DNA of 32,265 bases, from positions 1-32,265 of the forward strand of contig CALUMM010000026.1 in assembly GCA_944321755.1 (NCBI GenBank), given 5' to 3'. Of this stretch, positions 1 to 32,265 are shown piece after piece. How positions within the stretch are numbered: the stretch's first letter is position 1; each line of letters begins with the position of its first letter. A program made the position numbers and the translations under genes. The notes under the pieces were generated by a model, which saw nothing but the letters and a program-made list of their open reading frames with translations, was not told the DNA's origin and searched no databases. The stretch comes from an uncultured Alistipes sp. (GTDB taxonomy: Bacteria; Bacteroidota; Bacteroidia; Bacteroidales; Rikenellaceae).

Positions 1-428
1 ATCCGGTCTCCGGCCTTCACGCCCGCCTTGTCGCTCGGACCCTGCGGAATGACGTTCAGCACGATCACCGTATCGGTAGCCATGTTGAACACCACGCCGA
101 TGCCGTCGAACTCCCCTTCGAGCGGTTCGTTCAACTCGGCCATCTCCGACGCCGGAATGTAGACCGAATGCGGATCGAGCTCGCGCACCAAAAGCGGAAT
201 CACATGCTCCGAAAGCGAATCCATCGACACCGAATCGACATATTCATTCTCGATCAGCGAGAGCGTATAGGTGAGTTTGTTCGTGGGAAGCGTCATGCGG
301 TCGAGCACCCCCTTGAGCTGCGAAGCCGTGGTGTTGCGACCCAGATACTGTCCGAGCAGCAGCCCCGCGACTACGCCCGCCGCCAGCAGCAGCGGAAAAA
401 GAATCGTCTGTTTCGAATTGCGATACAT
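1..428 (-). CDS. S41 family C-terminal processing protease (partial, N-terminal 142 residues)
   Basis: The minus-strand frame opens at the ATG at 428 and runs off the left edge of the window. The visible product starts with a short basic stretch and one hydrophobic segment (about residues 9-26, rich in Leu, Ala, Gly and Val), fitting a membrane anchor or uncleaved signal. A helical region follows with ENEYVDSVSMDSL, then RELDPHSVYIP, then the start of a PDZ domain (EGEFDGIGVVFN, IPQGPSDKAGVKAGDRI). That order is typical of tail-specific (Ctp/Tsp) serine proteases of the periplasm. The Ser-Lys catalytic part lies outside the window and cannot be judged. The start overlaps the stop of the upstream DUF3078 gene by one base (TAATG), so the two are probably translationally coupled. 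Confidence 0.9.
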   Translation of the reverse strand, partial: MYRNSKQTILFPLLLAAGVVAGLLLGQYLGRNTTASQLKGVLDRMTLPTNKLTYTLSLIENEYVDSVSMDSLSEHVIPLLVRELDPHSVYIPASEMAELNEPLEGEFDGIGVVFNMATDTVIVLNVIPQGPSDKAGVKAGDR

Positions 429-1600
429 TACTTGTTCTTGAAGGTATACGTAAGACCCACGCTCAGCAGCGTCTGGGTCTGTACTTCGGTATTCTGAGCC
501 CGGTTATAGTAGAGTTGGAAACTCAGCGTCGTCGTGAGAAACTTCGTGGCCTTGATATCGACCGTATTCGTCCAGCGGACCGTCGGGTGGATCGCCAGGC
601 GCGGTTTCGTCGCCGGATCCTTGCCCTCCTGCTCCCACGCCTCGTAGGCGTGGCGGTACTCCGTATAGTCGCCGATCCGGTTCTGCTGGCTGATGTCCGT
701 AATCCAGCCGTAGAAGGAGTAGATCGTCGTCCGGTAGCGCAGGTAGCCCGTCTTCCCGAACGTCCGGTCGAAGTTGATCTCCACGGACGATCCTCCCTCG
801 TATTTCGAGGTCTCATTCTCGGAAGCCAGACCGTAGGATTCCCAACCCGGCTTGTTGCTGTCCCAACTGTTGTTACGGATCGTCTCGCTCTCCACAAACA
901 CCGCACTCAGGGCCACAGGCGAAATGTTCACGGCAATCGGGAATTTCGGCTCCGGACTCTTGTAAGTCAAACCCAGCGAAATGTCCAGGTAACCCGGAGA
1001 CAGAAACGTACTCTTCATATGCTCGCGCTCCTGCTCGGTACGCGACTTGTAGCCGTTGACGAACTGACTCCGGAACTGGAACGTCGAACCGTAGGTCCAG
1101 TTCTTCGCCAGCGTAAAGGCCGGATTCACCCAGAAAAGAAACTCGTCCTGATTCTTGAACCACACCCCGTTGCTCACCGTCTCGCCATTGTCGTCCGTCG
1201 TCTCGACCTTCATGCGGTTGTAGCCGATTTTGGCCGTGAATTTCGTCTCGATCGAAAAGAGGTTCTTCTTGAACTGGTGCCGCAGGTTGAGCGTCGCAAC
1301 CAGCGCGATGGAGTTGTCACCGCCCGAGACGGCAATCCACGGATCGTTGTAGGACGACAGAGACCCTTGAAGCCCCGAGCTGAACTCCAGATAGTTGCGC
1401 TCCTTGCGGATCGCGGCACGCTCGGCCTTGTAGCGCGCCAGGCTGAAATAGTCCACATCCACGGAGGTGGATTTCAGTTCGTCGCGGAACTTCACGTCCT
1501 GAGGCTCGGCCTTGACCTCGTCGATCGAGATCTGGGCCGCGGCCGGAAGTCCCCAAACCAAAAGAAACATCCCTGCAAGCAGCGCATGAAGACTTTTCAT
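428..1600 (-). CDS. DUF3078 domain-containing protein, probable outer-membrane beta-barrel
   Basis: This 390-residue protein starts with a clear signal peptide (hydrophobic core about residues 4-20, ending PAAAQ at about 23). The rest has many alternating aromatic/polar strands, for example around residues 70-130 and 150-260, and ends with a strand finishing in TYTFKNK. The pattern resembles the Bacteroidota DUF3078 family, which is predicted to sit in the outer membrane and has no settled biochemical function. The ATG at 1600 is chosen because the signal peptide begins there. Its stop shares one base with the start of the S41 protease gene, suggesting one mRNA. A -7-like box lies about 33 bases upstream. 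The family call comes from overall resemblance, not a search. Confidence 0.75.
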   Translation of the reverse strand: MKSLHALLAGMFLLVWGLPAAAQISIDEVKAEPQDVKFRDELKSTSVDVDYFSLARYKAERAAIRKERNYLEFSSGLQGSLSSYNDPWIAVSGGDNSIALVATLNLRHQFKKNLFSIETKFTAKIGYNRMKVETTDDNGETVSNGVWFKNQDEFLFWVNPAFTLAKNWTYGSTFQFRSQFVNGYKSRTEQEREHMKSTFLSPGYLDISLGLTYKSPEPKFPIAVNISPVALSAVFVESETIRNNSWDSNKPGWESYGLASENETSKYEGGSSVEINFDRTFGKTGYLRYRTTIYSFYGWITDISQQNRIGDYTEYRHAYEAWEQEGKDPATKPRLAIHPTVRWTNTVDIKATKFLTTTLSFQLYYNRAQNTEVQTQTLLSVGLTYTFKNK

Positions 1601-1632
1601 ATCCGAAGCGTTGACGTTAGATTTCCAATTTG

Positions 1633-1640
1633 CAAAGTTA
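1633..1640 (-). promoter_or_regulatory. Candidate -7 box for the DUF3078/S41 operon
   Basis: The minus strand reads TAACTTTG here, an exact match to the Bacteroidota -7 consensus TAnnTTTG. No TTTG element is seen at the expected 19-21 base spacing upstream. The predicted start point would leave a leader of roughly 30 bases. Confidence 0.5.
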
Positions 1641-1661
1641 TGAATTTATTTATAAAATCCT

Positions 1662-1669
1662 TAATTTTG
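1662..1669 (+). promoter_or_regulatory. Candidate -7 box for endonuclease IV gene
   Basis: The plus strand reads TAATTTTG, matching TAnnTTTG. It lies about 35 bases before the chosen start and is divergent from the DUF3078 promoter. A matching -33 element is not evident. Confidence 0.45.
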
Positions 1670-1704
1670 TCCAAAGCTTAAAACACAAGAAAAAAACGTC
1701 CGCC

Positions 1705-2553
1705 ATGAAATATTTCGGAGCTCACGTCAGCGCTTCCGGCGGGGTCGAAAATGCACCCCGCAACGCCCTCGCAATCGGGGCCTCGGGATTCGCACTCTTC
1801 ACCAAAAACCAGCGCCAATGGATGGCAAAACCCCTGACCGCCGCCGAAATCGACGCTTTCCGCCGCGCCTGCGACGAGTGCGGATACACGGCCGCACAAA
1901 TCCTGCCTCACGACTCCTATCTGATCAACCTCGGGCATCCCGATGAAGCCGGTCTGGAGAAATCCCGCGAGGCCTTCATCGACGAGATGAAGCGTTGCGA
2001 ACTCCTCGGACTCGACCGCCTGAACTTCCACCCCGGGAGCCACCTGAAGCAGATCTCCGAGGAGGAGAGCCTCGACCGTATCGCCGCGTCGATCAATCTC
2101 GCACTCGAACAGACCCGCGGCGTCACGGCCGTGATCGAGAATACCGCCGGGCAGGGGTCCAACCTCGGATTCCGCTTCGAACACCTCCGCTACCTGATCG
2201 ACCGCGTGGAGGACAAGTCCCGCGTCGGCGTCTGCATCGACACCTGCCACGCCTTTGCAGCCGGATACGACCTGCGCACCGTCGAGGCGTGCGACGCCAC
2301 TTTCGCCGAACTGGAGCGTGTCGTCGGGTTCCGGTACCTGAAGGGAATGCACCTGAACGATGCGATGAAGATCCTCGGCAGCCGCGTCGACCGCCACACC
2401 CCGCTGGGCGAAGGGATGATCGGCATGGAGTGTTTCCGCTACATCGCCCGCGACCCGCGCTTCGATGCCATTCCGCTGATTCTCGAAACCCCCGACGAGG
2501 CCCGCTGGCCCGAGGAGATTGCCCGACTCAAGGGTTTCGCCGAAGAGGTGTAG
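1705..2553 (+). CDS. nfo: Deoxyribonuclease IV (endonuclease IV, AP endonuclease family 2)
   Basis: This 282-residue cytoplasmic enzyme cleaves DNA 5' of abasic sites in base-excision repair. It begins [13 protein letters not shown], the normal family start, so the ATG at 1705 is preferred over in-frame upstream codons. The metal-binding motifs are all visible in order: [58 protein letters not shown] and LILETP. Together they supply the His, Glu and Asp ligands of the three-zinc site. Length is normal for the family (about 280). The gene appears monocistronic: a tandem repeat follows and the next gene begins about 420 bases later. Confidence 0.96.
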
Positions 2554-2591
2554 AGAAAAAGGCTCAGGCAGGCGGAGGGAGGGGCAGGAAG

Positions 2592-2800
2592 ATTCCGGCA
2601 GCAAAAGCCAAACCGGCAAGTAGACAAGAGCCTGACAGAAAATTCCGGCAGCAAGGACCAAACTGGCAAGTAGACAAAAGCCTGACAGAAAATTCCGGCA
2701 GCAAGGACCAAACTGGCAAGTAGACAAAAGCCTGACAGAAAATTCCGGCAGCAAGGACCAAACTGGCAAGCAGACAAGAGCCTGACAGAAAATTCCGGCA
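2592..2800. repeat. 50-base tandem repeat, about 4.2 copies
   Basis: The string attccggca recurs at 2592, 2642, 2692, 2742 and 2792, giving an exact 50-base period with four full units and a short fifth start. The second and third units look identical; the first and fourth carry a few substitutions (for example caaaagcc for caaggacc, cagacaagag for tagacaaaag). The period is not a multiple of three, so it does not encode a protein repeat. There are no unique spacers, so it is not a CRISPR array. It lies in the gap between endonuclease IV and the WbqC-like gene and could vary in copy number between strains. Confidence 0.95.
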
Positions 2801-2972
2801 AAAAGGTCTGCAGTTCTCGCCATCATCCAGAGAACAAAAAAGAAAAAACCAAAACAAAAAAATCCTACCAATACAGGAATCTGCCCGCCCTCTTCTTGAA
2901 CACCGCCCTCTTCCTGAGTTTCGGCGTCTTTTTCGCCTCCTCTTCCCGAAAAATGTGTAGAATTTCCCGGAT
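2801..2972. other. Intergenic remainder without a recognisable gene
   Basis: After the tandem repeat there is an A-rich stretch (about 2835-2875) and a pyrimidine-rich stretch (about 2886-2950). I see no convincing promoter, terminator or small gene here. Confidence 0.5.
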
Positions 2973-3575
2973 ATGACCATTCTTCCCCTTGCCTACCTTC
3001 CGTCGGTGTCGTACTTCACCTGCCTGCTGCACGACGAATGCGTCGTGGATCTGGGCGAGCACTTCGTGAAGCGATCCGAGCGCAACCGGGCCCGGATCCT
3101 GGCCACGGACGGCGTGATGGAACTCACGGCACACGTCTGCCATGCGAACCGGCCCCGGCAGCCCATGCGCACCGTCCGCCTCGACTACTCGAAACGCTGG
3201 CAGCACCAGCATTGGGGGGCGCTGGTCGCCTCCTACCGTTCGTCTCCCTATTTCGAGCACTATGCCTCCCGTTTCGAACCCTTCTACCGCCGGGAGTACG
3301 GATTCCTTGTCGACTACGATCTCGAACTGCTGGAGATGCTCTGCACGCTGGCCCAGATTCCGTTTCCGCGCCTCTGCGAGACCTACGTCGAGGCCCAGCC
3401 GGGCGATCTGGACCTGAGACCCCGATACGCAAAGGACCCGGTCTTTGTTGCCGAGTCCTATTTTCAGGTCTTTTCCGACCGGATGCCTTTTGCGCCTAAT
3501 TTGTCGTTTGCGGACCTGTTGTTCGCCGAGGGGCCTGCGTCTGTTTCGGTTTTAGGACATTGCCGACGAGGATAG
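2973..3575 (+). CDS. WbqC-like family protein
   Basis: This 200-residue soluble protein resembles the WbqC-like family common in Bacteroidota. Visible family traits are an N-terminal strand and Tyr-rich start (LPLAYLPSVSYF), the HFVKRSERNRARIL segment corresponding to the usual K-x-x-x-x-NR motif, a middle ELTAHV strand, and a C-terminal NLSFADLLFAEGP motif. The family is linked by name to polysaccharide loci, but its reaction is not established, so no substrate is assigned. The ATG at 2973 gives the expected N-terminus. The last 80 bases overlap the 3' end of the convergent GH2-like gene, and the conserved C-terminal motif lies in the overlap. Confidence 0.8.
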   Translation: MTILPLAYLPSVSYFTCLLHDECVVDLGEHFVKRSERNRARILATDGVMELTAHVCHANRPRQPMRTVRLDYSKRWQHQHWGALVASYRSSPYFEHYASRFEPFYRREYGFLVDYDLELLEMLCTLAQIPFPRLCETYVEAQPGDLDLRPRYAKDPVFVAESYFQVFSDRMPFAPNLSFADLLFAEGPASVSVLGHCRRG

Positions 3576-5529
3576 TCACGCTGTCGCACAGATTCCCCGC
3601 TGCAGCCTTCACTTCGACGACGCCCCGCAACGCCACCGAATCGGTCCGGTACTGACAGGGGGCGTATTCGTTCATGACGAGCGTATCGGTTCCTGCCGTG
3701 AGCAGAGGCATTCCGAGCGACGAATAGACCTTGAACACCTGTTTGTTCCCGTCGCGCAGCCTGCGCCGTTTGTCGACGATGTGCAGCGTGGGGGCCTGCC
3801 GGTTCCACATCGCCCTGTAGAGATAGAAGGCATCCTTGTGCTCACGGCGATTGAGGGTAATGAGCCCCGATCCGTTCACACCGTAGGGTCGGCGTACAGA
3901 TCCGTAATCGAAGAGGCTTTCGATCCAAACACCCCAGAAGAGCGAATCATTCTGCAGGTTGCGGGCATACTCTTCATGGAATCGGGTCTGTTTCTCTTCG
4001 GGAAGCCAGTTCGAACGGGGTTCGTCCTGTGTCGTGTAGCTTTTGTGCCCGAGGAATCCCTGGCCGCCGTAGCAGACTCCCGACTTCAGGTAGGACCAGT
4101 TTTTCCGCAGCAGGTCGCGCCAGACGATCACGTCGTCGGTCGAGCCGCGTCTCCACCCCACGGCCTGTTTCCAGACAATCAGGTCGGTGATGAAGTTCAG
4201 CCCCCCGTCCTGATCGCTGCACGCGACGGTCGGACGCGACGGATCCATCGTCCGGGCGGTGTCGTTCAGCCGTCGCAGATAGGGCGTCACGTCATCCCCG
4301 CGCATCCAGAGTTGGGAGAAGATGCCCCACATGACAACCGAGGGGTGGTTGATGTTTTGGGCGATGATCTCCTGGAGCTGCTGCATTCCGTTCTCTTCGA
4401 ATCCGGGCGTTGCGAAATAGGACATGTCGCCCAGGAAGGGGGCGCGGTGGAACGGCATGTCGATCCAGACGAGCAGTCCTTGTTCGTCGCAGCGGTCGTA
4501 GAGGTACTGCGCATGGGGGAATACGGCCGAGCGGATGGCATTGGCTCCGATGTCATGGATCTGCCTGAGGTCTGCATTGTAGTCTTCGGCGACGAGTGTT
4601 CCGCCGGAGAGCGTGTTGTCGTGGTGGAGTTCCACGCCGTGGATGGGGATGCGCGCGCCGTTTATCGTGAAACCGCCTTCTGTGGAGACGCTGATAGCCC
4701 GGAATCCGGTCCGGACAACGACCCGGTCTGCGATACTGTCCTCTCCGATGGCGGCCGTGACGGTGTAGAGCGCCGGGTGTTCGGGGCTCCAGAGTTCGGG
4801 TTTTTCGATCGTAAAGGGTATGGCGACGGGTTTTTCGTCGATTTTGGCTTTCTGACGTTTTGCGAAGACCTGTCGGCCGTCGGGGGCGTTGATTTCGATG
4901 TTGAGCGTGCAGGCATTTTGGCCTTTCGAGGTGAGGTGCACTTCGATTTCGCCTTCGGCGCGTTCAGCCGAGACCTCCCGGGAGTGAACGATCACGCCGT
5001 CCGATCCGAGGTAGAGGGGAGAGATGGCGGTAGCTTCGGTGACGATAAGTTCGGCTTCGCGGTAAATTCCGCCGTACAGGTTCATGTCGGTGGATGTGGG
5101 GAGCACGTCGTTCCGGGAACTGTTGTTGACCATGACGAGCAGTGCGTTGTCGGCTCCGAAGCGGATTTTGTCCGTGACTTCGAAGGTGAAAGCCGTTCCG
5201 CCGCCCCGATGTGTTCCGACGTGGTGTCCGTTCACGAAAACGTCTGCGACGCTCTGCACGCCGTAGAATTTTACGAAGAGACGTTTTGCGGCCCATTCCG
5301 TAGGGATATACATGCCGTTCTGATAGTTCCCCGTGGTTTCGAGCCAGTATCCCTGGGCAAGGGGGTCGGTATTCCAGCTGTGCGGGAGCGTGACATGGCG
5401 TGCGTTGTCGGAGGTTCGTTCGGACTTGAAGAAGAACCGCCACCCTTCGTTGATGGGGAGGACCTCCCGGGCCTGGACCGATGTGGCGGCAAGTCCGGCG
5501 AGCAGGAGCAGCGTTATGTATCGTTTCAT
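3496..5529 (-). CDS. Glycoside hydrolase family 2-fold protein with non-canonical catalytic residues
   Basis: This 677-residue protein has a signal peptide (about 1-20, ending SVQA). It then shows the GH2 order: sugar-binding jelly roll (about 25-180, with LPHSWN, VFVNGHHVGTHRGG and MNLYGGIYRE), an Ig-like domain (about 185-285) and a TIM barrel (about 290-590) containing GVELHHDN, NAIRSAVFPHAQYLYDRCDE, INHPSVVMWG and KDAFYLYRAMWN. Canonical enzymes have a Glu acid/base in a W-x-x-x-N-E segment; here the segment reads WGIFSQ, with Gln406 at the Glu position. The nucleophile region reads GVCYGGQG (around Cys486), where SEYG-like sequence is expected. It may be a binding protein, an inactive homologue or a divergent enzyme. 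A good promoter lies about 90 bases upstream. The gene is flanked by unrelated genes and is not in a recognisable polysaccharide-utilisation locus. Confidence 0.88.
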   Translation of the reverse strand: MKRYITLLLLAGLAATSVQAREVLPINEGWRFFFKSERTSDNARHVTLPHSWNTDPLAQGYWLETTGNYQNGMYIPTEWAAKRLFVKFYGVQSVADVFVNGHHVGTHRGGGTAFTFEVTDKIRFGADNALLVMVNNSSRNDVLPTSTDMNLYGGIYREAELIVTEATAISPLYLGSDGVIVHSREVSAERAEGEIEVHLTSKGQNACTLNIEINAPDGRQVFAKRQKAKIDEKPVAIPFTIEKPELWSPEHPALYTVTAAIGEDSIADRVVVRTGFRAISVSTEGGFTINGARIPIHGVELHHDNTLSGGTLVAEDYNADLRQIHDIGANAIRSAVFPHAQYLYDRCDEQGLLVWIDMPFHRAPFLGDMSYFATPGFEENGMQQLQEIIAQNINHPSVVMWGIFSQLWMRGDDVTPYLRRLNDTARTMDPSRPTVACSDQDGGLNFITDLIVWKQAVGWRRGSTDDVIVWRDLLRKNWSYLKSGVCYGGQGFLGHKSYTTQDEPRSNWLPEEKQTRFHEEYARNLQNDSLFWGVWIESLFDYGSVRRPYGVNGSGLITLNRREHKDAFYLYRAMWNRQAPTLHIVDKRRRLRDGNKQVFKVYSSLGMPLLTAGTDTLVMNEYAPCQYRTDSVALRGVVEVKAAAGNLCDSVTILVGNVLKPKQTQAPRRTTGPQTTN

Positions 5530-5623
5530 GTCAGAAAACGTTTAGGGGTGATAGGGACGTTCCGGAGGCCGTATTTCCGATTGAGGAGATTTTCATGTCG
5601 TGCGGGCTGCCGGGCTCCAACTG

Positions 5624-5654
5624 CAAAGATAATACAACGCGGGTTAAAAACAAA
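5624..5654 (-). promoter_or_regulatory. Promoter of the GH2-like gene
   Basis: The minus strand carries TTTG (5654-5651), 19 bases, then TATCTTTG (5631-5624). This is a full match to the Bacteroidota consensus at optimal spacing. The predicted leader is about 85-90 nucleotides. Confidence 0.75.
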
Positions 5655-5712
5655 CACGGGAGGTCATGGATACGCTTCGGCATCGGGGGTTGAGAATCGG
5701 GATCGGTCTGTT

Positions 5713-5755
5713 AAAAAAAAGACCGGGCGCAGAATCCTTTCGATTCCGCGCCCGG
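5713..5755 (-). terminator. Rho-independent terminator downstream of the large lipoprotein gene
   Basis: Inverted arms at 5723-5736 and 5742-5755 (14 bases, one G-T pair) enclose a 5-base loop and are followed on the minus strand by eight T (5720-5713). It lies about 130 bases beyond the lipoprotein stop and before the GH2-like gene's promoter, insulating the two units. Confidence 0.9.
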
Positions 5756-5885
5756 CGACACCGGCTGACAGTCTCTCTAACTAACGTTGTGTTCCTCTCA
5801 TTTCTCCGGTGGGGGTATAAGTCCTTTTCCGGGCTTTACGGCTTTCGCCGTATCAGTACTGAACTGTTTGCAGGTTCATACCGCG
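5756..5885 (-). other. 3' untranslated stretch of the lipoprotein transcript
   Basis: No gene is seen here. It contains a small perfect hairpin at 5837-5852 (6-base arms; the minus-strand loop is GAAA), which could stabilise the 3' end of the mRNA. The terminator follows immediately downstream. Confidence 0.4.
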
Positions 5886-8800
5886 TTAGTTTGCGGCGGT
5901 GAACGTTACCGGGATTTCGAATACGTGAGCCTTCTTCTGGTATCCGGTCACTGTGCCGGCCTTTTCAATCGGTTCCCAGTCGTAGTTGTAGGTGAACGTT
6001 ACCTTGACGGTAGCCGTGACATCGTGTGCCAGCGTCTCGTTGGACTGCGGGACGGTCAGCACGCCGGTTTCCGGATCAATTGCTACACCCGAGATCATGC
6101 CTTCGTTCTCGATATCGGTCCATTCGACCTCCTCGGCGAAGGTAATCTCGACTCCGTAACCGTTGGCGGCTGCGGCCAGACCCGTCAGTTCGTAATTCGA
6201 TCCGTTCAGGGTGAAGAGTGCGGCGCCCTTGGTATCGATTGCTACGGCCGGGTTGGAGGCGCTGGGCGTCTTGCCGTCGCTGGTGAGAGCCAGTACGCTG
6301 TTGATCAGGTTCAGCGTACCCTCTTTGCTGGAGGATACTTCCACCTTGGCACCGGTGTAGAATGCCTTCCATGCGCTGAATTGGATCGGAACGTTCACTC
6401 TCACTTCGAATTCCTTCGAATCGAGCAGCTCGCCTCTCGAATTCTTCAGTTCGGCAACGACGGGAACCGTGTTCAGGATGCAGCCGTTCCACTCCATATT
6501 ATTGCCGGTGATTGCGGGGAGCGTGTTGTCGCCATAACCCGGCAGGTCCTCCTTGTCGATTGCCAGTCTGAACGAAAGTGTTGCACCGGCCTCCGTTGCC
6601 TCGTCGCTTACGAGGTATGCGTTTCCGAGGATAATATCCTTCAGCGTAAATTCAGTTCCGCTGATGGTGCCGTCGAGATCCATATACTGCGTACTGCCGT
6701 CCGTCTTCAGATACGACGGGTTCGGTTGGAGCGAGTAGATCGTGTTGGTCAGCGTGTACGAACCGGTCATGTTGAGCTTGAAGACAACCTTGCCGTCGCT
6801 GTTGGTTCCTGCGATGTAACCGTTTTGCGGTACATTGTAGACATACGACGGCTGCTTCTGCCAGTCGATACCCTCGCTGTCGAATGCGATGGTCAGCGTA
6901 CCCTGATTGATCCCGACCTCTACACCCAGTACGATCGGAGTAGCATTGAGTTTGGCGGTCTGGTTGACCTTGGAGTAGTCGAGCGTCAGCGCCGAGATGA
7001 ATTCGCCAACCTCTTCCTCTTTGGCAAAGTAGCTGCCAACCTGAGCGTAGAGCTGTTTGTAGAGGGCGTTGGTGAGGGTTACCTTGTAGTCGGCATCTAC
7101 GGTTGCGCCTTCATTCGAGACGGCGTAGGTCATGTCGGGCAGACCCTCGAAGCTTACCGTACCCTTGAATTCCACGTAGGTCTCGATCTCGTCGATTCCG
7201 TTTTCGGCGAGGAGGTGAACATCCTTTTCATAGGAGATGGAGCCATCGCCCGTCAGGTAGTTCTTCATCGTTACGACGAACTGCTGGGCGGATTCCCCGT
7301 TGAGCATCTCCTTGCGGCTGAATGCCAGTTCGATGTCGGAACCGTTCGTAACGATTTCGCTTTCCTGCGGCAGAGGCAGCGTTACGGTGAACTGCGCGGG
7401 CAGTTGGTTGAACTTCTCCCAGTTGATCCGGTCGCTTGCCGGGATCGTGATCTCAGCCTGGTATGTCCCGGCGGTGTATTTGCTGTAGGACCATTTGAAG
7501 TCGAGGTTGACGTTCATGGTCTTGAGCAGGTCGCCCAGGATCGTTACGGTCGAGTAGACCTCCTCCTGTGCCATGGCGATCTTTGCCGAGCCGTTCGAAA
7601 TCGAAGCCTTGTCGGTCAGTTTCAGTGCGTTGCCGACTTCGGCGATCGATGCCTCGCTGCTGTTCTTCACCGTAACGGTCTTGGTTTCATTGCCCTTGGC
7701 GGTTGGGGCGGCGGGGGTTACAACCAGTTGTTTTTGGGTTTTGTAACCGGTCGTGTACTCGATGTTGGTATGCGAGGCCACGAAGGCGAGTTTCTCGGCC
7801 ACATCAGCATCCCAGAGATAAGCCTCGGCAGCCTTCTTCATCGAAAGCAGTTTGTCGCCCTCTTTGTAAGCCAGTCCGTATTGATCCAGCAGGGTGATGA
7901 CCGTACTCATGTCGTTCCAAACGAGGTCATACGCGACACCTTTGGCCGGGTCGTAAGCCGAAACGGGCTCTCCTTCGTCATCCAGACGTGCGAGCACGAA
8001 GTTGTCGCGGACATTGGTCGATTGGCCGTTGGTCGTAAAGTACGGCGAGGTGATTTCGAAACCGTAGGTCTGATTCTCCGCCTCCTCGTTGCCCATCGTG
8101 TTCTCCTGCGAGAGACTCAGCGCCACGGCGTAGGCTTCATTCTGCTTGAGGGCGCCGTAGATTGCTTCGTCGGCCACGGCGGTGAAGATGATCTTGCCGT
8201 CGTCCCACGTTACGTTCTCGTAGGTCAGCGGTTCCTCGTTGGCGCGGGTAATCTTCTCGGGGATGAACTTGGCGGTCACGGTTCCTGCGGCGATCTTTTC
8301 GGCAAGGGGCTGAGCCAGAGCCGCGGGAGCCACGCGGAATGCGATCTTGACCTTGGGACTGGCGGCGAGGTTGATGCGGACATCGTCGTCGTCATTTTCG
8401 GCGATATAGTAGCCTCCGAGGTTCACGTCGTACTCCTGGTTCATGGCCGTCGGCACGAAGACGATCGACTGGATGCGGCCGGAGAGGTCGTCGATAGCGC
8501 TCCAGATCTCCGAGATCTTGGCATCGTATGCTGCGAAGACTTCCGACAGTTTGTTTGCCTGCAGGTAGGTGACATTCTCAGCTCCGAGGTTGGGAACTTC
8601 AGGCGTGTTTTCCTGAATCAGAGCGAGGATGTTGTTGCGGAGTGCATTTCCCTCCTCCTTGACCTGTGCAGCCATAACCTCCGTCATGGCGCCGATAAGC
8701 ATCTCTTGATTCTCAACGAAATAGTTCATCAGGTAGGTGCCCAAGTCGTCACCCAGGATGCCGGCGACGATTTCAGAGACCTTTTCCTCATCCATCTGTT

Positions 8801-9383
8801 CGCCGAGGGCAGCCAATACGGCGGTCGTGACCTGCTGTACCTGTGCTTCGGTGAGCTCTTTGTCGGCAAAAGCCTCGTCGAAGGCTGCGTCGAAATCCAA
8901 TTTACCGAGTTCGGTCGTGATTGCCTCCTGCACTTTGGGAAGCAGGCTCTGCCACGTCTCTCCGGCAGCCATCTGCTCCTGGAAGATTGCAGCCACATCC
9001 TCCTTGTCGAGCATCATTTGGGAGACGATAGCTTCGATTTCGGCCTGGGTTTTGTATCCTTGAGCCTTGACGATCTCCTCCACCTTGCTGTTGAAGTCGT
9101 TGCTCTTGAGCAGATCGGCCAGTTCCGTTCCGAGTTTGTCTTCGGTGACGTAATTTGCCAGGTCTGAAGCCGTGAGGAACTTGCTGAAGTCGATGCCGTC
9201 GATCTTTTCCTGCAGCGACTTCAGCGCCGAGGCATCGGCTTTCAGCGCGATCTCTCCTTTCAGACCGTCGATTTCCTTTTGCAGGTTGTCGATGTCGTCG
9301 TCGTAGTTCTTACAGCCGACACCTGCCAGCATTGTTCCACTGAGGAGCAATGCCGTGAAATTCCTGAATAAATTGTTTTTCAT
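5886..9383 (-). CDS. Large cell-surface lipoprotein, function unknown
   Basis: This 1165-residue protein starts with a lipoprotein signal (hydrophobic core about residues 9-20, Cys24 in LAGVGC). The acidic KNYDDDID after the Cys resembles the acidic export signal of Bacteroidota surface lipoproteins. Residues about 28-60 form a heptad-like coiled coil (IDNLQKEIDGLKGEI), and about 60-310 is acidic, Ala/Glu-rich and probably helical. The rest (about 320-1165) is Thr/Val-rich with many short beta strands, fitting a chain of Ig-like or carbohydrate-binding-like modules, and ends VFEIPVTFTAAN. No enzyme motif was recognised. It may be an adhesin, surface-layer component or scaffold. GC is lower than in neighbouring genes. 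It has its own strong promoter and terminator and is divergent from an XRE-type regulator. Confidence 0.85.
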   Translation of the reverse strand: MKNNLFRNFTALLLSGTMLAGVGCKNYDDDIDNLQKEIDGLKGEIALKADASALKSLQEKIDGIDFSKFLTASDLANYVTEDKLGTELADLLKSNDFNSKVEEIVKAQGYKTQAEIEAIVSQMMLDKEDVAAIFQEQMAAGETWQSLLPKVQEAITTELGKLDFDAAFDEAFADKELTEAQVQQVTTAVLAALGEQMDEEKVSEIVAGILGDDLGTYLMNYFVENQEMLIGAMTEVMAAQVKEEGNALRNNILALIQENTPEVPNLGAENVTYLQANKLSEVFAAYDAKISEIWSAIDDLSGRIQSIVFVPTAMNQEYDVNLGGYYIAENDDDDVRINLAASPKVKIAFRVAPAALAQPLAEKIAAGTVTAKFIPEKITRANEEPLTYENVTWDDGKIIFTAVADEAIYGALKQNEAYAVALSLSQENTMGNEEAENQTYGFEITSPYFTTNGQSTNVRDNFVLARLDDEGEPVSAYDPAKGVAYDLVWNDMSTVITLLDQYGLAYKEGDKLLSMKKAAEAYLWDADVAEKLAFVASHTNIEYTTGYKTQKQLVVTPAAPTAKGNETKTVTVKNSSEASIAEVGNALKLTDKASISNGSAKIAMAQEEVYSTVTILGDLLKTMNVNLDFKWSYSKYTAGTYQAEITIPASDRINWEKFNQLPAQFTVTLPLPQESEIVTNGSDIELAFSRKEMLNGESAQQFVVTMKNYLTGDGSISYEKDVHLLAENGIDEIETYVEFKGTVSFEGLPDMTYAVSNEGATVDADYKVTLTNALYKQLYAQVGSYFAKEEEVGEFISALTLDYSKVNQTAKLNATPIVLGVEVGINQGTLTIAFDSEGIDWQKQPSYVYNVPQNGYIAGTNSDGKVVFKLNMTGSYTLTNTIYSLQPNPSYLKTDGSTQYMDLDGTISGTEFTLKDIILGNAYLVSDEATEAGATLSFRLAIDKEDLPGYGDNTLPAITGNNMEWNGCILNTVPVVAELKNSRGELLDSKEFEVRVNVPIQFSAWKAFYTGAKVEVSSSKEGTLNLINSVLALTSDGKTPSASNPAVAIDTKGAALFTLNGSNYELTGLAAAANGYGVEITFAEEVEWTDIENEGMISGVAIDPETGVLTVPQSNETLAHDVTATVKVTFTYNYDWEPIEKAGTVTGYQKKAHVFEIPVTFTAAN

Positions 9384-9460
9384 AGTGAAATGATTGAAGT
9401 AAATGAGTGTGTTCGATCTTTGACTTTCAATGCGTTAAAGTTTCAGCATCCGTTTCATCG

Positions 9461-9476
9461 GTATCATATATGATAC
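9461..9476. promoter_or_regulatory. Perfect 16-base palindrome, candidate operator
   Basis: GTATCATATATGATAC is a perfect palindrome between the divergent lipoprotein and XRE genes. It lies just downstream of the predicted lipoprotein transcription start (about 9480), a position suited to repression or roadblock by a dimeric helix-turn-helix protein. Binding by the adjacent regulator is inferred from position only. Confidence 0.6.
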
Positions 9477-9481
9477 GCATG

Positions 9482-9509
9482 GTGCAAATATAAAGATAAA
9501 AATTTGCAC
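9482..9509. repeat. Inverted repeat overlapping the lipoprotein promoter
   Basis: GTGCAAAT (9482-9489) and ATTTGCAC (9502-9509) are exact inverted copies separated by 12 bases. The left arm overlaps the lipoprotein -7 box. It could be a second regulator site, or one arm may simply reflect the promoter sequence. Confidence 0.6.
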
Positions 9510-9515
9510 AGCAAA
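9485..9515 (-). promoter_or_regulatory. Promoter of the large lipoprotein gene
   Basis: The minus strand carries TTTG (9515-9512), a 19-base spacer and TATATTTG (9492-9485), an exact Bacteroidota promoter. Transcription would begin near 9480, giving a leader of about 95 nucleotides that includes the 16-base palindrome. Confidence 0.8.
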
Positions 9516-9536
9516 ATTTTTGTCAAGATTTTTGAA

Positions 9537-9755
9537 ATGGGAATGGATTATCAGGAGGAGATACGGTATATCTCCGGGAGGATCAAGTATTTGAGAAAGG
9601 AGAGTCGGTTGACGGTTCAGGAGTTGGCCTATCGTTGTGACATGGAAAGATCCAATCTGAGTCGAATCGAAGCAGGCCGGACGAATCTGACGGTAAAAAC
9701 GCTCTGTATTATTTGTAATGCTTTGGATGTCAAACTTCGGGATGTGATCCGCTGA
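9537..9755 (+). CDS. Small XRE-family helix-turn-helix transcriptional regulator
   Basis: This 72-residue protein is almost entirely one HTH domain: ISGRIKYLRKESRLTVQELAYRC, then the recognition helix region MERSNLSRIEAGRTNLTVKTL, then a C-terminal helix ending LRDVIR. This is the Cro/C1 (XRE) pattern for a dimeric DNA-binding protein. The start could be the ATG at 9537 or at 9543; neither has a clear ribosome-binding site, so the first is used. A TTG further upstream (9504) is unlikely. Base composition is AT-rich compared with the neighbours (about 43% GC in its first 60 bases), hinting at separate origin. It is divergent from the large lipoprotein gene, whose promoter region carries a perfect palindrome, so control of that gene is the simplest guess. 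Confidence 0.85.
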   Translation: MGMDYQEEIRYISGRIKYLRKESRLTVQELAYRCDMERSNLSRIEAGRTNLTVKTLCIICNALDVKLRDVIR

Positions 9756-9814
9756 GGCATTGCTTCAATTCATACCTATATTTATAATGTGCTGAATGGG
9801 TCGGGAGGATGCTT

Positions 9815-9846
9815 TTTGGCACGTTCAGGTAATTTTTGTATCTTGC
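9815..9846 (+). promoter_or_regulatory. Weak candidate promoter for the cvpA-rsgA operon
   Basis: TTTG at 9815-9818 is followed after 20 bases by TATCTTGC (9839-9846), which matches TAnnTTTG at six of eight positions. The start point would lie about 20 bases before the TTG start of cvpA. I saw no better match in the 113-base gap. Confidence 0.35.
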
Positions 9847-9868
9847 GGAGCCAATTTGAAACGGAAGT

Positions 9869-10420
9869 TTGAATAGTATCGACCTGATCGTATGCCTGGT
9901 GGTGGTGCTGGCCGTCTGGAACGGCTGGCGCCAGGGCTTCATCGTGCAGATCTGTTCCCTGGCGGGCATTGTCGCGGGGATCTGGCTGGCGGCACGGTTC
10001 GGAGCCGTGGTGGGCGGCTGGCTCCGCCTCGATTCGGAGATTGCCGCCGCAGGCGGTTTTGTCGTCGTGCTGGTGGTTGTGGTGCTTGGCGTGGCCGTTG
10101 CGGCGCGTCTGGCGCGCAAGCTCTTCCGTTTTGCGGGCTTCGGGGTTGCGGACATCGTGCTGGGCATCGTGGTTTCGCTGCTGAAGTTCCTGTTGGTACT
10201 GAGCGTGCTCTTCTCGGCTTTCGACCGTTTGAACGTGGATTACAGCCTGGTCGGGCCCCGGACGATCGAACGCTCCCGAACCTATAGGCCGGTCATGCGG
10301 CTCTCCGAATCGCTTTTCCCGTTCCTGGAATGGGTCGGCGACCGGGTCCCGGGCTCGGAGGCGCGGGAGGAAGAGCCTGAGAAGCCCGCCGATACGGGAA
10401 AGGAGGCATTCAATGTATAA
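9869..10420 (+). CDS. cvpA: CvpA family inner-membrane protein
   Basis: This 183-residue membrane protein matches the CvpA (colicin V production) family. It begins MNSIDLIVCL followed by WNGWRQGFIVQI, close to the family's usual N-terminus of a first membrane helix followed by a W-x-G-x-x-x-G-F motif. Four hydrophobic segments are visible (about residues 5-17, 27-50, 60-82 and 97-118), followed by a charged cytoplasmic tail rich in Glu and Pro. The start is TTG at 9869: no in-frame ATG fits, and the family-like N-terminus begins exactly there, preceded by a GGAAG sequence. The stop overlaps rsgA by eight bases. The family's exact role is unsettled. Confidence 0.88.
   Translation: MNSIDLIVCLVVVLAVWNGWRQGFIVQICSLAGIVAGIWLAARFGAVVGGWLRLDSEIAAAGGFVVVLVVVVLGVAVAARLARKLFRFAGFGVADIVLGIVVSLLKFLLVLSVLFSAFDRLNVDYSLVGPRTIERSRTYRPVMRLSESLFPFLEWVGDRVPGSEAREEEPEKPADTGKEAFNV
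10401..10406 (+). promoter_or_regulatory. Strong Shine-Dalgarno sequence for rsgA
   Basis: AGGAGG lies six bases before the ATG at 10413, inside the end of cvpA. Canonical Shine-Dalgarno sites are uncommon in Bacteroidota, so this one supports the chosen start and efficient re-initiation. Confidence 0.8.
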
Positions 10421-11339
10421 ACGGTTTACGGGAACGGTGGTCCGTGCGACGGGAAGTTGGTACGACGTCGTGACGGAGTCGGGTGCGGCGGTTCGCTGCC
10501 GGATCCGGGGGCGGCTGCGCCTGAAAGGGGTGCGTTCGACCAATCCGGTAGTCGTGGGCGACGTGGTGTCGTGCGAGGCGGAAGATCCGGAGGGCGAGGG
10601 TATCATCGTCGATATCGCCCCTCGCCGCAACTACGTGATCCGCCGGGCCTCGAACCTCTCGAAGGAGTCGCACATCATCGCCGCAAATATCGACCGGGCG
10701 CTGCTGATGGTCACGCTGCGTTCGCCGGAGACGCCTCCGGAATTCGTGGACCGTTTTCTGGTGACGTGCGAGGCCTACAAGGTGCCGGTTACGATCCTGC
10801 TTTCGAAGATCGACCTGCAGGATGCGGAGTCCGTCGCTGCGTTCCGCTCGGTCTACGAAGGGGCGGGGTACGAGGTGCTGGAGGTTTCGGCCCCCGAAGG
10901 GCGCGGCGTGGAGGAGGTCCGCCGCCTGCTGAGCGGTGTGACGACCCTCGTCTCGGGAAACTCCGGGGTCGGGAAGTCGACCCTGATCCAGACGATCGAC
11001 CCGTCGCTGGAGATCCGCACGGGCGAGATCTCCGAGAGCCACCACAAAGGCCGCCATACGACGACCTTTTCGACGATGTATCCGTTGCAGGGGGGCGGGG
11101 CGGTGATCGACACGCCGGGGATCAAGGGCTTCGGGCTGATCGACATCGACGATGCCGAGTTGTGGCACTACTTCCCGGAGATGATGCGCACGGCTCCCGG
11201 CTGCCGGTTCTACAACTGTACGCACACCCACGAACCGGGCTGTGCGGTGATCGAAGCCGTGAAGCGCGGCGAAATCTCCCTGGCCCGCTACGAGAGTTAT
11301 CTGAAAATCCTCGACGAAGATGAGAAGTACCGCAAGTAA
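10413..11339 (+). CDS. rsgA: Ribosome small subunit-dependent GTPase A
   Basis: This 308-residue protein is the circularly permuted GTPase that acts late in 30S subunit maturation. An N-terminal OB-fold (about 1-75) precedes the permuted G motifs: LLSKIDL (G4-type, with Ser where Asn is usual) near residue 130, the P-loop GNSGVGKST at 182-190, the T-rich switch HTTTF near 213 and DTPGIKGFG (G3) near 233. A C-terminal zinc-binding cluster is visible as CRFYNCTHTHEPGC. Length and order are normal. The gene overlaps cvpA upstream by eight bases and the SpoU/TrmH gene downstream by 20 bases, so it sits in a tight operon. Confidence 0.97.
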   Translation: MYKRFTGTVVRATGSWYDVVTESGAAVRCRIRGRLRLKGVRSTNPVVVGDVVSCEAEDPEGEGIIVDIAPRRNYVIRRASNLSKESHIIAANIDRALLMVTLRSPETPPEFVDRFLVTCEAYKVPVTILLSKIDLQDAESVAAFRSVYEGAGYEVLEVSAPEGRGVEEVRRLLSGVTTLVSGNSGVGKSTLIQTIDPSLEIRTGEISESHHKGRHTTTFSTMYPLQGGGAVIDTPGIKGFGLIDIDDAELWHYFPEMMRTAPGCRFYNCTHTHEPGCAVIEAVKRGEISLARYESYLKILDEDEKYRK

Positions 11340-12045
11340 CGATACGACCCCGCGCAGCGATGCGTTGTTCGGGCCCGAGGCGGGTCCGGCTGGGGCGCGT
11401 GTCGCCTGCCTGGCAGAGTTCATGACGGCGGAGCGTTACGGCGTGCTGCGGGGAAGCGTGTCGATGCGCACGCGCTATATGACGGTGCTGGCCGAGAACC
11501 TGTACCACGGGCAGAATGCGGCGGCATTGATCCGCCATTGCGACGCCTTCGGGGTGCAGGAGCTGCATACGGTGGAGACGCTGTGCCGTTTCGAGCCGAA
11601 TCCGGTGATTGCACGGGGCTCGGAGCGGTGGGTCGACGTGCGGCGCCACGCCTCGACGCCGGAGGCGATTGCTGCGCTGCGGCGTGAAGGGTACCGCATC
11701 GTCGCCACGACACCCCATCGCGAGGATACGACGCCGGAGAGCTTCGACGTGACGCGAGGCCCTTTTGCCCTGGTGTTCGGTACGGAGCACGCCGGGATTT
11801 CGGACGATGCCATTGCGGCGGCGGACGAATTCCTGCGGATTCCGATGTGCGGACTGGTCGAGAGTTTGAACGTCTCGGCTTCGGCGGCGATCCTGATCTA
11901 CCAGCTCTCCGAACGGGTCCGGCATACGGTCCCGGATTGGGCGCTTCCGGTTCGGGAGCAGGCTGCGCTGATGGAGCGCTGGATGCGTCGCAGCGTGAAG
12001 GATGCCGATGCGATTCTGCAGCGGCGCTTCGGCGGGACGGAATAA
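11320..12045 (+). CDS. SpoU/TrmH family RNA 2'-O-ribose methyltransferase
   Basis: This 241-residue SPOUT-class enzyme transfers a methyl group from S-adenosylmethionine to a ribose 2'-OH in RNA. The three family motifs are clear: NLYHGQNAAALIRHCDAFG (motif 1, about residues 61-79), LVFGTEHAGIS (motif 2, about 151-161) and RIPMCGLVESLNVSASAAI (motif 3, about 173-191). The C-terminal helical tail (about 205-241) and the simple architecture resemble tRNA Gm18 methyltransferase TrmH more than the 23S enzyme RlmB, but the target RNA cannot be fixed from sequence alone. The first 30 residues are poorly conserved in type, so a later start is possible. It overlaps rsgA by 20 bases. Confidence 0.9.
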   Translation: MRSTASNDTTPRSDALFGPEAGPAGARVACLAEFMTAERYGVLRGSVSMRTRYMTVLAENLYHGQNAAALIRHCDAFGVQELHTVETLCRFEPNPVIARGSERWVDVRRHASTPEAIAALRREGYRIVATTPHREDTTPESFDVTRGPFALVFGTEHAGISDDAIAAADEFLRIPMCGLVESLNVSASAAILIYQLSERVRHTVPDWALPVREQAALMERWMRRSVKDADAILQRRFGGTE

Positions 12046-12067
12046 ACCCGGCAAACGGAAAAAATCC

Positions 12068-13267
12068 ATGAATACGATTCTTCGAAAACAGTTTCTGACC
12101 CATGTGGCCCAGACATCGCCTTCGCCGATGCTGGTGGAGGTGGCCCGGGGAGAGGGCACCTTTTTCTATACGCCCGAAGGGAAACGCTATTACGACCTGG
12201 TGGCGGGAGTTTCGGTAAGCAACGTCGGGCACGCGAATCCGGCGGTGGTGCGGGCCGTTCAGGAGCAGGCGGCGCGCTACATGCACGTGATGGTCTACGG
12301 CGAGCTGGTCGAGACCCCGCAGGTGGCCTATGCGACGAAGATTGCCTCGCTGCTTCCGGCGCCGCTCGAAAGCGTCTATTTCGTCAATTCGGGTGCCGAG
12401 GCGGTCGAGGGGGCGTTGAAACTGGCCAAACGCTTCACGGGCCGCACGGAGATGATCTCCATGCGGCGGGCCTACCACGGTTCGACGCACGGTGCGATGA
12501 GCATGATGGGAGCTCCGGAGGGCGAGGAGTGGAAGGGGGCGTTCCGGCCGCTGCTGCCCGACGTGCAGGCGATCGAGTTCAACGACTTTGCGCAGCTGGA
12601 GCGCATCACGCGCCGCACGGCGTGCGTGCTGACCGAGCCGGTGCAGGGCGAAGCGGGGGTGCGGCCTCCGCACGCGGGCTACCTCGAAGCGCTGCGGAAA
12701 CGGTGCGACGAAACGGGGGCGCTGCTGATCTTCGACGAGATCCAGACCGGTCTGGGACGCACGGGCGAGATGTTTGCGATGCAGAAATACGGGGTTACGC
12801 CCGACATCGTCTGCCTGGCGAAGGCCTTCGGCGGGGGGATGCCCCTCGGGGCCTTCATTTCGCGCCACGAGGTGATGGACACCCTGCAGCGCAACCCGGT
12901 GCTGGGACACATCACCACCTTCGGCGGACATCCGGTCTGCTGTGCGGCGGGGCTGGCGGCGCTCGACTACCTGCTGGACCACGGTGTGGTCGAGACGGTC
13001 GAGGCGAAGGGGCGGCTTTACGAGGAGCTGTTGCGGGACCATCCGGCCGTGCGGGAGATCCGCCGCAGCGGTCTGCTGCTGGCCGTGGAGCTGGGAGCGT
13101 CGGAGCGGCTCTACCGCATCATGGAGCTCTTCAAGGAGACGGGGATCCTGAGCGACTGGTTCCTCTTCTGCGATACGGCCTTCCGGATTTCGCCACCGCT
13201 GACAATCTCCGAGGAGGAGGTGCGCGACAGTGCGGCCCTGATCCGGGCGTGCCTCGACCGGCTTTGA
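12068..13267 (+). CDS. Class III pyridoxal-phosphate aminotransferase (acetylornithine/ornithine aminotransferase-like)
   Basis: This 399-residue enzyme has the full class III signature: FVNSGAEAVEGALKLAK (phosphate-binding), ISMRRAYHGSTHG, LTEPVQGEAGV, LLIFDEIQTGLGRTG (Asp contacting the pyridine nitrogen), and CLAKAFGGGMPLG with the Schiff-base Lys252. The THFGGHP-like segment (ITTFGGHPVCCAA) is also present. Such enzymes transfer an omega-amino group from acetylornithine, ornithine or similar donors to 2-oxoglutarate; the substrate is not decidable here, and no arginine-pathway genes are adjacent. The ATG at 12068 fits the family N-terminus; upstream in-frame codons would extend into the previous gene. 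It is the last gene of the cvpA operon and is followed by a terminator. Confidence 0.9.
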   Translation: MNTILRKQFLTHVAQTSPSPMLVEVARGEGTFFYTPEGKRYYDLVAGVSVSNVGHANPAVVRAVQEQAARYMHVMVYGELVETPQVAYATKIASLLPAPLESVYFVNSGAEAVEGALKLAKRFTGRTEMISMRRAYHGSTHGAMSMMGAPEGEEWKGAFRPLLPDVQAIEFNDFAQLERITRRTACVLTEPVQGEAGVRPPHAGYLEALRKRCDETGALLIFDEIQTGLGRTGEMFAMQKYGVTPDIVCLAKAFGGGMPLGAFISRHEVMDTLQRNPVLGHITTFGGHPVCCAAGLAALDYLLDHGVVETVEAKGRLYEELLRDHPAVREIRRSGLLLAVELGASERLYRIMELFKETGILSDWFLFCDTAFRISPPLTISEEEVRDSAALIRACLDRL

Positions 13268-13325
13268 TCCGAACCTGGGGATGCCTCCGGTTGTCCCTCG
13301 GATGTGGAAAGTGTGGAAAGTGTAG

Positions 13326-13351
13326 AAAAAATCCCGGGCGTGGACCCGGGA
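13326..13351 (-). terminator. Terminator for ispG
   Basis: On the minus strand the perfect arms at 13345-13351 and 13332-13338 (7 bases, TCCCGGG/CCCGGGA) are followed by six T (13331-13326). It lies about 113 bases past the ispG stop. Confidence 0.7.
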
Positions 13352-13362
13352 GTGAAAAAAGG

Positions 13363-13389
13363 GAGGCCCTTGTGGGGCCTCTTCTTTTT
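13363..13389 (+). terminator. Terminator of the cvpA-rsgA operon (probably bidirectional)
   Basis: GAGGCCC (13363-13369) and GGGCCTC (13375-13381) form a stem with a 5-base loop, followed by TTCTTTTT on the plus strand. On the minus strand the same stem is followed by CCTTTTTT, so it may also act on ispG transcripts. Confidence 0.85.
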
Positions 13390-13463
13390 GCGAATGTGAA
13401 AGGAAAAGTTGCAGTAGTTTTCGATCCGCCCCTCCTAAAAGCGGAGAAGACAGTCGAAGGCTC

Positions 13464-14963
13464 TTATCGACCGTCGGTCGGGGCGTCGGTCCAGTCGCCG
13501 TTCTCGCGGATCAGCGCAATGAGCCGGTCGAGCGCCTCCTCCTGCGGAATGTTGCGCGCAACAACCTCGCGTCCCTTGTAGAGCGTAATGCGTCCGGGGG
13601 CTGCACCCACGTAACCGTAGTCGGCATCGGCCATCTCTCCCGGGCCGTTCACGATGCAGCCCATCACCCCGATGCGGAGGTTTTTCAGGTGCGACGTGCG
13701 GGACTTGATGTCGGCCAGCGTCTTTTCGATGTCGTAGAGCGTCCGCCCGCACGAGGGGCAGGCGATGTATTCGGTATGCGAGAAGCGCACGCGCGCCGCC
13801 TGCAGGATCATCAACTCCACGTCGCGGATCGCCGCCGCGGAGTGGCCCGGAGCGTCGATCCAAAGCCCGTCGGCCAGCCCGTCCAGCAGCAGCGGACCCA
13901 GGTCGGCGGCCGCCTTTACGGCCACGGCCTCCAGCGTCGGCTCCTCGTAGCGGCGTTTTACAATCACCGGGCAATCGGGCGTGTCGAGGTTCAGGATCGC
14001 GGCGCGCAGTTCGGCTGTCGGATTTCCCGAAACGGATTCCAGAACGAGGAATCCGTCGTGCGGCTCGTCGTGCGTCACCGGCACGGTGACGTGCGAACGG
14101 CGCCGGTATTCGGTCGGAGAGTAGCGTTCGGGATGAAGGACCTCGAACTTCCCGGGCCGCGAAGCGAAGTGCGCAACCAGCAGCTGCGCCACGGGAATCT
14201 CATTTTCAGGCGCTTCGGTGAGCGACACGCGGATCGTATCGCCGATGCCGTCCGCCAGCAGCGCCCCGATGCCCACGGCGCTCTTTACGCGCCCTTCGAG
14301 GCCGTTTCCGGCTTCGGTGACCCCGAGGTGGATCGGGTAGTGCATCCCCTCGGCATCCATCGCCTCGACCAGCAGCCGGTAGGCCGCCACCATCACGCGC
14401 GTGTTGCTCGACTTCATCGAAACAACTACCTGGTCGAAATCCCGATCCCGGCAAATCCGCAAAAACTCCATCGCCGAAACGACCATCCCCTCGGGCGTAT
14501 CACCCCAACGGTCGAAAACACGCTTCGCAAGCGATCCGTGGTTCACCCCGATGCGCAGCGCAACACCCCGCTCGCGGCACTGCTCGATCAGCGACTCGAA
14601 CTCCCCGTGGTCGTTGCGGTAGTTGCCGGGGTTGATCCGCACCTTGTCGACATATTTCGCGGCTATCGAGGCCACTTCGGGGACAAAGTGGATGTCGGCC
14701 ACCACGGCCGTCGCAAAACCGTCGGACCGCAACGCCCGGACAATATTCGCCAGATTCTCGCCCTCACGCCGGCCCTGGGCCGTCAGGCGCACGATCTTCC
14801 CCCCGGCCCGGTCGATGCGCTCGATCTGGGCAACGCTCGCCGACGTGTCGTTCGTATCCGTATTGGTCATCGACTGCACGGCCACCGGGCGGTCACCGCC
14901 AATCGTCACACGCCCGATCCGCACCTCGCTCGTCGGACGCCGTCTGAATGTCGTCAAATCCAT
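13464..14963 (-). CDS. ispG: 4-hydroxy-3-methylbut-2-en-1-yl diphosphate synthase, insertion-type
   Basis: This 499-residue iron-sulfur enzyme reduces MEcPP to HMBPP in the non-mevalonate isoprenoid pathway. It begins with an N-terminal TIM barrel (TIGGDRPVAVQSMTNTDTND, VRINPGN, RIGVNHGSL, HLGVTEAGNG). Next comes the extra middle domain (about residues 270-370) typical of the plant/Bacteroidota form, then the [4Fe-4S] domain with CPSCGR (Cys402, Cys405) and GCIVNGPGE (Cys436, Glu443). The ATG at 14963 is chosen because TSEVRIGRVTIGG follows at the normal distance; upstream in-frame codons cross the promoter. At 499 residues it is shorter than I recall for this form (about 600), so the insert may be compact. 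It is divergent from recG. Confidence 0.96.
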   Translation of the reverse strand: MDLTTFRRRPTSEVRIGRVTIGGDRPVAVQSMTNTDTNDTSASVAQIERIDRAGGKIVRLTAQGRREGENLANIVRALRSDGFATAVVADIHFVPEVASIAAKYVDKVRINPGNYRNDHGEFESLIEQCRERGVALRIGVNHGSLAKRVFDRWGDTPEGMVVSAMEFLRICRDRDFDQVVVSMKSSNTRVMVAAYRLLVEAMDAEGMHYPIHLGVTEAGNGLEGRVKSAVGIGALLADGIGDTIRVSLTEAPENEIPVAQLLVAHFASRPGKFEVLHPERYSPTEYRRRSHVTVPVTHDEPHDGFLVLESVSGNPTAELRAAILNLDTPDCPVIVKRRYEEPTLEAVAVKAAADLGPLLLDGLADGLWIDAPGHSAAAIRDVELMILQAARVRFSHTEYIACPSCGRTLYDIEKTLADIKSRTSHLKNLRIGVMGCIVNGPGEMADADYGYVGAAPGRITLYKGREVVARNIPQEEALDRLIALIRENGDWTDAPTDGR

Positions 14964-14981
14964 TTCCTGCGCAGTTTTCGA

Positions 14982-15010
14982 CAAAGATAGTACAAATTTA
15001 ACTATCTTTG
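14982..15010. promoter_or_regulatory. Back-to-back -7 boxes of ispG and recG forming an inverted repeat
   Basis: CAAAGATAGT (14982-14991) and ACTATCTTTG (15001-15010) are exact inverted copies. Each contains TATCTTTG, the -7 consensus, facing outward: 14989-14982 toward ispG and 15003-15010 toward recG. No clear -33 TTTG is found for either. The two polymerase sites would overlap. Confidence 0.6.
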
Positions 15011-15061
15011 TAGAATATAGGATGCGGTTCGGCAGAGTCAAACCTGAAAACTTCGTTTTCG

Positions 15062-15093
15062 TTTGCCTCTGCACTCACCTTTCACTATCTTTG
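15062..15093 (+). promoter_or_regulatory. Promoter immediately upstream of recG
   Basis: TTTG (15062-15065), a 20-base spacer and TATCTTTG (15086-15093) fully match the Bacteroidota consensus. The predicted start point falls at or next to the GTG start codon at 15099, implying a leaderless or nearly leaderless message. Confidence 0.65.
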
Positions 15094-15098
15094 TCTTC

Positions 15099-17210
15099 GT
15101 GGAGATACTCGACAATGACATAAAGTACGTCGCCGGGGTCGGAGAGGCCCGGGCCCGGCTCCTCGACCGCGAACTCGGAATTCGGACCGTGGGCGACCTG
15201 CTCTCCCACTACCCCTTCCGGTACATCGACCGAACGCGAATCTACCGCATCGCGGAGATCACCGATACGGCCGGACTTACCTATGTCCAGTTCCGGGCCC
15301 GCGTCACCGGCGTATTCTATGCCGGAACCGGACGCAAACGCAGATTCTCCGTCCAGGTCCAGGACCCCTCGGGATCCGCGGAACTCATCTGGTTCCAGGG
15401 AATCAAGTGGATCGAGAAAAAAGTCGAGGTCGGACGCGAATACCTCGTCTTCGGCCGCCCGAACTTCTTCCGCGGCGAACTCTCCATCGCCCACCCCGAA
15501 CTGGAAACCGTCGAACAGGCCCTCTCCCGCAAACCCGAAAGCGGTATGCAGGGAATATACCCCTCGACCGAAAAACTGAGCAACGTACTCGGAACCAAGG
15601 GCATGTATCAGATCATCTGCAACGCCTGGGCCCTGGCCCGCGACCGCATCTCCGATCCGCTGCCGGAAGCCCTGCGCGCCCGGTACGGGCTGGTTTCACG
15701 GCGCGAGGCGCTCTACAACATCCACTTCCCGCAGTCGCAGGAGGCCCTCCGGCAGGCCCAGTACCGGCTCAAATTCGAAGAGTTGTTAGGCGTCCAGCTC
15801 AACATCCAGCAGCGGAGATCGGCCCGACTCTCGAAAAGCGACGGATTCCTATTCCCCAAAGTCGGAGGCGTCTTCAACACCTTCTACCACGAAAAACTCC
15901 CATTTCCCCTGACCGGCGCCCAAAAGCGCGTGATCCGCGAAATCCGCAAGGATACCGTCTCGGGATTCCAGATGAACCGACTGCTGCAGGGTGACGTCGG
16001 AAGCGGCAAGACCCTCGTAGCCCTGATGTCCATGCTGCTGGCCGTCGACAACGGATACCAGGCCTGCATGATGGCCCCCACCGAGATCCTCGCCCGCCAG
16101 CACTTTGCGACCATTTGCAGGATGCTCGACGGAATGCCGGTCCGAGTCGCCATCCTCACCGGCGCCTCGAAAACCCGCGAGCGCCGAGAAGCCCTCGATG
16201 GAATCGCCTCGGGAGAAGTCGATATCCTGATCGGCACCCATGCGCTGATCGAGGACCGCGTGCAGTTCGCAAACCTCGGGTTCGTCGTCATCGACGAGCA
16301 GCACCGTTTCGGCGTCGAACAGCGCGCCCGCCTCTGGACCAAAAACGCACAGCCGCCACACATCCTCGTCATGACCGCCACGCCCATCCCCCGCACGCTG
16401 GCCATGACCCTCTACGGCGATCTCGACGTCTCGGTCATCGACGAGCTCCCGCCCGGACGCCGCCCGATCAAGACCTACCACTATACGGATGCCGCCCGGC
16501 TGAAACTCTTCGGATTCATGCGTCAGGAGATTGCCAAAGGCCGGCAGGTCTATGTCGTCTACCCGCTCATCAAGGAGTCCGAAGCCATGGACTACAAGGG
16601 CCTTACGGACGGTTACGAGGCCATTTCACGCGACTTCCCCCTGCCGCAGTACGTCACGGCCATCTGCCACGGCAAGATGAAACCCGCAGACAAGGAGGAG
16701 TCTATGCGCCAGTTCAAGCAGGGCGAAGCGCAGATCCTCGTCGCAACATCCGTCATCGAGGTCGGCGTCGACGTCCCCAACGCCACCGTCATGGTCATCG
16801 AATCCGCCGAACGATTCGGACTCTCCCAGCTCCATCAGCTGCGCGGGCGCGTCGGACGGGGCGGAGAACAGTCCTACTGCATCCTCATGTCCGGCGAAAA
16901 ACTATCCCGAGAATCCCGCGCCCGGCTCGACGCCATGTGCGAAACGAACGACGGATTCCGGCTCGCGGAACTCGACCTCAAACTGCGCGGGGCCGGAGAC
17001 ATCAACGGAACGCTCCAGAGCGGCATGGCATTCGATTTGAAGATCGCAAGCCCCACGGCCGACGTGCAGATCCTCACCGTCTCGCGAGATGCCGCCTCCG
17101 AGATCCTCGCCGAGGACCCCGCACTCGCCCAACCCCAAAACCTCGGGCTGGAAATGCTCCGGAGACGATACTCGGGACACGAAGAGATCGATTTTTCCCG
17201 TATCTCGTAA
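15099..17210 (+). CDS. recG: ATP-dependent DNA helicase RecG
   Basis: This 703-residue helicase remodels stalled forks and branched DNA. An N-terminal helix-hairpin-helix-like start (DIKYVAGVGEARARLL) and wedge/OB domain (about 55-160, with VRARVTGVFY-type strands) precede the helicase core. Core motifs are LLQGDVGSGKTLVAL (Walker A), APTEILARQH, DEQHRFGVEQR (DEAH-type box), MTATPIPRTLAM, and in the second lobe VATSVIEVGVDVPNATVMVIE and QLHQLRGRVGRGG. The C-terminal LKLRGAGDINGTLQSG is the usual RecG motif. The start is taken as GTG at 15099 because Bacteroidota RecG normally begins a few residues before the DIKYVAGVG motif. The next gene follows after 47 bases. Confidence 0.96.
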   Translation: MEILDNDIKYVAGVGEARARLLDRELGIRTVGDLLSHYPFRYIDRTRIYRIAEITDTAGLTYVQFRARVTGVFYAGTGRKRRFSVQVQDPSGSAELIWFQGIKWIEKKVEVGREYLVFGRPNFFRGELSIAHPELETVEQALSRKPESGMQGIYPSTEKLSNVLGTKGMYQIICNAWALARDRISDPLPEALRARYGLVSRREALYNIHFPQSQEALRQAQYRLKFEELLGVQLNIQQRRSARLSKSDGFLFPKVGGVFNTFYHEKLPFPLTGAQKRVIREIRKDTVSGFQMNRLLQGDVGSGKTLVALMSMLLAVDNGYQACMMAPTEILARQHFATICRMLDGMPVRVAILTGASKTRERREALDGIASGEVDILIGTHALIEDRVQFANLGFVVIDEQHRFGVEQRARLWTKNAQPPHILVMTATPIPRTLAMTLYGDLDVSVIDELPPGRRPIKTYHYTDAARLKLFGFMRQEIAKGRQVYVVYPLIKESEAMDYKGLTDGYEAISRDFPLPQYVTAICHGKMKPADKEESMRQFKQGEAQILVATSVIEVGVDVPNATVMVIESAERFGLSQLHQLRGRVGRGGEQSYCILMSGEKLSRESRARLDAMCETNDGFRLAELDLKLRGAGDINGTLQSGMAFDLKIASPTADVQILTVSRDAASEILAEDPALAQPQNLGLEMLRRRYSGHEEIDFSRIS

Positions 17211-17257
17211 TATAAAACCCTAAAAAATCGTTAACCCTGAAAAACAGAACTTCCCCG

Positions 17258-18055
17258 ATGAAACGATTTCTTCTCGCCATACTCCTCCTCGCTGCAGCGG
17301 CTCCCGCCGCCGCACAACTATACCATCCGGGCGAACAGCTCTTCTACCGAGTCAGCTACAAGGCCAAAATGTTCCCAAACACCGAGGTCGGAACCGTCGA
17401 AGTCTGCACCTACGAGGAGCAAATCGATGGTAAAAACCGGTACCGCGTCGAAGGAATCGGACGAACCCTGCCCACCTATCGCTGGTTCTACAACCTCGAA
17501 GACATATACCGCGTCTGGATCGATCCCCAAACCCTGCGCCCCGTCCGCTTCGCAAGCGATATCCACGAAGGTGAATACACCTTCGAAAGCACCTACTCAT
17601 ACATCTGGCCCGACTCAACGATCCATACCCGCTGGCGAAGCCGGCAAAGACCCTTCCAGGAGAAACAGATGCACCTGACGGCTGAAAGCATGGATCCCAT
17701 CTCGCTCTTCTTCACCCTCAGATCCGCCGAAGCCGAGGATTTTATCGTCGGGGAACCCGGAACCCTCCAGATGGTCCTGCAGGACACCATCAAACTCATC
17801 AGATACCGATATCTCGGACGCGAAAACAAGAAAATCAGAAACCTGGGACGGTTCCGAACCCTGAAGTTCGAATGCCAGCTGGGAACCACCGAAGGATATT
17901 CGTTCACCGACGGCACCATCTTCACGCTCTGGATATCCGACGACGACAACAAAATTCCACTCTACATCGAATCACCCGTCAAGATCGGAAGCATTCAGGC
18001 CTACATTTCCGGATACAAGGGGCTGAAATACCCCCTCGACAGCCGGATCAAATAA
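17258..18055 (+). CDS. DUF3108 domain-containing exported protein
   Basis: This 265-residue protein has a signal peptide (hydrophobic core about residues 4-18, ending PAAAQ at about 20). It begins the mature part with LYHPGEQLFYRVSYK, the characteristic opening of DUF3108 proteins (a G-E-x-L-x-Y pattern). The rest is beta-rich with many aromatic and basic residues and finishes YKGLKYPLDSRIK. The family is predicted periplasmic or cell-envelope and has no established function. It follows recG by 47 bases without a visible terminator, so the two may share a transcript. It is named only by family resemblance. Confidence 0.82.
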   Translation: MKRFLLAILLLAAAAPAAAQLYHPGEQLFYRVSYKAKMFPNTEVGTVEVCTYEEQIDGKNRYRVEGIGRTLPTYRWFYNLEDIYRVWIDPQTLRPVRFASDIHEGEYTFESTYSYIWPDSTIHTRWRSRQRPFQEKQMHLTAESMDPISLFFTLRSAEAEDFIVGEPGTLQMVLQDTIKLIRYRYLGRENKKIRNLGRFRTLKFECQLGTTEGYSFTDGTIFTLWISDDDNKIPLYIESPVKIGSIQAYISGYKGLKYPLDSRIK

Positions 18056-18140
18056 CCTCGAACAGAACCTCCCCAAAACCGGAAACCCCCTCTCCGAAAA
18101 CTATGTCGCATGTCCGGCTTCGAAATTCCGGTTTTTTTCC

Positions 18141-18148
18141 TATCTTTG
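18141..18148 (+). promoter_or_regulatory. Candidate -7 box upstream of the coiled-coil/EptA-like gene pair
   Basis: TATCTTTG matches the Bacteroidota -7 consensus exactly, preceded by a run of seven T. No TTTG is present at the right distance. The leader to the ATG at 18255 would be about 100 nucleotides. Confidence 0.5.
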
Positions 18149-18254
18149 CCCAAAACAAACCCGGTCGGAGGCTACGCCCCGGCGGCCCCGGAAACAACAA
18201 ACCCCGGAAACCCCCGCCAATACGACCCTCCGCACCGCCTAAACAAACCCCTCT

Positions 18255-19190
18255 ATGGAAAACAAACAGGGATACGACCCTGCGGAGTTCGAAGACGACG
18301 ACTTCTCGACCCCGCAGCCCGATGCCGGAAAATCCATCCGCGGATACCGGATCGTCATCATCATCCTTTCGGTCATCCTGGTGGCAATCTCTGCTCTCTA
18401 CTTCAGCATCCACCACCAGCAGATGCTCGACAACGAACTCCTGAAGGCCGACCGGGACTCGATTCAAAACGATCTCGGACGACTCATGACCGATTACGAC
18501 AACCTCCAGATCTCTAACGACTCCATCTCACGCGGGCTCGACATCGAACGCGAACGCGCCGACTCCCTCATGACCCGACTCAAAAAGGAGCGCTCCTGGA
18601 ACCTCGCAAAAATCAAACAGTATGAAAAGGAGGTCGGAACCCTGAGATCCATCATGAAGGGATATGTCCGGCAGATCGACTCCCTCAATACGCTCAACAA
18701 ACAGCTCATCAAGGAGAACGTAGGATACCGCAAGGAGATCTCCACAGCCAAACTCCGGGCCGAAATGGCCGAGGAAAAGGCGGCGGAACTCGACAACAAG
18801 GTCAAGGTCGGAGCCGTACTCCGCGCCCGCGACATCCGCCTCGCAGGGCTCAACGACCGCGGAAATCCCGTGTCGAGAGTCAAAAACGCATCCCGGCTCC
18901 GGGTCGACTTCGTACTCTCGGCCAACGAACTGGCTACCCCCGGGAACAAGGCCATCTACGTGCGGATCACATCCCCGGACGGATATGTGCTTACGACCGA
19001 ACAGATGCCGACCTTCGAATTCGAGGGTGAACGCCTGAGCTATTCCGCCATGCGTGAGGTCGATTACCAGAATCAGGACCTCGAAGTCGGCATCTACTTC
19101 AACTCCTCGGGATTCGCTCCCGGAACCTACTCGATCGAGCTCTACTGCGAAGGACGGCTGATCGGCCAAACCCAGGTGGTGATGAAGTAA
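18255..19190 (+). CDS. Membrane-anchored coiled-coil protein, function unknown
   Basis: This 311-residue protein has an acidic N-terminal tail of about 30 residues (EFEDDDFSTPQPD), then one membrane helix (about 32-52, VIIILSVILVAISALYF). A long heptad-rich coiled coil follows (about 55-185), then a beta-rich C-terminal domain (about 190-311) with VRITSPDGYVL and YSIELYCEGRLIGQTQVVM. The topology predicted is cytoplasmic tail with periplasmic coiled coil and C-terminal sandwich. I do not recognise a named family; proteins of this shape are seen in Bacteroidota. It lies 13 bases before the EptA-like transferase gene, so the two are almost certainly co-transcribed and may work together in the envelope. 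Confidence 0.8.
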   Translation: MENKQGYDPAEFEDDDFSTPQPDAGKSIRGYRIVIIILSVILVAISALYFSIHHQQMLDNELLKADRDSIQNDLGRLMTDYDNLQISNDSISRGLDIERERADSLMTRLKKERSWNLAKIKQYEKEVGTLRSIMKGYVRQIDSLNTLNKQLIKENVGYRKEISTAKLRAEMAEEKAAELDNKVKVGAVLRARDIRLAGLNDRGNPVSRVKNASRLRVDFVLSANELATPGNKAIYVRITSPDGYVLTTEQMPTFEFEGERLSYSAMREVDYQNQDLEVGIYFNSSGFAPGTYSIELYCEGRLIGQTQVVMK

Positions 19191-19203
19191 CCCCACGGCC
19201 GGC

Positions 19204-21021
19204 ATGGAATCCCTCAAACGCTGGTGCTATCGGCCCGGAGCGGCCGGTAGCACTTTTTCTCGACTGCTGAAACCAATCGGTGATCATCCCGGATTCTTCC
19301 TCTTCGCCGCGATCGTCCCCACCTTCCCCGACATCCTCTATGCCGTCAGCCGCGAAATGACCTTCTTCGTCTGGAGAAACCTCATCCTCGCACTGCTCCT
19401 CTCCCTCTTCCGCGCCTATCTCCTTACCCTCCCGCTCTGCCTGCACCGGCGCCGCCATACAAACGGGGGGGGGTCCACGGCATGGCAAATCGTCCGGACC
19501 GGATACATCTCCGCCGTCCTGCTGATTCTCGGCGTGGCATCCTATGCCGAAAGTTTCCTCCAGATACACTTCGGAACACTCTGCTCCGCATCGGTCCTGC
19601 AGGTCCTCTGGGAAACCAACGCGCAGGAGAGCTCCGAATTCCTCAAAACATACTGCGCATCCACCTCCTTCATCCTGCTGACCATCTTCTTCGCGCTGAT
19701 CGTCGCCGGATATGTCGTGCTGCGAAAACATGCCCCGAAATTCAGATTCCGGAACCGCGCAGTACGCACCACGCTGGCCATCCTCCTCCTTATCGGACTC
19801 GGAATCTCCATCAGCCGAATCCAGATCTTCTGCAAACTCCTCCTCGCCGAGCACGATACCCCGGCCATCGAGGCCCCGAGCACCCCAATCTCGACCTTCG
19901 AACGAATCCATACCGCCCTCGCCGCGAACAACTTCTCGCCCGAACGCGCCGAACGGCTCCTGCAGATCCTCGATTCGGCCCGCGTGGAGGGATGTTCGTT
20001 CCGGTCGCCCTGTATCGTCGTGATCATCGGAGAGTCGTTCAACAAACACCATTCGAGCCTCTACGGATACCCGCTGGAGACCAATCCCCGCATGGAGGAG
20101 CGCCGCAAACGGGGCGAACTGTTCGTCTTCAACGATGTCGTATCCCCCGCAAACCTCACCACCTCGGTGCTGAACCAGATCTTCTCCCCCGCCAGCCTCG
20201 ATGCCGGAGAACACTGGGACGAGGAACCCCTCTTCCCGGCCCTGTTCCGAAAGGCCGGATACGCCACCTACCACATGGACAACCAGGCCGCAGGTACGGT
20301 GACCAATTTCCACGACCTCGGCTTGAAGAACCTCTTCAATTCCCGAAGCAACGCCCTGCTCTTCACGGCCGTCAACTCCCGACGCCACTTCTCGGACCTC
20401 GCCCTCATCGACGACTACGACCGAATCGTCCCGAAAACCGATTCCGCCGAGCTGACGATCTTCCACCTCATCGGGCAGCACCTCCACTACCGGGACCGGT
20501 TCCCTGCCGACGAGGCGCACTTCTCGCCCGACGATTACGACCGCCCCGACCTGAATGCCCGCCAAAAACAGATCCTGGCCGACTACGACAACGCAACCCG
20601 TTACAACGACCGCGTCGTGGATGCCATCCTGGAGCACTTCGCCCGGCGGGACGCCATCGTCATCTACCTCCCGGACCACGGCGAGGAGATGTTCGACTAC
20701 CGCGTCCATTTCGGCCGCACCTACACCCCGCTCACGGCCGGGATCTGCAAATACCAGTTCGAGATCCCCTTCCTGATCTGGATGTCAGACTCCTACCGCA
20801 GCAACCATCCCGAAGTCGTGGAACAGGTAGCCCGGGCCCTCGACCGCCGCTTCTCCTCGGATGACCTGCCCCATCTGCTGATGGATCTGGCCGGAATCCG
20901 ATGCCCGTGGTACGACCCCACGCGCAGCCTCGTCAACGACCGATTCGACAATGCCCGACCCAGACCCCTGCTGCTCGGATACGAACCCGCCGGAGACTAC
21001 GACGTGCTGATCCGGGAGTAG
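19204..21021 (+). CDS. Phosphoethanolamine transferase (EptA/MCR-like, sulfatase fold)
   Basis: This 605-residue inner-membrane enzyme has five predicted membrane helices (about residues 28-48, 52-76, 98-118, 148-170 and 185-203) and a periplasmic alkaline-phosphatase-fold domain (about 260-590). Catalytic motifs are IIGESFNKHHSSLYGY (Glu277, metal ligand), SPANLTTSVLNQIFS (Thr319 in the place of the nucleophilic Thr) and LPDHGEE (Asp/His ligands). Relatives transfer phosphoethanolamine from phosphatidylethanolamine to lipid A or other glycans; the acceptor here is unknown. The two Cys that flank the Thr in MCR/EptA enzymes are replaced (Pro, Gln), so that disulfide is absent. Codons 88-90 form a run of nine G between helices 2 and 3, a possible slippage site. 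It is co-transcribed with the coiled-coil gene upstream. Confidence 0.88.
   Translation: MESLKRWCYRPGAAGSTFSRLLKPIGDHPGFFLFAAIVPTFPDILYAVSREMTFFVWRNLILALLLSLFRAYLLTLPLCLHRRRHTNGGGSTAWQIVRTGYISAVLLILGVASYAESFLQIHFGTLCSASVLQVLWETNAQESSEFLKTYCASTSFILLTIFFALIVAGYVVLRKHAPKFRFRNRAVRTTLAILLLIGLGISISRIQIFCKLLLAEHDTPAIEAPSTPISTFERIHTALAANNFSPERAERLLQILDSARVEGCSFRSPCIVVIIGESFNKHHSSLYGYPLETNPRMEERRKRGELFVFNDVVSPANLTTSVLNQIFSPASLDAGEHWDEEPLFPALFRKAGYATYHMDNQAAGTVTNFHDLGLKNLFNSRSNALLFTAVNSRRHFSDLALIDDYDRIVPKTDSAELTIFHLIGQHLHYRDRFPADEAHFSPDDYDRPDLNARQKQILADYDNATRYNDRVVDAILEHFARRDAIVIYLPDHGEEMFDYRVHFGRTYTPLTAGICKYQFEIPFLIWMSDSYRSNHPEVVEQVARALDRRFSSDDLPHLLMDLAGIRCPWYDPTRSLVNDRFDNARPRPLLLGYEPAGDYDVLIRE
19465..19473 (+). 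repeat. Run of nine G inside the EptA-like gene
   Basis: Nine consecutive G encode Gly88-Gly90 in the loop between predicted membrane helices 2 and 3. Gain or loss of one G would shift the frame before the catalytic domain. Confidence 0.95.
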
Positions 21022-21022
21022 C

Positions 21023-21042
21023 CCGCCGGAATCATCCGGCGG
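21023..21042. other. Perfect GC-rich hairpin after the EptA-like gene
   Basis: CCGCCGGA and TCCGGCGG pair around an ATCA loop directly after the stop codon. No T tract follows. It may protect the mRNA 3' end or act with the next hairpin. Confidence 0.55.
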
Positions 21043-21047
21043 CTGCC

Positions 21048-21091
21048 GACGAAAAATCCCTGCCTCCTTCAGGTGGCAGGGATTCTTCGTC
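21048..21091. terminator. Bidirectional terminator between convergent EptA-like and SGNH genes
   Basis: Arms at 21048-21064 and 21075-21091 pair at 16 of 17 positions around a 10-base loop. The outer stem is A-rich on the left and T-rich on the right, so the structure reads similarly on both strands. It sits between two convergent genes. Confidence 0.75.
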
Positions 21092-21112
21092 CCGGGCCAA
21101 AGGCCCCCCGGA

Positions 21113-22198
21113 TCAGCGGATGCCGCACTTCCGCAGCACCTTCAACAGTTCCGGCTGGAGATTCTGCGCCCAACGCCAGTAACCCAGGTCCGACGGATGC
21201 GTTCCGTCCGCCGAAGTGACGTGGTCGCGACCCGTCAGGTCCGCCTTGTCGATGAAGTAGACCCCGTCGAACTCCCGCATGGCCTGCGCCATCATCTCAC
21301 GCGCCGCAGCCTGCTTGGCCTCCTCCCGCGCCCGGACCGCAAGGTTGAAGTTGCAACTCTCCCGATAGATCGTCTGCACGAAAATCAGCGGTGTCGTCGG
21401 CAGTTTCTCGCGGATTCGCGCGATGAAGGGGATCAGGCGCTCGCGGATCATCTTCGCATCCGGATTCGAAAAACCGTCGAAAACCATCGCATCGGCATCC
21501 TTCACATCCCCCAGATAATCGGCAAAGTAGGGCTGGAGCTTGCAATTCCCGCTGCAGGCAATACTGCAGAAATAGAGACCCGTATTGCGCTCGATCTGCA
21601 TCGGATAGCTCATCCCCGCACGGCTCGTGCTGATCCCGTGCGTGAAACTCGACCCGAAAATCACGATCTTGTGCCGGAAGGGATTCTCCAGCGGGGTGAT
21701 CGAGGCACCCTCGTCCACCCCGATCTGCAGAGACAGCAGCTCGCTGTAGTTCGGAAGGTACAACAGGCACTCCTTCTCCGAGGTGTCCATCCCGGAGATC
21801 AGCGTAAAGGACTTGCCCCGCTTCCCGGAGTCCCGCGATGCCGCATAAAGCCACTCCCCGTCCTGGCGGATATAAAGGTCGAAACCCTCCGAGGCCACCC
21901 GGGGCGTACTCCCGCCCCGGTAGACGAACGACGAATAGTGCGGAAACAGGTCCAGACGCGAAGTGTTGGTCCGGAAAACAATCGCAAGACCCGCCGAACA
22001 ACGGATCTGCTGGTTTTCGGTCGGCGTGAATCCCTTGTAGACCGCCGTGTCGATCCGATGGTAGGGGTGCGCGGTGGGAAGGGCCTTGCCGATCAGCGTC
22101 AACTCCCCGGCATCCACAAACCGGACCTGAGCCCCGGCAAAACCGCCCGTCAGCAATACGAAAATTCCTAATAACAGTTTCTTCATGACTCTTTTCAT
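21113..22198 (-). CDS. SGNH/GDSL hydrolase with N-terminal GxDLY domain, exported
   Basis: This 361-residue protein has a signal peptide (about residues 1-24). An N-terminal beta-sandwich (about 25-165) contains GFDLYIRQDGEWLY, the GxDLY pattern of Bacteroidota SGNH esterases. The hydrolase domain (about 170-360) shows KIVIFGSSFTHG (Ser184 as likely nucleophile), VFDGFSNPDAKM and the C-terminal TSADGTHPSDLGY with the catalytic Asp-x-x-His. Such enzymes remove acyl groups, often acetyl, from glycans; the substrate is unknown here. The start could also be Met5. It lies downstream of a ROK kinase on the same strand, but a strong terminator separates them and no clear promoter is seen in the remaining gap. 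Confidence 0.87.
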   Translation of the reverse strand: MKRVMKKLLLGIFVLLTGGFAGAQVRFVDAGELTLIGKALPTAHPYHRIDTAVYKGFTPTENQQIRCSAGLAIVFRTNTSRLDLFPHYSSFVYRGGSTPRVASEGFDLYIRQDGEWLYAASRDSGKRGKSFTLISGMDTSEKECLLYLPNYSELLSLQIGVDEGASITPLENPFRHKIVIFGSSFTHGISTSRAGMSYPMQIERNTGLYFCSIACSGNCKLQPYFADYLGDVKDADAMVFDGFSNPDAKMIRERLIPFIARIREKLPTTPLIFVQTIYRESCNFNLAVRAREEAKQAAAREMMAQAMREFDGVYFIDKADLTGRDHVTSADGTHPSDLGYWRWAQNLQPELLKVLRKCGIR

Positions 22199-22222
22199 GG
22201 GTTATCCGTTGAAAATTCTTTC

Positions 22223-22251
22223 AAAAAGGGCGGAGTCTTCGGACTCCGCCC
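22223..22251 (-). terminator. Terminator downstream of the ROK gene
   Basis: On the minus strand, ten-base perfect arms (22251-22242 and 22237-22228) surround a four-base loop and are followed by five T. It lies 23 bases after the ROK stop and 25 bases before the start of the SGNH gene. Confidence 0.88.
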
Positions 22252-22273
22252 GCAACTGCCGCCCGGCAGAGGG

Positions 22274-23284
22274 TCACTTGACGTGCCCCTGCTCCTGCCA
22301 GATCAGCGCCGAAGCCCCGAGGATCGCCGCATTCTTGCCCTGAATGCCGCTCGGAAGCAGTTTCACCTTGTTCTTGAAGACGAAGAGCATGTTCTCCTCC
22401 ATGTACCACTGCGTCGGCTCGAAAAGCAGTTTCCCCGCCTTCGAAAGCCCCCCGAAGAGGAAAATCGCCTCCGGGGAGGTCACCGTCACCACGTCGGCCA
22501 AAGCCCGCCCCAGCATCTCGCCCGTAAAGCGGAAGGCCTCCTTGGCAATCGGGTCCCCCTGCTCGGCCGCCGCCGAGATCATCGAGGCGTCGAAGTCGTC
22601 GAACGCAATGCTCCGCAGCTTGCTCGGCGCATTCATCTTCGCCATCAGTTCAAACGCCGTGCGCTTGATACCCGTCGCCGAAACATACGTCTCCAGGCAT
22701 CCCCGCCGTCCGCATCCGCACTCCCGGCCGTTGCGCTCGACAATGACGTGCCCGAATTCCCCCGCAAAACCGTCGTGGCCGTAGATCATCTCCCCGTTGG
22801 CCACAAAACCCGAACCGAGACCCGTGCCCAGCGTGATCATCACGAAATCCTTCATCCCCTTGGCGTTGCCATAGATCATCTCTCCGATCGTCGCAGCATT
22901 GGCATCGTTCGTAACCAGCGTCTTCGCCCCGTCGAAACGTTTCGAAATGTCATCCGCCAGCGGGAAAATCCGACGGGCATCCTCCGGATTCGGATCCCCC
23001 TCCCGGAACTTCCACAAATTCGCAGGGGTCTCGATCGTCCCCTTGTGGAAATTCGCATTCGGAGCCCCGATGCCGATGCCCGCCAGTTCGTACTCGAACG
23101 ACAGACTCCGGGCCAATGCCTGTAACGAATCGCACAACTCCTCGACATAAGCCGGATAGTCGTCTACATAGGGATACTTCTTGGTCGAAATGACCGATTC
23201 GGCATACAGATCGCCGTTCTCATCCACGAGACCAAATGCGGTATTGATACCGCCGATGTCTACGCCGATAGCGAGTTTTTTCAT
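22274..23284 (-). CDS. ROK family sugar kinase (glucokinase-like)
   Basis: This 336-residue protein has the ROK layout: GVDIGGINTAFGLVDENG (phosphate-1 motif), GIGIGAPNAN, VTNDANAATIGE (catalytic Asp), TLGTGLGSGFVANGEMIYGHDGFAGEFGH (ROK signature) and the zinc-site run GRECGCGRRGCLETY after His. It lacks an N-terminal DNA-binding domain, so it is a kinase rather than a NagC-type repressor. The likely reaction is ATP-dependent phosphorylation of glucose or a related hexose or amino sugar; specificity is not settled from sequence. A full promoter match lies just upstream and a strong terminator just downstream, so it is probably a single-gene unit. Confidence 0.93.
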   Translation of the reverse strand: MKKLAIGVDIGGINTAFGLVDENGDLYAESVISTKKYPYVDDYPAYVEELCDSLQALARSLSFEYELAGIGIGAPNANFHKGTIETPANLWKFREGDPNPEDARRIFPLADDISKRFDGAKTLVTNDANAATIGEMIYGNAKGMKDFVMITLGTGLGSGFVANGEMIYGHDGFAGEFGHVIVERNGRECGCGRRGCLETYVSATGIKRTAFELMAKMNAPSKLRSIAFDDFDASMISAAAEQGDPIAKEAFRFTGEMLGRALADVVTVTSPEAIFLFGGLSKAGKLLFEPTQWYMEENMLFVFKNKVKLLPSGIQGKNAAILGASALIWQEQGHVK

Positions 23285-23317
23285 GGCTCTATCTATTTAA
23301 AGTTGATTTCATCCTTT

Positions 23318-23348
23318 CAAAGTTAAGCGAAAATTCGGCCACTCCAAA
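23318..23348 (-). promoter_or_regulatory. Promoter of the ROK kinase gene
   Basis: The minus strand carries TTTG (23348-23345), 19 bases and TAACTTTG (23325-23318), a complete Bacteroidota consensus. The predicted leader is about 27 nucleotides. Confidence 0.75.
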
Positions 23349-23357
23349 GTTTTTTCG

Positions 23358-23365
23358 TAATTTTG
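23358..23365 (+). promoter_or_regulatory. Candidate -7 box for the prenyl synthase operon
   Basis: TAATTTTG matches the -7 consensus, about 34 bases before the ATG at 23399. It is divergent from and close to the ROK promoter. A good -33 element is not seen. Confidence 0.45.
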
Positions 23366-23398
23366 GATCGGTTTTTCATCCCAAAATACCCCCGGACC

Positions 23399-24370
23399 AT
23401 GCAAAACAACGAGCAACTCCTCCAAGCCATCGAAAATTACCTCGCGCAAACCGAATTCCCGGCCGAGCCCGAACTCCTCTATGCCCCGATCGGCTATTCG
23501 CTGGCTGGCGGGGGTAAACGACTCCGACCCATGCTCCTCGCACTCGCCTGCGGAATCTTCGCTGACGATTTCCAACGCGCACTGCCCGCAGCCGCGGCCG
23601 TCGAGGTCTTCCACAACTTCACGCTCCTGCACGACGACATCATGGACAATGCCGCCATGCGACGCGGGAAACCTTCGGTCTTTGCAAAATGGGGACAAAA
23701 CGTCGCCATCCTTTCCGGTGACGCCATGCTCATCTGCGCATACCGACTCCTGAGCGCAATACCCTCCCAACTCCTCCCACAGGTGCTCGCCACGTTCAAT
23801 ACCATGGCCCTCGAAGTCTGCGAAGGACAGCAGTACGACATGGATTTCGAACAAAAACCCAAAGTCTCGGTCGTCGAGTACATGCACATGATCGAACTCA
23901 AGACCTCCGTCCTCCTGGCCGGAGCCGTCGTCATCGGCGCCACGCTCGGAGGCGCCTCCGACGAGGATTGCCGCAAACTCCGACGTTTCGCCATCGAACT
24001 CGGACTCGCCTTCCAGCTCCAGGACGACCTGCTCGACAGCTACGGAGACGAACGACTCGGAAAAGCCATCGGCGGCGACATTCTCGAAGGAAAGAAAACC
24101 TACCTGATGATCACGGCCATGAGCCACGCCGACGAGGCCACCCGAGAGGTGCTACGCACAACCTACCGCAATCCCGGACTCTCCGACGAAGAGAAAATCA
24201 CCACCGTCAAGGCCATCTACGACCGTCTCGATATCCCACGCCTGACCGAACAGCAGATCTCCCTGCGATTCGAACGCGCACTGGCGATCCTCGACACCCT
24301 CTCCGTGGAGCCCGAACGCACCAAACGGATGCGCGACTACGCCGCCAGCCTGATGGGCCGCAAACAATAA
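23399..24370 (+). CDS. Polyprenyl (short-chain) diphosphate synthase
   Basis: This 323-residue trans-prenyltransferase condenses isopentenyl diphosphate with allylic diphosphates. Both Asp-rich motifs are intact: LLHDDIMDNAAMRRGKPS (Asp79, Asp80, Asp83) and LAFQLQDDLLDSYGDE (Asp209, Asp210, Asp213). GGGKRLRPML near residue 40 binds isopentenyl diphosphate, and GGDILEGKKTYL is also normal. A Phe lies five residues before the first Asp motif, which often limits chain length, so a farnesyl or geranylgeranyl product is a reasonable guess. ATG 23399 is preferred over an upstream TTG. It heads a tight operon, seven bases before the U32 gene, and uses the product of the pathway containing ispG elsewhere in the window. 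Confidence 0.93.
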   Translation: MQNNEQLLQAIENYLAQTEFPAEPELLYAPIGYSLAGGGKRLRPMLLALACGIFADDFQRALPAAAAVEVFHNFTLLHDDIMDNAAMRRGKPSVFAKWGQNVAILSGDAMLICAYRLLSAIPSQLLPQVLATFNTMALEVCEGQQYDMDFEQKPKVSVVEYMHMIELKTSVLLAGAVVIGATLGGASDEDCRKLRRFAIELGLAFQLQDDLLDSYGDERLGKAIGGDILEGKKTYLMITAMSHADEATREVLRTTYRNPGLSDEEKITTVKAIYDRLDIPRLTEQQISLRFERALAILDTLSVEPERTKRMRDYAASLMGRKQ

Positions 24371-24377
24371 CCCCGGC

Positions 24378-25634
24378 ATGAAGCGCTCGGAAATCGAAAT
24401 AATGGCCCCCGTGGGCTCCTACGAATCCCTGGCCGCGGCCATCCAGGCCGGGGCCGATGCCGTCTATTTCGGGGTCGGAAAGCTCAACATGCGTGCGGCA
24501 TCCGCTGCGAACTTCTCCCTCGACGATCTCGAACAAATCGTCGAAAAGGCCCACAAAGCCCGGGTCAGGGCCTATCTGACGGTCAATACGATCGTCTACG
24601 AGGAGGAGATCGAAGACCTCCACGCCGTCATCGACCGCGCCAAACGCGCCGGAGTCGACGCCGTGATCGCCTCCGACATGGCCGCCATCCGCTACGCCCG
24701 GCAGATCGGGCTGGAGGTGCACATCTCCACCCAGTGCAACATCTCCAACTCCGAGGCCGTGCGTTTCTACGCCCAATGGGCCGACACGGTGGTGCTGGCC
24801 CGCGAGCTATCCCTCGAACAGGTCGCAGCGATTCACCGCCGGATCGTCGAGGAGGAGATTCGGGGTCCGCGCGGCGAACGGGTCGAGATCGAGATGTTCG
24901 CACACGGAGCCCTCTGCATGTCGATCTCCGGGAAATGCTACCTCTCGCTCTACGAAACCGGCTGCTCGGCCAACCGCGGCGCCTGCCGCCAGCTGTGCCG
25001 CCGCAAATACACCGTCACCGACAGGGAGACCGGTGCACAGCTCGATATCGACGGGCGTTACGTCCTCTCGCCCAAGGATCTCTGCACGATCGACTTCCTG
25101 GACAAGATGGTCGCCGCCGGGGTCCGGGTCCTGAAGATCGAGGGGCGCGCCCGCGGCGCCGAATACGTGAAGCGCGTCGTGTCGTGCTACGACGAAGCCC
25201 TGAAGGCCATGGAGGCCGGAACATACACCCCGGAACTGGCCGCCGGACTCAAGGAGCGGCTCCGCGAAGTCTTCAACCGCGGATTCTGGGAGGGTTATTA
25301 CGCCGGACGGCCCGTCGTCGAGCACAGCCCCGCCTACGGATCGTCGGCCACCAAACGCAAGGTCTATGTCGGCAAGGTCGTGAACTTCTACAAGAAGCTC
25401 TCCGTCGCGGAGGTCGCCGTCGAGGCGTCGCCGGTCAGCGTCGGAGATGCCATCTTCTTCCTCGGCGCCACGACAGGCGTGGCCGAACAGACCCTCACCG
25501 AACTCCACGGCCCTGACGGAAAACCCTGCGAAACCGTCGCACAAGGTGAACTCTGCGCCATCCGCACCCCGCAACTGATCCGACGCGGAGACCAACTCTA
25601 CAAGTTCGTCGATGCAGAACTGACGGTCGGATAG
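24378..25634 (+). CDS. trhP: U32 family protein, probable tRNA 5-hydroxyuridine modification protein TrhP
   Basis: This 418-residue protein belongs to peptidase family U32, members of which (E. coli TrhP/YegQ, formerly called collagenase-like) take part in prephenate-dependent hydroxylation of U34 in tRNA. Visible traits are the N-terminal IMAPVGSYESLAAAIQAGADAVYFG, HISTQCNISNSEAVRFY, and the U32 signature EMFAHGALCMSISGKCYLS followed by TGCSANRGACRQLCRRKY, a Cys-rich set likely to hold an iron-sulfur cluster. LSPKDLCTIDFL and VLKIEGRARGAEYV follow, then a C-terminal beta domain (about 330-418). Length and order fit the TrhP type. It is seven bases after the prenyl synthase gene and six before the exporter gene. 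Confidence 0.88.
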   Translation: MKRSEIEIMAPVGSYESLAAAIQAGADAVYFGVGKLNMRAASAANFSLDDLEQIVEKAHKARVRAYLTVNTIVYEEEIEDLHAVIDRAKRAGVDAVIASDMAAIRYARQIGLEVHISTQCNISNSEAVRFYAQWADTVVLARELSLEQVAAIHRRIVEEEIRGPRGERVEIEMFAHGALCMSISGKCYLSLYETGCSANRGACRQLCRRKYTVTDRETGAQLDIDGRYVLSPKDLCTIDFLDKMVAAGVRVLKIEGRARGAEYVKRVVSCYDEALKAMEAGTYTPELAAGLKERLREVFNRGFWEGYYAGRPVVEHSPAYGSSATKRKVYVGKVVNFYKKLSVAEVAVEASPVSVGDAIFFLGATTGVAEQTLTELHGPDGKPCETVAQGELCAIRTPQLIRRGDQLYKFVDAELTVG

Positions 25635-25640
25635 GAAAAG

Positions 25641-27056
25641 ATGTATGCCACACCCCACATAGCAGGTCCCACGGACGGAATCCCGATGCCCCGACGGCTG
25701 GGAGCCATCCTCGCCGTCGCTTTCGGCGTATCCCTCTCGGTCATCGACGGATCCATCGCAAACGTCGCACTCCCCACCATCGGAGCTCAACTCGGCATCT
25801 CTGCCGCAGACTCCATCTGGGTCGTCAACGCATATCAGCTGGCCATTATGGTCTCCCTGCTCTCCTTTTCGGCCCTCGGAGACGTGATCGGATACCGAAA
25901 AGTCTATATCGGGGGATTGATGCTCTTCACCGTGGCTTCCGTCGGGTGCTCGCTCGCCGGATCCTTCCAGTCCCTCGTCCTCGCCCGCGTCTTGCAAGGG
26001 TTCGGCGCCGCGGCCATCACCTCCGTCAACACCACGCTCATCCGCTTCATCTACCCAAAGGCCCAACTCGGACGCGGCATGGGAATCAATGCCACGGTCG
26101 TCGCCGTCTCGGCTGTCGCAGGACCCACCATCGCCGCCGGAATCCTCGCCATCGCCGAATGGCCCTGGCTCTTCGCCGTAAACATCCCCATCGGACTGGC
26201 GGCCCTCAGCCTCAGCCACCGGTTCCTCCCACAGAACCCCGTCCGGGATGCCGCTCACCGGTTCAGCTGGCGCGATGCCGTAATGAACGCACTCACCTTC
26301 GGACTCCTCATGGCTTCGGTCGAGGGTTTCTCCCACGGAATAAACCCGACGCTCCTCTCCTTCGGCATCGCGGCCCTGCTCGTCATCGGATTCTTCTTCA
26401 TCCGCTCCCAACTCCGCGAAACATACCCCATTCTGCCATTCGACCTGCTCCGAATCCCGATCTTCTCGGTCTCGATGCTCACCTCCATCTGCTCGTTCGT
26501 CGCCCAGATGCTCGCACTGGTCGCCCTGCCATTCTACCTGCAGCACGCCTGCGGATACAGCGACGTGCAGACCGGACTCATCCTTACGGCCTGGCCTGCC
26601 GTCATCATCGTCGTGGCCCCCGTGGCCGGAATGCTCGTCGAACGCATCCATGCTGGACTGCTCGGTGGAATCGGCCTTACGACCATGGCTACCGGGCTCT
26701 TCCTCCTGGCCTGGATCCCCGAAAATCCCTCCGCCTTCGGGCTCATCTGGAGACTGGTTCTCTGCGGAGCCGGATTCGGGCTCTTCCAGTCCCCGAACAA
26801 CAGCATCCTGATCGCTTCCGCTCCGCCCTCCCGAAGCGGCTCCGCAAGCGGAATGCTCGCCACGGCCCGGCTCGTCGGACAAACAACCGGAGCCGCGCTG
26901 ATGGCCATGCTCTTCCATTTCGTCCCCCGGAACAGCACCCATACCGCCCTGATGATCGCCGGAGGATGCGCCGTAACGGCCGCCATCATCAGCTTCGCAC
27001 GCATTTCACTTCCCCTGCCCGAAGGACTCGAACGCAAACGAAAACAAAAAGCATGA
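25641..27056 (+). CDS. MFS transporter, DHA2 (EmrB/QacA-like) family
   Basis: This 471-residue inner-membrane protein has about 14 predicted helices, the number typical of the DHA2 drug:H+ antiporter group. Motifs are SVIDGSIANVALPTIG in the first helix, GDVIGYRKVYIGG (motif A) near residue 80, LARVLQGFGAAA (motif B) near 117, and AGPTIAAGILA (motif C) near 155, which marks antiporters. Possible exports include drugs, bile acids or metabolites; the substrate is unknown. The C-terminus is short and basic (ERKRKQKA). It overlaps the S66 peptidase gene by four bases (ATGA), so the two are coupled. No regulator is adjacent. Confidence 0.92.
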   Translation: MYATPHIAGPTDGIPMPRRLGAILAVAFGVSLSVIDGSIANVALPTIGAQLGISAADSIWVVNAYQLAIMVSLLSFSALGDVIGYRKVYIGGLMLFTVASVGCSLAGSFQSLVLARVLQGFGAAAITSVNTTLIRFIYPKAQLGRGMGINATVVAVSAVAGPTIAAGILAIAEWPWLFAVNIPIGLAALSLSHRFLPQNPVRDAAHRFSWRDAVMNALTFGLLMASVEGFSHGINPTLLSFGIAALLVIGFFFIRSQLRETYPILPFDLLRIPIFSVSMLTSICSFVAQMLALVALPFYLQHACGYSDVQTGLILTAWPAVIIVVAPVAGMLVERIHAGLLGGIGLTTMATGLFLLAWIPENPSAFGLIWRLVLCGAGFGLFQSPNNSILIASAPPSRSGSASGMLATARLVGQTTGAALMAMLFHFVPRNSTHTALMIAGGCAVTAAIISFARISLPLPEGLERKRKQKA

Positions 27057-28051
27057 AACGCCTGATTCCGTTGCTGCTGTGCCTCCTTCCCCTCGGCACC
27101 GCAGCCCAGGACCCCGACTCCGGCCGATTCATCCGACCGCCCTATCTCCACCGCGGAGACACCATAGGAATCGTATCCCCCGCCGGGAAACTCCCCAAAA
27201 AGATCGATACGGCCAGGATCCGCGAACGCTTCGAAGCCTGGGGCCTGCATCCGAAATTCGGAAGGTTCTGGAGCTGCCGCGAACACCCCTACTTCGCCGC
27301 CACGGACCAACAGCGCGCCGAAGACCTCCAGCGCATGATCGACGACCCTTCGGTCAAGGCGATTCTGGCCGGACGCGGCGGATACGGATCGGTGAGGCTG
27401 CTCCCCCTCGTGGACTTCTCGCCCCTGCGCGAAAACCCGAAATGGATCGCCGGATTCAGTGACGTCACAACCCTGCACCTCGTCCTGCGGCGGCTCGGCA
27501 TCGAATCCATTCACGGACCGATGCCCTCCGGATTCCGGTTCGACGACGACGGGGAGGACGACTCCGCCGAATCGCTCCGCAAGGCCCTCTTCGGCGAAAC
27601 ACTCCGCATCGAGATCGACCCCCACCCGCTGAACCGAACCGGAACGGCCCGCGGACGCCTGGCCGGCGGAAACCTCACGGTCCTCTGCGCCGCAAACGGA
27701 ACCCCCGAAGCCCTCGAAACCGAAACGCCGACCGTCCTGCTCATCGAGGAGATCGGCGAATTCGCCTACCGCATCGACCGCATGATGCAGAGCCTCGAAC
27801 GCTGCGGCGTGCTGCGAAACGTCCGGGCCGTCCTCGTGGGGCATTTCTCGAAGACGATCGGATGCGACAAGTTCGGGGTCCCCGATGCCGAAACCATCAT
27901 TGCACGGTATCTCCGGGATCTGAAGATTCCCGTCGTATTCGGATTCCCCGCCGGGCACGAAGAACCCAACCTCGCCCTCTACATGGGCCGCGAAGTATCC
28001 GTCCGGGTCGACAAAACAGGCGCCTCGATCGATTTCCATACCGCAGAGTAA
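27053..28051 (+). CDS. Exported S66 family LD-carboxypeptidase
   Basis: This 332-residue serine peptidase resembles LD-carboxypeptidase A, which trims the terminal D-Ala from murein tetrapeptides during peptidoglycan recycling. Visible motifs are GDTIGIVSPAG, ILAGRGGYGSVRLL, GFSDVTTLHL with Ser136 as nucleophile, LIEEIGEFAYRIDRM (Glu232) and FPAGHEEPNLAL (His302), giving the Ser-Glu-His triad. Unlike the cytoplasmic E. coli enzyme it begins with a signal peptide (about 1-18, ending TAAQ), so it should act in the periplasm. The ATG at 27053 overlaps the exporter stop by four bases. Its own stop codon forms part of the following terminator stem. Confidence 0.92.
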   Translation: MKRLIPLLLCLLPLGTAAQDPDSGRFIRPPYLHRGDTIGIVSPAGKLPKKIDTARIRERFEAWGLHPKFGRFWSCREHPYFAATDQQRAEDLQRMIDDPSVKAILAGRGGYGSVRLLPLVDFSPLRENPKWIAGFSDVTTLHLVLRRLGIESIHGPMPSGFRFDDDGEDDSAESLRKALFGETLRIEIDPHPLNRTGTARGRLAGGNLTVLCAANGTPEALETETPTVLLIEEIGEFAYRIDRMMQSLERCGVLRNVRAVLVGHFSKTIGCDKFGVPDAETIIARYLRDLKIPVVFGFPAGHEEPNLALYMGREVSVRVDKTGASIDFHTAE

Positions 28052-28070
28052 CGGGTTTTCCCGTTTTTTT
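28050..28070 (+). terminator. Compact terminator that includes the S66 stop codon
   Basis: AACGGG (28050-28055) and CCCGTT (28060-28065) pair around TTTT, with five further T after the stem. The last two bases of the TAA stop form the base of the stem. Confidence 0.8.
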
Positions 28071-28071
28071 C

Positions 28072-28079
28072 TATATTTG
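28072..28079 (+). promoter_or_regulatory. Candidate -7 box for the Xaa-Pro aminopeptidase gene
   Basis: TATATTTG matches the -7 consensus exactly and starts two bases after the preceding terminator's T tract. The predicted leader is about 15 nucleotides. A -33 TTTG is not seen. Confidence 0.55.
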
Positions 28080-28098
28080 CAGGAAACAACATGTACCT

Positions 28099-29490
28099 AT
28101 GTTTGCTGCCAAAACCTATACCGCACGCCGCCGCGAGCTGCGTACCAAAATCGGAGAGGGCATCATCCTCCTGCCCGGAAACCCCCTCTCACCCAACAAT
28201 TACCCCAACAACGCCTACTATTTCCGCCAGGACTCCTCGTTCCGATACTATTTCGGGCTGAACGTCCCCGATATCGTCGGAGTAATCGACGCCGATTCCG
28301 GCGAAGAGGCCCTCTACGGCGACGACTTCACCGTCGAGGACATCATCTGGACCGGTCCGCAACCCACCCTCCGCGACATGGGGGCCGAGGTCGGCGTGAC
28401 GAAGACCTTCCCGATGGCCGAACTCGCCGCACGCATCCGCAAGGCCATCGCCCTCGGGCGCAAGATCCACTACCTCCCGCCCTATCGCGGCGAAACCAAA
28501 CTCCAGCTCTCGGAACTCCTCGGCATCAAACCCGGAGCCCTGCACGACTACAAGTCCGTCGACCTGATGTTCGCCGTGGCCGAAATGCGCGAGAAGAAGA
28601 GCCCCGAGGAGATCGAAGCCATGGAACGCGCCTTCCGCATCGGATACGACATGCACCTGCTGGCCATGAAGATGTGCCGCCCGGGCATCGTCGAGCGTGA
28701 GATCGCCGGGGCCATCGAAGGGGTGGCCAAGTCGTGCGGACAGGGCGTCTCGTTCCCCTCGATCGTCTCGCAGCACGGCGAAACGCTCCACAACCTCAAC
28801 GCCGAAGGCGTGCTGGAGGAGGGTCGGCTGCTGCTGTGCGACGCCGGAGGCGAAAGCGTCGAGGGGTACTGCTCGGACCATACCCGCACCTATCCTGTCA
28901 GCGGACGCTTCACCCAGAAACAGAAGGAGATTTACAACATCGTACTCGCGGCCCACGACCACGTGGCTCGCATCGTCAAACCCCACATGATGTACACCGA
29001 GGTGCACAACGCAGCCTACATGGTCCTCGCCGAAGGGTTGGTCGGATTGGGCATCCTCAAGGGTTCGCCCGCCGATGCCGTGGCCGCCGGAGCCATGACC
29101 ATGCTCATGCCCCACGGACTCGGGCACGGATTGGGAATGGACGTGCACGACTGCGAGGCCATGGGCGAACGTTCGTTCGACTTCTCGACGATCGCCGAAC
29201 GCGCCGCACAGTCCGGAACCTGCATCTACCGCGCCGCCTGGAGGCTCGAACCCGGAACCATTCTGACCGATGAGCCGGGACTCTACTTCATCCCCGCGCT
29301 GATCGACAAGTGCCGCGCCGAGGGGCTTTACAAGGGAATTGTCGACTACGACGCCCTCGACGCCTACCGCGATTTCGGCGGAATCCGCATCGAGGACGAC
29401 ATTCTCGTCACCGAAACCGGCAGCCGCATCCTCGGAGACCGCAAGATCCCCGCAACGGTCGAAGAGCTGGAGGCCGTCGTCGGAAAATAA
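28099..29490 (+). CDS. Xaa-Pro aminopeptidase (M24B, aminopeptidase P type)
   Basis: This 463-residue metallopeptidase removes an N-terminal residue that precedes proline. An N-terminal creatinase-like domain (about 1-165, including PNNAYYFRQDSSFRYYFGL) precedes the pita-bread catalytic domain. All five metal ligands are visible: Asp248 and Asp260 (DAGGESVEGYCSDHTR), His343 (HGLGHGLGMDVHD), Glu392 (TDEPGLYF) and Glu432 (GGIRIEDDILVTE). No signal peptide is seen, so it should be cytoplasmic. The ATG at 28099 fits the -7 box upstream; a nearby ATG at 28091 is out of frame. No clear terminator separates it from the next gene, 82 bases away. Confidence 0.95.
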   Translation: MFAAKTYTARRRELRTKIGEGIILLPGNPLSPNNYPNNAYYFRQDSSFRYYFGLNVPDIVGVIDADSGEEALYGDDFTVEDIIWTGPQPTLRDMGAEVGVTKTFPMAELAARIRKAIALGRKIHYLPPYRGETKLQLSELLGIKPGALHDYKSVDLMFAVAEMREKKSPEEIEAMERAFRIGYDMHLLAMKMCRPGIVEREIAGAIEGVAKSCGQGVSFPSIVSQHGETLHNLNAEGVLEEGRLLLCDAGGESVEGYCSDHTRTYPVSGRFTQKQKEIYNIVLAAHDHVARIVKPHMMYTEVHNAAYMVLAEGLVGLGILKGSPADAVAAGAMTMLMPHGLGHGLGMDVHDCEAMGERSFDFSTIAERAAQSGTCIYRAAWRLEPGTILTDEPGLYFIPALIDKCRAEGLYKGIVDYDALDAYRDFGGIRIEDDILVTETGSRILGDRKIPATVEELEAVVGK

Positions 29491-29572
29491 CTCTTAAAGG
29501 GTGTCCGGATCCGGATGAAAACCGGAACCCGGGTCCCGTCCGAAAACTGAAAAACAGATCGATCCGATAAAG

Positions 29573-30250
29573 ATGAAAAAGATCATTTTCGCGCTGCTGG
29601 CGGCCGCCCCGCTGCTTGCAGCCGCACAACCGAAGGATTGGGCCAACTACGGCCGCTATGCCGGGGCCAATGCCCAACTGACCCAGGCCCCCGACGTCGT
29701 GTTCATGGGAAACTCCATCACCGACGGCTGGGACGACGCCCATCCCGAATTCTTCACCGAAAACAACTTCGCCTGCCGCGGAATCAGCGGACAGGTCACC
29801 TCGCAGATGCTCTGCCGCTTCCGCGCCGACGTCATCAACCTCCGACCGAAGGCCGTCGTGATCCTCGCCGGGACCAACGACCTGGCCCTCAACAACGGCC
29901 CGATCGAGATGGAGCACATCGTCGAAAATATCGTCTCGATGGCCGAACTCGCCCTCGCAGCCCGGATTCAACCCATCATCTGCTCGGTGCTCCCCGCCGG
30001 AAAATACGGCTGGAGACCCGAGGTCGAGCAGGTCCCCGAAAAGATCCGAGAACTGAATGCACGGCTCCGCGAATACGCCCTGGAGCGCGGAATCGCCTGG
30101 GTCGACTACCATCCGGCCCTCGCGGCCGAGGACGGATCGATGCGCCCCGAATACACCCGCGACGGCGTACACCCCACCCGTGCGGGATACGACGTCATGG
30201 AGCAGGTGATCGCTCCGGCTCTCGAACCCTACCAATCGACAAAGCCGTAG
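29573..30250 (+). CDS. Exported SGNH/GDSL-type esterase
   Basis: This 225-residue protein has a signal peptide (about 1-19, ending LAAAQ) and a single SGNH hydrolase domain. Motifs are VFMGNSITDGW with Ser48 as nucleophile, RGISGQVTSQML (oxyanion Gly), ILAGTNDLALNNG (oxyanion Asn) and RDGVHPTRAGY with Asp197 and His200. It is the lysophospholipase/acetylesterase-like type frequently found in Bacteroidota; substrates are often acetylated glycans, but this is not shown here. It differs from the other SGNH protein in the window, which has an extra N-terminal domain. A strong terminator follows. Confidence 0.92.
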   Translation: MKKIIFALLAAAPLLAAAQPKDWANYGRYAGANAQLTQAPDVVFMGNSITDGWDDAHPEFFTENNFACRGISGQVTSQMLCRFRADVINLRPKAVVILAGTNDLALNNGPIEMEHIVENIVSMAELALAARIQPIICSVLPAGKYGWRPEVEQVPEKIRELNARLREYALERGIAWVDYHPALAAEDGSMRPEYTRDGVHPTRAGYDVMEQVIAPALEPYQSTKP

Positions 30251-30273
30251 CCGCCGATCCGCCCAAAGTCACG

Positions 30274-30301
30274 AAAATCGCCCCGCAAGGGCGATTTTTT
30301 T
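30274..30301 (+). terminator. Rho-independent terminator after the SGNH esterase gene
   Basis: Ten-base perfect arms (30274-30283 and 30289-30298) flank a 5-base loop, with the T tract running on to 30301. Confidence 0.92.
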
Positions 30302-30333
30302 CTCCCCGAAAGTTGTTTTTCCCGATTATTTCG

Positions 30334-30341
30334 TATATTTA
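30334..30341 (+). promoter_or_regulatory. Weak candidate -7 box for the EF-G-like gene
   Basis: TATATTTA matches the -7 consensus at all fixed positions but the final G. It lies about 85 bases before the start codon. The -33 region has only a partial match (GTTG), so activator dependence is possible. Confidence 0.35.
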
Positions 30342-30424
30342 TAGTCGCGCAAAAAAACGGGCCCGAATCCCGCCCGCCCAAATGCCGCCCAAAACGAAAC
30401 AAAATACCTAAAACTATTCGGAAT

Positions 30425-32265
30425 ATGAAAAACTATTCAGCCAAAGAGATCAAGAACATCGTCCTCATCGGTGCCCCCGGCACGGGTAAAACTACCCTTG
30501 CCGAAGCGATGGCCTACGAGGGGAAAGTCATCGACCGCAGGGGTAGTATCGAGAACAACAACACGCTCTCGGACAATACGGATATCGAGCACGAATACAA
30601 ACGCTCGATCTATTCCACGATCCTCTTCACCGAATTCATGGACCGAAAACTCAATATCATCGACTGCCCCGGATCCGACGACTTCTGCGGAAGCCTCTTC
30701 TCGGCGTTCAAGGTCGGTGACGTCGGCGTATTCCTCTTCAATGCCCAGAACGGATGGGAGGTCGGAAGCGAGATTCAGGCCCGTTACGCCCGCCTGCTCC
30801 AGAAACCCGTCATCGGTGTCATCAACCAGCTCGACGCCGACAAGGCCAGCTTCGAAGCCACGTTCGACTCCATCAAGGCCGCCTCGCGCGTGAAACCCGT
30901 CATCGTGCAGTATCCCGTCAACCAGGGCCCCGAATTCAACGCCTTCATCGACGTCCTGCTCATGAAGATGTACCGCTTCAAGGATAACGACGGCCACCGC
31001 GAAGAGCTCGAAATCCCCGCCGAGGAGATGGAGCGCGCCACGGAACTCAACAAGGAGCTCGTCGAAATGGCCGCCGAACACGACGAAGCCCTCATGGAGC
31101 TCTACTTCGACAAGGGAACGCTGACCCAGGACGACATCCGCGCCGGACTCAAGATCGGGCTCTCGAAGCGTGAGGTGATGCCCATCTTCTGCACCAGCGG
31201 AAAGCGCGACATCGGAACCAAGCGCCTCATGGAGTTCATTATCAACGTCGCGCCCGGTCCGCTGAAGGCCCCCGCATTCCTCTCCACCGAGGGCGAGGAG
31301 ATCACCGCCGACGAAGCGGCTCCCGCCGTGGCCTTCGTATTCAAGAGCCAGGTCGAGCAGCACATCGGTGAAATCTCCTACTTCCGCGTCATCCGCGGCA
31401 AGATCGCCGAAGGCACCGAGCTCGTCAACACCCGCACCGGAAACAAGGAAAAACTCTCGCAGCTCTTCGCCGTCGCCGGAAAGAACCGCATCAAGGTCAC
31501 CGAACTCTCCGCCGGCGACATCGGCTGCACCGTCAAACTCAAGGGCACCCGCACGAACGACACCCTCTCGGCTGCCGCCGCGCCCGTGACGATCGAACCC
31601 ATCGTCTTCCCCGAGCCCCGCTACCGCGCCGCCGTCAAGTGCAAGGAGCAGAGCGATGAGGAGAAGCTCGGCAAGCTGCTCAACGATGCCAAGTTCGAAG
31701 ACCCGACGATTCTGGTCGAATACTCCAAGGAGCTGAAGCAGACCATCATCCAGGGACAGGGCGAACACCACCTGAACATCCTGCGGAACCGTATTCTCGC
31801 AGAAAACAAACTCGCCTACGAGTACATCGCCCCGAAGATCCCTTACCGCGAAACCATCACCAAGGTCGCACAGGCCGACTACCGCCACAAGAAGCAGTCG
31901 GGAGGCGCAGGGCAGTTCGGTGAGGTTCACATGATCATCGAACCCTACTACGAGGGAATTCCCGAACCGAAGAACTACAAGGTCCCCGGAAAGGGAGACA
32001 TGGTCGTCAACGTCAAGACCAAGGAGGAGTACGACCTCGCATGGGGCGGAAAACTCCAGTTCTACTCGGCCATCGTCGGCGGCGCCATCGACGCACGCTT
32101 CATGCCCGCCATCCTCAAGGGTATCATGGAGAAGATGGACGAGGGACCGCTCACCGGTTCCTACGCCCGCGACATTCGCGTCATCATCTACGACGGCAAG
32201 ATGCACCCCGTGGATTCGAACGAAATCTCCTTCAAACTCGCCGCCCGGAACGCCTTCAAGGAGGC
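30425..32265 (+). CDS. Elongation factor G paralogue (EF-G2-like), partial at the right edge
   Basis: The first 613 codons are visible. EF-G domains are recognisable in order: a G-domain (1 to about 260), a beta-barrel domain II (about 295-385, AFVFKSQVEQHIGEISYFRVIRG), domain III with IIQGQGEHHLNIL, and domain IV with QSGGAGQFGEVHMII and GGAIDARFMPAILKG. The P-loop is GAPGTGKTT (16-24). Other G motifs deviate strongly. Switch I reads KRSIYS where RGIT is expected (Tyr63 at the Thr). G3 reads DCPGSDDF, with Ser84 at the catalytic His. G4 reads NQLD (134-137), with Gln at the Lys. It is therefore unlikely to hydrolyse GTP normally. From established knowledge, Bacteroides carries an EF-G paralogue that supports translation without GTP hydrolysis, and this is the best match. 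Confidence 0.92.
   Translation, partial: MKNYSAKEIKNIVLIGAPGTGKTTLAEAMAYEGKVIDRRGSIENNNTLSDNTDIEHEYKRSIYSTILFTEFMDRKLNIIDCPGSDDFCGSLFSAFKVGDVGVFLFNAQNGWEVGSEIQARYARLLQKPVIGVINQLDADKASFEATFDSIKAASRVKPVIVQYPVNQGPEFNAFIDVLLMKMYRFKDNDGHREELEIPAEEMERATELNKELVEMAAEHDEALMELYFDKGTLTQDDIRAGLKIGLSKREVMPIFCTSGKRDIGTKRLMEFIINVAPGPLKAPAFLSTEGEEITADEAAPAVAFVFKSQVEQHIGEISYFRVIRGKIAEGTELVNTRTGNKEKLSQLFAVAGKNRIKVTELSAGDIGCTVKLKGTRTNDTLSAAAAPVTIEPIVFPEPRYRAAVKCKEQSDEEKLGKLLNDAKFEDPTILVEYSKELKQTIIQGQGEHHLNILRNRILAENKLAYEYIAPKIPYRETITKVAQADYRHKKQSGGAGQFGEVHMIIEPYYEGIPEPKNYKVPGKGDMVVNVKTKEEYDLAWGGKLQFYSAIVGGAIDARFMPAILKGIMEKMDEGPLTGSYARDIRVIIYDGKMHPVDSNEISFKLAARNAFKE

Follow-up and report, generated by a model that had tools for sequence, protein, structure and literature searches.

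The gene fusA2, located at the very end of the window (the whole stretch of 32,265 nucleotides analyzed in this work; fusA2 at 30425..32265, + strand), codes for EF-G2; the protein belongs to the Bacteroidota branch of the EFG II subfamily and is likely the orthologue of B. thetaiotaomicron BT2167. We consider it probable that this protein is an EF-G2 of the B. thetaiotaomicron type, which would bind nucleotide through its P-loop and carry out translocation with slow or no GTP hydrolysis, beside the canonical EF-G. The orthology, the residues occupying the GTPase motifs, the purifying selection, the co-occurrence with fusA in relatives and a conserved promoter-like site are directly supported by the data reported here; nucleotide binding, a translocase activity without hydrolysis and the conditional use of EF-G2 in Alistipes are what we infer.

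The MAG, in which the window is contig C26, consists of 168 contigs and 2.88 Mb and is 86.95% complete. The ATG at position 30425 opens a frame that runs stop-free to the window end (613 amino acids, codons to 32263), and this part of the protein, corresponding to residues 1-613 of 718, exceeds the Pfam cut-offs for the GTP_EFTU G domain, EF-G domain II, domain III and most of domain IV. The MAG has a further contig, C68, that starts with exactly the last 77 nucleotides of the window and continues with the remainder of fusA2, the joined protein being 718 amino acids long. Since C68 overlaps the window end and completes the frame, the gene looks intact but cut by the assembly; the exact 77-nt overlap resembles an assembler k-mer join. 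Contig breaks in this MAG affect three translation loci, namely fusA2, the region before fusA and a lepA-like gene (C154/C146). The idea that fusA2 might be a pseudogene or a decaying duplicate was ruled out by the dN/dS values, which range from 0.050 to 0.094 in all seven fusA2 pairs tested and indicate purifying selection. An AlphaFold2 model of EF-G2, built from 25 close sequences, had a mean pLDDT of 58.5 and a pTM of 0.48, a quality too poor for use.

The assignment to EF-G2 is strongly supported by the family model, the tree and the identity of three residues, and a named NCBI family model already covers the protein, just as its Bacteroides member has already been described. Indeed, the model NF058620 (elongation factor G2, EFG2_Bacteroid; cut-off 1000) gives 1023.9 bits for the 613-residue part and 1222 for the joined protein, whereas the canonical EF-G model TIGR00484 gives 373.6 and 490.8, respectively, both below its cut-off of 659.4. 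The best PDB match by sequence (phmmer) is 7uvp_A/8dmf, with 709 bits over residues 1-613 vs. 329 for Thermus EF-G; judging from its sequence, we take 7uvp to be B. thetaiotaomicron BT2167. The 92 rows of a quick maximum-likelihood tree comprised the window's protein, 7uvp, ten of the 30 family loci, five of the 80 close named ones, the 69 phylum loci in full and six of the 20 canonical sequences. This tree, with SH-aLRT as its sole support measure, no bootstrap and one long row (L213) placed uncertainly, revealed a clade with 100% SH-aLRT that comprises 19 rows, namely the window, 7uvp, two same-order genomes and members of the window's family, with canonical fusA falling outside. The window's protein shares 54-56% identity with the two same-order proteins clustering with 7uvp, and 31-33% with 20 canonical fusA products of the same family. 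Among the best 80 of 292 confirmed loci, the nearest records are titled Alistipes, Rikenellaceae or Bacteroidales, with a top identity of 98%, which is why we assign the window's family to Rikenellaceae. Our literature search, which covered few subscription papers, found no paper on EF-G2/fusA2 in Alistipes; Han 2023 may treat its distribution.

The GTPase motifs were compared by aligning the protein with Thermus EF-G and the 20 canonical fusA products of the same family (all the positions given below are on the + strand). The G1/P-loop (G16-APGTGK-T23, 30470..30493) is intact, with Lys22 and Thr23 retained, as the first-pass annotation had reported. It had also described the loss of the catalytic His and of the NKxD Lys, and both losses are borne out: the canonical DTPGH is replaced by DCPGS in the G3 motif (residues 80-84, 30662..30676), with Ser84 in the place of the His, and the canonical NKMD (NKxD) by NQLD in the G4 motif (residues 134-137, 30824..30835), where Gln135 takes the place of the Lys and the Asn and Asp are retained. 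The canonical RGITI is altered as well, but here the earlier reading was off by two positions: Tyr63 (30611..30613), which had been taken for the missing switch I Thr, aligns with Thermus Thr66, and it is Ser61 (30605..30607) that corresponds to the Mg-binding Thr of RGITI (Thermus Thr64). In Margus 2011 (PMC3150367), xxxSx is cited as the EFG II state of the G2 motif, and the Thr/Ser function is argued to be maintained. Since the EFG II consensus has Ser here, with a function that might thus be preserved, we count switch I as a conservative change, in which Ser61 may still bind Mg. Hence, of the three degraded motifs originally proposed, those at the His84 and Lys135 sites stand and the one in switch I does not. 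The protein 7uvp carries the same Ser/Ser/Gln at positions 61/84/135 and has a similar domain IV extension; together with full-length homology, the family model and the tree, this strongly supports the likeness to Bacteroides EF-G2 that had been suspected at first.

Several traits are shared with EFG II, whose type is Thermus EF-G-2 (PDB 1WDT): a Ser in the G2 motif, no catalytic His and, in the P-loop region, Gly16 and Leu25 instead of the Ala and Thr of the canonical set. The window's protein differs from this subfamily in the G4 motif, NKxD being cited as conserved in EFG II by Margus 2011 (PMC3150367), and from Thermus EF-G-2 in the residue that follows DxPG, which is Ser rather than Tyr (DAPGY). 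With canonical EF-G (EFG I, fusA) it shares the domain order and many residues of domains III and IV. In the G domain, the window retains 48 of 139 canonical-invariant columns; the corresponding figures are 20/41 for domain II, 24/42 for domain III and 23/35 for domain IV (12 of 35 being altered in the last). These counts should be used as a guide only, because the invariant set, derived from 20 relatives plus Thermus, is narrow. In domain IV, the loop Q491-SGGAGQF-G499 (31895..31921) is close to the canonical QTGGRGQYG, and H594-PVDS (32204..32218) retains the His of the canonical YDGSYHEVDS. The same domain carries an extension relative to canonical EF-G (31955-32044, codons 511-540) which, among the ten rows printed, is longest in the window and in the Bacteroides-type rows.

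These contacts bear on the possibility that the main role of the protein is not elongation but ribosome recycling, protection or a hibernation/stress binding, comparable with the Borrelia EF-G paralogue that acts in recycling only. EFG paralogues with split roles are cited for other organisms (PMC3150367), and 7uvp, the phmmer match, bears in the PDB the name of a ribosome protection protein; nevertheless, we regard such a role as very improbable, given that the loop QSGGAGQFG and H594 are retained, that B. thetaiotaomicron EF-G2 is cited as an alternative translation elongation factor (PMC10294740) and that the scores speak against protection. Tet ribosome protection proteins are EF-G-like and share the PDB name of 7uvp, but the window's protein reaches 149.5 bits with the Tet model vs. 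a cut-off of 775, and it can be ruled out that it belongs to this group; the first 612 residues of 7uvp likewise fail the Tet model (211.4 vs. 775) and pass the EF-G2 one with 1174.7 bits. As a separate observation, 7uvp_A/8dmf is listed as Tetracycline resistance protein TetQ despite its EF-G2 sequence; this label is probably an inherited database name and may mislead the annotation of resistance.

The residues at the catalytic positions were then compared in 179 EF-G2 loci, that is 80 close named loci, 30 loci of the same family (the best-scoring ones, not a random draw) and 69 loci of the phylum, these last taken from 108 EF-G2 matches other than the window's own, with the other 39 standing outside the motif count; 187 of the 296 phylum genomes had no EF-G2 match at E 1e-200. 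From Alistipes to the wider phylum, the catalytic His at position 84 was found in none of the 179 loci. All the 80 close named loci harbor S61/Y63/S84/Q135, and two of them depart from the others in the P-loop, one having an altered Lys and Thr and the other lacking that stretch. In the 30 family loci, S61 is constant, position 84 is occupied by Ser in 29 cases and by Ala in one, and position 135 by Gln in 28, His in one and Lys in one. The variability is much wider among the 69 phylum loci, which at residue 84 have Tyr (39), Thr (11), Leu (8), Phe (6), Ser (2), Ala (2) or Pro (1), and at residue 135 Lys (32), Gln (23), His (13) or Ala (1), so that the Lys is absent from 37 of 69. On the quick tree (86 EF-G2 rows), at least 12 changes are needed at residue 84 and at least six between Lys and non-Lys at residue 135. 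The two single family members with Lys or His at 135 (L041 and L023) hint that this residue changes easily. In one phylum genome with a very long branch (L213), TKVA replaces NKxD, with both the Asn and the Asp lost, and it is possible that guanine specificity may have been lost as well.

The absence of the His from all the loci has to be read with some caution. Thermus EF-G-2, which has Tyr in that place, is cited as hydrolyzing GTP and as active in poly(Phe) synthesis (PMC3150367); hence the loss of the His alone does not prove the loss of GTPase activity. It marks the wider subfamily, as sampled, rather than inactivity as such, and it is the combination of Ser84 and Gln135 that would make inactivity likelier. 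The same precedent supports the view that the window's protein is an EFG II translocase still hydrolyzing GTP slowly on the ribosome, by means of another residue or a different arrangement of water, and the preservation of the P-loop Lys (177 of 179 loci), Asp80 (179 of 179) and Asp137 (178 of 179) would fit it too. We consider this view unlikely, though not negligible, because at residue 84 the window's protein has a small polar Ser instead of Tyr and because the NKxD Lys is gone too, exactly as in 7uvp. Moreover, the title of Han 2023 reportedly describes a Bacteroides EF-G paralogue without GTPase activity.

A GTP-binding translocase that hydrolyzes GTP poorly or not at all is thus the best reading of the window's protein, since it has the same three residues and the same architecture as 7uvp. 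According to this model, the intact P-loop would allow a guanine nucleotide to be bound, and the near-canonical contacts of domains III and IV would allow the protein to enter the ribosomal A site and to promote the translocation of tRNA and mRNA; with Ser for the catalytic His and Gln for the NKxD Lys, hydrolysis would probably be very slow or absent, and EF-G2 would be used beside canonical EF-G, most likely under a shortage of GTP or carbon. The loss of GTPase activity in Alistipes EF-G2 appears likely on the basis of these residues, and the orthology makes it plausible that the protein translocates without normal GTP hydrolysis. This is in agreement with the GTP-independent translation that B. 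thetaiotaomicron EF-G2 is cited as making possible (PMC10294740), and with the citation of Han 2023 for an EF-G paralogue whose translocation activity does not require GTP hydrolysis (PMC12775393). M. smegmatis EF-G2 is cited as devoid of ribosome-dependent GTPase (PMC3150367), and EFGII as able to replace EF-G, with a much slower translocation (PMC4342817).

We can also speculate, more tentatively and with less than even confidence, that hydrolysis-independent translocation is an old, phylum-wide second elongation system rather than a speciality of Bacteroides, with a graded series running from Tyr/Lys to Ser/Gln members, in which the former might perhaps still hydrolyze GTP like Thermus EF-G-2 and the latter might only bind it. 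It is cited as still debated at which steps translocation depends on GTP hydrolysis (PMC12775393). EF-G2 has largely kept its ribosome-contacting domains, has lost its catalytic residues and is under purifying selection in Alistipes, and the drift of the catalytic position across the phylum offers a set of natural variants with which the need for hydrolysis can be tested.

The absence of any other EF-G gene from the genome had been named at first as an observation that would speak against the proposed interpretation. Formally this is the case, as no canonical EF-G passing the search was found in this MAG, but its absence is most likely due to an assembly gap: the fusA region of a relative matches contig C128 (5450 bases) over the first 610 bases of the query, up to the very end of the contig, whereas fusA starts at about base 885 of the query, and the last complete gene on C128 is, by eye, rpsL. 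Since the match stops at the contig end before fusA is reached, the gene appears to be missing by assembly. Matches on C146, C154 and C65 were examined as further EF-G genes and rejected, their translations reading by eye as the two halves of lepA (C146 and C154) and as tuf (C65). Canonical fusA is present in all the 17 other genomes of the same genus sampled, in 86 of the 101 genomes of the family (a set that contains the window's own; E 1e-150 or better), and in 55 of the 57 with a completeness of 90% or more and a contamination not above 5%. EF-G2 exceeds the NF058620 cut-off in 92 of the 101, the nine misses being all less than 90% complete, and hence in every sampled genome of the family that is at least 90% complete; according to both lists, the two genes occur together in 81 of the 101 genomes. 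If EF-G2 had replaced fusA and were the only EF-G of this organism, this would account for the failure to find the canonical gene in the MAG; in the light of the truncated match on C128 and of the 17 congeners out of 17 that carry fusA, we judge it extremely improbable.

The region upstream of fusA2 contains an inverted repeat followed by a T-run, terminator-like by eye, between the upstream gene and fusA2 (30274..30302), and a promoter-like site made up of TTG, 18 nt and TATATTTA (30313-30341, + strand). The Bacteroides promoter consensus is TAnnTTTG, and the site of the window resembles the Bacteroides promoter form. In 78 upstream regions (the window plus 77 close loci), a TTG-18-TATATTTA-like pattern is present in 74, vs. 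a mean of 1.84 and a maximum of 7 in 50 Markov-resampled sets. The promoter had been described as looking weak, which is not supported: the pattern is conserved, and nothing in the sequence marks weakness.

Regarding regulation, in B. thetaiotaomicron the regulator BT4338/Cur is cited as binding a 22-bp site upstream of fusA2, whose mRNA increases 238-fold on carbon limitation (PMC6989115). This operator was not recognizable in the 400 nt upstream of the window's gene, where the best match was 12/22 (p 0.26; 7/14 in another scan), in a test that is weak, the positive controls (two same-order regions clustering with 7uvp) reaching 16/22, with p of 0.015 and 0.025, at a nearly equal distance from the start. 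It was not found at p ≤ 0.01 in any of the upstream regions of the 77 close relatives, two of which had 15/22 (p 0.015), and a Cur-like site at p 0.01 occurred in one of 28 family loci (L026) and in one of 64 phylum loci; the scans leave aside three of the 80 close and two of the 30 family loci, with less than 200 nt upstream, and three of the 67 phylum loci that remain once the two same-order ones are set apart. Because the controls are weak and a few relatives score similarly, the result is to be read as the lack of a recognizable site, not as proof of a different regulation, and a diverged site is possible. Thus, the suggestion that this biology extends outside Bacteroides holds for the gene itself, whose distribution in the family is described above, but finds no support in the upstream sequence as regards its regulation, and, since the Cur operator is not recognizable in Alistipes, the starvation biology of Bacteroides should not be assumed there.

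A conserved neighborhood of fusA2 was not found in the loci compared (80 close named, 30 of other family genomes and two of the same order, the flanks of the named loci being no longer than 2500 bases). The gene upstream of fusA2, GDSL-type by eye and with no NCBIfam match, is present in ten of the 80 close named loci, and the one that follows fusA2 on C68 (a phosphate transporter by eye) in 22 of them; both are missing from all the 30 family loci and from the two same-order ones.

Two other genes of the window deserve a brief mention. The one at 19204-21021 (+) codes for a phosphoethanolamine-transferase-like protein that falls below the cut-off of all the 16 models listed, including the MCR models. 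The open reading frame at 25946-28051 (+) is 701 amino acids long, but only its residues 406-696 match a muramoyltetrapeptide carboxypeptidase model, below the cut-off, and its front part overlaps, in another frame, an MFS-transporter-like gene (25641-27056); for these two reasons the true gene is probably shorter.
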